Assembly: GCA_012523605.1 (NCBI GenBank)
Contig: JAAYTY010000044.1
Span: 1 to 51,415, forward strand
Origin: Candidatus Fermentibacterota bacterium
GTDB taxonomy: Bacteria; Fermentibacterota; Fermentibacteria; Fermentibacterales; Fermentibacteraceae
Length of the DNA stretch: 51,415 nucleotides
Reading direction: 5' to 3'
The translations under genes were made by a program, and so were the position numbers. Below are positions 1 through 51,415 of this stretch, one piece after another (positions within the stretch are counted from its first letter, which is position 1; each line of letters starts with the position of its first letter). The notes beneath the pieces are model-generated. The model was not told the origin of the DNA and ran no database searches. It saw only the letters and a program-made list of their open reading frames with translations.

Positions 1-45
1 CGTGAACAGCGCCGGGAGAGCAACGAAGCCGAGGTTCATCGGCAT
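1..45 (-). CDS. 5' end of a truncated CDS (begins MPMNLGFVALPALFT), probably the next hydrogenase operon membrane subunit
   Basis: ATG overlaps the stop of the large subunit gene; only about 15 codons visible, hydrophobic. Confidence 0.4.
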   Translation of the reverse strand, partial: MPMNLGFVALPALFT

Positions 46-1220
46 CCCAGCCTCCTCCTGATCAGTTCCGTCTTCTCGCGCGACATCCTCAGGAGATCGG
101 CGCCGTCGAACATCCTCCTGCCGCGGGGGTCCACCACGGCGACTCGCTCGGTGCAGCAGTAGCATGGATCTATCGCCGCAAGGATGATGGTAGCGTCGGT
201 TACGGTGTAGCCGACTATCGTGGCCTTGTATGTAGGCAGGTTCATGAAGGTCGGCGCCCTCACCTTGTGCCTGATGACCCTGTTCGTGCCGTCGCTTCTC
301 ACGTAGTGAAAGGTTTCGCCCCTGGGGGCCTCCACGTGGCCGATGCCTTCGCCCGGGGGGATATCCTCGATGTTCGCGTCTATCTCGGTGTCCGGCAGGT
401 TCTGGAGGCAGTATTTCATGATCTTCACGGATTCGAACGTCTCGAGGATTCGGACGACCGCCTTGTCGAACACGTCGCCGTTCTGCGTCACGATCATGTC
501 CCAGTCCATCTGGTCATACGCGCCGTACGGCGAGTCCTTGCGGACATCCCTGGCCACGCCGGAAGCCCGCGACGTGGGGCCGAGCGCGCTGAACTCGATG
601 GCCTTGTCCCTGGTGAGGATGCCGATGCCCTTCAGCCTCGCGTGGAGGACAGGGTCGTCCAGCACGGCCTTCTTTATCATCTCCAGGGTGGGGACGATGG
701 AGTCGATCTTGGCGATCACCACGGGGATGTCCTCGGACTTTATATCCCTCCGGACGCCTCCCGGCTTGAACATGGCGTAGTTGTTGCGGTTTCCGGAGAG
801 TATCTCCATGCAGTCGAGGATCTCCTCGCGCAGCTTCCAGGCCCACATGTACACGGTGTTGTATCCCAGGAAGTGTCCCGCCAGGCCCAGCCAGAGGAGA
901 TGCGAATGTATCCGCTCTCCCTCGGCGATGATGGTGCGGATGTACTTCGCCCTCATCGGTACTTCCATGGGGAACACGTCTTCCACGGCGCGAACGTAGG
1001 CGAAGGGATGGCTGGTGGAGCAAATCCCGCAGATCCGCTCGATCACGAAGGTGCTGTTGTCGAAGCTCCTGGATTCCGAGAGCTTCTCGATGCCTCTGTG
1101 ATTGTAGCCTATGCGGACATCCACCCCCACCACGGTCTCGCCCTCGACGGTGAGGGTGAAGAACTCCGGTTCCTCCTGGAGAGGATGGTAGGGGCCGATG
1201 GGGATTATCGTCTTCGCCAT
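36..1220 (-). CDS. Group 4-type [NiFe] hydrogenase large subunit (NuoD/EchE/HycE-like)
   Basis: MAKTIIPIGPYHP start; N-terminal RICGIC and C-terminal DPCYCCTER nickel-ligand motifs both intact. Confidence 0.93.
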   Translation of the reverse strand: MAKTIIPIGPYHPLQEEPEFFTLTVEGETVVGVDVRIGYNHRGIEKLSESRSFDNSTFVIERICGICSTSHPFAYVRAVEDVFPMEVPMRAKYIRTIIAEGERIHSHLLWLGLAGHFLGYNTVYMWAWKLREEILDCMEILSGNRNNYAMFKPGGVRRDIKSEDIPVVIAKIDSIVPTLEMIKKAVLDDPVLHARLKGIGILTRDKAIEFSALGPTSRASGVARDVRKDSPYGAYDQMDWDMIVTQNGDVFDKAVVRILETFESVKIMKYCLQNLPDTEIDANIEDIPPGEGIGHVEAPRGETFHYVRSDGTNRVIRHKVRAPTFMNLPTYKATIVGYTVTDATIILAAIDPCYCCTERVAVVDPRGRRMFDGADLLRMSREKTELIRRRLGCR

Positions 1221-1693
1221 CACACACCCCTGTCGCGGATCGCGGAGGGATCCCACTCGCGGTAGTCCTGCCTGAGAGGATAGACACCCTCGGGCCAGCT
1301 GTCGGGAAGGAGAAGCCTGCGGGGGTCGGGATGGTCTATGAACTCGATGCCCAGCAGTTCGTGCATCTCCCGCTCGATCCAGTTGACAGCCTCGATGTGC
1401 CTCCCGAGCGACTGGATGCGGGGGGCTTCCCTGGGGAGCTTCACTCTGACGCTGATAAGCAGGTCTATGTCCTCCACGGTGAAGTGGTAGAGGATCTCGA
1501 AGCAGTCGGGCATGTCTATCCCGGAAGCGATGTTGAACCTCGCGCCGAGGTCCCTGAACAGGTAGAGGCCCACGCACACGACGGCTCCCGGCCTGATCTC
1601 CATGTAGACCCTGTTCGGCGACTTGTCGAAGAGCTCGATGATGTCGTCTGAGAACCTGGTTTTCAGATCCTCGAGAACCCGGGCGCGCGTCAT
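1220..1693 (-). CDS. NuoC/EchD-like 30 kDa hydrogenase subunit
   Basis: MTRARVLEDLK... with VNWIEREMHELLGIEFIDHPDPRRLLLPDSW, typical NuoC C-terminus; overlaps both neighbours. Confidence 0.9.
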   Translation of the reverse strand: MTRARVLEDLKTRFSDDIIELFDKSPNRVYMEIRPGAVVCVGLYLFRDLGARFNIASGIDMPDCFEILYHFTVEDIDLLISVRVKLPREAPRIQSLGRHIEAVNWIEREMHELLGIEFIDHPDPRRLLLPDSWPEGVYPLRQDYREWDPSAIRDRGV

Positions 1694-2115
1694 GCTCCTC
1701 CTCCGACCTTGCCGATGAGCTTCACGACCCCTGCCATTATGGCCTCGGGCTTGGGCGGGCAGCCCGGGATGTACACATCGACCGGTATGATGCGGTCGAG
1801 CGGTACAGGGCAGTTGTAGCTGTCCACGAAAAGCCCCCTGGAGCCCGTGCATGTTCCGATCCCGACCACGAGGCACGGCTTGGGCACCTGTTCGTAGAGC
1901 CGCTTCAGGCGCTCGACCGACATCCTGTTGCACGAGCCTGTGACGAGGAGCACGTCGGCGTGCTTGATGCTTCCGACGAGAAGCATTCCGAAGCGCTCTA
2001 TGTCGAATCTGGGCGTGAGACAGTCCAGCGTCTCGATGTCGCAGTTGTTGCAGCTTCCAGTGGAGAGATGGAACACCCAGGGTGACTTGAGAAGCGCCTT
2101 GAGTGTCATGCTCAT
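1690..2115 (-). CDS. NuoB/EchC-like [NiFe] hydrogenase small subunit
   Basis: GSCNNCDIE, TGSCNR and PGCPPKPEAI cluster-binding motifs. Confidence 0.93.
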   Translation of the reverse strand: MSMTLKALLKSPWVFHLSTGSCNNCDIETLDCLTPRFDIERFGMLLVGSIKHADVLLVTGSCNRMSVERLKRLYEQVPKPCLVVGIGTCTGSRGLFVDSYNCPVPLDRIIPVDVYIPGCPPKPEAIMAGVVKLIGKVGGGA

Positions 2116-2130
2116 GTGTTCCCCCCTCCC

Positions 2131-3057
2131 CTACAGGCCGAGGAAGGCCAGGACCACCGCGGCGGCGGCGGCGATCGTGACCGGCCCCCAGAAGAACCTG
2201 AGGGCCTGATCGATTCTCACCCTGGGATTGGTGTTCCTGATGACGGTGACCAGCGCGACCAGCCCCACGAACTTGAGTACCGTCCAGAGTATCTCGATGC
2301 CGTCGAACCTGAAACCGCCCAGGAACATCACGGACAGGAAAAACGGCAGGACGAAGAGCAGCATGTTCTTGGTGAGCTTGAAGACGGCCAGTGGAGCGCC
2401 GGAGTACTCTATGAAAACTCCGCCCGCGAGCTCGGTCTCGGCCTCAGGTGCGTCGAAGGGCACGAGCGCGAGCTTCGCCTGCATGCAGAGTATCGCCACG
2501 GCGAGGGCTATCGCGCCGGACAGCGAAGACGCCATCGCACCATAGGCGGCCTGGTCTGCCAGTATGTCGCCGAGCCTCATTGCAAATCCGCTCTGGATGA
2601 CAGGAACCAATATCGCCAGCACGAAGGGGAGTTCGTACGCCATCACGAGCTTCATCTCGCGGGAGGAGCCCAGGCTTGCATAGGGGTTCTTCGAGGCGAA
2701 CCCGCCCATGATGATGCCCATGGAGGGGATGGTGAGGAGATAGAGAACGACTATCCAGTCCCCCGCGAAGCCGCCGGAGGAGAGCTGGTTCACCCACAGC
2801 ACGGTCGAAACGGCAGCCACGGCGCAGAAGCCCAAGAGGGGCGCCGAGAGGAACGCGGCCCTGGATACGCCGGCGGGGACGAGAGTCTCCTTGCCCATCA
2901 GCTTCACGATGTCCGTGAAGGGCTGCAGGGGGGGCGGCCCCACCCGGTACTGGACTCTCGCGGTGACTTTCCTGTCCACCCAGCTTGCAGCCATTCCGGC
3001 GACCGCGGTGATCACCACTCCGAACAGGAGCAGGTCGAGCAGGAAGAAGCCGGTCAT
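2131..3057 (-). CDS. NuoH/EchB-like membrane subunit
   Basis: Multiple TM segments; VQYRVGPPPLQPFTDIVKLMGKE and APEAETELAGGVFIEYSG motifs. Confidence 0.92.
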   Translation of the reverse strand: MTGFFLLDLLLFGVVITAVAGMAASWVDRKVTARVQYRVGPPPLQPFTDIVKLMGKETLVPAGVSRAAFLSAPLLGFCAVAAVSTVLWVNQLSSGGFAGDWIVVLYLLTIPSMGIIMGGFASKNPYASLGSSREMKLVMAYELPFVLAILVPVIQSGFAMRLGDILADQAAYGAMASSLSGAIALAVAILCMQAKLALVPFDAPEAETELAGGVFIEYSGAPLAVFKLTKNMLLFVLPFFLSVMFLGGFRFDGIEILWTVLKFVGLVALVTVIRNTNPRVRIDQALRFFWGPVTIAAAAAVVLAFLGL

Positions 3058-3632
3058 GAGTTCTCCCTGCGCCAGTGGGTCGAATGCACGACAAGCCTCC
3101 GCCCGACCCGGAAGGTGTTCTCACCGAGGTCCGTGTCGCCGGGTATCAGCCTTATCGCGCCGTAAGGACATGTCTTCATGCAGACGGGCTCGCCGGCATT
3201 CCGCCGGTCGATGCAGAAGTCGCAGTTATTCACGAATCGGGGAAGGAGTTCGGGATAGATGGTACCGTAGGGGCAGGCATGCGAGCATGATCTGCAGTTC
3301 ACGCAGCGCATGGCATGACGCACTAGCATCCTGTCGAGGCCCTCCATCTGCTCCAGGGCCTCGCGGGGGCAGGCCTTCACGCAGTGAGGCTCCTCGCATC
3401 TGCGGCAGACGAGGGAGTACGTGGCGAGCTCGATGGCGGAGATCATTCCGTTGTTCATGCCGCTGTGGAAGGGGTAGCTGCACTCGACCACGCACTTCCT
3501 GCACACCTCGCCCGTGCAGATGTCCAGGTCTATGAAGAGCCTCGCATCAGGTCCGGCGGGGTTCGAGAGGTCCAGGCCGCCGTGGAGCTGTGCGACCGAA
3601 GTGCAGTCCCTGCAGTCCCTGTCTAGTCCCAT
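3054..3632 (-). CDS. Multi-cluster 4Fe-4S ferredoxin-type electron transfer subunit (HycB-like)
   Basis: Repeated Cys motifs (CRRCEEPHCVKACP, CVNCRSCSHACPYG, CDFCIDRRNAGEPVCMKTCPYG); start placed inside a longer open frame, overlapping the upstream gene. Confidence 0.85.
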   Translation of the reverse strand: MGLDRDCRDCTSVAQLHGGLDLSNPAGPDARLFIDLDICTGEVCRKCVVECSYPFHSGMNNGMISAIELATYSLVCRRCEEPHCVKACPREALEQMEGLDRMLVRHAMRCVNCRSCSHACPYGTIYPELLPRFVNNCDFCIDRRNAGEPVCMKTCPYGAIRLIPGDTDLGENTFRVGRRLVVHSTHWRRENS

Positions 3633-4444
3633 ATCCCCGGGAACTCCTTGATAGCGGCGTACGTGAATACCGGGCCGTCCTTGCAGCAGTAGAAGTTCCC
3701 CAGCCGGCAGTGCCCGCACTTGCCGAAGCCGCAGGACATGTTCTTCTCCATGGACAGGTAGATGTTCTCGTCCCGGAAGCCCAGCGAGAGGAAGCTCTTC
3801 GTCACGAACTTCATCATTACGGGCGGGCCGCAGGCCACTCCGACGGCCTTCGAAACGTCCACTCCATCGAAGTCCATTATCGTGGTGACCAGCCCTACCG
3901 CACACTCGCGCGTCCCGTCGCTCCTGTCCACCGTGAGCCTCATATCCAGCTCCGGTTTCGACGCCCAGGAGTTGATCTCCTCCCAGTAGAGGAAGTCGGA
4001 GGGAGTGCGGCAACCCGCCCGGTAGACCAGCTTGCCCAGATCCTTCCGCATGTCGAACAGCGAGTACATCAGGGTGCGCAGGGGGGCGAGGCCCACTCCG
4101 CCGCCCACGACGAATACGTCCCTTCCCCGGAATGCGTCGAGAGGATAGCCCTTTCCATAGGGCCCCCTGACGCCCACCCGGTCGCCCGGTTTCAATGTGT
4201 GGATGGCCTCGGTTACCCTGCCGACGCGGACTATTGTGAACTCTATCGTTTCCTTGATCTTGCAGAAGGAAGACGGCGTGAACGGCGCTTCTCCGACGCC
4301 GGGGACCGATACCTGCATGAACTGCCCGGGCAGGAAGGAAAGCTCGCGTACGGGGCGGAGCTTGAAGGTTCTGATGGCGGGAGTCTCGACCTTGACGTCG
4401 AGGACTTCGCACTCGACGGAGGAGTACGGGGTCTTTTCAGTCAC
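3623..4444 (-). CDS. Sulfhydrogenase gamma / anaerobic sulfite reductase B-like FAD/NAD(P)-binding oxidoreductase (HydG-like)
   Basis: FNR-type fold; GGGVGLAPLRTLMY nucleotide site; C-terminal 2Fe-2S motif CGFGKCGHCRLGNFYCCKDGPVF. Confidence 0.9.
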   Translation of the reverse strand: MTEKTPYSSVECEVLDVKVETPAIRTFKLRPVRELSFLPGQFMQVSVPGVGEAPFTPSSFCKIKETIEFTIVRVGRVTEAIHTLKPGDRVGVRGPYGKGYPLDAFRGRDVFVVGGGVGLAPLRTLMYSLFDMRKDLGKLVYRAGCRTPSDFLYWEEINSWASKPELDMRLTVDRSDGTRECAVGLVTTIMDFDGVDVSKAVGVACGPPVMMKFVTKSFLSLGFRDENIYLSMEKNMSCGFGKCGHCRLGNFYCCKDGPVFTYAAIKEFPGIWD

Positions 4445-5462
4445 CTGCCAGCTTCCGCAGCACTCGCTTTATATCGATCTTTCCGGGACACGCGGAAGTG
4501 CATCTTCCGCAGCCCGTGCAGGCGATCATGCCCCCGGTGGCGGGGAAGAACTCGAATTTCTTCTCGAAGCGGTTGCGCAGGCGCATCCACAGGCGCTCAC
4601 GAGGATTTGCTCCTCCGGCGACGCGGGCGAAGTCGTTCAGAAGGCAGGAGTCCCAGACCCTGAAACGGCTGAAGCCCCTGTCGTTCTTCTGATCGTACAG
4701 GAGGAAGCAGTGGCAGGTAGGGCAGATGGTGTTGCAGGCGCCGCACTCCACGCAGGTGGAGGCCTCCTCGGCCCACAGCGGCGAATCGTAGTGATGCACG
4801 ACCCGTCCGGCCAAGTCCTTCCCGTTCGGAGTGCCCGTCGCCGCGACGTTGGACTCGACCATCGCCTTCACCTCCGACCTGGCGGCATCCCTTGCCGCGG
4901 TCAGGCCGGAGGGTGCTTCCTCGAAGAGATCGGGATGGGCATCGAGCACGGCCTGCCCCTTTGCAGAGCCGGCCTCGACGAGATACCCGCCGTCCACCGG
5001 AGAGAGATTGAGGTCGAAGAGGCCCTGCGGATGCGGCTGGAGGCCCAGAGCCGTGCAGAAGCAGGTCTCCAGCGCCGTGGTGCAGTCGGATGAGATGACG
5101 AGGCTGGTCTCCCTGAGACGCCTGTATGTCGGATCCCCGTACTCCGGGTCCATGAAGACCTGGTCGAGTATGCGGAAACCCTGCAAGTCGCAGGCCTTGG
5201 CGCCGATAATGCAGAGGGGGCGGGTCCTGGTTCCGGGAGGAGCGCTGTCGAAGCCGTCGGATACCCTCTCGCGCCCCATGAAGAAAAAGGCCTTCACGGG
5301 ATCGACGGTTCTCACGCCTCCGAGCTCGGCCTTCTGTATCGGTGTCAGGGCGGAATTAGTGAAACTCGATCCCGAGTAACCCGGATAGGGGAAGTAGATC
5401 TCGTAGTTCCTGCCCAGGGCTTCGAACAGACGGTGACTTCTGCTCAAGCTCAGGAAGTTCAT
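4437..5462 (-). CDS. Sulfhydrogenase beta / AsrA-like 4Fe-4S protein (HydB-like)
   Basis: CVECGACNTICPTCHCF and CTGCGRCTSACPGKIDI motifs; start at MNFLSLSR chosen because the -10 box lies 7 nt upstream (alternative ATG at 5474). Confidence 0.88.
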   Translation of the reverse strand: MNFLSLSRSHRLFEALGRNYEIYFPYPGYSGSSFTNSALTPIQKAELGGVRTVDPVKAFFFMGRERVSDGFDSAPPGTRTRPLCIIGAKACDLQGFRILDQVFMDPEYGDPTYRRLRETSLVISSDCTTALETCFCTALGLQPHPQGLFDLNLSPVDGGYLVEAGSAKGQAVLDAHPDLFEEAPSGLTAARDAARSEVKAMVESNVAATGTPNGKDLAGRVVHHYDSPLWAEEASTCVECGACNTICPTCHCFLLYDQKNDRGFSRFRVWDSCLLNDFARVAGGANPRERLWMRLRNRFEKKFEFFPATGGMIACTGCGRCTSACPGKIDIKRVLRKLAGD

Positions 5463-5469
5463 GGGCGGG

Positions 5470-5498
5470 TACATAAGGGGGGGCAGCCGGGGTGTCAA
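5470..5498 (-). promoter_or_regulatory. Predicted sigma70-type promoter of the hydrogenase operon: TTGACA-N17-TATGTA
   Basis: Read directly on minus strand: -35 at 5493-5498, -10 at 5470-5475, spacer 17 nt, then CCCGCCC-ATG. Confidence 0.6.
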
Positions 5499-5626
5499 TG
5501 TCCTCGCCGAGCAGTGCGCGGTTTCACGAACCGGAATCAGCAGAAGCCGGTCACCCCGACGTCCGACACGCCATTGAAGAGGCGTTTCTCCATGCACTGC
5601 GCACGGCAGTTCCGCCCTGGGTTCAC

Positions 5627-5656
5627 TTGACGGCGGTCTTTCCCTGCGGATATCTC
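5627..5656 (+). promoter_or_regulatory. Candidate promoter for the ferredoxin/AOR operon: TTGACG-N18-TATCTC
   Basis: -35-like TTGACG 5627-5632, -10-like TATCTC 5651-5656, 21 nt before ATG at 5678. Confidence 0.4.
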
Positions 5657-5677
5657 CGTCGGCCGGAAAACCGTTCC

Positions 5678-6175
5678 ATGCGGAGGAACAACTTGAAGAA
5701 GCTCTTCGTGAATCCCGTTCCATGCACGGCCTGCCTCTGCTGCCAGACCGTATGCGCGCTCTGCCGCACGGGCCAGCAGGACCGGGATGGAGCCGTGATA
5801 CGGGTTGCCGTGGATGTCTTCGGAGGCGATCACAGGCTTGCATGGTGCCGGCAGTGCGAAGACGCTCCCTGCGCCTCCGCGTGTCCGGCCGGTGCGATCC
5901 TGCAGGATTCCACGACGGGTGCCTGGACGGTGGACCGGAAGCTCTGCACATCATGCAAGGCCTGTGTCGCCGCCTGCCCCTGCGGGGCGATGTTCTGGAA
6001 TCCGTCGGCCGGGAGGCCCGAGAAGTGCGATCTCTGCGGCGGTTCGCCGCGCTGCGCCGCCGCCTGCGCCTTCGGGGCAGTCCGGTTCCTCGATCCGGAT
6101 GATCCGGAAGCCGGCTTCGAGGGCATGCCGCCGAGCGAGCAGGATCCGCTGCTCGGACGCGGTCCTTCGGAGTAA
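5678..6175 (+). CDS. Four-cluster (16Fe) polyferredoxin
   Basis: CTACLCCQTVC, CRQCEDAPCASACP, CTSCKACVAACPCG, CDLCGGSPRCAAAC; adjacent to AOR gene. Confidence 0.85.
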   Translation: MRRNNLKKLFVNPVPCTACLCCQTVCALCRTGQQDRDGAVIRVAVDVFGGDHRLAWCRQCEDAPCASACPAGAILQDSTTGAWTVDRKLCTSCKACVAACPCGAMFWNPSAGRPEKCDLCGGSPRCAAACAFGAVRFLDPDDPEAGFEGMPPSEQDPLLGRGPSE

Positions 6176-6179
6176 GGGC

Positions 6180-8171
6180 ATGGCGCCGCGGGGGGGATAT
6201 GCCGGCAGCCTTCTGAGAGTGGATCTGACCACCCGCCGCATCGAGAGACAGGACACCTCGGACTACCTTCCGGAATGGTACGGGGGCAGGGCTCTCGGGG
6301 CGCGCATGGCCTGGGACGGGATACGTCCCGGCACGGGCGCGTTCGACCCCGGCAACGTACTGATGATACTCGCCGGCCCCCTCGCGGGCACCGCCGCACC
6401 CTTCTCGGGCCGTACAACCGTATGCGGCATCTCCGCCCAGGGCCACCCCAGGGAATGGTTCACCAGATCGTCGTTCGGCGGACACTGGGGTCCCGAGCTC
6501 AAGCACGCCGGGTTCGACGGCGTCGTTATCACGGGCCGTTCCGAGGATCCGGCCGTACTCCGCATCGATGACGGCCGTTGTACCATCGAGGACGCCCGGC
6601 ATCTCCGGGGACATGGCATATACGCAACTCAGAAGGCGCTGGGCGGAGCTTCCGGCGCCTGGAAGGTGCTGGCGATCGGGCCTGCGGGTGAGCGGCTTTC
6701 GAGGATAGCCATAGCAGCGACCGAGACCGAGAGCGCCTCCGGCCAGGGGGGCTTCGGCGCAGTCATGGGATCGAAGAATCTCAAGGCGGTCGCCGTGCGC
6801 GGGAGCAGGCCGATCCCCGTGGCGAGACCGCAGCGGTTCGCGGAGGTGTGCGAGCTCGTGAGGCGCGAAGCGCACGGCTCGCACGGATGGCCGCACGAGC
6901 CGAGGCTCGACCCCGGGAAGGTCTGCAGGTACGGTCAGAAGTTCCAGGCCTGCACCGAGGGCTGTGCGGTGAGGTGCTTCGACGCACGGTTCTACACGAC
7001 CGTCCCCGCGGTGCTCCAGCGGGGCAGGATTCTCTCCGGACAGATGGACTGCGTGGCGGGGCTGTTCCCGGGGATGCCGGGCGGCTTCTACGACTGGAAG
7101 CTGGGCTTCGAGGCAGGATTCGAGATAGGCCAGATAGCCAACGACGAGGGCCTGAACCACTGGGAGATCCTCATAGGCATGGCGCCGTGGCTCAGATACA
7201 TGCGCGACGACGGCATCCTGCGGGAGGTGGACGGAGTGGAGATCGATCTCGACTCGCCTGCCTTCTGGGCCCACCTCCTGACCGGGATTTCGCGGAGGCA
7301 GGGCGAGGTGAGGTCCGCGCTCGCCGAGGGCATCGTGCGCGCCTGCGACATACTCGGGCTGGGGCACTCGAGGATGAGGCAGCTCTTCCCGGCCTGGGGC
7401 TACGCAGGCCACTGGGACGGTCACGGCGACAGGATCAACTACGTCTTCTTCCCCTACTGGGTGGTCAGCGCGGTGCAGTGGGCGGTGGATACGCGCGATC
7501 CGATCTCCAGCGCCCATGGATACGCTCAGAACATAATGGGGTGGAGCAGGATATGCTCCCCATACCACGGTCTGGAGTGGTCCAGGATCATGGAGGTGTC
7601 AGCAAGAGTGTATGGCACCACCGCATCCGCCGACCCCCTGGGCGGCTACTCGGGGAAGGCCTTTCCGGCGTGGTGGGAGGGCAACCGTTCCGTGATGAAG
7701 GACTCTCTTCCGGTGGGAGATCAGGTATTCCCCCGGATCTACTCCGTGAAGACGCCCGACAACTTCGCGAGAGCCGGCGACATGGAGGGGCCTTCCTTCG
7801 AGAGGAACATGTTCGCCGCGCTCACGGGCATGGACTGGGACGACCGCGAGATGGAAGCCGCGTCCGACAGGGTGATACAGCTCGAGCGTGCGTTCCATGT
7901 CAGGAACCATTCGAGGTGCAGGGCCGACGACGAGTCCCTCGTCCCATACTTCGAGGAGGAGGAATACCTGGTGAATCCCCTGATCGGCGAGAGGCGGAGG
8001 CTCGACGCCGGTTCGTTCGGTTCCGTCATGGACGAGTACTACGCACTCAGGGGCTGGGACAGAGCCACCGGGCGCCCCACCAGGGAGACACTCGAGAAGT
8101 CCGGCCTTGGAACCGAGGCGGATGAGCTGGGAGTTCTGGGCCTCCTCCCCGCACACGGGGACGAGGGATGA
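6180..8171 (+). CDS. Aldehyde:ferredoxin oxidoreductase (AOR) family tungstopterin enzyme
   Basis: N-terminal GYAGSLLRVDLTTRRIE..., GGRALGARMAWDGI, GQGGFGAVMGSKNLKAVAVRG; full-length about 663 aa. Confidence 0.92.
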   Translation: MAPRGGYAGSLLRVDLTTRRIERQDTSDYLPEWYGGRALGARMAWDGIRPGTGAFDPGNVLMILAGPLAGTAAPFSGRTTVCGISAQGHPREWFTRSSFGGHWGPELKHAGFDGVVITGRSEDPAVLRIDDGRCTIEDARHLRGHGIYATQKALGGASGAWKVLAIGPAGERLSRIAIAATETESASGQGGFGAVMGSKNLKAVAVRGSRPIPVARPQRFAEVCELVRREAHGSHGWPHEPRLDPGKVCRYGQKFQACTEGCAVRCFDARFYTTVPAVLQRGRILSGQMDCVAGLFPGMPGGFYDWKLGFEAGFEIGQIANDEGLNHWEILIGMAPWLRYMRDDGILREVDGVEIDLDSPAFWAHLLTGISRRQGEVRSALAEGIVRACDILGLGHSRMRQLFPAWGYAGHWDGHGDRINYVFFPYWVVSAVQWAVDTRDPISSAHGYAQNIMGWSRICSPYHGLEWSRIMEVSARVYGTTASADPLGGYSGKAFPAWWEGNRSVMKDSLPVGDQVFPRIYSVKTPDNFARAGDMEGPSFERNMFAALTGMDWDDREMEAASDRVIQLERAFHVRNHSRCRADDESLVPYFEEEEYLVNPLIGERRRLDAGSFGSVMDEYYALRGWDRATGRPTRETLEKSGLGTEADELGVLGLLPAHGDEG

Positions 8172-9211
8172 GTGCCGCAGTGGAGTTATTCGCGCCGGGG
8201 CGCCTCTGTCTCTTCGGCGAGCATTCGGACTGGGCGGGCGGGCACAGGCGCTCGGACCCTTCCCTGACACCGGGTGAGTGCCTCGTGGTGGGGACCGACC
8301 AGGGGCTTTACGCGAGGGCTTCGGATGCACACGGGATCTTCGCCCTGTCGCAGATCGGTCCCGACGGTCGGAGGCGGCCTCCAGTCGAGTATCCGGCGGA
8401 TCCAGGGGCTCTGCGCAGGATCGCCCGGTCGGCCGGCTTCGACTCCTACGCGGCCGGTGTGGCCGCCCTGGTTCTGGAGCGGTTCCCCGGCCTGGGTCTC
8501 GGGCTCGAGATACACCGCCGGACCCTCCCTCTCGCGAAGGGGCTGTCCTCTTCGGCCGCGGTCTGCGTCCTGACCGCGAGAGCTTTCGACAGGATGCATT
8601 CGCTCGGCCTGTCCATACGCGAGGAGATGGAGCTGGCCTACCTCGGCGAGCTGCTCACGGGCTCCTCCTGCGGCAGAATGGACCAGGCGTGCGCATACGG
8701 CAGCGTGCCCGTCATCCTGAACTTCGACGGAGACAGCATGAGCATCAGGGAGATCAGGCCGTCCGGGCGCATCCATCTGCTCATCGTGGATCTCCATGCG
8801 GGAAAGGACACCAGGAGGATCCTGGCGGATCTCAACGCGGCCTTCCTTGCGGGGCGCGAAGGTATCCGGAGAGCGCTCGGCCCCCTGAACCTCTCGATGC
8901 TCCACAGAGCCGAGTCCGCTCTCGAGCAGGGCGATGCGGAAGGCCTGGGAGCGCTGATGACCGAAGCCCAGTCTGTCTTCGACTCCCTCGTCGCACCGGA
9001 ATGCCCGTCGGAGCTCGCGGCGCCGAAGCTCCACGCAGTGCTCTCGCACCGCGCGTCGCGCACACTGGCCTTCGGGGGAAAGGGCGTTGGATCCCAGGGC
9101 GACGGATCGGCCCAGCTCGTCTGCCGATCCGCGGAGGCCAGGCTCGAGCTGGCCGCCGTCCTGGAACGGGAAATGGGCGTCTCCTGCCTGGAACTCACCG
9201 TGGACCCGTAA
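8168..9211 (+). CDS. GHMP-family kinase (galactokinase/sugar-kinase-like)
   Basis: PGRLCLFGEHSDWAGG and LPLAKGLSSSAAVCV motifs; 4-bp overlap with AOR. Confidence 0.85.
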   Translation: MSAAVELFAPGRLCLFGEHSDWAGGHRRSDPSLTPGECLVVGTDQGLYARASDAHGIFALSQIGPDGRRRPPVEYPADPGALRRIARSAGFDSYAAGVAALVLERFPGLGLGLEIHRRTLPLAKGLSSSAAVCVLTARAFDRMHSLGLSIREEMELAYLGELLTGSSCGRMDQACAYGSVPVILNFDGDSMSIREIRPSGRIHLLIVDLHAGKDTRRILADLNAAFLAGREGIRRALGPLNLSMLHRAESALEQGDAEGLGALMTEAQSVFDSLVAPECPSELAAPKLHAVLSHRASRTLAFGGKGVGSQGDGSAQLVCRSAEARLELAAVLEREMGVSCLELTVDP

Positions 9212-9309
9212 CGCCGCGAACTCGATGCGTCGCCGGCGCCGCTTGCGCGGAATGCGTGCGCGAAACGGGACCGGTCAACGCTTCGCAGGCGGACCCGCCG
9301 GAACAGGGG

Positions 9310-10206
9310 TCAGCGGCCGGGTATGGGGCTCCCGTGCGATGCGCCGGGCGCCTCGAGCTGGAAGAACCGGGCCCATTCCACCATCTGATAGCCGGCGTTC
9401 TCCAGGAGTCTCAGCGAGGGCCCCTCGCCGGACGGTATCGTCTGACGGGTCCGCACCACACCCCTTTCCCTCAGGAGGTGGAGACCCTTGAGGAGAAGCG
9501 CCCTGCCGATCCCCCTCCCCCTCACGTGGGGCATGATGCCGAGGAAGTAGAAGGCTCCCTCGCGCGGATCCAGCTTGTCCACGCGGGCGAGCAGCACGCC
9601 TGCCGGCTGGCCGCCCATTCGCGCCAGCCTGAAGAGCTCAGGATCGAACTTCGCGCTCCTGCGCCAGGCGGGGATGTACCCCGCGAAGTCCACTTCGCCC
9701 CATCCGGTGCCCCTGGCGCAGGCCGAGGCTACGGATACGAACAGGTCGTCCCCCGCCTCGTCTATGCTCTCGGAAAACAGCTCTGGGGGATCCGGCAGGT
9801 CCTCGAGGGTGCGCGTGAGGATGGTGCTGTCCCGGCAGTACCTGAAGCCGAGGTTCCGATAGATCTCCTGGAGAGCTATCCTCTCCTCCTTCGTCTGGTC
9901 CGAATAGACGGCGGCCACTACGAGGCTGCTCTTCGAGGAGGCATTGCGGGTTGCCTCGGCCACCAGGAACGCGTCGAGCTCCGGACTGGACGTCCGGCCA
10001 TGGGCGGGATGCGGCACCCCTATCAGGATCTCTCCATCGGACCTGGGGTGCCCGGCGTATATGAAGCCTGCCGGGCTGCCGTCGGAATCGAAGGCGCCGA
10101 GATAGGCCCCATCGAAGAACTCGTCCAGGGCGAATCCCAGAAGCTGGCCGGACAGGAACGAGACGAGGTCGCGCCTCTCGAGGAACCTGGATGTGAATGT
10201 GGTCAT
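9310..10206 (-). CDS. GNAT-family N-acetyltransferase
   Basis: GIMPHVRGRGIGRALLLKGLHLLRERG acetyl-CoA binding motif; SD GGGAGG before ATG. Confidence 0.82.
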   Translation of the reverse strand: MTTFTSRFLERRDLVSFLSGQLLGFALDEFFDGAYLGAFDSDGSPAGFIYAGHPRSDGEILIGVPHPAHGRTSSPELDAFLVAEATRNASSKSSLVVAAVYSDQTKEERIALQEIYRNLGFRYCRDSTILTRTLEDLPDPPELFSESIDEAGDDLFVSVASACARGTGWGEVDFAGYIPAWRRSAKFDPELFRLARMGGQPAGVLLARVDKLDPREGAFYFLGIMPHVRGRGIGRALLLKGLHLLRERGVVRTRQTIPSGEGPSLRLLENAGYQMVEWARFFQLEAPGASHGSPIPGR

Positions 10207-10228
10207 CTCGAACCTCCCGAGGATTCGG

Positions 10229-11551
10229 TCACCTAATGTATCCGAGCCCCCTCAGAGCCCTGTCAACAGTCTCCCTGAAGGTGACCTGGGCGGGTCTGCC
10301 GAGTGCGGGCGTGGCCCAGTAGGCAGTGACCGCGGACAGATCCTCCTCGTCCGCGGGGAAGGGCGAAATCTCGCCCGGATCCGCCTCCAGATCGTAAACG
10401 ACGGCCGTGCTGTCGCCGGGAATCCAGATCACCTTCCGCCCCTCCCCCGTGACCGAGGCCATGTCATCGGCCCTCCAGAGCATGCCGCTCGCCGGAATCC
10501 AGCCTCCGCCCGCCGCGCTGCGCAGATCTCCGCCGGGGAGCCCGCCGGAGGTCTCGAGTCCGCAGACCGACGCGAGCGTGGGGAATATGTCCATCTGGGA
10601 GCAGGGAGCGTCGCACTCCACTCCCTTGTCGAATCCGGGCCCGGAAATGACGAGAGGGACGTGGACGCTGGTCTGGAAGAGATTGTTGCCGTGCTCTATG
10701 AAGCCGTGCTCCATGAACTCCTCGCCGTGGTCGGCGACTACGACCACAACCGTGTTCGACGACAGCCCCCTGCTCCTGAGCCCTTCGAGAAGCACTCCCA
10801 CGGCCGCATCCGTGAAGGCGATCTCGCCGTCGTAGAGGCCGATCAGGTTCTCCAGACCCTCGGGCGGGATCACCTCTTCTCCGGCGTTGACGGCCACCAG
10901 CCGCTGAACGCCGCCCCATCCGGAGTCGTACTCGCCTTCGTAGGAGGAATCGGTGAACATGGAGTCCCAGGGGGGCGGCGGCTCGTACTTCATGTGCGCA
11001 TCGTAGAAGTGTACCAGAGCGAAGAACGGAACTCCTGGCGATGTGTCGAGCCACGCGAGAAACGCCTCCGTCGTCTCGGCGGCCCTTCGATCGCTCCCTG
11101 CTCCGGCGAATCCCCGGCAGTCGAAATGATCGAACCCCCGGTGGAAGCCGAAGTCCTCAGAGAGAAAGACCACGTTCACGAAGGCCGCCGTCGCGTACCC
11201 GGCGGAATGGAAGGCCGCCGGCATATACTCTATTGCCGGATCCACCCCGTAGAAGGCCCCTCCCCTGAAGCCGGCTCCGTGCTCGCGGGGCGATAGCCCG
11301 GTGAGAATCGAGGCTGCCGCCGGAAGGGTCCACGAACTCTGGGACTGGCATCGGAGAAAAAGGGTTCCCGCACCGGCCAGGCTGTCTATGAACGGCGTGG
11401 TGGCGCGCCGGTATCCGTAGCACGAGAGATGGTCGGCACGCACGGTGTCCAGGATTATCAGCACCACGTTCGGTCCATCGGGGCCGCGCCGGCAGGAGAC
11501 CGCGGACAGAACCGCCGCCAGGCAGGCTGCACATGCGAGGATCCGATTCAT
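10229..11551 (-). CDS. Sulfatase/alkaline-phosphatase-superfamily predicted lipoprotein
   Basis: Signal with SAVSC lipobox; PNVVLIILDTVRADHLSCYGY, SSWTLPAAASILTGLSPREHG, VVVADHGEEFMEHG. Confidence 0.87.
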   Translation of the reverse strand: MNRILACAACLAAVLSAVSCRRGPDGPNVVLIILDTVRADHLSCYGYRRATTPFIDSLAGAGTLFLRCQSQSSWTLPAAASILTGLSPREHGAGFRGGAFYGVDPAIEYMPAAFHSAGYATAAFVNVVFLSEDFGFHRGFDHFDCRGFAGAGSDRRAAETTEAFLAWLDTSPGVPFFALVHFYDAHMKYEPPPPWDSMFTDSSYEGEYDSGWGGVQRLVAVNAGEEVIPPEGLENLIGLYDGEIAFTDAAVGVLLEGLRSRGLSSNTVVVVVADHGEEFMEHGFIEHGNNLFQTSVHVPLVISGPGFDKGVECDAPCSQMDIFPTLASVCGLETSGGLPGGDLRSAAGGGWIPASGMLWRADDMASVTGEGRKVIWIPGDSTAVVYDLEADPGEISPFPADEEDLSAVTAYWATPALGRPAQVTFRETVDRALRGLGYIR

Positions 11552-11552
11552 G

Positions 11553-14135
11553 TCAGTGACCCGCCTCCAGCCAGTTGGATCCACTGCCGCACTCCACTGC
11601 AAGAGGCACCTCGAGGCAGGCGGCAGACTCCATCTCGTTCCTCAGCATCTCCGTGAGCTCCCCTGCGGCTTCCCGGGGACAGGCCGCGACCAGCTCGTCG
11701 TGGACCTGCAGGACGAGACCTGCTTCCGGCATTTCCCGGGCGATCCGCGCATGCGCCTTGATCATGGCGAGCTTCATCATGTCCGCGGCGGATCCCTGGA
11801 TGGTGGTGTTCATGACCATCCGCTCCAGGCCCTTCCTGACGCTCCCCTTCGACGAGGCGAGATCGGGGAAGAACCTCCTGCGGCCCAGGAGAGTCCTGGT
11901 CTCGCCGGCCGCCTCGGCTTCGGAAAAGCATCTCCTGTAGAACTCCTCGACCTCCGGATAGGTTTCGAAGTACCGGTTGATGATCCCGGCGGCCTCGTCC
12001 CTCGAGATGCCCAGCCTCTGGGCCAGCCCGTGCGGCGTGATCCCGTACACGATCGAGAAGTTCACCTCCTTGGCCTTCCGCCTGTGCTCGAAGGATGCGT
12101 CGCCGAAGACGGCCATGGAGGTCTCGGAGTGTATGTCCCTGCCGGAGCGGTAGGCGCTCCTGAGCCTCCCCTCGCCGGCCATGTGGGCCAGTATGCGGAG
12201 CTCTATCTGAGAGTAGTCGAGGCTGACGAGCACTTCGTCCGCCCCGCCTGCCCTGAAGCACTTCCTGACCCGCCTGCCGCGCTCGGTCCTTATCGGGATG
12301 TTCTGGAGGTTGGGGTTGCTGGAGCTGAGCCTTCCTGTCGCGGTGACGGCCTGGTTGAACCTCGTGTGGATCAGGCCCGTAACCGCCGAGACGAATCCGG
12401 GAAGCCTCTCCACGTAGGTCGAGAGGAGCTTCGCGAGCTCCCTGTGCTCGATCACCGCCTCGACGAAGGGGTGGCGTCCCCTCAGGCTCTGGAGCACTGT
12501 GATGCTCGACGAATCGGCTCCCCCTCCGGTCTTTCTGAGCCTGGGCAGCTTCAGCGTTTCGAAGAGCACAGCGGAGACCTTCGACGGGCTGTTGAGGTTG
12601 ACTCTGGTCCCCACGAGGTCGCCCGCCCGCTGTTCGATCTCCGAGAGCGCTTCGGAGAACTCCCGCCTCAGAGCACCGAGGGCTTCCATGTCGAGGGCCA
12701 CTCCCCTCCTCTCCATGGCGACGAGTATCCGTGCCAGGGGGAGCTCTACGTCCCTGTAGAGAGCAAGGAGCCGGGCGTCACGTTCCAGGGCCTTCGTCGA
12801 ATCTAGGCAGCCCGCGAGGGCGGCCAGGGCCCTCTCCCCCGGATCCTGCGGAACTGCGCGGACAGCGGGCGTCCCGCGCGATGCGGCATGGGCCCCGTCA
12901 GCTTCCTCTGGCGCCGGCTCCGCCGGACCCGGGGACAGGACGTAATCGAGAAGGGACAGGTCGTGCTCCTGCCTCACCCAGTCTATCCCGCAGCTCGCCA
13001 GGCCGTGGAGGACGGGCTTCAGATCTGTGGAGGCCAGCCCCGCCCTGCCCGCGAGTCCTCGGAGCAAAGCCGAGTCGCTCTGCACCGAGATGTCGAGGAT
13101 CCTGGAGCGGCCGGGCGCCCAGGCCGCCGCGAATCCGCCGGGGGCCATGTTGATGTCGGAAGGCGGTCTCACGAGCTCTACGGCCACCATGCCTGACACT
13201 TCCTCGAGATCGTCCGGCAGCCCCGCTCCGGCGGAGGCTCCGTCCGGAGAAGGCGGCGGGGGCGCGGCGGATCTGACGGACGTCAGCCGCTCCACGGCCT
13301 TCTTCAGCCCGAGCTTCTCGAGCATGGGGATCGCCGCAGGATCCGGCCTCGAGGGTCTGAGGGACTCGATGTCCAGCCCGGGCAGGGCATCCCTCCTGAG
13401 CTCCACGAGCCTCCGGCTGAGCATCACCGCATCCCGGCCCTCGACGAGACGTCTCCTCAGCGAAGGCGGGGAGATTGATTCGATCGAGGCATACACCGCC
13501 TCCAGACTGCCGTACTCCGCAAGGAGCTTCGCGGCGGTCTTGGGGCCTATGCCCCTGGCTCCGGGTACGTTGTCGCTGGAATCGCCCGCGAGGGCGAGCA
13601 GGTCGGCGACCTGGCCTGCCTCGACCTCGATGACGGCGGGAACCTCCGCGGGCCCTACCCTGTTCGCCGCCCTTCCGGGCTTCCCGGGCTGGAAGACTGT
13701 GACTCCGTCTTCAACGAGCTGGAGCAGATCCTTGTCGGAGGAGAGTATGAGCACTTCGATCCCCCTGATGCGGGCGGCGGCCGCCGCCGATGCGATGAGG
13801 TCGTCGGCCTCGAATCCCTCTCTCCTCAGTACGGGGATGCCCATCGCCTCGAGCAGGACCGGGGCGGCTCTCGCCTGAGGCGCCAGATCGTCGGGCATGG
13901 GCGGCCTGTTGGCCTTGTACTCTTCGTAGATCGCGTTCCTGAAGCCTGGCCCCGGGTGGTCGAATGCGGCGGCGGCGAACTCCGGGGAATGCCTGGCCAC
14001 CAGGCTCTGGATCTCGTTCAGCATGTGGGCGAGCCCGCTGGTGACTGTGCCGTCGGGAGCCCTGAGGGGATTCGATATCATCGCGAAGTGTCCCCTGTAC
14101 AGGACGCCCATCGAGTCCACCAGAAGGAGCTTCAC
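11553..14135 (-). CDS. polA: DNA polymerase I (GTG start)
   Basis: 5'-nuclease domain (EEYKANRPPMPDDL, GARGIGPKTAAKLL) and polymerase motifs (LDYSQIELRILAH, RRKAKEVNFSIVYG, LQVHDELV). Confidence 0.96.
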   Translation of the reverse strand: MKLLLVDSMGVLYRGHFAMISNPLRAPDGTVTSGLAHMLNEIQSLVARHSPEFAAAAFDHPGPGFRNAIYEEYKANRPPMPDDLAPQARAAPVLLEAMGIPVLRREGFEADDLIASAAAAARIRGIEVLILSSDKDLLQLVEDGVTVFQPGKPGRAANRVGPAEVPAVIEVEAGQVADLLALAGDSSDNVPGARGIGPKTAAKLLAEYGSLEAVYASIESISPPSLRRRLVEGRDAVMLSRRLVELRRDALPGLDIESLRPSRPDPAAIPMLEKLGLKKAVERLTSVRSAAPPPPSPDGASAGAGLPDDLEEVSGMVAVELVRPPSDINMAPGGFAAAWAPGRSRILDISVQSDSALLRGLAGRAGLASTDLKPVLHGLASCGIDWVRQEHDLSLLDYVLSPGPAEPAPEEADGAHAASRGTPAVRAVPQDPGERALAALAGCLDSTKALERDARLLALYRDVELPLARILVAMERRGVALDMEALGALRREFSEALSEIEQRAGDLVGTRVNLNSPSKVSAVLFETLKLPRLRKTGGGADSSSITVLQSLRGRHPFVEAVIEHRELAKLLSTYVERLPGFVSAVTGLIHTRFNQAVTATGRLSSSNPNLQNIPIRTERGRRVRKCFRAGGADEVLVSLDYSQIELRILAHMAGEGRLRSAYRSGRDIHSETSMAVFGDASFEHRRKAKEVNFSIVYGITPHGLAQRLGISRDEAAGIINRYFETYPEVEEFYRRCFSEAEAAGETRTLLGRRRFFPDLASSKGSVRKGLERMVMNTTIQGSAADMMKLAMIKAHARIAREMPEAGLVLQVHDELVAACPREAAGELTEMLRNEMESAACLEVPLAVECGSGSNWLEAGH

Positions 14136-15058
14136 GAAACCTCCGAAGCCCTTCCGAGAAGAGCTCTGCATGCCTCCAGGACCGTCTCCGGCTTCACGGA
14201 AGCGAGGCAGGGGGCCGGAACGGATGAGCATGCACGTCTGAAGCAGGGAGAGCACTCCATCTCCGGGGCGACCGAAGCCGTGAGACGGCCTCGCGGGGCA
14301 GTCCACTCCGGGGAGGTCGAGCCGAAGACCGCGACCGAAGGCACTCCCAGCGCCGCGGCGAGATGGATACCCCCGGAATCGTTCCCGAGGGCCTCGACCG
14401 CCGAGAGAAGCTCGGAACAGAGCGCGGGGAGGTCGAGATCGGTTTTCACGACGGAACCGGGGACATCCGCGGCCAGGCTGGAAAGCAGGCCGGCCTCGGA
14501 GGGCCGGCCGTAGAACACCGCAGGGATCCCCAGCTCGTTCGACAGCACGCTCGAAACCTCGGCGAAGCCGCCCCAGCGCTTCGCCGGACCGAAGGCGGCC
14601 CCTGCGAAGACCGCGATGTGCGGAGAGCCCGACGGCTCTGCCGAAGGTGCGGGAACGGACGATGGTTCTTCATCCGCGAGCCTGCAGAGCCTGGCGTAGT
14701 CGAGCGAGTGATGGTGCCCCCTTCCCTTCAGCGGGCGGAGCGTCCTTGTGAGAAGAGGCCTTCGCATCTGCGTTGAATGACCCATGCGCACAGGTATCCC
14801 GGCGGTGAAGCCCTCCAGGGCCGATCTGAAGGAGTCCGTCAGAAGCAGCAGGGAGTCGTACTCGCCCCGCCCAGGCCTGTCCGGGGCTGCGATCAGCGGA
14901 ACCCCGGGAAAGAACACCGGCAGGAGGCCCGCGACGCGCCGGTGCGCCCAGAATGTGGTCCTCGGATGCCTCGACGCGAGCCCTGACAGGCTCTCCAGGC
15001 TCATGACGAGGTCGCCCAGCCAGTTCGGGACCCGTACCAGCAGGCGGTTCATCACCAT
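14132..15058 (-). CDS. GT9 / ADP-heptose:LPS heptosyltransferase-like glycosyltransferase
   Basis: LVRVPNWLGDLVMSLESL and ALGNDSGGIHLAAALGVPSVAVFGSTSPEWTAP. Confidence 0.9.
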   Translation of the reverse strand: MVMNRLLVRVPNWLGDLVMSLESLSGLASRHPRTTFWAHRRVAGLLPVFFPGVPLIAAPDRPGRGEYDSLLLLTDSFRSALEGFTAGIPVRMGHSTQMRRPLLTRTLRPLKGRGHHHSLDYARLCRLADEEPSSVPAPSAEPSGSPHIAVFAGAAFGPAKRWGGFAEVSSVLSNELGIPAVFYGRPSEAGLLSSLAADVPGSVVKTDLDLPALCSELLSAVEALGNDSGGIHLAAALGVPSVAVFGSTSPEWTAPRGRLTASVAPEMECSPCFRRACSSVPAPCLASVKPETVLEACRALLGRASEVS

Positions 15059-15945
15059 CCCTGCCTCAGCAGGGTGGTCCATTGAGCAGAGAGGTCCGAG
15101 GCGCTTCGGGCGGGCTCCCTGCCCCAGTCGGGAAACGATCCCCTCCTGTCGAGACCTACCACCGGCACGCCGAAGGCGCCGGCCTCGGCCCAGAGCCCCC
15201 TGGTATCGGCGAGGACCGCCGATGCCCCAGCCGTTACCGCGGCCCTCACGGCACGCCCCTCGGAGGCTACCGCGCTCTCCCGGCCGGAGACCTGGACCAC
15301 GCGGAGCGGGATCTCGGCGCCGAATCGCCTCATGACCCGCAGCATTCCGCCGTCTGCGGCTATATAGGGAAGGGACCGGCCGGAGACAGGCGCGAGGATC
15401 TCCGAAGCCCTGGCCGAGTCGTCCGGCAGGGAGACCGGCTTCCAGGATCTGTCCGGGGATATCCCCAAGGCTTCGCACATTCCGTGGACGGTTTCGGGAA
15501 CCGGCCTCGGGGACAGCCTGACTTCGAGATTGGCGGATGCCGTTCGGACTGCGGAAACCCTCACCCGGGCGCCGGTTCTCTGAAGCAGGCCGGAGGCGGC
15601 CCTGCCCGAGGATACGCAGAATGCGACGGATCCGTCTCCGGCGCACCCTTTCCAGCGCTCCCCGACGGCGATCCTGTCGCGCCCGTAGGGAGAAGCGAGC
15701 GGAAGCCTCGGGAGGAGGTTGAGGAGATCCAGCTCCTCCTCCGGAACCACCGCGGTGATCTCGGCGCAGGCGTAATGCCTGATCAGGTTGTTCATGAGGA
15801 GCAGACCGGCCCAGATGTCGCCCGGCTCGGTACCGACCACGACGGCGATCGCGGAAGGGGCTTCGAGCGCCGACGGGAAGGCGAACGCCGGGGAATCCGC
15901 CTTGTGCAGCTTCGGCATCCAGCGGGAAAGAAGCGGCAGTCTCAT
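15052..15945 (-). CDS. Divergent GT9-like protein
   Basis: GDIWAGLLLMNNLIRHYACAEITAVVPEEE and ADTRGLWAEAGAFGVPVVGLDRRG; overlaps GT9 gene. Confidence 0.55.
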   Translation of the reverse strand: MRLPLLSRWMPKLHKADSPAFAFPSALEAPSAIAVVVGTEPGDIWAGLLLMNNLIRHYACAEITAVVPEEELDLLNLLPRLPLASPYGRDRIAVGERWKGCAGDGSVAFCVSSGRAASGLLQRTGARVRVSAVRTASANLEVRLSPRPVPETVHGMCEALGISPDRSWKPVSLPDDSARASEILAPVSGRSLPYIAADGGMLRVMRRFGAEIPLRVVQVSGRESAVASEGRAVRAAVTAGASAVLADTRGLWAEAGAFGVPVVGLDRRGSFPDWGREPARSASDLSAQWTTLLRQGW

Positions 15946-16619
15946 CGGGATATGACCTCCAGGAGGCCCCGGGCGAGATCGGCCATCGCTGGATCCACTG
16001 CCTCCTGTCCGGCAAGCGACTGCAGGATGGGGACGGCCTGTCCGTCTGACCCGGCGGCATGGAGGGTCATCGCCCGGGAATACGCGGCGAGCCCTTCGCC
16101 GGGAAAGGAGTCGGCCATCAGAGAGGAGAGTTCCAGCGCATCCTCGATCCTTCCGGCCTGGAGGAGGGCGAAGCAGAGGTCGACCGCGCTCAGGAAGCGC
16201 CGGCGGCGGGTGTTCCCTTCGCGCAGGGATGCAGTCAGCTCGGCGCACGCATCCTCGCCCATCCCGCGATACACGAAAGCCGTCCCGGCGGCGCGGTGTT
16301 CGAGCCAGGGCTCCCCCTCGACGCGCCCGAGCCATTCGACCGCAAGCCTCTCGAGGCCGCAGGTCCATGCAAGGCGCGCCCTCCAGTAGAGGACGAGGGA
16401 GCTGTCGCAGCCGATGGCCTCCAGATCCTCGATCAGCCACTCGGCCCTGTTCGCATGCCCGGCATAGAGCGCCTCCTCCAAGAGCCTGCCCAGGATTCTC
16501 GCCTGGCCCTGCAGGTCGCCCTTCTCCTGCCAGGCCGCCCCGGCCCGCGCCAGCTCTCCGCCCTCCTCGAGCTCGAGTGCTCCTGCGGCCAGTACGGCCG
16601 CCAAGATCAGCGCCGTCAC
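15942..16619 (-). CDS. Predicted secreted repeat (TPR/Sel1-like) protein
   Basis: N-terminal signal-like MTALILAAVLAAGA followed by Ala/Leu-rich helical repeats; 4-bp overlaps. Confidence 0.5.
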   Translation of the reverse strand: MTALILAAVLAAGALELEEGGELARAGAAWQEKGDLQGQARILGRLLEEALYAGHANRAEWLIEDLEAIGCDSSLVLYWRARLAWTCGLERLAVEWLGRVEGEPWLEHRAAGTAFVYRGMGEDACAELTASLREGNTRRRRFLSAVDLCFALLQAGRIEDALELSSLMADSFPGEGLAAYSRAMTLHAAGSDGQAVPILQSLAGQEAVDPAMADLARGLLEVISR

Positions 16620-17218
16620 TTCGGGAACCTCACGAGAAGGCGCCTGACCAGCCTCAGGTAGCCAGCGGCGCCGAAGACGACGGCGGCCAGAGTGAGGTAG
16701 CCCGAAACTTCCGCGATCTTGAGATAGACGCCCTTCCCCGTGAATGCGGATGCGCCCGCGGCGGAGGAGGCCAGGACATAGCTGAAGATGTGGACCAGCT
16801 TCTCTCCGGTCGGAACTGCGATCAGCGGCCTGCCCGTTCCCCAGGAGACGATGGTCGTGGCCAGAAGGACCACCAGGTGGTAGCCGGCGACCACCGGAGC
16901 CACGATGGCCGTGTGAGGAGCGCCCGCGATGGACAGCACCAGCAGGGATACGGCCAGGAACACCTTGTCCGCCAGGAAGTCGAGGATCTTGCCCTCATAG
17001 CTGCATCTCCTGATGCGTCTGGCCAGCCAGCCGTCGAGATAGTCCGAGAGGGCGGCTCCGAGAACCAGCCAGAAAAGCGCGACGGGAGTCAGACCCAGAT
17101 GGATGGAGAGGATCATGACAAGCGCCGCGGCCAGCCGGGCACCGCTCAGGGCCGCGGGGAGGGGATGGATCCCCCTCCTTGCAGCCGCAGGCGTCGAAGA
17201 CGTGGATTCACCTGGCAT
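16616..17218 (-). CDS. pgsA: CDP-alcohol phosphatidyltransferase (phosphatidylglycerophosphate synthase-like)
   Basis: Complete signature DYLDGWLARRIRRCSYEGKILDFLAD (DxxDGxxAR...GxxxDxxxD). Confidence 0.88.
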   Translation of the reverse strand: MPGESTSSTPAAARRGIHPLPAALSGARLAAALVMILSIHLGLTPVALFWLVLGAALSDYLDGWLARRIRRCSYEGKILDFLADKVFLAVSLLVLSIAGAPHTAIVAPVVAGYHLVVLLATTIVSWGTGRPLIAVPTGEKLVHIFSYVLASSAAGASAFTGKGVYLKIAEVSGYLTLAAVVFGAAGYLRLVRRLLVRFPK

Positions 17219-17921
17219 CCTGCACACCCGCCGTCGAGAACATCGAGTCCAGTTCGCTGACCGCCACCCAGTCCCGTCCCTCGGGCATGGACAGCCCGGG
17301 AAATCTCGCGGAGAGCCTCTCCAGATCCTCGGAGGAAACGAGCTCGCTGCCGAGGAATCCTCCTCCCGGGGCGAGGGACATCCATCCCGCGGCGATAACC
17401 GTGGCGATGGTCGGGCCGTAATCGTCGCCCTCCAGGTCCGGCGGGGGCTCCGGGAGCATGACAGCGTAGCTGTACAGGTCATGCCTTCCGAACCAGGCCG
17501 CAGCCAGTGCCAGATCCCGCCTGTTGGCCGGCAGGAGGATGCCCATCCCCTCCATGCAGGCTTCGGCGCGTTCTATGCAGCCCGATCCGACGAGGAAAAG
17601 AACAAGCGGGACGAGCGCCGTCCTGTCACCCGCCAGCAGCCTCTCACGCAGGGCGCGTTCCATGTCCACGCCTTCCGACACCAGGATCTCCGGAACCGAG
17701 GAGGGAGTGGCATAGGGGGGTCTGTAGCCGGCGGTATCGAAATCGGGACCGAACCTGTCGATCAGGTTCAGCATCTGCCTGGCCTGATGCCCTGGTGCGA
17801 GCTGACGGTCCGTTATGCCGCCCGTTCTGAGAACCCATTCGAGGGAGTCGCCGGCCTGGACGCTCCCGCTCGAGACGCCTGCGATGACCAGAACCGAGGC
17901 CAGCAGCGCGAGAAGCGGCAT
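17208..17921 (-). CDS. Predicted exported protein of unknown function
   Basis: MPLLALLASVLVIAGVSSGSVQA signal-like N-terminus; ATG overlaps the tRNA CCA. Confidence 0.6.
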   Translation of the reverse strand: MPLLALLASVLVIAGVSSGSVQAGDSLEWVLRTGGITDRQLAPGHQARQMLNLIDRFGPDFDTAGYRPPYATPSSVPEILVSEGVDMERALRERLLAGDRTALVPLVLFLVGSGCIERAEACMEGMGILLPANRRDLALAAAWFGRHDLYSYAVMLPEPPPDLEGDDYGPTIATVIAAGWMSLAPGGGFLGSELVSSEDLERLSARFPGLSMPEGRDWVAVSELDSMFSTAGVQDAR

Positions 17922-17996
17922 GGAGCGGGCAACGGGATTCGAACCCGCGACTTTCAGCTTGGGAAGCTGACACTCTACCAGCTGAGTTATGCCCGC
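17921..17996 (-). tRNA. tRNA-Gly (anticodon CCC), CCA encoded
   Basis: 76-nt cloverleaf: acceptor GCGGGCA/TGCCCGC, D-stem ACTC/GAGT, anticodon arm TCAGC-TTCCCAA-GCTGA, T-arm GCGGG-TTCGAAT-CCCGT, discriminator T, CCA. Confidence 0.96.
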
Positions 17997-18011
17997 TCCG
18001 ACAGGGGGTAT

Positions 18012-18040
18012 TTGATAGGTCACCGGTCAGTCACCGTCAA
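18012..18040 (-). promoter_or_regulatory. Predicted promoter of tRNA-Gly: TTGACG-N17-TATCAA
   Basis: -35 at 18035-18040 (inside the dapF 3' end), -10 at 18012-18017, 15 nt before the mature tRNA. Confidence 0.6.
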
Positions 18041-18836
18041 CCCGCGGCGCGACGGTCTCGCCCCTGTAGACTATCCTGGCCTCGCCTTCGAGCCACCAGC
18101 CTTTCTCGTCTCTTCCGACTGCGAGTTCGAGCCCGCCCCTCGTCAGTATCTCGACGGGAAGGCTCGCTCGACCGGCCTGCGACAGCAGGAGTGCGACGGC
18201 TACCGCGCCCGTTCCGCATGCAAGCGTCTCGCCCTCGACTCCCCGCTCCCAGGTCCGCATTTCGAGCCTACCCCTGCCGGAGCTCACGAAATCCACATTG
18301 GCTCCGGCCGGCCCGGCCGCAGCATGCCTCCTGAGGATGGGCGCCACTCTCTCGAAGACCCCGTCCCGGAGATCTTCGTGTTCCACGACCAGATGGGGAA
18401 CTCCCGTGTCGGCCAGGCCCGCGACGATGCCGACGTCATCCAGGCGCAGCTTCCCGGCGCCCGCCAAAATGCGCGGCTCGGTCATCCAGAGCCTGACTCT
18501 CCAGGAGGAGTCGACCAGCGCCCTGTGGATTCCGCTGTCGCTCGTGAAGGTCACGAGTCCCGGACCCGCGACTCCACGGTCCAGTGCGAACCTGGCGATG
18601 CACCTGCCGCCGTTTCCGCACATCGAGGCGGGGTGTCCGTCGCTGTTGTAGTATCTCATCGCGAAGTCCGCCACCGGAGATCTCAGGAGCTCCAGCAGGC
18701 CGTCGGCTCCGATGGCCAGCCCCCTCCTGCACAGCCCGCTGATCATGCCGGGGTCGAGAATGCCGTCGAGGCTTCCATCGGTGTTGTCCACGACGATGAA
18801 GTCGTTGCCGGAGCCGCTCATCTTGCAGAACTTCAC
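18027..18836 (-). CDS. dapF: Diaminopimelate epimerase (GTG start)
   Basis: KMSGSGNDFIVVDN; both catalytic Cys motifs SMCGNGGRC and LACGTGAVA. Confidence 0.96.
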   Translation of the reverse strand: MKFCKMSGSGNDFIVVDNTDGSLDGILDPGMISGLCRRGLAIGADGLLELLRSPVADFAMRYYNSDGHPASMCGNGGRCIARFALDRGVAGPGLVTFTSDSGIHRALVDSSWRVRLWMTEPRILAGAGKLRLDDVGIVAGLADTGVPHLVVEHEDLRDGVFERVAPILRRHAAAGPAGANVDFVSSGRGRLEMRTWERGVEGETLACGTGAVAVALLLSQAGRASLPVEILTRGGLELAVGRDEKGWWLEGEARIVYRGETVAPRVDGD

Positions 18837-21055
18837 GGCCCCGCCTCGCGCCCTTCCGCGGCCTCGATCCTCCGCAGGCCTTCCGCCGCGGCTTCCAGCC
18901 AGGGGGCCTCGGCGAGCGCACTCGCGTACGCCTCCGCGGCATCCTCCATCCTTCCGGCGGATTCGTAGAGGGTTCCCAGGTCGGCCGTCAGCTCCGGATC
19001 GGGCCCCCATGCCGACTGGTACACCCTGAAGTCGGCGGCCAGGTTGTCGATCGAATAGAGGCCCTGGAGGTGGAGTCGCGTGAGCTCCTGCAGGAGCGCC
19101 ACCCCGGCGTCTACCCCCCCGCCGGAAGAGGCGAAGACGGATAGGGAGGCCGAGAGGAGATCGGGGGCCATGTTCGAGCGGCCTGCCCCGGCGAGCTCCA
19201 GGGCGGTGAGCACGGGATCGGATACCAGGGCGAGGGCCTTGTCGTAATCGTCGAAAATCCTTGCGTGGCGCCGGTCGAAGAGCGGCTGCGGTGTCAGGGA
19301 ATCTTCCGGGGGCATGTTCAGAGAGAAGACTCTGAGCGACGGGCCCTGATAGACCAGTGCGAGTCTCCGGAGTCTCTCCGGATGATAGTGCATGCACAGG
19401 GCTGCGCATTCCGGCGGAGGGTCGAGCAGGCCCGCCAGGTACATGACTCCTCCGCTCGACCTGTCCAGCAGGAAGTCGGCCTGGTACACCACCAGACTGC
19501 ACCTTCTAGACTCCATGAACGATACGAGGCTGTCCTCCGGCTGAAAGAGCTTCCCTGCGAACTCCTGTATCGTCCGCCTGTTCGCTTCGCTCTCGAAGAA
19601 CGTATGGGTGACGACGGGCCTGTCGGCGTAGGCGGAGATCAGTCCGGACAGGTGCCAGTACGAGAGGACGGGCTCGTCCCGGCCGGTTTCCCGCTGAAGC
19701 CACCCGAGGAACGGCCCAAGCTCGGCTTCTGTGAGGAGAGACGGTCTGCCGGAAGGCGGGAGGCCGGCTCCCGAGAGGACGTCGGCCGCGTACGGAGCCG
19801 CAGCTGCCTCGAGCCCCAGCGCGGCTGATAGAGCCAGGAGCTTCCAGGATCTCCGCGTGGCCGTCACCATCGCCGGAACGATGGCGACGGCGAGCAGGAC
19901 GTGCAGCCTGTCGAACACGACATATCCCGCAAGCGATGCCGGCAGGAGCCATCCGATCAGGCCGGGGCCGCTCTCCCACAGGCGCCTCGCACCGAATACC
20001 GCAGCCACGAGCGGGATCCCGAACAGGAGGATGACCTGTCCCGGCGAAGGCGTCTCATATCCAGCCACCCAGAAGAGGCGGGCGTCCGGAGAGAGTCTGC
20101 CGGGATCCGCCGGGTGCATGAGCATGAACCTCAGCTTCGCTTCGAGCACGCCGGTCACGTGGCCCGTGGCGCCTGACGAACCCAATGCCGCCGCGACGGC
20201 GGCCAGCGCCAGGGCGGCAAACGGCATGAACCGCCATCTGACGGCGGACGACAGTATCAGGAGAACCGCCACGGCCATCGCGGGCGACGTGGCGGCCCCG
20301 TCGCTCCGCATGTGGCTCAGGAGGAGCGATGCCAGCACGAATGACGCTCCCGCGAGCGCAGGTAGCTGACGGGGCACGCTTCCCGCCGAGTTCCTGGCGA
20401 GGATGTAGAAAAGGAGCAGAAGCGCCAGGAAGGTCGAAACCTTCCACGCCGCGAGCGAGGCGAAGAGAGCCGCGGGGGCGGCAAGGGAGAGAATCCAGGC
20501 CCTCCATCCCCCCCGGCTCCTCATCGCCGCCTCGGAGAGCAGACCTGTGAGCACGAGGAGGGGCATTGCGACAGTCTCCCTGTAGAAAGACTCGCCGCGG
20601 GCCCTCAGCACGGCCGGCAGGAAGAACCCGTAGATCTGTGCCGAGAGCAGCGATCTGCGGAAGCCCATGCCGGATACGCGGAGCCACAGGAATATCCCGG
20701 GAAGGGAAAGAAGCGGGAACGCCAGGCAGAAGAACCGGAGGAAACGCTGGAAATCCCCGCCCACGAGCCTGTGCAGCCATCCGGCCAGGTATTCCTCGAA
20801 GATCGAGTTCTCCCCGGTCCTCATTCCGCCGGGATACATGACGAGCGAGTCCACGGCCGGGATGTCCTCCCCGTTCGATACCATCTGCGTGTATCTGAAG
20901 GCCTGGGTGGTCTCCCCCTGCATCCTGGGAGGAGGAGGAAGGACGCCCGTGGAAAACCAGCTTCGCAGGACGAAGGCCGCCGCGGTCAGAGCCAGAAGCA
21001 GCGAAGCCGCCGGTATGACGCCGGGGGAGATCCTGTCAGGTGCCGAGCCGGGCAT
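18833..21055 (-). CDS. STT3-like oligosaccharyltransferase-family membrane protein with C-terminal TPR-like tail
   Basis: FRYTQMVSNGEDIPAVDSLVMYPGGM, many TM helices, VLSYWHLSGLISAYADRPVVTHTFFESEANR. Confidence 0.75.
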   Translation of the reverse strand: MPGSAPDRISPGVIPAASLLLALTAAAFVLRSWFSTGVLPPPPRMQGETTQAFRYTQMVSNGEDIPAVDSLVMYPGGMRTGENSIFEEYLAGWLHRLVGGDFQRFLRFFCLAFPLLSLPGIFLWLRVSGMGFRRSLLSAQIYGFFLPAVLRARGESFYRETVAMPLLVLTGLLSEAAMRSRGGWRAWILSLAAPAALFASLAAWKVSTFLALLLLFYILARNSAGSVPRQLPALAGASFVLASLLLSHMRSDGAATSPAMAVAVLLILSSAVRWRFMPFAALALAAVAAALGSSGATGHVTGVLEAKLRFMLMHPADPGRLSPDARLFWVAGYETPSPGQVILLFGIPLVAAVFGARRLWESGPGLIGWLLPASLAGYVVFDRLHVLLAVAIVPAMVTATRRSWKLLALSAALGLEAAAAPYAADVLSGAGLPPSGRPSLLTEAELGPFLGWLQRETGRDEPVLSYWHLSGLISAYADRPVVTHTFFESEANRRTIQEFAGKLFQPEDSLVSFMESRRCSLVVYQADFLLDRSSGGVMYLAGLLDPPPECAALCMHYHPERLRRLALVYQGPSLRVFSLNMPPEDSLTPQPLFDRRHARIFDDYDKALALVSDPVLTALELAGAGRSNMAPDLLSASLSVFASSGGGVDAGVALLQELTRLHLQGLYSIDNLAADFRVYQSAWGPDPELTADLGTLYESAGRMEDAAEAYASALAEAPWLEAAAEGLRRIEAAEGREAGP

Positions 21056-21617
21056 GTCGGCGAGCCATCATCGCGGCGATGATCTTGAGCGTTTCCGCTG
21101 GTCCTCCGCCGCCGAGTGCGACCGCTTCGACTACCGGCCAGCCGTGCCTGTTGAGCTGAGAATCCATCTGCTCCACCGGGGTGATGCCTGGCAGGTCACG
21201 CTTGTTGTACTGAAGCACGACGGGGATCATCGAGAGCCCGAGTCCGAATGTCTGCAGATTGTTCTCGAGGTCCTCCATCGTGTCCAGGTTTGCGTCCATT
21301 CTCTCCATCTGGCTGTCCGCGACGAAGACCAGCCCGTCGAGGCCGTCGAGAATGACCCTTCTGGAAAGGGCGTAGTAGGCCTGCCCCGGAACGGAGTAGA
21401 GGTGGAGGCGCACGTTGGTTCCGCCGATGGAGGCGAAGTTCACAGGGAGAAAGTCGAAGAAGACCGTCCTCTCGCCGCGCGTGCAGAGGGTCACGAGGCG
21501 CCCGCGGTTCTCCGGTGCGACGAAGTCCCTGACGCGCCTCAGGTTCGTGGTCTTGCCGGAGAGGCCGGGACCGTAGTAGACGATCTTGTAAGCTACTTCG
21601 TCGCCCGTTCTGTGCAT
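21036..21617 (-). CDS. mglA: MglA-type small Ras-like GTPase (paralogue 1)
   Basis: IVYYGPGLSGKTTNL P-loop, LYSVPGQAYY, QYNKRDLPG. Confidence 0.93.
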   Translation of the reverse strand: MHRTGDEVAYKIVYYGPGLSGKTTNLRRVRDFVAPENRGRLVTLCTRGERTVFFDFLPVNFASIGGTNVRLHLYSVPGQAYYALSRRVILDGLDGLVFVADSQMERMDANLDTMEDLENNLQTFGLGLSMIPVVLQYNKRDLPGITPVEQMDSQLNRHGWPVVEAVALGGGGPAETLKIIAAMMARRHARLGT

Positions 21618-21645
21618 CGCACCCCCCCGTCAGAAATCTCGAAAA

Positions 21646-22959
21646 CTACAATATATAATGTTCCGCGGCTTCGTCGCCGGCAAGCTCGGCCAGGCTCCTC
21701 GACGCGGAATCGGCAGATATCCTCACCCTCCCTTTCACCCTGTCCGGAGCTCCGAAGAGACAGTCGTCGAGCAGGTGCATCATCACCGGTCTGAGGCGCC
21801 TCGCTCCTATGTCCTCGCCGGAGGCGTTGAGCTGCATTGCGGTTCGGGCGGCCGCCCTGCAGGCCTCGTCGTCGATCTCCAGACTGACGCCGTCGGCCTC
21901 AAGCAGTGCCTTGAACTGGGAAAGAAGGCAGTGCTCGGGCTGGGTGAGAATCCTGTAGAGGTCGTCCTCGGTGAGCGGATCGAGTTCCGCGCGGAGGGGA
22001 AACCTGCCCTGGAGTTCGGGGATGAGGTCGGAGGGGCTCGTTCCGTGGAACGCGCCCGACGCGATGAACAGGATGTGGCTGGTGCTCACGGGACCGTATC
22101 TGGTCTGTACCACGGTTCCCTCGACTATCGGCAGCAGGTCCCGCTGGACTCCCGACCGCGACACGTCGGGCCCGGTCCCGCCCTCCGCACCGATGATCTT
22201 GTCGATCTCGTCAATGAAGATGATGCCCTCCTCCTGAGCCAGTTCGAGAGCCCTCGCGACATGGTCCCCCTGTTCCACGAGCCGCTCGAGCTCCTCCTCC
22301 ATGGCGCGTTCCCTGGCTTCCCGGACCTTCATGCGGGAGCGCCTCCTGCGCGTCCCGGTCAGCTTGGATATCATCTCCCTGAAAGCGTCCGCGCCCTCCT
22401 GATCGATCCCCGAGCCGGGGATGAGTATGTCGAGCCTGCTCCTGTCGTCCCTCACCGGGATCTCAACCTCGACGTCGTCCATGAGCCCCGATCTGATGGA
22501 CTCGAGAAGGGCGCTCTCGCCGGGCAGTGACGGATCCGATGCTCTCAGCGCCCCGGCGACCATCCTGTCGGCCTTTTCTCGGGCCGCCTCCGCCTTTCCG
22601 GATCTCTCTGTTCTGGCGCACTGGTTGACGGCCTGCCTGACGAGATCCCTCACCATGCTCTCGACATCCCGGCCGACATACCCGGTCTCAGAGTACTTGG
22701 TGGCCTCCACCTTAACCATGGGCGCCCCGACCAGGGTGGCCATCCGCCGGGCTATCTCCGTCTTTCCCGTCCCGGTCGGACCGATGAGGATGATGTTGGA
22801 AGGCACGATCTCGGAGCGCATCGGCTCCGGGATGGACCTGCGTCTGTGCCTGTTGCGGAGGGCGATCGCCACCACGCGCTTGGCCCTGTCCTGGCCTATC
22901 ACATGCCTGTCCAGCCAGAGCACGACTTCCGAGGGGGTCAAGTTCCGATCCACCGTCAC
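21646..22959 (-). CDS. hslU: ATP-dependent protease ATPase subunit HslU (GTG start)
   Basis: GPTGTGKTEIARRMATLVGAPMVKVEATKYSETGYVGRDVESMVRDL; FIDEIDKI. Confidence 0.96.
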   Translation of the reverse strand: MTVDRNLTPSEVVLWLDRHVIGQDRAKRVVAIALRNRHRRRSIPEPMRSEIVPSNIILIGPTGTGKTEIARRMATLVGAPMVKVEATKYSETGYVGRDVESMVRDLVRQAVNQCARTERSGKAEAAREKADRMVAGALRASDPSLPGESALLESIRSGLMDDVEVEIPVRDDRSRLDILIPGSGIDQEGADAFREMISKLTGTRRRRSRMKVREARERAMEEELERLVEQGDHVARALELAQEEGIIFIDEIDKIIGAEGGTGPDVSRSGVQRDLLPIVEGTVVQTRYGPVSTSHILFIASGAFHGTSPSDLIPELQGRFPLRAELDPLTEDDLYRILTQPEHCLLSQFKALLEADGVSLEIDDEACRAAARTAMQLNASGEDIGARRLRPVMMHLLDDCLFGAPDRVKGRVRISADSASRSLAELAGDEAAEHYIL

Positions 22960-23486
22960 AGCTCCTCGAGCTGTATCGAGCCGCCCGTGTAGATGCAGAT
23001 CTCGCTCGCGATGGCGATGCTCTCCCGGGCGATGCTCGCGGGTGTCATCCTCGTATGAGCCGAGAGCGCCCTTGCCGCGGCCAGGGCGTAGGCATGGCCC
23101 GATCCTGCGGCAACTATGCCGTCGGACGGCTCCAGGATCTCCCCTCCCCCCGTGATCAGCAGGGATCGCTCCCTGTCCACGGCGGCGATGATAGCGTTGA
23201 GCTCCCTCATCGACTTGTCCTGCCGCCACTCCCGCGCGAGTTCGACCGCCGCCCTCATGAGGCTTCCCCTGGATGCCTCGAGGTGCTCCTCGAGCTTCTC
23301 GAGGAGGGCGAATGCGTCGGCGCCATTGCCGGACAGCCCGGCCAGAACGGTGCCTTCCGCGAGCCTCCTGATCTTCCTCGCCGTGCTCTTGATGATCGTG
23401 TCGTTGAAGCTTACCTGCCCGTCGGCGGCCATGGCGGCCCGCCCCGCGCGGACGATCCCGATTATCGTCGTGGCTCTCCAGGTCAT
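22956..23486 (-). CDS. hslV: ATP-dependent protease peptidase subunit HslV
   Basis: TTIIGIVRAGRAAMAADGQVSFNDTIIKSTARKIRRL; GSGHAYALAAARAL. Confidence 0.96.
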   Translation of the reverse strand: MTWRATTIIGIVRAGRAAMAADGQVSFNDTIIKSTARKIRRLAEGTVLAGLSGNGADAFALLEKLEEHLEASRGSLMRAAVELAREWRQDKSMRELNAIIAAVDRERSLLITGGGEILEPSDGIVAAGSGHAYALAAARALSAHTRMTPASIARESIAIASEICIYTGGSIQLEEL

Positions 23487-23490
23487 GCCG

Positions 23491-26460
23491 TCACCCGCCA
23501 AGCCGCGCGACCCATGCGGCGGCACCGGAGCCCGAGCCTGGCTTCGGGAGCGATCCGACATAGCCCCCGGGGTCCGCCAGCAGAGCCTCGGCGGCGTACT
23601 CCAGATCCGGATCAGAAGAAAGCGCGACGAAGCACATGGCAGGCTCGTCCAGCCTTGCGCACTGCCAGGCCAGCACGGGCGCCTGAACCCTGTTCCTCTC
23701 GAGTACGAACCAGGCGGCCCTACGCACGGCCCTGTCGGGATCTTCCAGCACTCTCTCGACAAAGTACTCGACGAGGCGGGCTTGTGCCGGATCCGTGATC
23801 ATTCCAGCCGCTGCGGAGCACGGGGATATTGCGGCCATCACCCTGCCGTCGGCGAGTTTTTCGATCGCTGTCCCCAGGAGGTTTTCCGCATTGCGCTCTT
23901 CCGGGTTGTCCGCCAGAGAGAGGAGCGTCGCGACGGCGGCCGTGGAGAGGTCCAGCCGGCCGTCCATCGAGGCCGAATCCATGTATGCGCTCATCTCCTC
24001 CTCCGCCCTGGCGAGGGCGGGGTCGCCCGGCGAGTCGGCCCTCCACTGCTCGATGCTGTTCCATGCTTCGATGTTGTTCCCGAAGCCCAGCGCCACCTCG
24101 ATGTGCATCCAGCGGGAACCCGGCGTTCCGGAGCCCGTCGAATCCACGAACTCGTAGAACTGCGCCTCCCTGTCGAAGTCGCCGGCGAGCTGGGTCAGCA
24201 GGTTGCCGGTCTGCGCCAGGCGCGGATAGCGGAGGCGTGACGAAGCGTCCGTAAGAATGCCGGCCGCCTCGTAGAGGACCTCGGATGCGGCGGCCTGCCC
24301 GTACAGGCCGTCGGCCAGCCTCGCTTCGATGAGGCTCTGGGACGGGAGGATCTGCACCCATTCGTCCGGAACCGCGTCGAAGAGTTCCCGGCTGCGTTCC
24401 AGTGCCTCCCGCGCCATGTCGGCCTCGCCGTGGAGCAGATGGTAGTAGGCCAGCCTGTGGTAGCCCGAAACGTAGTTCCGCATGAGCTGAACGGCCTGGT
24501 CGTCCTTGTAGATTGAAGGATCGTCCAGGCCGGTGAACCTGTAGGAGTCGAACAGCTCCCATCCGCGCCCGGGATTCACCGCCCATTCGGAGGGCCTGTC
24601 GGTCACGCGGAAGGCGATTCCCTCCATCTCGAGGTACGGATCGAGATAGACCCTGCTGTCCTGGGCGACGGTTCCGGCCAGATAGATGTCCCTTCCGTGG
24701 ATCTGTCGTCTCGAGAGCATTCCGAAGAGCACCAGATCCTGCATCCCCAGGGATCCTTGCATTCCCCTGCCCTCCCAGGGTACGGCGATGTCGGGTCCCT
24801 CTCCCGTCAGCGCCCAGGGCCAGGCCTGGTCGAAGACGGACCTCAGCAGGAGTTCGTCCCCCCGGGACAGGAGCGGATAGCCGGACTCGGTGACGTGGAA
24901 GAAGTGGGGCCCCCAGATGAAGACCGGCCTGAGAGAGTCCACCAGGCCGGCCTCTCCGAAGGGGAGCAGGCCGGGATCCCTCTCCAGGAGCTGCTCGACG
25001 TACCAGTCCGTGTTCATGAGGCTGAGATTGCTGACTATGACGTCGCGCCTGACTCCGAGGACGCTCTGCGCGAACCACAGGGGGAACGTGTCGTTGTCAC
25101 CGTTCGTGATGAGAACCGCCCCCTCGCTGCAGGACTCGAGCAGGTTGATTCCGTAGTCGTGGGCGACCATGTCGCGCGACCTGTCGCACTCGTGATAGTT
25201 CGCCCCGAGGCTCAGAACGGGCAGGGCGAGGAGCCCCCACATTACGAAGCGCTTCCTGGTGAGCCACGAGAGGGCTGAAGCCGCCCCGACGGCGGTGAAG
25301 ACGGCGAAGAAAGAGAAGGAGTCCGCGTAGAAGTAGTCCCTGTCGCGGACCTCGCCCGAGGGGCTGGCTATCGGGCCGGTCTTGAAGTTCAGGTAGATGA
25401 CGAAAAAGAGGCTGGCCATCAGGAAGATGGTGGCCGTCAGCAGGAAGACCCGCCTGTTCCTCGACCACATGACGAAGGCCCCCCATACGGCGGCTGCGGT
25501 GACGAGCACCCGCAGGGCGAAGTGGAGACCTCCGCCGGCGTCCCCGAAGTGATTCTCCCAGGCTGCCGGCCTGCCGGTCTGCCAGGAGAGGTATCTCGCG
25601 TACATGGCGAGCTGTTCGAGGAACGGGCCCTTCCTCTCGAGGATGGACATCTGGCCGTACTGCGCCCTGGAAAGCGCGTCCCTGAAGGCCGTCCACTCGG
25701 ATGGATCAGTCTCGTTTATCTCGGGCCTTTGAACGGCGCGCAGGGGCATGTAGAGGTGGACGCTGAAAGCGAGGATGATCAGGCCCAGCGCGGTCGCGAG
25801 GAACCTTCCGCTCGCCCACAGCCGGGTCTTCCCGCGGATCGCCCTGAGCAGATAGTAGACCGATATGCCGGGAACCACGATGAGAGCCGCGAGATGCACG
25901 GCAACCGCCAGCATGAGGAGATACAGGACCAGCAGTATCAGGCGGTCGCCCGGCTTCCCCGCCAGGTTCCTCTCGATCCAGAGATCGAACACCCAGAGCG
26001 TCAGCACGGCGAAGAACTGCGAGACGGCGTAGGTCTCCGCCGCATTGTTGTTCTGCCATACCGTGAAACTGAAGGCCGACAGGAGAGCGGCAGTGACCGA
26101 AATCGGCCTGTAGAGCCACGGGTCGTATCCCATGCGTCGGCACCAGCGCTGTACCAGCCGGGCGAGGATGAAGACCGACGCGGATCCGGAGAAAACGCAC
26201 ATCAGGTTCACCCTCTGCGCCACCGAGGGGATGAACGGGAGCAGGATGGCGGAGAAGCGACCCAGGAGAACGAAGAGCGGCACGCACGGAGGGTGCGGAA
26301 TGCCGGCGATCCAGGCGCTCGCGATGTACTCCCCGCTGTCCCAGAAGCTGACCGTGCAGGCCATCGTGGCGAGATACACGGCGAACGCCGCAAGTGCGGC
26401 GGCTCCGGCCGTCAGCCTGTCCAGCCGGAGCGTCCTGGAGATCGTGTTGTCCTGGTTCAA
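23491..26460 (-). CDS. DUF2723-family (GT-C-like) membrane protein with large soluble C-terminal region
   Basis: LATMACTVSFWDSGEYIASAWIAGIPHPPCVPLFVLLGR and repeated TM segments; C-terminal helical repeats. Confidence 0.85.
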   Translation of the reverse strand: MNQDNTISRTLRLDRLTAGAAALAAFAVYLATMACTVSFWDSGEYIASAWIAGIPHPPCVPLFVLLGRFSAILLPFIPSVAQRVNLMCVFSGSASVFILARLVQRWCRRMGYDPWLYRPISVTAALLSAFSFTVWQNNNAAETYAVSQFFAVLTLWVFDLWIERNLAGKPGDRLILLVLYLLMLAVAVHLAALIVVPGISVYYLLRAIRGKTRLWASGRFLATALGLIILAFSVHLYMPLRAVQRPEINETDPSEWTAFRDALSRAQYGQMSILERKGPFLEQLAMYARYLSWQTGRPAAWENHFGDAGGGLHFALRVLVTAAAVWGAFVMWSRNRRVFLLTATIFLMASLFFVIYLNFKTGPIASPSGEVRDRDYFYADSFSFFAVFTAVGAASALSWLTRKRFVMWGLLALPVLSLGANYHECDRSRDMVAHDYGINLLESCSEGAVLITNGDNDTFPLWFAQSVLGVRRDVIVSNLSLMNTDWYVEQLLERDPGLLPFGEAGLVDSLRPVFIWGPHFFHVTESGYPLLSRGDELLLRSVFDQAWPWALTGEGPDIAVPWEGRGMQGSLGMQDLVLFGMLSRRQIHGRDIYLAGTVAQDSRVYLDPYLEMEGIAFRVTDRPSEWAVNPGRGWELFDSYRFTGLDDPSIYKDDQAVQLMRNYVSGYHRLAYYHLLHGEADMAREALERSRELFDAVPDEWVQILPSQSLIEARLADGLYGQAAASEVLYEAAGILTDASSRLRYPRLAQTGNLLTQLAGDFDREAQFYEFVDSTGSGTPGSRWMHIEVALGFGNNIEAWNSIEQWRADSPGDPALARAEEEMSAYMDSASMDGRLDLSTAAVATLLSLADNPEERNAENLLGTAIEKLADGRVMAAISPCSAAAGMITDPAQARLVEYFVERVLEDPDRAVRRAAWFVLERNRVQAPVLAWQCARLDEPAMCFVALSSDPDLEYAAEALLADPGGYVGSLPKPGSGSGAAAWVARLGG

Positions 26461-27365
26461 TCCTGCCCCCTGGGATGTGCCTTGCGGTAGGCCGCCCTAA
26501 GCCTCTCGCCTGTAAGATGCGTGTAAACCTGCGTGGTAGAAAGGCTGCTGTGGCCCAGCATCTCCTGAACCGCTCTGAGATCCGCCCCCCTGTCGAGCAG
26601 ATGAGTGGCGAAGCTGTGCCTGAACGTGTGTGGAGTCGCCCCCGTAGCCCGAGCCGCCTTCCTGACGCCCGCGTCCACGATCCTCCTGATGTCCCGCGGA
26701 TCGAGCCGTCGGCCCCTTACGCTCAGAAAGAGCCATGGGCCCGGCTCGAACCCGGACGCCAGCTCATGGCGTCTCTCCACCCAGTTCCTCAGCGGAGCGA
26801 GCGCCTGTCCCGCCACCGGTACCACCCTGTCCCTGCCGCCCTTCCCTGCCACCACCCTGAGAAGGCCCCTGTCGAGATCGATGTCGCAGAGCCTTGCCGA
26901 AGCGGCCTCGGACGCTCTTATCCCCGACCCGTACAGCAGTTCCACCACGGCCCTGTTGCGCATGCCGAGAATCGTGGATGTATCGTAGCTCTCCAGTACC
27001 ATCAGCACTTCCTGTACCCCCAGGAATCCCGGGAGTTTCCTCGAAACCCTGGGCATCGTCAGGAGCCTGGCCCTGTTCCCCTCCGCCCTCCCGGTCTCCA
27101 CCAGCCAGCCGCAGAAGGCCCGAAGAGACGACACTTCGCGGGCCACCGAGCGGGCGCACAGCCCTCTGCCCACCTCGCTTCGGAGGAACGAGCGCATCGT
27201 GTCCAGAGATGGCCCCAGGGCGAGAGAGCCGGGACTGTGAAGAGCGAATCTCTCGAGGTCGGAGCGGTAGGCCGCCACGGACCTGGCGGCGAGGCCGCGC
27301 CTTCCTCCCATCTCCTCGCAGAACAGCGTCAGGATTTCGAAATCGTCTTCCTGCACCTCGGGCAT
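26457..27365 (-). CDS. xerC: XerC/XerD-family tyrosine recombinase
   Basis: Catalytic residues in SGIRASE, HTFRHSFATHLL, GHSSLSTTQVYTH. Confidence 0.92.
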   Translation of the reverse strand: MPEVQEDDFEILTLFCEEMGGRRGLAARSVAAYRSDLERFALHSPGSLALGPSLDTMRSFLRSEVGRGLCARSVAREVSSLRAFCGWLVETGRAEGNRARLLTMPRVSRKLPGFLGVQEVLMVLESYDTSTILGMRNRAVVELLYGSGIRASEAASARLCDIDLDRGLLRVVAGKGGRDRVVPVAGQALAPLRNWVERRHELASGFEPGPWLFLSVRGRRLDPRDIRRIVDAGVRKAARATGATPHTFRHSFATHLLDRGADLRAVQEMLGHSSLSTTQVYTHLTGERLRAAYRKAHPRGQD

Positions 27366-29524
27366 CGGACTCCGCCCCTGTATTCCTCCGTTACGGGGAA
27401 ACCGCATCGTTCGCAGGCCATGGCCAACGGTCTGTTCCACATGGCGAAGTCACAGGCGGGGTATCTGTTGCACGAGTAGAAAACCCTGCCCTTTCTGCTC
27501 CGCTTCTGCACCAGCTCGCCCCCGCATCCCTCCACAGGGCATGGCACTCCGGTGGGAACCGGCTCGGTGTGCCCGCATTCCGGGGCCTTCTCGCACGCCA
27601 GATAGCTGCCGAATCTGCCGTCGCGGAGCATCAGCCTTCCTCCGCACTCGGGGCATCGGCGGTCACCATCGAATACCTTCTCCTCCTCGGGCCTCGAGTA
27701 CTTGCAGTCGGGCCAGGCCGAGCAGGAGACGAACCGGCCGAATCTTCCCACTCTGAGTTTCAGCGGAGCGCCGCATCTCGGACACTTCTCCCCGGTGTCC
27801 TTCGCCAGCTCGGCCCGGACGCGATCGAGCCCTGCGACGGCCTGCCTCATGGAGGTCTCCAGCGGCAGGCTCAGCCGCTCCAGCGCCTCCACGTAGCCCG
27901 TCCGCCCCGAGGCGACCGAATCGAGCAGTTCCTCCATCTCCGCCGTGAATCCTGTGTCGAAGATGTGAGGGAACAGCCTCACGAGGAGGCGCACCGATTC
28001 TGTTCCCAGCTCGGTGGGGAACAGCCTCCTGTGTTCTAGGTTCACGTATCCCCTCTCCTTGAGGGTGTCTATGATCCTGACATAGGTGGAGGGCCTTCCT
28101 ATGCCGAGCTTCTTCATCTCCGCCACGAGCCCTGCCTCCGAGAACCTGGAGGGAGGGCGCGTGTGCTTCTGCTCGGCCTTCAGATCCGCAAGGACGGCGG
28201 GACCCTCTCGAACGGCACCGGGCAGCGGCTTCCCGACGGAGGCCTGGGAGGGGTCGATCGCGGTGAAGCCCTCGAAGAGAATCCTCTCGCCCGAAGCCGA
28301 GAACTCGATGCCGCCGCCCTCGAACAGGATCTTCGTCCGCTCCAGCCTGGAATCGGCCGCCTGCGAGGCGGTGAAGCGCCTCCAGATGAGCGAGTACAGC
28401 TTCAGGTGCTGGTCGGGTATGCTCCCCGCGAGGGACTCGGGGGTTCTCCGCACATCTGCGGGCCTTATCGCCTCGTGCGCGTCCTGCGATCCTCCGGAGC
28501 TCCTGTAGCGCCTCGGAGACGGAGGCAGCATCGAGCCGCCCCAGCGTTCCTCGATGTACTCCCTGCACTTCTCGACCGCCTCCGGCTCGACCCTCACGGA
28601 GTCGGTCCTCATGTAGGTGATGAGCCCGGTGTGCCCGTGCCCTTCCACGTCCATGCCTTCGTAGAGGTCCTGGGCGAGTCTCATCGTCCGCGAGGGCGAC
28701 AGGGAGAGATGGGTCGAGGCGGCCTGCTGGAGAGTGCTGGTGATGAATGGAGGGCCCGGCCTTCCAACCGCCTCCGTGACCTCCACTCTGGCGACGGCCC
28801 AGTCCGCCGATCTGATCCTCGGCAGGAGCGCCTCCACCTCGGCCGAGGAACGGGGAGCGTTCTTCTCGCCGTCGGCCCTGCGGCCGTCCACCCGCAGGAG
28901 ACCAGCTTCGATTGCGACACCGCAGGCGGTGAACTGCGCGGTAACGTCCCAGAACTCCACGGGGACGAAGGCGCTGATCTCGTCCTCGCGTTCCTGGATG
29001 AGGCGGAGGGCGACGGTCTGCACGCGTCCCGCGCTGAGACCCCGTCCGAGAACCCTGCAGAGCCAGGGGCTGACCTTGTATCCGACCAGCCTGTCCATCG
29101 CCCGGCGGGCCTGCTGGGCGTCGACCAGGTTCCTGTCGATCGACGAGGGATGGGCCAGCGCGGAGAGCACCGCCTCCCGGGTCACGGCGTTGAACCTCAG
29201 GCGCCTGAAGACGGTGTCCTCACGCCCCAGGAGCTCGGACAGGTGCCAGCAGATCGCCTCGCCCTCCCTGTCCGGGTCCGCCGCTAGATAGATGGTCTTG
29301 AAGCCCGAGGCGGCCTTCCGGAGCTGCTCGACGACCCTGCGCTTCTCCGGCAGGATCGTATAGGTGAGCTGGAAGCCCTCCTTCTCCCTTATCCCGAGAC
29401 GCTGCCTGGGAAGATCCCTGACATGGCCCATCGAGGCGACTATCTCGTAATCGCCGCCCAGATACGATCTGAGGCTTTTCGCCTTGGCGGGAGACTCAAT
29501 GACCACCAGCTTGGACTTTGCCAT
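27329..29524 (-). CDS. topA: DNA topoisomerase I
   Basis: MAKSKLVVIESPAKAKSLRSYLGGDYEIVASMGHVRDLP; LITYMRTDS; C-terminal four-Cys zinc motifs. Confidence 0.96.
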   Translation of the reverse strand: MAKSKLVVIESPAKAKSLRSYLGGDYEIVASMGHVRDLPRQRLGIREKEGFQLTYTILPEKRRVVEQLRKAASGFKTIYLAADPDREGEAICWHLSELLGREDTVFRRLRFNAVTREAVLSALAHPSSIDRNLVDAQQARRAMDRLVGYKVSPWLCRVLGRGLSAGRVQTVALRLIQEREDEISAFVPVEFWDVTAQFTACGVAIEAGLLRVDGRRADGEKNAPRSSAEVEALLPRIRSADWAVARVEVTEAVGRPGPPFITSTLQQAASTHLSLSPSRTMRLAQDLYEGMDVEGHGHTGLITYMRTDSVRVEPEAVEKCREYIEERWGGSMLPPSPRRYRSSGGSQDAHEAIRPADVRRTPESLAGSIPDQHLKLYSLIWRRFTASQAADSRLERTKILFEGGGIEFSASGERILFEGFTAIDPSQASVGKPLPGAVREGPAVLADLKAEQKHTRPPSRFSEAGLVAEMKKLGIGRPSTYVRIIDTLKERGYVNLEHRRLFPTELGTESVRLLVRLFPHIFDTGFTAEMEELLDSVASGRTGYVEALERLSLPLETSMRQAVAGLDRVRAELAKDTGEKCPRCGAPLKLRVGRFGRFVSCSAWPDCKYSRPEEEKVFDGDRRCPECGGRLMLRDGRFGSYLACEKAPECGHTEPVPTGVPCPVEGCGGELVQKRSRKGRVFYSCNRYPACDFAMWNRPLAMACERCGFPVTEEYRGGVRCPRCRKTISKS

Positions 29525-29567
29525 GCGCCGGCGCCTCGCTTTCAGGGTGAGCAGCGGCTGCTGGACG

Positions 29568-30983
29568 TCAGTCCCCGAACCTCGCCATCCAGGTCTGCGC
29601 AGGGCCGGACAGGTAGGCCCAGACCTGGTCGCTGGTAGAACTGGCGCATTCCTGGAAATCCATCGGACCGACGCAGCCGGCCAGCCGGTCGAAGCGCTCG
29701 TGCGTGAAGGAAACAGTCCGAACGGGGTGATACTGGCTCTCGGCATAGTAGAACGCCAGCTCGGAAACGGGGCTGGGGCCGAGCCAGGCGCCGAGCTTTC
29801 TCAGGAGATCGTAGCGCTTCGTATCCTCCTCGGGATGCAGGACGGACACGGCCAGAACGACGACTCCCTCCTCGCCGGTCCGGAAGAGCGCGCACCTGTC
29901 GATCCGGATCGGAACAGAGGCGGAAATGCTGGACAGCCCGGGCAGAAGGAGGTCCATCTCCTCGGGCATGAGAAGGGCTCCCCCGGGAGCGGGCCCGCTC
30001 TCGACGCTCGCCGGCGGGGTGGACAGCGCCGAATCCACACCCTCGGGAAGCGGAAGCAGCATGTAGGTTCCCTCCGGAACGGCGGTGACCGTGTCGGGCA
30101 CGGGGAGGGTGTCGGCCGGGATGGAATCGGATGACAGGCTGTCGGGCTCGTGGACCGCCGCAGTATCGCCGCGGACATCTCCGCCGGAGACGGTCGCCTC
30201 CCCGAAAAGCCCCAGGGGATCAAGAAAGTAGAAGCCCGCAAAGACGATCAGCACTACAGCGCCGATCACGACCGGCACGATCCAGGGCCTGGAGGCCCTG
30301 TCCGGTCCGGGAGGAGGCTCGAGCGACGACTCCTGCCCCGCCCTCGACTGCGGAGACCTCGAGTGAGTCGAGAGGGGTGCGGATACGACCTTGCCGTCCG
30401 CGGAGCATTTCTGACAGACGTGAGCGACCCTGTCGAAGCAGTCTCTGCACGTGAGTTCGGCGCAGGACCGGCACGGAGCGAGCTTCTCTCCGGACGTGGG
30501 CGTACGGCCGCAGACGTGACAGCGCTCGACAGAGAGCATCTCCTCGCTGGCGGAGGTCACTCCGACCTCCTCCTGCCCGTCGGTGGAAGGCTTGTCGTCG
30601 ATTATCTCCATGTCGGGCTCGGGATCATCGCGCTTCTCGCGCACCCTTGCCGGCTTCTGCTGAGAGGCCGGCCTGTGCTCAGGTTCGGGCGGCGATTCCC
30701 TGGCCGACTTGTCGGCGGCGGCCGTGTCCAGGCCTTCGTCCGCCGTGACGGAGTCCATCCTGGGAAGAAGGTCGATGAAAGGGTAGAGCCTGTTCTGGAT
30801 CACCCTGGCCTGTCCCATGGCGACGGCCTCCATGAGAACGGTGGGTGAGCTGTCCACGGCCTTCCTGGCATCCTCCCGCGACATCCTGAGCTCCGAGACC
30901 AGAAGCTCGAGGACCCTCTGCCGCTCTTCCTCCCTGCCCAGCCGGACCAGCAAGAGATCGACCAGAGCCTCAGAGAGATCCAT
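29568..30983 (-). CDS. Zinc-finger plus single-TM protein of unknown function, coupled to mglA
   Basis: CHVCGRTPTSGEKLAPCRSCAELTCRDCFDRVAHVCQKC; TM segment WIVPVVIGAVVLIVFAGFYFL; ATG overlaps mglA stop. Confidence 0.7.
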   Translation of the reverse strand: MDLSEALVDLLLVRLGREEERQRVLELLVSELRMSREDARKAVDSSPTVLMEAVAMGQARVIQNRLYPFIDLLPRMDSVTADEGLDTAAADKSARESPPEPEHRPASQQKPARVREKRDDPEPDMEIIDDKPSTDGQEEVGVTSASEEMLSVERCHVCGRTPTSGEKLAPCRSCAELTCRDCFDRVAHVCQKCSADGKVVSAPLSTHSRSPQSRAGQESSLEPPPGPDRASRPWIVPVVIGAVVLIVFAGFYFLDPLGLFGEATVSGGDVRGDTAAVHEPDSLSSDSIPADTLPVPDTVTAVPEGTYMLLPLPEGVDSALSTPPASVESGPAPGGALLMPEEMDLLLPGLSSISASVPIRIDRCALFRTGEEGVVVLAVSVLHPEEDTKRYDLLRKLGAWLGPSPVSELAFYYAESQYHPVRTVSFTHERFDRLAGCVGPMDFQECASSTSDQVWAYLSGPAQTWMARFGD

Positions 30984-31585
30984 CAGGCAATCCCTCCCGC
31001 AGCTTCGAACTGCTTGTAGAGCCGTGCTATGACCATCCGGCTGACCTTCCTGAGGGTCTCGAACACCCCGATGCCCTTCGAGGCGACAGCCTCGAGAACG
31101 GGAACCCTGGTGAGCCCCAGAGTCTCTGCTATCTCTTCCACCGGCGCGACATCGGGCAGATCGCGCTTGTTGCACTGGAGCACGAGGCTGACCCCCCGCC
31201 GCTTCTGGGTCTTGAGGTTGTCCCTCAGGTCCCTCAGGCTGGTGATGTTGGCTTCCATCCTGTCATGCTGGGAGTCGGCCACGAACACGATCCCGTCCAC
31301 GCCCTGCAGAATAAGCCTCCTGCTGTCGGAGTACATCGCCTGGCCGGGTACGCTGTAGAGGTGGAGCCTTATCTTGAAGCCGTGGATCTCGCCCGTGTCG
31401 AGCGGAAGGAAATCGAAGAAGAGAGTCCTCTCGTTGCCGGCCGCGAGGGAGATCAGCTTCCCGCGTCCCTCGGACGGAACCTCTCCGTGGATGTACTTGA
31501 CGTTGGTCGTCTTGCCGGAGAGTCCCGGGCCGCAGTACACGATCTTGCAGTCGATCTCCCTGGCGCTGTAGCTGACTGTCGCCAT
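30983..31585 (-). CDS. mglA: MglA-type small Ras-like GTPase (paralogue 2)
   Basis: IVYCGPGLSGKTTNVKYIH, LYSVPGQAMY, QCNKRDLPD. Confidence 0.93.
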   Translation of the reverse strand: MATVSYSAREIDCKIVYCGPGLSGKTTNVKYIHGEVPSEGRGKLISLAAGNERTLFFDFLPLDTGEIHGFKIRLHLYSVPGQAMYSDSRRLILQGVDGIVFVADSQHDRMEANITSLRDLRDNLKTQKRRGVSLVLQCNKRDLPDVAPVEEIAETLGLTRVPVLEAVASKGIGVFETLRKVSRMVIARLYKQFEAAGGIA

Positions 31586-31773
31586 CAGCTCCTGTTCTCC
31601 CGGTCGTCACCCGGACTCCCGGGGCCGTCCCCCGATGAGTCGCGGAGCCCCTTCTTGAACTCTCTCAGGGCCTGCCCGATGGAGCGGGCAATCTCGGGGA
31701 TCCTCTTCGCCCCGAAGAGCAGGAGCAGGGCGACGACGATCAGAACTATCTCCAGGGGACCTGGACGGAACAT
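31585..31773 (-). CDS. tatA: Sec-independent translocase TatA/TatE family
   Basis: PLEIVLIVVALLLLFGAKRIPEIARSIGQALREFKKGLRD. Confidence 0.93.
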   Translation of the reverse strand: MFRPGPLEIVLIVVALLLLFGAKRIPEIARSIGQALREFKKGLRDSSGDGPGSPGDDRENRS

Positions 31774-31803
31774 CGCTCCAGCCCTTCCGGGGGTGTTCCC
31801 CTT

Positions 31804-32076
31804 CTAGAACCACCGGTACAGCACGCCTACCAGGATCAGCCCCACGAAGCTCATCAGGTTCACCCTGAGGCCGATCTCCTCCACCGCCAGCCGGATGATC
31901 ACGAGGTCGATCCTCAGAGGACCGGCCCCGAGGTCGAGGCCCCCCGCGAAGAAGGTCTTCAGCGCGGAAGCCGTGTCGGGAAGCAGCGAGGCTATGCCCT
32001 CACCGAGCGCCGTCCCGACGATCATGCCCATGAGCGACATGGCGATCCAGAATCCCGGCGGCCTGTCGTGAAGCAC
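31804..32076 (-). CDS. DUF4321-like small membrane protein (GTG start)
   Basis: 90 aa with two TM segments and the DUF4321-like pattern GPLRIDLVIIRLAVEEIGLRVNLMSFVGLILVGVLYRWF; SD GGAGGAG. Confidence 0.7.
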   Translation of the reverse strand: MLHDRPPGFWIAMSLMGMIVGTALGEGIASLLPDTASALKTFFAGGLDLGAGPLRIDLVIIRLAVEEIGLRVNLMSFVGLILVGVLYRWF

Positions 32077-32100
32077 TTCTCCTCCGAAACAATATGGAAT

Positions 32101-32664
32101 CTATCCAGCCTCGAATCCTTCAACAAGCCCGCTTCCGCCGAAGCGGCCGCCGGCCAGCCTGGAGAGCACCGCGGCCAGGATGCCCGTGAGAACTCCGGCA
32201 GCCGCGGCCCAGACGGCCAGCACGGGAACCAGGGCGGCGACAGGGAGGCCCGGAATGACTGCCGCGGCCAGTGCGAGCTGGGAAGCCATGCTGGCGGCGC
32301 TGCCGAGAACGGACAGCCCTGTGACCGACAGGAACCCCGGCACCAGGGGGCGCGCGAAACCCATTGCGGCTGCCGATGCCGTCGCCCCGGCGATGGAAAG
32401 GAGGAACGAAGGAGTGGCAAGGGAGCCAGTGGCCAGCGCCACGGCCGCAGACCTCAGGAGATTCACCCTCAGACCGTCGTACAGGCCCCCGGAGAGCACC
32501 GCCAGTACCGTGACCACGTTCGCCAGCCCCGGCTTGATGAAGGGCATGGGGCGGGGCAGAAAGCTCTCCAGGATCCCAGTCACCGTGGCGGCCAGAGCTA
32601 GGAACAGAATGCGGCCGCTGCTCCCTCCTGCGGCCTGCGCGCCCCTTCTAGACTCCAGCGGCAT
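32101..32664 (-). CDS. Gx transporter / heptaprenyl diphosphate synthase component I family
   Basis: TGILESFLPRPMPFIKPGLANVVTVLAV...LRVNLLRSAAVALATGS. Confidence 0.85.
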   Translation of the reverse strand: MPLESRRGAQAAGGSSGRILFLALAATVTGILESFLPRPMPFIKPGLANVVTVLAVLSGGLYDGLRVNLLRSAAVALATGSLATPSFLLSIAGATASAAAMGFARPLVPGFLSVTGLSVLGSAASMASQLALAAAVIPGLPVAALVPVLAVWAAAAGVLTGILAAVLSRLAGGRFGGSGLVEGFEAG

Positions 32665-33727
32665 CTCTCAGGGCCTCCTCGACCATGGAGAAAGACCGGG
32701 CCTGGCCGAACTCCGACAGGCATCTCTCGAGCGCGCCGCGGGCCAGGCGCGCGCGGAGCTCGTCATCCAGCATAGCGGTCACCGCTCCGGCCAGCGCCGC
32801 AGGATCGCCCGGGGGGACCACTATCCCGCTCTCCATGTGCCTGTTCACCCATGGAACGCCGGTCGCCAGGGAGGTGCTGATGACCGGAGTGCCGCAGGCC
32901 ATGGCCTCCAGCTGGACCATCCCGTATGCCTCGGACCGGGCCGTGGAGGGCAGGATGAAGGCTCTTGCGCCTCTGTAGAGGCTCCTAAGCCGCTCGTCGT
33001 CCACCTCTCCCGCAAGCTCCACATCGAGCCGACCGGCTGCGATCCTCTTCCTTACCGCTCCTTCCAGAGGGCCCCCGCCGACCATCACCAGCCTCTGTCC
33101 CCCCAGAAGAGACCAGGCTTCGAGAAGAACCGGTATCCCCTTGTAGGATCTGAATCTGCCTACGAAGAGGAAATAGTCGCCAGGCTCCCCCCCGCCGGGA
33201 GTGAAGAAGCCGGTATCCACTCCCGGCGGAACCACTCTGACATTGCCGAGACCGCGCAGGAACGGAGAGGACTCTACATAGGGGGGCGAGGTGGCCAGCA
33301 CCGAAGACGCCTTTCCCAGGAACTCCCTGATGAACGGCCCGAGGAACGGAACCAGCGCGGCCTGTCTCACGATGTCGCTGTGATACGTGACGACATGGGG
33401 CACTGTCCGCCTGCCGAAGTACCACGAAAGGGTCGCGGCCGGCAGAGGGTGGTGGAAGTGCGTCACATCCTGCCCTGCTCCTGAGATGGCCCTGCCCAGC
33501 CCAGGGCAGACGGGATTCGAGAGTATCCTGCAGAGGCAGGGGGCTTCGGTGACCGTCATGCCTTCTACGGTCGTTGTGCGGGCCGAGAACCCGGGGGACC
33601 GCGAAGCGGTGAGCACCGAGACCCGATGGCCCCGGGAGGTCAGGAACAGCCCGAGATCGTGGATGTAGCGCTCTATCCCCCCCCTCACGGGGGGCCAGAC
33701 ATCCTTGTAGACCTCGAGGACCTTCAT
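32648..33727 (-). CDS. GT4 family glycosyltransferase
   Basis: VRGGIERYIHDLGLFL, FLFVGRFRSYKGIPVLLEAW, PSTARSEAYGMVQLEAMACGTPVI. Confidence 0.92.
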   Translation of the reverse strand: MKVLEVYKDVWPPVRGGIERYIHDLGLFLTSRGHRVSVLTASRSPGFSARTTTVEGMTVTEAPCLCRILSNPVCPGLGRAISGAGQDVTHFHHPLPAATLSWYFGRRTVPHVVTYHSDIVRQAALVPFLGPFIREFLGKASSVLATSPPYVESSPFLRGLGNVRVVPPGVDTGFFTPGGGEPGDYFLFVGRFRSYKGIPVLLEAWSLLGGQRLVMVGGGPLEGAVRKRIAAGRLDVELAGEVDDERLRSLYRGARAFILPSTARSEAYGMVQLEAMACGTPVISTSLATGVPWVNRHMESGIVVPPGDPAALAGAVTAMLDDELRARLARGALERCLSEFGQARSFSMVEEALRDAAGV

Positions 33728-34794
33728 GCCTCTCCCCCGTGGAGACAGCTCCTGTATGCGTCGAGCGTCTCCCGGGCCATTCTCTCCGGGCTGAAACCCG
33801 CCGCGAAGGAGATCAGGCCGTCCCTGTCCGGCTCACTGTCCAGCGCGGACAGGACGGCGGCGGCTATCGAACCGCTGTCCGGCCCGCACGAGGCCGCCGC
33901 TACGCCTCCGTACACCTCCTTCAGGCTCTCCGCAGGGCCTATCACGAAAGGAACTCCGACGGACGCCGCCTCGAGCGGAGGAAGGCCGAAGCCTTCATAG
34001 AGCGAGGGATAGACCAGCAGGCGCGCCCCGGCATAAGCGGCTTCGAGAGATTCCCGGTCGAGGTGTCCTGTCCATCTGCAGCCAGGCGTCTTGTGAAGCC
34101 TCTCGAGAAGGGCTGCATCCCCCCAGCCCCAGCGGCCCGCCACGACGAGCTCCAGGCCGGGGCGCGCCGCCCGGATGGCCGGCATGGCCTCCAGCAGTGC
34201 GAGGATGTTCTTCCTCGGCTCGATGGTCCCGACGAAGAGGAGATAATCTCCCGAGACCCCCTCCACCCCCGGCTCTCTGGCGGCTCCTGAAGGCCGTCCG
34301 GCGCAGAGATAGACGGTGCGCACCCTCTCGATGCCCAGCCGTTTCCGCAGTTCGGAGGCTGTGAAGACGCTGTCCGCGAGGACGAGGGACGCGTTTCTTG
34401 CGACGCGGGGGAAGGCCATCCTGTACCAGGCCGCTCTCACCGCGGGAAACCATCCGGGGTTCGCCGCGAAGGCGAGGTCGTGAACCGTGACCACGGTGGC
34501 GGCTCCTCCGGGCGCCCGGCCCGAGAAGGCCGGGAAGTGAACCAGGCGGATGCCGGCCGTGCGGATAGCGGCCGGAATGGAGAGATGCTCGGCAAAAACC
34601 TTCGCGAAGACCCCCGGGGGGCGTGACCGAAGGGCTTCGCCGGGGCTCATCAGCCCTTCCGGCATGGCCACGGAGACCGACGGATCGCCGAGGATGTCGA
34701 ATCCCTCGAGGAGTCTCCGCAGATAAACACCCGTGCCACCGGGATTCCCCAGGGAAGCCCCATAGACCGCGAATTCCGGTGCTCGCTCATGCAT
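33724..34794 (-). CDS. GT4 family glycosyltransferase
   Basis: FVGTIEPRKNILALLEAMPAIR and YPSLYEGFGLPPLEAASVGVPFV. Confidence 0.92.
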   Translation of the reverse strand: MHERAPEFAVYGASLGNPGGTGVYLRRLLEGFDILGDPSVSVAMPEGLMSPGEALRSRPPGVFAKVFAEHLSIPAAIRTAGIRLVHFPAFSGRAPGGAATVVTVHDLAFAANPGWFPAVRAAWYRMAFPRVARNASLVLADSVFTASELRKRLGIERVRTVYLCAGRPSGAAREPGVEGVSGDYLLFVGTIEPRKNILALLEAMPAIRAARPGLELVVAGRWGWGDAALLERLHKTPGCRWTGHLDRESLEAAYAGARLLVYPSLYEGFGLPPLEAASVGVPFVIGPAESLKEVYGGVAAASCGPDSGSIAAAVLSALDSEPDRDGLISFAAGFSPERMARETLDAYRSCLHGGEA

Positions 34795-35713
34795 GGAGCC
34801 TGATGCCCCCCGGCGCGACGATCGCCCTCCGGATGTCTTCCTCCTCGATGACCGCTCCGTCGCAAGCGATCATGTCGCTCAGCCGCGACCGGACTATCCG
34901 GCAATCCCTGCCTATCGACGCGTGAGGACCCAGCCTGGAGTCGGCTATCACGGCGCCGTCCCCGGTGAAGACAGGGGGGGTCCAGCCTGGGTTTCCCATG
35001 GAGCCGCCCCTCTCGGAGTCGAGCAGGACCCTGTTCGCCTCCAGAACGGAAGCGGCGGTGCCGCAGTCGAACCAGCGCCCGATCCTCGGCAGTTCGAACT
35101 TCTCGCCCGCCTCGATCATGCGCTGTATGGCGTCGGTGAGCTGGAACTCGCCCCTGGTGCGTCGTCCGGAAGAGACGAGCCTCTCCAGGGCTTCGGAGAG
35201 ACCGTCGCCCGACCTGAATCGGTACGCCCCGCAGATCGCGAGGTCACCGACGCGTTCCTCCGGTTTCTCCACGACCGACACGGCGAAGCCGTCGCGCTCG
35301 GTCACGATGCCGTACCTCGAGGGCTCGCACACCCTGGCCACTCCGATCGAGCTGCCCGCCGACAGGGCGACATCCTCCAGGCCGCTGTCGAAGATAGTGT
35401 CCCCGAGAACGACCATGACCGGCTCCGACGACATCAGCGGGGCGGCGCGAAGGACGGCCGACCCCAGCCCGTCGGCGGTCTCCTGCCTCACGGTCGAGCA
35501 GGGCACCGGGCAGCTCCTGTCCGCCCAGTCCTCCAGGAGCTCCGAGAGGTGGCCGACAACCAGACAGATCCTGTCCACTCCCGCGGCCGCCAGGCGCGCG
35601 GCAGTGCGCTCTATGACGGGCACCCCGGCGACGGGGACGAGCGGCTTGGGGATCGCGCAGGTCAGAGGTCTGAGCCTCTCTCCGAGACCCGCGGCCGGGA
35701 TGACCGCGAGCAT
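34787..35713 (-). CDS. Sugar-1-phosphate nucleotidyltransferase
   Basis: MLAVIPAAGLGERLRPLTCAIPKPLVPVAGVPVIER; VVLGDTIF. Confidence 0.9.
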   Translation of the reverse strand: MLAVIPAAGLGERLRPLTCAIPKPLVPVAGVPVIERTAARLAAAGVDRICLVVGHLSELLEDWADRSCPVPCSTVRQETADGLGSAVLRAAPLMSSEPVMVVLGDTIFDSGLEDVALSAGSSIGVARVCEPSRYGIVTERDGFAVSVVEKPEERVGDLAICGAYRFRSGDGLSEALERLVSSGRRTRGEFQLTDAIQRMIEAGEKFELPRIGRWFDCGTAASVLEANRVLLDSERGGSMGNPGWTPPVFTGDGAVIADSRLGPHASIGRDCRIVRSRLSDMIACDGAVIEEEDIRRAIVAPGGIRLHA

Positions 35714-37476
35714 CAGGCCTCCGGATCCGGCCCGCCGTCGAGCAGGATTTCCGGGAAGCGGTCGGCTATGAAGGCCCTCACAGCCTGCCTCACGTGCAGC
35801 CCGGAAGGCATCTCCAGCGCGGCCCGCGCGAGCTTTCTGACGGAATCCGACTCCAGGACGCTGACGAGCTTCTTGATGTCGGGGATGAGCGAGATGGAGA
35901 CGCTCAGCTCGTCAACTCCGAGGCCGACGAGGAGGGGGACGGAAAGCGGCTCAGCCGCCATCTGGCCGCAGACGCCTACCCACTTGCCGGCATCGTGGCA
36001 GCACTTCACCACGTGGTCAATCTGCCTGAGAACGGCGGGATGGTTGGCGTCGAACAATTTCGCCACGAACGGGCTGCCTCTGTCGACCGCCAGAGTGTAC
36101 TGCGTCAGGTCGTTCGTGCCGAGGGAGACGAAATCCACATGGGGCAGGAAGAGATCTATCCCTATGGTCGCGGCAGGCGTCTCCACCATGATTCCGACGG
36201 GTATCCCGGGATCGTAGGGTATCCCGAGAGAGTCGAGTTCGGCGGCTATCTCGGCCATCATCTCCCTCGTCTTCAACACCTGGGAGACCTCGGTCACGAG
36301 AGGTATCAGGAGGCGGGCCCGGCCTTCGACCGACGCCCTCATGATCGCACGGAGCTGTTTCCTGTAGATCCAGGGCCTGTCCAGGCAGACCCGGATCGCC
36401 CTGTAGCCCAGGAAGGGGTTTCTTTCGTGGAACTCGTCGCCCGACAGGAGCTTGTCTCCCCCGATATCCAGCGTCCGGATGATGACCGTGTCGGGGTTGA
36501 TCACTCTGAGGGCGTGAGCGTACTCCCTGTAATCGGTCTCCTCGTCGTCGTCACCGGGAGAGATCAGCCTCAGGAACTCGGTCCGGAAGAGACCGATTCC
36601 CCTGCCGCCGTAGCGCCTCACCTGGTCGGCCTCCTGTGAGAACTCGATGTTCGCGGCCAGCCCGATCTCCAGTCCGTCAGCCGTCCTGGCGGGCTCCGAT
36701 GCGTTGAGCGCTATCGACGCCTGGATCTCCTCGTACTTCTTCCTGAGCTTCGTGTAGTAGAAGATCTGGTCGGCGTCGGGATCGACTATCACTCTTCCGT
36801 GGATGCCGTCCACTATCACGGTCTGTCGCGGCCTGACGGATTCCGCGGCTGTCTTCAGCGCCACTACGGCTGGGATCCCGAGGCTCCTCGCCAGAATCGC
36901 GGTGTGCGAGGTGCTGCCTCCCTCGTCGGTCGCGAAACCGAGGACCTGCTCCCTTCTCAGACCTGCGGTGACGGATGGGTCGAGGTCGCGGGCGACCAGC
37001 ACGACGGGCGATTCGAGTCTGGCCAGCGCTTCGCGCTCGGTTCCGAGGAGCTTGTTGATCAGACGCCTTCCGACATCCCTGATGTCGGCGCTTCTCTCCC
37101 TCGCGTAGGGATCCTTCATCCGGCCGAACCGTTCGATGACCTCGTAGATAACCCGGCTCACAGCGTATTCGGCGCCCTCGAGATCGCTCTCGATCCTCCT
37201 CCTCACGTCGTTCTTCATGGTCGGATCGTCCACAAGGAGGATGTGCGCGTCGATGAGCTGGCGGCCCTCCATCAGATCTTCCATGCCGGAGGCCAGCGCC
37301 AGCAGTTCGCTTCTGGTCTGTTCGACTGCCCTGTCGAACCGTTCGAGCTCCCGCCCGGCCTCTTCCGGTCCGGCGAGAACGCGGCGGCTCACGAGCAGTT
37401 CTTCCACGTCGAGCAGGAAGGCCGGGCCGATCGCGATGCCCGGCGAGGCCGGAGTGCCGTCGAACTGGAGGCCCAT
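35713..37476 (-). CDS. ptsI: Phosphoenolpyruvate-protein phosphotransferase (PTS enzyme I)
   Basis: DEGGSTSHTAILARSLGIPAVVAL active-site His; GIGLFRTEFL; VSLGTNDLTQYTLAVDR. Confidence 0.96.
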   Translation of the reverse strand: MGLQFDGTPASPGIAIGPAFLLDVEELLVSRRVLAGPEEAGRELERFDRAVEQTRSELLALASGMEDLMEGRQLIDAHILLVDDPTMKNDVRRRIESDLEGAEYAVSRVIYEVIERFGRMKDPYARERSADIRDVGRRLINKLLGTEREALARLESPVVLVARDLDPSVTAGLRREQVLGFATDEGGSTSHTAILARSLGIPAVVALKTAAESVRPRQTVIVDGIHGRVIVDPDADQIFYYTKLRKKYEEIQASIALNASEPARTADGLEIGLAANIEFSQEADQVRRYGGRGIGLFRTEFLRLISPGDDDEETDYREYAHALRVINPDTVIIRTLDIGGDKLLSGDEFHERNPFLGYRAIRVCLDRPWIYRKQLRAIMRASVEGRARLLIPLVTEVSQVLKTREMMAEIAAELDSLGIPYDPGIPVGIMVETPAATIGIDLFLPHVDFVSLGTNDLTQYTLAVDRGSPFVAKLFDANHPAVLRQIDHVVKCCHDAGKWVGVCGQMAAEPLSVPLLVGLGVDELSVSISLIPDIKKLVSVLESDSVRKLARAALEMPSGLHVRQAVRAFIADRFPEILLDGGPDPEA

Positions 37477-37479
37477 GGA

Positions 37480-37746
37480 TCAGTCCTCTCCGAAGCCGGA
37501 GGCGATCAGCTCGCAGAGGGCTTCGACAGCCTTTTCTTCGTCGGGGCCGCAGGCGGTCACCGCCAGCTCGGTCCCCTGGCCTGCGGCGAGGGTCATCACC
37601 CCCATGATGCTCTTGCCGTTGATCTCTTCGGACCCGGCCGCGATGGTTATCTCGCTTCGGAAGGAGGATGCCTTCTTGACGATGAGCGCCGCCGGCCTGG
37701 CGTGTATGCCGAGCCGGTTCGGAACGATCACCGTCCTTCTGGTCAC
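37480..37746 (-). CDS. ptsH: Phosphocarrier protein HPr (GTG start)
   Basis: NRLGIHARPAALIVKKA (His15 site) and GKSIMGVMTLAAG (Ser46 site). Confidence 0.95.
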   Translation of the reverse strand: MTRRTVIVPNRLGIHARPAALIVKKASSFRSEITIAAGSEEINGKSIMGVMTLAAGQGTELAVTACGPDEEKAVEALCELIASGFGED

Positions 37747-38741
37747 GATTCTTCCCCCCGCCCGGTCTCCCGCGGACCTCCGCCTGCCTCGGATGCCGCC
37801 TGCATGCGTTCGATCAGCTTCTGCTCGAGAGCCGCCGGAACGTCCACGCCTCTGGTGTTCAGCAGGTGGTTCATAGCGGCCACTTCCAGAAGAAGAGCCA
37901 GGTTCCTGCCGGGCAGCACGGGGAGGGTCACCTGGGGGATCCTTATGCCGAGGTAGGTTGTGGTGGCCTTTTCCAGCCCGGTTCTGTCGAAATCGGGCTT
38001 CTGCGTCCAGTCGACGAGCCGGACCTCGATGTCGACCTGCTGGCGGTCCTTGACCGCCCGGATTCCGAACAGCGCCGCCACGTCCACCATTCCGAGGCCG
38101 CGGATCTCCATGTGATAGCCCATCAGGGCGTCGCCGGTGCCCAGCAGGACCTCCCCGGTCCGCCTGATTCTCACCATGTCGTCGGCCACGAGCCGGTGTC
38201 CCCGCTCGACCAGACCCAGCACCGCCTCGCTCTTTCCTATCGCGCTTCTGCCCGTCACCAGGAGACCGACGCCGAACACGTCCACCAATGTGCCGTGCAC
38301 GGACTTCCTGGGCGCGAACACCTCGGCGAGATAGCCTGTCAGGTCGTGGATCAGCGGAGTGGTGTCCCTCGGTGAGCGGAAGACAGCGCAGTCGGACTTC
38401 CACGCCGCCGCGCAGAGCTCCGCGGGCGGCTCGTAGCCCTTGGTCACGATACAGCAGTAGACAGGGAACTGGAAGATGTTGGCAATGGCGGCTTCACGCG
38501 CCGACGGTTTAAGATAGGACAGATAGGTGATCTCGGTCTCGCCGAAGATCTGTATCCTGTCGTGAAGAAACCTGTGTGTGAAGCCTGTCAGGGCGAGGCC
38601 GGGACGGCTGATGTCGGGGCTGGAGACCAGCCTTCCGAACCCCTCCTCGCCGCATGCCGGCGCAAGCATCAGCCTCTGCCCCATTATCTCGGCGAGCTTG
38701 CGGACCGTCATCTCCCCGGGTTCGGGGAACTTGTCCCTCAA
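37743..38741 (-). CDS. hprK: HPr kinase/phosphorylase
   Basis: VDVFGVGLLVTGRSAIGKSEAVLGLVERGHRLVADD; MEIRGLGMVDV. Confidence 0.95.
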   Translation of the reverse strand: MRDKFPEPGEMTVRKLAEIMGQRLMLAPACGEEGFGRLVSSPDISRPGLALTGFTHRFLHDRIQIFGETEITYLSYLKPSAREAAIANIFQFPVYCCIVTKGYEPPAELCAAAWKSDCAVFRSPRDTTPLIHDLTGYLAEVFAPRKSVHGTLVDVFGVGLLVTGRSAIGKSEAVLGLVERGHRLVADDMVRIRRTGEVLLGTGDALMGYHMEIRGLGMVDVAALFGIRAVKDRQQVDIEVRLVDWTQKPDFDRTGLEKATTTYLGIRIPQVTLPVLPGRNLALLLEVAAMNHLLNTRGVDVPAALEQKLIERMQAASEAGGGPRETGRGEES

Positions 38742-38748
38742 GACCGGC

Positions 38749-39309
38749 CTACCGTTTCCTGCGAGTCAGCTCGACCACCTGGCTCGAGCCGTCCTTCGAC
38801 CTGTACACCGCACTGACCCTGCCCGTCTCGGTGTTCATGAAGGGCATGCACTCGTCGCTGGACATCTCGTACTCCGTCACGGCCTCTTCGGTCGTGAGCC
38901 TCGGGAGGGACCTGTCGTCGGGGATCAGAACCGGGCCTTCGAGGCCGGACGGCTCCGCGGGATCCCAGACGGCCATGCCGGGGCCGGAGGAGACCGAGGA
39001 CTGCTCCTGCTGGCCGCGGTGCGGATGCCCGTGAGCCCGGTCCTTGAACCTCCTGAGCTGCCTCTCGAGATTCGAGACCGTCTCGTCGAATGCGGCATAC
39101 ATGTCATGCGACTGCGCCCTTGCGTCCAGCTTGATCCTGTCGCCCCTGAGCTGTACGTGCGCGTGGTTCACGCCGGAAGTGAACTCGAGGATCACATGGA
39201 CATCGTCTATCCCGTCGTAGAATCGCTCCAGCACTTCCAGCTTCTGTGTGACGTGGGACTTCATCTCCTCGGAGAGGTCGAAATGCCTACCGCTCAGCTC
39301 GATGTTCAT
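38749..39309 (-). CDS. hpf: Ribosome hibernation promoting factor (long form)
   Basis: MNIELSGRHFDLSEEMKSHVTQKLEVLERF; SD AAAGGAGG; C-terminal MPFMNTETGRVSAVYRSKDGSSQVVEL dimerisation-like tail. Confidence 0.94.
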   Translation of the reverse strand: MNIELSGRHFDLSEEMKSHVTQKLEVLERFYDGIDDVHVILEFTSGVNHAHVQLRGDRIKLDARAQSHDMYAAFDETVSNLERQLRRFKDRAHGHPHRGQQEQSSVSSGPGMAVWDPAEPSGLEGPVLIPDDRSLPRLTTEEAVTEYEMSSDECMPFMNTETGRVSAVYRSKDGSSQVVELTRRKR

Positions 39310-39428
39310 GCAGACCTCCTTTTGCCGGGAGCCGGACCCTCGAAACGCCACCGGGAGCGTATCACACAAAGCGCTGCCCCGGCATTGAAGCAGCGGCAGC
39401 GCAAGAAGACGTCACCGTTCGCTCTCAT
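39306..39428 (-). CDS. Putative 40-aa leader peptide/uORF upstream of hpf (MRANGDVFLRCRCFNAGAALCVIRSRWRFEGPAPGKRRSA)
   Basis: ATG 7 nt after a TATGAT -10 box; TGA overlaps hpf ATG (ATGA). The frame is also open further upstream, so it could be chance. Confidence 0.35.
   Translation of the reverse strand: MRANGDVFLRCRCFNAGAALCVIRSRWRFEGPAPGKRRSA
39371..39402 (-). promoter_or_regulatory. Inverted repeat (8-bp GC stem) in the predicted hpf leader
   Basis: GCGCTGCC-N16-GGCAGCGC followed by TTTGTGTG on the minus strand. Confidence 0.45.
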
Positions 39429-39435
39429 CGGGGCG

Positions 39436-39464
39436 ATCATATCCGAGCCCCCGATCTTGGTCAA
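39436..39464 (-). promoter_or_regulatory. Predicted sigma70-type promoter for hpf: TTGACC-N17-TATGAT
   Basis: -35 at 39459-39464, -10 at 39436-39441, spacer 17 nt; long leader to hpf. Confidence 0.6.
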
Positions 39465-39488
39465 CAAGGCCGCCGCAGACTCGTCTCG

Positions 39489-39516
39489 TTGACTGGAATG
39501 GCCCGGCTTGTATGTT
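39489..39516 (+). promoter_or_regulatory. Predicted promoter of gatE-like gene: TTGACT-N16-TATGTT
   Basis: Direct read; followed by SD GGAAGGAG at 39541-39548. Confidence 0.5.
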
Positions 39517-39554
39517 CGGGCGTCGAGTCCCCGAGCTTCCGGAAGGAGAACTTT

Positions 39555-41270
39555 TTGCAGCACGCCCCCGGCGATTACGGCGAGCTTCGCGAGCTCGGCT
39601 TCCGTTGCGGCCTGGAAACCCACCAGCAGCTCGCGACGCCCAGGAAGCTGTTCTGCAGATGCCCTGCGCGCATCAGGAACGATCCGCCGGACTCCGAGCT
39701 CCTCCGTCACATGCGGCCGACGCTGAGCGAGTTCGGCGAGTACGACGGAACCGCCCTCATGGAGTTCAAGACCCGGAAGCAGGTCCACTACCTGCTCTAC
39801 AACGACAGCGTCTGTACCTACGAGATGGACGACACCCCCCCCTTCAAGGCCGACCCCGAGGCGGTGGAGACAGCCATCGCCATCGCGATGATGTTCAACA
39901 TGTCACTGGTGGACGAGATTCACATCACGCGGAAGCAGTATCTCGACGGCAGCATACCGACCGGCTTCCAACGCACCGCCATCATCGGCGTGAACGGGAG
40001 CATACCCTTCCTCGGCAGGACTCTCGACTTCTTCCAGTTGAGCCTGGAGGAGGACGCCTGCAGGGAGGTGGACGACGAAGGCCACCACATCTGGTTCAGG
40101 ACCGACAGGCTTTCGATCCCTCTTGTGGAATCGGTCACGGCGCCGGTGCTCTTCACGCCGGCGGAGGCTGCGGCCGGTGCCCGCGCCGTGGCCGAGGTGA
40201 TGCGGTCCACGCGCAGGATAAGAAGGGGCATCGGATCCGTCCGCCAGGATGTGAACGTATCCATCAGGGGCGGGACGAGGATCGAGATCAAGGGCGTTCC
40301 CCGCATAGGCCTCATCGAGGACCTATGCAGGACGGAAGGCTATCGCCAGAAGGCCCTGCTCGATCTCAGGAGCGCCCTGGCCTCCTCGGGGCTCGATCCG
40401 GACTCCTTCGGGGCTGTTCCTCTGGAGCTTCGGGAGGATCAGGCTCGCAGGTGCGCCGAACCATGGGGCGGGCCGCGCGACGAGGAGATCGTCGCGGTCC
40501 AGATCCTCCCGGGGTTCCGGAAATACCTTGGCTGGCCCACACAGCCCGACAGGACCTTTCTCGACGAGATCGAAGGCCGCGTGCGGGTCATCGCCTGCCT
40601 CGTCCACAAACCCACTGTTCTGGAGGCTCCGGAATGGCTCCGCTCCGAGCTCGGCATCCCCGGATCGGATGCGGCGCTCGTCTTCTCGGCGGTCCCCGAG
40701 GACTCGGCTACGGCATCCCAGGAGATCGTCGCCAGGGTGAGGGAGGCCTTCATCGGAGTTCCTTCCGAGACCAGACAGGCCCAGCCCGGCGGCAGGACCA
40801 CCTTCGAGAGGATACTGCCCGGTCCCGACAGGATGTATCCGGACACGGACCTCCCACCGGAGGCCGTCGATGCCGCTCTGGTAGACAGGATCAGAGCCTC
40901 CCTGCCACCCAGGCCCTGGGAGAGGCGTGAAGCCTATGCCGCCCTCGGGGTGCCGGAGGAACTCGTCACCAGGCTGATCAACTGGGATTCCGCCGACCTC
41001 TTCGACAGGGTACGCCCTTCCGTGTCCTATTCCGCGGCCAGCCTTGCCTGGCTTCTCACCGACAGGGCGAGAGGATCGAGGAGGGCGGGACGCGACTGGC
41101 GAACCCTCGGAGAGGCATCTATGGCGGCCATCCTCGCCGAGTGCAGCTCGAGGGGGCTGACGGTCAGGGGAGCAGCCAGGGTTCTCGATGCCATGTCCGG
41201 TCCGGGGGGAGCGGACCTGGACGAGGCCGTGGCCGCGGCGGGCGCCCCGGCCCGCGTTTCGGAACGCTGA
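39555..41270 (+). CDS. gatE: Archaeal-type Glu-tRNA(Gln) amidotransferase subunit E-like protein (TTG start preferred)
   Basis: DYGELRELGFRCGLETHQQLATPRKLFCRCPARIR; LRHMRPTLSEFGEYDGTALMEF; VDEIHITRKQYLDGSIPTGFQRTAIIGVNGSI; a GAD-like middle region. Confidence 0.85.
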   Translation: MQHAPGDYGELRELGFRCGLETHQQLATPRKLFCRCPARIRNDPPDSELLRHMRPTLSEFGEYDGTALMEFKTRKQVHYLLYNDSVCTYEMDDTPPFKADPEAVETAIAIAMMFNMSLVDEIHITRKQYLDGSIPTGFQRTAIIGVNGSIPFLGRTLDFFQLSLEEDACREVDDEGHHIWFRTDRLSIPLVESVTAPVLFTPAEAAAGARAVAEVMRSTRRIRRGIGSVRQDVNVSIRGGTRIEIKGVPRIGLIEDLCRTEGYRQKALLDLRSALASSGLDPDSFGAVPLELREDQARRCAEPWGGPRDEEIVAVQILPGFRKYLGWPTQPDRTFLDEIEGRVRVIACLVHKPTVLEAPEWLRSELGIPGSDAALVFSAVPEDSATASQEIVARVREAFIGVPSETRQAQPGGRTTFERILPGPDRMYPDTDLPPEAVDAALVDRIRASLPPRPWERREAYAALGVPEELVTRLINWDSADLFDRVRPSVSYSAASLAWLLTDRARGSRRAGRDWRTLGEASMAAILAECSSRGLTVRGAARVLDAMSGPGGADLDEAVAAAGAPARVSER

Positions 41271-41273
41271 ATC

Positions 41274-41432
41274 TCAGCTTCCGCGCCCCCCCTGCAGGCC
41301 CAGCTCCCTGATGTGATTCAATAGAGTCCTGTAGCTCACGCCGAGGATCCTAGCCGCGACGGTGCGGTTTCCGCCGCTGCGCTCCAGAGCCTCCAGTATC
41401 CTCCGGCGCCTGACCTCCCTCGAAGCCTCCAT
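41274..41432 (-). CDS. 52-aa Fis-type helix-turn-helix protein / detached C-terminus of the NtrC-like regulator
   Basis: My own translation: MEASREVRRRRILEALERSGGNRTVAARILGVSYRTLLNHIRELGLQGGRGS; in frame with the upstream regulator after a TAA; absent from the ORF track. Confidence 0.75.
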   Translation of the reverse strand: MEASREVRRRRILEALERSGGNRTVAARILGVSYRTLLNHIRELGLQGGRGS

Positions 41433-41438
41433 CGCCGC

Positions 41439-42563
41439 TTATGGCATCGAGCTGTCGCGGCCTGCCGGCGGGATCTCCAGCAGGTCGGGTGTGATCGCCC
41501 GTCCGGCGGACAGGGTCGCTGCGCGCAGGAGTATGCTCCTCAGCTCGCGGACGTTCCCCGGCCAGTGGTAGGACTCGAGGGCGGCCGATGCGGCCTCGTC
41601 CAGCAGCGAGGGGTTGCAGCCCGCCTCCTTCAGGAAATGCCGCGACAGGAGAGCCACGTCTCCGTGCCTCTCACGGAGCGGGGGAAGGATCACGGGGAAC
41701 TCGCAGAGCCTGTAGTAGAGGTCCTGCCTGAACCGGCCAGCGGAGGCTTCCGAGCCGAGATCCCTGTTGCTCGCCGCGACTATCCTGACATCCACTCTTA
41801 TCGTCTCCGAGCCGCCCACTCTGGTGAACTCCCTCTCCTGCAGAACCCGCAGGAGCTTCCCCTGCAGAGCCGGCGCGAGGTCGCCCACCTCGTCCAGGAA
41901 CACGGTTCCGCCGTCCGCGAGCTCGAATCTGCCGGACCGCCGGCAGTCTGCGCCGGTGTAGGCGCCCTTCTCCGCTCCGAACAGCTCGCTCTCCATGAGT
42001 TCGGACGGTATGGCGGCGCAGTTGACGGGGATGAAGGGACCATCGCGCCTGTCGCTCGCATCGTGCACGGCCCGTGCAAGCAGCTCCTTGCCGGTGCCGC
42101 TCTCCCCGAGGATCAGCACCGTAAGCCGGGACGCCGCTCCTTTGAGCGCCCGCTCCACCGCGGCCCTGAACGGAGGGCTCTCTCCGATCATTTCCGAGGG
42201 TCTGCAGGGTGAAGCCTCCTCGAGAAGCGCGATAAGCGAATCTATCTGGAATGGCTTGGTCACGAAGTCACGGGCGCCTGCCTTCATGGCCCTTACCGCG
42301 AGGTCGATGGTGCCGAATGCGGTCATGAGAATCACCGGCATGGAAGGACTCGAAGCCTTCGCGGCCGAGAGCACGGCAAGACCGTCGCACCCCGGGAGGC
42401 AGACGTCCGTCAGCACAGCGTCGTACCTTCCTTCTCCCAGGAGCTTCACGGCGGACGGTCCGTCGGCGGCGGCGACCACCTCCCATCCGGCCTCTGAAAG
42501 CGCTGTCACGAGCATGCTGCGCATGCCCCTGCGGTCCTCCACCAGGAGCACGACCCTCTTCAC
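41439..42563 (-). CDS. NtrC-family sigma54-dependent response regulator (receiver + AAA+), lacking its own HTH
   Basis: Receiver Asp in [47 protein letters not shown]; ends SSMP-TAA. Confidence 0.93.
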
Positions 42564-44191
42564 AGATCTTCCTTCGCGCAGAGCGGAAGCCTGATCTCGA
42601 AGACGGCGCCGCCGCCCTCCCGGCGTGAGGCACGCAGATCTCCGTTCATCATCCCTGCCAGGCGTCTTGTGATCGTAAGGCCCAGGCCCATGTGGCCCTC
42701 CCCCTGCTTCGTACTATAGAACGGGCGCATGACTGCGTCCCCGTCCTCGGGTAGCCCGGGCCCCCTGTCCATGACTGAGACGCTGAAGCTCCCCCTCGAA
42801 CACGCCACGACCACTTCGGGCACACCTCCGGGATCCGCCTCCTTTGCGTTCCTGACCAGGTTGAGCACGCACCTCTGGAGGAGCACGGGATCCGCCCTCA
42901 GGCAGGCGTCCGGACACGAGCCGTCCGCCAGCTCGAAGCGTGCGCCGGTCTCCGAGCAAACGGCGGCCACGGAATCCGCGAGAGAGGAGCAGGTGACCTC
43001 GTCCAGCCTGGCCTCGGGGGTTCCGGCGAAGGACTTGAACGAGCCGATCATCCTCTGCGCCGAGACTATCTCCTCACGGGCCTCGGCCAGGATGGATTCC
43101 GTCCTCGGATCTGAGTGGCCCCTTGCGAGGAGGTCCATGAAGCCCTGGAGAGCGCAGAGGGTGTTGCCCATCTCGTGAGCCACGCCGGCCGACAGCGTTC
43201 CGAGCCCGGCCATCGCGGCCTCCTCGGCGAGCCTGCGCTCGAGCGTCCTCAGCCTCGTCACGTCGTTCACCAGAACCGCTCTGGAGCCTCCTGGCGAAGC
43301 GGCCACGGAAACGCTGTAGGCCCTTCTCTCGGGTCCGGACTCGATCTCCAGCTCGATCTCACCGGGTTCCGATCCGATCCCGGAAAGAAACCTGCCGATG
43401 GCCGCCCCCGCCTTGGTCCTCCCGCCGGGGAAACCGCTCCCCAGGTCGCCCGAATCCAGACGGAAGAGCTCGGCCGCGCTCGGATTGAACAGGGTCAGCT
43501 TCCCCTCGGCATCGAGAGCCATCAGGGCGGCGCCGATGCTCGAAACGACAGCGGCGGAGCACTCCTCCGCCCTGTCGGCTCTCCGCTCGGCCAACCTCCG
43601 GAGTCTGTCCAGCTCACGGTCGCGTTCCGACAGCTTCTGGACAAGCTCGGCGAAGGATGCGCGGGCGGCCGCCGCGGTTCTCGCGCCTCCGGGAACCTGC
43701 CGCCCGGCCTCTTCTAGGATCTCCTCGAGAGGAGCCGTGAGGTTGCGCGAAATGTATCCCGGCGTGAGTATCGAGAGGATCAGCAGTCCGGCGGTGATCA
43801 CGGCGAGGGAGAATGTGAGGATCGTACGGAAGGGCTGCGAAGGCGGAAGCCTCACGCCTGCGTACCGTCCCCCCCCGAGAGGTCTGACCTCCCAGTCCCC
43901 TCCCAGCTCCTCCACCCTCGCCGAATCGAGGATGAGAGCCTCCTCGAGAGTCCCGGAGAGAACGAGTGGAGCTGCGGCCTGCCTGAGCGCCTCTTCGGAA
44001 GGATTCCCCCGCACCGAGGCCGTGATCATCTCCGCGGCCATTACGGCGCGAAGCCTCCTCTCGTCCTCGAAGTCCCGGGCGAGAAGAAGGTTTATCACGA
44101 GGGCGACGAGCGAGGCGGCTACGCCGGCGGCCAGGGAAGAACCTATCAGCAGTTCGACGGCGAGAGTGAACCTGCCCCTGCCCGGCTTCAC
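42560..44191 (-). CDS. Membrane sensor histidine kinase (GTG start)
   Basis: Two TM segments, PAS-like region, H-box [12 protein letters not shown]-box [19 protein letters not shown]. Confidence 0.9.
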
Positions 44192-45018
44192 CTTCCCACC
44201 TTCCCCCGGCTCCTTCTCCAGGCGAGATAGTCGAGCCAGCCCGTCACGAACTCGGTCCTGCCCCGTGACAGCGACAGCAGCAGATGCAACGGCATCCATG
44301 CAGCGCTGCGGAACCGCATGAACGGCGTGGAGCAGTGCCTTTCCATGAATATGAAGCGGTTCCTCTCGCGAAGCCTTCTCGATGCGGGACCGCCGCCCAT
44401 GGTGGCCGCGTGCTCGTGGTCCCAGATGGAGAGAGGGGCCCTGGTCATGGACAGGCCCGCACATGCGGCACGGACACCGAGGTCGGCGTCCTCCCAGTAG
44501 ATCGGGGCGAATTCGACTGCAAGCCCGCCCAGCGTCTCCCAGTGGGATCTCCTGAAGAGGCTGCACGCACCCGACGGGTAGGGTACGCCATGCTCTTCCG
44601 GACCGGTCACGGCCAGGCCGCGCCTGAAGCCCGTCCTCATACCGCCTTCGTCCTGCATTCCCGGCCTCGTGATTACCGGCACCGCCGCATATACCGAGTC
44701 GGGCGCGGATTCGAGCGCCTGCACGAGTTCCGCCACGGCTCCCTTCCGGGGCGAGACGTCATTGTTGAGGAGAAGAAGGATGTCGCCTCCGGCCAGGGAC
44801 ATCCCGAGGTTCACGGAGTGGCAGAACCCCGGGGGGCCCTCCCTTCTAGCGAACCTCACACCGGGGAACTCCGCCGGACCGGCTTCGCAGGTGCCGTCCG
44901 ATGATGCGTCGTCAACGACGATCACCTCCCACCCCGGTGCCTCGCCGGTCAGGCGGGGCAGATGCCTCCTGAGCAGCTCCAGCCCGTTCCTGGAAGGGAT
45001 GACGACGCTTCCCCTCAC
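44188..45018 (-). CDS. GT2 family glycosyltransferase (GTG start)
   Basis: VVIPSRNGLELLRRHL, VIVVDDASSDGT, LLLLNNDVSP, YWEDADLGVRA. Confidence 0.9.
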   Translation of the reverse strand: MRGSVVIPSRNGLELLRRHLPRLTGEAPGWEVIVVDDASSDGTCEAGPAEFPGVRFARREGPPGFCHSVNLGMSLAGGDILLLLNNDVSPRKGAVAELVQALESAPDSVYAAVPVITRPGMQDEGGMRTGFRRGLAVTGPEEHGVPYPSGACSLFRRSHWETLGGLAVEFAPIYWEDADLGVRAACAGLSMTRAPLSIWDHEHAATMGGGPASRRLRERNRFIFMERHCSTPFMRFRSAAWMPLHLLLSLSRGRTEFVTGWLDYLAWRRSRGKVGR

Positions 45019-47129
45019 CGCCGCACCTCGATCCTGTCCAGATAGATCCCTTCGAGGTCGCGCGCCGGGAGCGGTTCCGACGGGAAGATGCAGGTCACCT
45101 CGCCGGGCCTGGCGGCGAGCGTTACAACGACAGTCGTGTCCCGCAGGTTGCCCGGTTCGGGATTCCGCCCGGTTTCGCCCCTGCGGACGGCGCGCACCCA
45201 CCGAGGCGGCTCCCTCATCCCCGTGGAGAGAAGCATCCGGGCCGCGCTCTCCCCGCATCTCGCGGACAGGCCGAGGGGTTCTCCATGGGTCAGCGCCCTG
45301 AGGTGCAGCCTGAGCTCGAACTCCGGGCCCCCGCCTGGAGGGGCGGGAAGCAGGACGGCGTCGCCCGGTTCCGAAAGGCGCAGCATAAGCTCGCGGGAGC
45401 CTTCGAAGGCCATCCTCTCCCTCGGATCGGGCGAGGCGGGGTAGATACTGCACCCGACCCTGCCGGACGGCGGAAGGTCCTCAGCCTCCCAGGCGGTGGG
45501 AACCGCCGGTTGAAGCGATGCGAAAAGGACGAGCGCGAGCGGCGGAACAGCGAGCGACGCGCCCTCGCGGCCCCTTCCGTAGAGAACCGCCGACACCGCC
45601 CATGCTGCAGCCCAGCCGGCTGTCGCGACGGCGTCGGGCCGCAGCATCGAAGGGAGGAGCGCGCCTGCGCCTGCCCCCCGTGCGCCCGCCACCCATTCCA
45701 GGATCCTGTCCGTGCCGTCGAGGTAGTTGAATCTCAGGTCTGGCATGACGAAGCAGGCGCCCGACGCCAGCGCAGAGAGGGCGATGAACCCGCCGCCCCT
45801 GCCGGATGACAGGGCGTGGGCCATGCCGAGCGCGAACAGAGGAAGCAGAGGCATGAAGGGCCTGCCCCAGGGCGTCGGGCACGAGTGCCAGTCCAGGGGC
45901 TGCCAGAGCACGAGGACCGCCAGGTAGGCCGCCGAGGACAACACGAGGGGTCTCGCGAGGGCGGACCTGCGGAGGGAGTGTGCCAGGCCGAACGCCGCTG
46001 GCAGAAGCCAGGGGGCGCGCCAGAGCAGGCCGGTCTCCTGATCCAGCAGCATCCAGAGCGGCGCCATGACGATGTCCGGAAGGGTGGCGACCGTCCTGTG
46101 CCAGACAACGGCGAGCGATTCGACGTTTCCATACCTCATCCAGAAGAGCCTGCCGCCCAGGACGGCCCTGTCCGCGAGCAGGATGCCGGCGAGAACGACG
46201 AGCCCGGCCGCCATCCATGCGAGACGCCTCCTGGAACTCATCATGGAGAGAGAGGCTAGGGCAAGCCCGGCGCCGGCCGCTGCGAACCTCAGCTTCAGGA
46301 GGGCGAGGGCCAGGGCGCACAAGATGACGGGCACGAAGCGTCCCCGGGAGGACAGAAACGCTCCCAGCGCAACGAGACCAGCGGCGGCGAAGTCGGGATA
46401 GGCGAGCCCGGCGACCGCGGCTCCGGGAAGCAGCAGTACGGAAAGAACGGCCGCCCGGCCGTGCTCGCCGGTCCTCTCGCGGGACAGCATCAGGGCGACC
46501 AGCGAAGCCGAGACGGCGGTCACGATGAGAGCCGCGATGCGGAATCCGGGGAGCCCGAGCAGGACCCCCGGCAGGATGAGGAGCGGGAAAGCGGGCTGGA
46601 AGTGGCTGAGCCCCTGGGCATCGGCGATCTCGGGAGACACGGTTGCGACCGGATCGTACTGCCTCAGATCGTCCGAGGCGTCCAGATCTCCGTCCTGAAC
46701 GATGCTCCCGGCGACCGCCGCATAGTAGGGCTCGTCGCCGGTGAAGGGCACCAGCATGATGACGAGAGGCGCGAGCGGCAGCAGTGCCGTCGCGGCGCTC
46801 CTCCTGGAGGAGCCATCCGGCTCGAGCAGGGTTAACACGCCTGCGGCCGCGGCCGACATGGACGCGAGCAGCACGGCTCTTCCAAGAGGCCAGGCCGCTC
46901 CGGTCACCACGAACACCGCGAGGAAGGCCAGGGAGCATCGCCATCTCCGCGCGCCGGGGGAGACGGCGCCGGCCAGGAGCCAGGCCAGCGGGACGAGGCG
47001 ACCCAGAGTCCCCGGCAGCGGCAGGCCGAGCAGTCTCCAAGCGAGGAACACGGTCAGCCCCCCTACAAGTCCGGTGAAGGCTCCAGGCAGCCTCCCGGGG
47101 AGGGCGGCAGGATTCCCGAGGAGCCTCAC
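45015..47129 (-). CDS. Polytopic GT-C/PMT-like membrane protein (GTG start)
   Basis: Many TM helices; FTGDEPYYAAVAGSIVQDGDLD loop; C-terminal soluble domain. Confidence 0.65.
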   Translation of the reverse strand: MRLLGNPAALPGRLPGAFTGLVGGLTVFLAWRLLGLPLPGTLGRLVPLAWLLAGAVSPGARRWRCSLAFLAVFVVTGAAWPLGRAVLLASMSAAAAGVLTLLEPDGSSRRSAATALLPLAPLVIMLVPFTGDEPYYAAVAGSIVQDGDLDASDDLRQYDPVATVSPEIADAQGLSHFQPAFPLLILPGVLLGLPGFRIAALIVTAVSASLVALMLSRERTGEHGRAAVLSVLLLPGAAVAGLAYPDFAAAGLVALGAFLSSRGRFVPVILCALALALLKLRFAAAGAGLALASLSMMSSRRRLAWMAAGLVVLAGILLADRAVLGGRLFWMRYGNVESLAVVWHRTVATLPDIVMAPLWMLLDQETGLLWRAPWLLPAAFGLAHSLRRSALARPLVLSSAAYLAVLVLWQPLDWHSCPTPWGRPFMPLLPLFALGMAHALSSGRGGGFIALSALASGACFVMPDLRFNYLDGTDRILEWVAGARGAGAGALLPSMLRPDAVATAGWAAAWAVSAVLYGRGREGASLAVPPLALVLFASLQPAVPTAWEAEDLPPSGRVGCSIYPASPDPRERMAFEGSRELMLRLSEPGDAVLLPAPPGGGPEFELRLHLRALTHGEPLGLSARCGESAARMLLSTGMREPPRWVRAVRRGETGRNPEPGNLRDTTVVVTLAARPGEVTCIFPSEPLPARDLEGIYLDRIEVRR

Positions 47130-47899
47130 TGCGCTCCTCCGGGGCCGACGATGATCACGGGATGCTCGAACGGCCTGTAGGGCCGGACGAGTCTTATGGT
47201 CAGAACGGTTTCGGAGGAGGGTATCTCGAGCATTGTCACGCCGGGCGGCAGGGCTGTCGCGAAGAAGTCGCCCGAAGCGAGCCCCACGGGCAGCGAGTCC
47301 CTTGTTCCACCGCACTCGATGCGCATGGAGAAGGGGTCGTTCCAAATACCAGGCGGTATTCTCACCTCGAGCACCGGTGAAGCCCTGTCGAGCACCGCCG
47401 TTCCCGGCCAGGCGACCCCGCCCCGGGTGAAGGCCTCCTGCATCACGGCAGGTTCCGGCTCGGTCACCGAAGGCAGGCCGAGAAAGGCCGTGGCGACGAG
47501 AAGACCGGTTGGAACAGCGACTCTCCTGATCCGTCGATCCATCGGGAGCAGGCCGGCCAGCGCGGCGGCGCACCAGGCCCAGTACCCCGAGACGGCGCCG
47601 GCCTGCCCCGCGAGGAGGACGGCGAAGCAACCGGCCGCCCTGGCGGCGAATCCCTGCGAGAAGGCTTCCGCCGCGAGCCCGGCGGCGGCGACCAGAGCAG
47701 GAGCATCCTGGGAACCTCCGAGCACTCCGGCACCCAGAGCGGCCATGCCCGATGCGAGAATCACGGGCGAGGATCTCGCGGCGAGGAGGGCCGCGCCGGC
47801 GAGCGCCCAGGCGGCGGAAGCGGCGGGATCGCCGCCCAGGGCGATTCTGACGAGCGCAACGGCCGCGGTGCCGGCTGCCCAGCCGAGACGCCTCACCAT
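47126..47899 (-). CDS. Membrane protein of unknown function
   Basis: N-terminal TM helices plus extracytoplasmic C-terminal domain; 4-bp overlap with downstream gene. Confidence 0.6.
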   Translation of the reverse strand: MVRRLGWAAGTAAVALVRIALGGDPAASAAWALAGAALLAARSSPVILASGMAALGAGVLGGSQDAPALVAAAGLAAEAFSQGFAARAAGCFAVLLAGQAGAVSGYWAWCAAALAGLLPMDRRIRRVAVPTGLLVATAFLGLPSVTEPEPAVMQEAFTRGGVAWPGTAVLDRASPVLEVRIPPGIWNDPFSMRIECGGTRDSLPVGLASGDFFATALPPGVTMLEIPSSETVLTIRLVRPYRPFEHPVIIVGPGGAQ

Positions 47900-49206
47900 C
47901 ACTCCCGCCCCTCGAAGTCGAAATAGAGCATTCTGACCGTGGGCATGTCCACCCTGTCGTCCAGCGCCAGATAGCTCCTTCCCGCCGGCACGGGCAGTCT
48001 GACCAGTGTCCTGCCCGAAGGGAGATGGAATGCCGGCCCGGGCTCCGCTCCGAGCCAGAGCCTTCCTGTGTGCGGGATGTCGCTCTCCAGGAGGATCGAG
48101 ACCGTCCCGGGCGATCTCACGGACATCGCGCCGTAGCCCGAGAACGAGACTCCCGATCCGGACGCGCTCCAGCCGGGGCCTGCGGTCACGGTTCCGCCCC
48201 TGTCGAGATGGAAAGGTCTTCCGGGCCTGATCGACGGGAGATCGGTCGGGGCGGGCGCCGGGAGCCGCGGTATGCGCTCGGGCTGGATCGAAGGCTCGAG
48301 AACGGCGGAGACGAAAGCCCCGAGCCTCCTGAAAAGCGGGCGCCCGCGCAACGCGCACCGCGCGATGTCTCTGAACTCGCCGAATGCCGTCCGTACCGGC
48401 ATGCGGGCCGCTCTGCCGCCGAGATATTTCCTGGCAAGCAGAGCCGCCGATCTCGTCTCCCAGGCCTCCGCCTCGCTCCTCCTGCTGGAGGAGCCCACCA
48501 TGTGAAGCCCCCACGCCCCGGGCAGAAGCTCGAAGCTGTAGCCCGCCGCCGCGGTTCTGAGACACAGATCGACATCCTCGAAATACATGAAGAATCTCTC
48601 GTCGAAGCCGCCCACCGATCGGAGCACCCGGGTCCTCCAGAGCGAGACGGCCGCGCCGACTCCGGGCACGGGTCTGGGCCCCGGGTTGCCGGGCTCGGGC
48701 TCGAATCTCATGAATCCGAGATCGAATCCCCTCAGACCGGCCGTGATCCCCAGCCCCCTCCCGGCGGTCACCTCCGGCCACTCCCACAGGCCGAGCCGGG
48801 GCTGGACCGCGGCCGTACCCGGCGAGGCGTCGAGCCTGGCCTCCAGAGCCGAGAGAGATTCCGGGCCTATTCGTGCATCGGCGTTGAGAAGGAGCGTGTA
48901 AGGGGTTCTGACCCTCATCAGTCCGAGGTTGTTGGCGTAGCCGAATCCTCCGTTCCATCCGCTGCGCACGAGCATGCCCGGCATCAGCGCCCGCTCCAGC
49001 ATGTCCGCAGTGCCGTCGCTGGAGGCGTTGTCAACGATCAGCGGGGTTGCGAGGCTCTCCAGCCTGCCGAGTGTCTCGATCAGCGAAGGCGCGAGCCTTA
49101 CGGCGTTGTAGGTGACGACCAGGGCCGTAATGCGGGGGGAACCGCCCTCCGCCGGGGGTGGGGTCCGGCGCTCATCTGGGCCGCGCGGGGGTGTCAGGAA
49201 GCTCAT
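47899..49206 (-). CDS. GT2 family glycosyltransferase (rhamnosyltransferase-like) with C-terminal extension
   Basis: ALVVTYNAVRLAPSLIETL, IVDNASSDGTADML, LLLNADARIGPES, FFMYFEDVDLCLR. Confidence 0.9.
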   Translation of the reverse strand: MSFLTPPRGPDERRTPPPAEGGSPRITALVVTYNAVRLAPSLIETLGRLESLATPLIVDNASSDGTADMLERALMPGMLVRSGWNGGFGYANNLGLMRVRTPYTLLLNADARIGPESLSALEARLDASPGTAAVQPRLGLWEWPEVTAGRGLGITAGLRGFDLGFMRFEPEPGNPGPRPVPGVGAAVSLWRTRVLRSVGGFDERFFMYFEDVDLCLRTAAAGYSFELLPGAWGLHMVGSSSRRSEAEAWETRSAALLARKYLGGRAARMPVRTAFGEFRDIARCALRGRPLFRRLGAFVSAVLEPSIQPERIPRLPAPAPTDLPSIRPGRPFHLDRGGTVTAGPGWSASGSGVSFSGYGAMSVRSPGTVSILLESDIPHTGRLWLGAEPGPAFHLPSGRTLVRLPVPAGRSYLALDDRVDMPTVRMLYFDFEGRE

Positions 49207-50438
49207 CTCCCCTCCCGCGGGGCGCACTCGGCCAGTCTCTCGTAGAACCTGCCCGTGACCGCCTCCCATGTGCGTTCGGAGAGGACCTGTCTCCTGCCTT
49301 CCTCCCCCATGGCGGAAGCTGCGTCGGGGTCTTTCAGCAGCAGTCCTATCCTGTGGGCGAGGGTTCTGGCGTCGCCGAAGGGGGCAAGCCAGCCGTTCGC
49401 GCCCTCCCTGATCAGCTCGGGCATGGCGCCGGACCAGCAGCCTACAACGGGCCTGCCGCACGCCCAGGCCTCCAGCAGGCCTATGCCGAAGCAGTCGAGT
49501 CTCGACGGAAGGACGAAAACGTCGCAGGCGGCGATGATGTCGGCCCTGTCCTCCTGCCGCACGTAGCCGGTCGAGACGAGCCTGCCCGGGGGCAGGGCCC
49601 TCAGCGCGTCGTCGAGGACAGGTCTCATGTCGCCGAGCAGGGGTCCGGCGAGGACCAGAGTGAAGTCCGCGCCTCCCGCCCACAGCTCCCTGCAGGCTTC
49701 GATCAGATGGCCGGAGCCCCTGTCGAGGCAGTGTGCGGTGAGGCTGAGCACCATCCTGTTCTCTACGCCGAGGGCGTGCCGCCCTCTGGCCGGGTCGGCT
49801 TCGGCGAACTCGGCCGGATCGATCCCGCTTCCGAGAACGAGAACCCTCTCGGGAGCGACACCCATGTCGAGGAACAGGTCACGTTCGAAGAGGCTCTGCG
49901 CGACGACGAAGGAGCTTCGCCGGAGCACCTCGGGCTGCGTGCCGTCGAAGTACCTGATCGCGTCCACCCTCCTGTGCTTCTCTCCCACGTTGGCGTGGGG
50001 GACCGACGCCAGCCCGGCACGGAACCTCCGGGCGTGACGATAACCGAGGCGCAGAACGAAGGGCATGGCGTTTGCGTGGACGAAACCGAAGCCGTGATCC
50101 CGCGCCAGCCAGCGCTCCATGGACGGAACGAAGGGATTGGGATAGAAGTGGAGGTCGGGCCCGCCGCTCCTGAGTCTCCTGAGGACCGCCCTGAGGAGGT
50201 CCTGCACCGGGGGATTCACTACCGGGAATCGGATTATCTCGACTCCGTCGCGGGTTTCGCGCCTGCCCTCCACCCTCCTCCCGGACCGGCAGGTGAAAGC
50301 AGACATGTCCCATGCATCGGTAGTCGCGATGACGCAGGTGTGACCGAAGCGCAAGCCCGCGCGGGCGTGCTCAAGGACGTATCGTTCGGCCCCGCCGTGA
50401 AAAGGCGCCGACCTGTGCACAAGGTGGAGTATCCTCAC
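49203..50438 (-). CDS. GT4 family glycosyltransferase (GTG start)
   Basis: VRILHLVHRSAPFHGGAERYVLEHARAG; PSRLDCFGIGLLEAWACGRPVVGCWSGAMPELI. Confidence 0.92.
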   Translation of the reverse strand: MRILHLVHRSAPFHGGAERYVLEHARAGLRFGHTCVIATTDAWDMSAFTCRSGRRVEGRRETRDGVEIIRFPVVNPPVQDLLRAVLRRLRSGGPDLHFYPNPFVPSMERWLARDHGFGFVHANAMPFVLRLGYRHARRFRAGLASVPHANVGEKHRRVDAIRYFDGTQPEVLRRSSFVVAQSLFERDLFLDMGVAPERVLVLGSGIDPAEFAEADPARGRHALGVENRMVLSLTAHCLDRGSGHLIEACRELWAGGADFTLVLAGPLLGDMRPVLDDALRALPPGRLVSTGYVRQEDRADIIAACDVFVLPSRLDCFGIGLLEAWACGRPVVGCWSGAMPELIREGANGWLAPFGDARTLAHRIGLLLKDPDAASAMGEEGRRQVLSERTWEAVTGRFYERLAECAPREGR

Positions 50439-51415
50439 TCCGCGATTCTCCTGTACAGCTCGCAGGCCGCCGATGCGGCGGCGACCCAGGTGCGTCTCGG
50501 CGCCTCTCTCGCCATCGCCCGGAGTTCCCAGGCCAGCCCGCCCCTGCCTATCTCCAGCATGGAGGCGCTCCATGCAGAGGCATCTCCTGGCGGCAGGAGG
50601 ATGCCGCCCCTTCCCACTGTCTCGGGCAGTGCGGCCGCGTCGCTGGCAACAACCCCGCAGCCGCAGGCCATGGCTTCGAGCACGGGGAGTCCGAGCCCTT
50701 CGCACTCGCTGGGAGCCAGGAGCGCGGCGGCGCCGCGGTACAGGGCGAGGAGATCGCCGTCGGGAAGACCCTCGAAGACCCTCACGCCGCCGCCCGCGAC
50801 TTCCGGTCTCTTCCATCCGCCCTGTCCCACCATCACGAGGTCGAGGTCGAGACCCGCCAGACAAGCCTGGCGAAAGGCTTCGATCAGCATGGGGATGTTC
50901 TTCCTCGGGACGAAGTTGCCCACGTGGAGAAGGAAGCCCCGCCCCGCCAGCCCCAGCCTCTCGAGAACGGCGGCGTCGGGTTCTCCGGGAGTGAAGATGT
51001 CGTCCGCCGCGCCCGGGGCCACCTCGATGCGCCCCGGGGGCACTCCGATGACTGCCGCCGCCCTGTCCGCGGCCCACTTCGAGATGGCCAGCGCGCCGGC
51101 ACCCGCCCGCAGCAGCCCGGCCTCGATTCTGGAGTATCTCACGGTTTGTTCGGTGTGCCACTCCGGGTGCTCGAGCGCCGTCGTGTCATATACGGTTACC
51201 ACCGAACGAGCGCCGGAAGGAGCGAAGGGCTGAACGCCGCAGTGGTGATAGACATCGCATCCGGCTTCCGCCGCAAGCCTGGCGCTCCTCGAGCGCTCCT
51301 CGATACCGGCCGTCGAGGCCGCCCTCCTGACCAGCGGAACACCGCAGTACCAGGGAGAAGCGAGGACTAATGCGGCCTCCGGGACAGGGGGGGCGCCCGG
51401 ATGAGCAGCGGGGAC
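50435..51415 (-). CDS. GT4 family glycosyltransferase, truncated at window edge
   Basis: LHVGNFVPRKNIPMLIEAFRQA, APSECEGLGLPVLEAMACGCGVVASD; frame stays open upstream (PEAALVLASPWYCGVPLVRRAASTAG...CDVYHHCGVQPFAPSGARSVVTVYD) to the window end. Confidence 0.9.
   Translation of the reverse strand, partial: VPAAHPGAPPVPEAALVLASPWYCGVPLVRRAASTAGIEERSRSARLAAEAGCDVYHHCGVQPFAPSGARSVVTVYDTTALEHPEWHTEQTVRYSRIEAGLLRAGAGALAISKWAADRAAAVIGVPPGRIEVAPGAADDIFTPGEPDAAVLERLGLAGRGFLLHVGNFVPRKNIPMLIEAFRQACLAGLDLDLVMVGQGGWKRPEVAGGGVRVFEGLPDGDLLALYRGAAALLAPSECEGLGLPVLEAMACGCGVVASDAAALPETVGRGGILLPPGDASAWSASMLEIGRGGLAWELRAMAREAPRRTWVAAASAACELYRRIAE

Follow-up and report, generated by a model that had tools for sequence, protein, structure and literature searches.

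The closest described relatives of the gene treated here belong to the GatDE system. Reviews describe GatDE as confined to archaea, where it acts on Glu-tRNAGln and has co-evolved with the archaeal tRNAGln, which kept GlnRS from entering the archaea (PMC9499178, PMC8007984); the archaeal enzyme reads the A1-U72 pair of tRNAGln (PMC9499178). Bacterial GatDE was not reported in the open-access literature that we searched. A second point of comparison is the GatCAB that serves asparagine in Deinococcus, Thermus and Bdellovibrio, where the amidotransferase is kept beside both AsnRS and GlnRS (PMC4206432). It is stated at review level that a non-discriminating AspRS never occurs without an amidotransferase (PMC6523644).

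We analysed a stretch of 51,415 nucleotides, hereafter the window, from a Candidatus Fermentibacterota assembly of 2.39 Mb in 234 contigs (95% complete). A sequence-only reading had singled out in it a homologue of GatE rather than GatB, and had taken GatDE to be archaeal, as the reviews do. The window gene is a true GatE, and our analysis suggests that GatDE here makes asparagine rather than glutamine on tRNA. The system resembles archaeal GatDE (PDB 2d6f, 1zq1) in its GatE profile, fold, catalytic residues and GatD partner. It differs in about 20 fixed substitutions, many of them in catalytic motifs, in the company of GlnRS, a discriminating-type GluRS and tRNAGln with U1-A72, in having gatE and gatD unlinked, and, for the window copy, in lacking the YqeY-like end. 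With GatCAB of Deinococcus, Thermus and Bdellovibrio it shares the proposed logic of retaining an amidotransferase, alongside AsnRS and GlnRS, to form asparagine on tRNA; the differences are that the enzyme here is GatDE, that GatA and GatB were not found, and that there is one AspRS, of archaeal type.

The longest frame at the locus encodes 593 aa from a TTG at 39489 to the stop at 41270; the TTG at 39555, with GGAGAA just upstream, is the better start. The gene and the features of its product are as follows.

39555..41270, + strand: gatE, 571 aa from TTG 39555, YqeY-like C-terminal end missing (TIGR00134 over cut-off, profile positions 5-552 of 622; fold matches 1zq1 and 2d6f)
39606..40883, + strand: GatB/GatE catalytic domain PF02934, into which a diverged GAD-like insert is set
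39813..39833, + strand: motif CTYEMDD, residues 87-93; CLVEADE in archaeal GatE
39939..39959, + strand: motif YLDGSIP, residues 129-135; VIDGSNT in archaeal GatE, YFYPDLP in GatB
40047..40064, + strand: motif EEDACR, residues 165-170; EEDAAR in archaeal GatE
40833..40850, + strand: motif MYPDTD, residues 427-432; MY.ETD in archaeal GatE

Against the GatE profile TIGR00134 the product scores 364.6 bits (cut-off 319.55), while a second GatE profile, NF003107, gives 426.6 bits, below its cut-off of 456. The GatB models of NCBIfam reach at most 122.7 bits, with cut-offs of at least 314.8. A phmmer search of the PDB returned archaeal GatE at E values of 6e-88 and 3e-79, and GatB at 3e-19 or weaker. 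The three top Foldseek matches of the AlphaFold model (pLDDT 87, pTM 0.86) are archaeal GatE chains (1zq1_C, 2d6f_D and 2d6f_C; E values 1e-39 to 3e-42). The profile, PDB and fold searches thus rule out a misread GatB, and the distinction drawn from the sequence alone holds. The GAD-like insert region that had been described along with it is less clear, as Pfam detects none in the window protein and a weak one in some relatives.

The invariant catalytic residues are kept in the GatE of the window lineage, as in archaeal GatE; what is missing is the YqeY-like end. In the lineages f1, g7 and g8 the match to TIGR00134 stops near position 550 of 622, which is how the missing end is recognised, and in genus g4 it runs to full length. 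Yeast GatB is inactive once its YqeY domain is removed (PMC4027206), and the window GatE may therefore need another anchor. One might go further and regard the tail-truncated GatE of f1, g7 and g8 as a remnant or a moonlighting protein that has lost tRNA amidation, with full-length GatE active elsewhere. The missing end, a long stem branch and the separation of gatE from gatD all point that way. We consider this very improbable, given the retention of the invariant catalytic residues, a frame intact in 17 genomes, and a GatD retained in most.

The gene is the single GatB/GatE homologue of its genome. That gatD is absent from the window is correct; it lies at two contig ends of the same genome, C230:4-330(-) and C52:4-873(+), which make up one reading frame, and the larger piece (C52) scores 374 bits against TIGR02153 (cut-off 324). 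The gene is broken only by the contig end, and an orphan GatE, one of the readings first entertained, is thereby ruled out. The genome search that had been proposed for gatCAB and glnS as well as gatD found GlnRS (752 bits, cut-off 425.8), its gene side by side with that of GluRS, and did not find GatA or GatB; here as in the other genomes, absence rests on family searches and draft assemblies. AsnRS is present, which rules out a need for GatDE for want of that enzyme. The family searches gave no match to GatA or AsnA in this genome, and of AsnB they gave a C-terminal AsnB-like fragment only.

The neighbours of gatE in the window, recognised by synteny, are these.

35713..37476, - strand: ptsI-like PTS enzyme I
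37743..38741, - strand: hprK-like HPr kinase
38749..39369, - strand: hpf-like ribosome hibernation factor, bordering on one side a slot that holds gatE or asnA or is empty (tblastn synteny with related genomes)
41439..42563, - strand: NtrC-like sigma-54 response regulator, the other border of the slot
42560..44566, - strand: sensor histidine kinase adjoining the regulator

GatD and GatE together were found in most of the 42 genomes of the phylum and GlnRS in nearly all, and family searches of the phylum did not find GatA or GatB. Apart from the four genomes with AsnA described below, the genomes without GatE (G031, G035 and G040) have a completeness of 61-77%, and the hpf locus is either missing from them or truncated at the end of a contig. 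Beside hpf-hprK-ptsI, gatE stands alone in those loci of f1, g7 and g8 that were examined; the NtrC-like regulator lies on its other side in f1 and g7 and was not seen in g8. Where the two genes are unlinked, gatD lies behind rpoN and in the same orientation in all three loci examined (G000, the window genome, G001 and G013; L217, L218 and L220). With gatE by hpf-hprK-ptsI and gatD by rpoN, both lie in a nitrogen-regulation neighbourhood. In genus g4 the two are adjacent, in the same slot. The earlier description of the gene as half of a split GatDE is accordingly apt only in the sense that the two genes, neighbours in a sister genus, are not linked in this genome.

The distribution extends well beyond this phylum. 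By record title, the best 80 of at least 594 relatives place GatE in 16 bacterial phyla, including the cultured Labilibaculum and Perlabentimonas; two of these 80 loci carry the label Thermoplasmatota archaea. In 62 of the same 80 loci gatD lies within 6 kb; their flanks held no AspRS, AsnRS, GlnRS or GluRS gene, and asnA once. In the GatE tree, 113 rows fall on one side and M. thermautotrophicus, P. abyssi and G047, a bacterial genome, on the other; the tree was built by a fast method and comes with a warning about long branches. In this phylogeny, a check that the earlier reading had advised, bacterial GatE forms its own branch apart from archaeal GatE. Together with the presence of GatDE across most of this phylum and in many others, the tree rules out a single recent transfer from archaea. 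The f1/g7/g8 and g4 lineages stand apart in the tree and the single f3 protein (G006) groups with Acidobacteriota and with G044, a genome of another phylum, which means that the GatE genes of the phylum are not one clade. No GatE was found on viral contigs. One bacterial genome stands out from the rest in that its GatE (G047:C207; L022) carries the archaeal signature and falls among the archaeal proteins.

The bacterial and archaeal sides of GatE show consistent differences at about 20 positions, many of them inside conserved catalytic motifs. In the loop KQYLDGSIP, the Y and the P are common to bacterial GatE and GatB; archaeal GatE carries V in place of the first and T or V in place of the second. 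These fixed changes may alter the amino-acid pocket.

The GluRS Arg that matches Arg358 of the T. thermophilus enzyme, which we take to be the mark of discrimination, is kept in all 13 phylum samples and in G044. The window genome has a GluRS with the discriminating-type Arg, as judged from its sequence, and both tRNAGln genes found there have U1-A72. With GlnRS present, GluRS bearing the Arg358 equivalent, tRNAGln of bacterial type in the window genome, and GatA and GatB not found, the usual Glu-tRNAGln job looks unnecessary in the phylum. It is still what the annotation and homology would assign, through the PF02934 and TIGR00134 matches and a catalytic core conserved with archaeal GatE: GatDE would amidate Glu-tRNAGln as in archaea, as a second route beside GlnRS. 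Such a role is unlikely in our view, since it sits poorly with GlnRS, with the discriminating Arg of GluRS and with a tRNAGln that has U1-A72 and not A1-U72, and since AsnA, found where GatDE is lost, cannot supply glutamine. A separate case is G048 (L331, L332), which has GatDE together with GatCAB, no GlnRS over the cut-off, and two GluRS genes, one of them without the discriminating Arg.

Among the phylum genomes AsnA was found in four only (G008, G027, G030 and G038), all of them without GatD and GatE, and in none of the GatDE-positive ones. The slot between the NtrC-like regulator and hpf (window 37743-42563; L096, L209, L223) contains gatE, gatE-gatD, asnA or nothing, depending on the member. 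G030 has asnA between the regulator and hpf, and G027 has it next to hpf-hprK-ptsI where a contig starts, in both cases at the gatE-gatD place of relatives. In G008 regulator and hpf adjoin, leaving the slot empty, and asnA is elsewhere; in G038 asnA is near glnA and the slot region was not recovered. AsnA is an unrelated enzyme that makes free asparagine, and what it would have in common with GatDE, apart from the slot in G027 and G030, is the proposed product, asparagine. At least nine genomes have GatDE with no AsnA and no AsnB over the cut-off. AsnB-like genes are common in the phylum; they accompany AsnA in G008, G027 and G030, so that their presence does not erase the pattern. In one Zixiibacteriota locus, asnA, gatD and gatE stand in a row on one strand (L281:3346-7872), a cluster that ties the functions of AsnA and GatDE yet breaks their exclusivity there.

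The trees of AspRS and AsnRS imply three changes, two of them on well supported branches, too few for significance by independent pairs. With two to three independent events only, with asnA at other loci in G008 and G038, and with PTS, HPF and rpoN genes as the neighbours of gatE and gatD, the exclusion could be fortuitous or due to a hot spot of recombination, and the role of GatDE could be a different one, such as nitrogen control, as its position might hint. We think this quite improbable: AsnA was found in none of the phylum's GatDE-positive genomes, and two genomes have asnA in the gatE-gatD slot itself.

The proposed substrate, Asp-tRNA(Asn), directs attention to AspRS. The AspRS of the window genome scores 373 bits against TIGR00458 aspS_nondisc (cut-off 368.4) and its nearest PDB chain is T. 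thermophilus AspRS2; its marker residues are mixed. The AspRS of the phylum (L084:612-1994) is of archaeal type, with T. thermophilus AspRS2 as the nearest PDB structure, and searches of the order turned up no AspRS of bacterial type. The strongest point against the Asp-tRNA(Asn) claim is that AspRS is alike in AsnA and GatDE genomes: no residue marks a change of specificity, and none convincingly separates the two sets; at the position where the known non-discriminating enzyme has His and the discriminating one Trp, there is a Gln. Nor can the 1-72 pair of tRNAAsn serve as a common mark, as it differs between families, being G1-C72 in the f2 samples and U1-A72 in f1, f3 and G008 (L141-L163). 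The tRNAAsn of the window genome was not recovered, and that of G027 is a pattern match only, not called by ARAGORN. In G044, GatDE is the only amidotransferase found, with no AsnA and no full AsnB; the N-terminal domain of its AspRS is closest to the non-discriminating AspRS of P. aeruginosa and shares its HGG motif.

The route that we favour would run as follows. The window gene would encode that subunit of a bacterial GatDE which binds tRNA and acts as kinase/transamidase, and GatD, encoded elsewhere behind rpoN, would free ammonia. GatE would then activate and amidate an amino-acid side chain held on tRNA, most likely that of Asp-tRNA(Asn) made by the archaeal-type AspRS of the phylum, so that GatDE would supply asparagine on tRNA though AsnRS and GlnRS are both present. 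We infer the substrate, the specificity of AspRS and the activity of the tail-truncated GatE, and consider it somewhat probable that bacterial GatDE amidates Asp-tRNA(Asn), which would give a route to asparagine on tRNA comparable to the one that GatCAB provides in Deinococcus. Of what the sequence-only reading had proposed, a new role is the most supported part, through the presence of GlnRS, the discriminating-type GluRS and the swap of GatDE and AsnA in relatives. The wider proposal, of a second, bacterial GatDE subfamily spread over many phyla, with a changed active site, acting as an Asp-tRNA(Asn) amidotransferase and exchanged with AsnA, we put forward tentatively, at a little under even chances. 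A wide bacterial GatDE clade beside GlnRS is directly relevant to how the decoding of glutamine and asparagine codons arose, and would call for reannotation of many genomes in which the enzyme is now labelled Glu-tRNA(Gln) amidotransferase.
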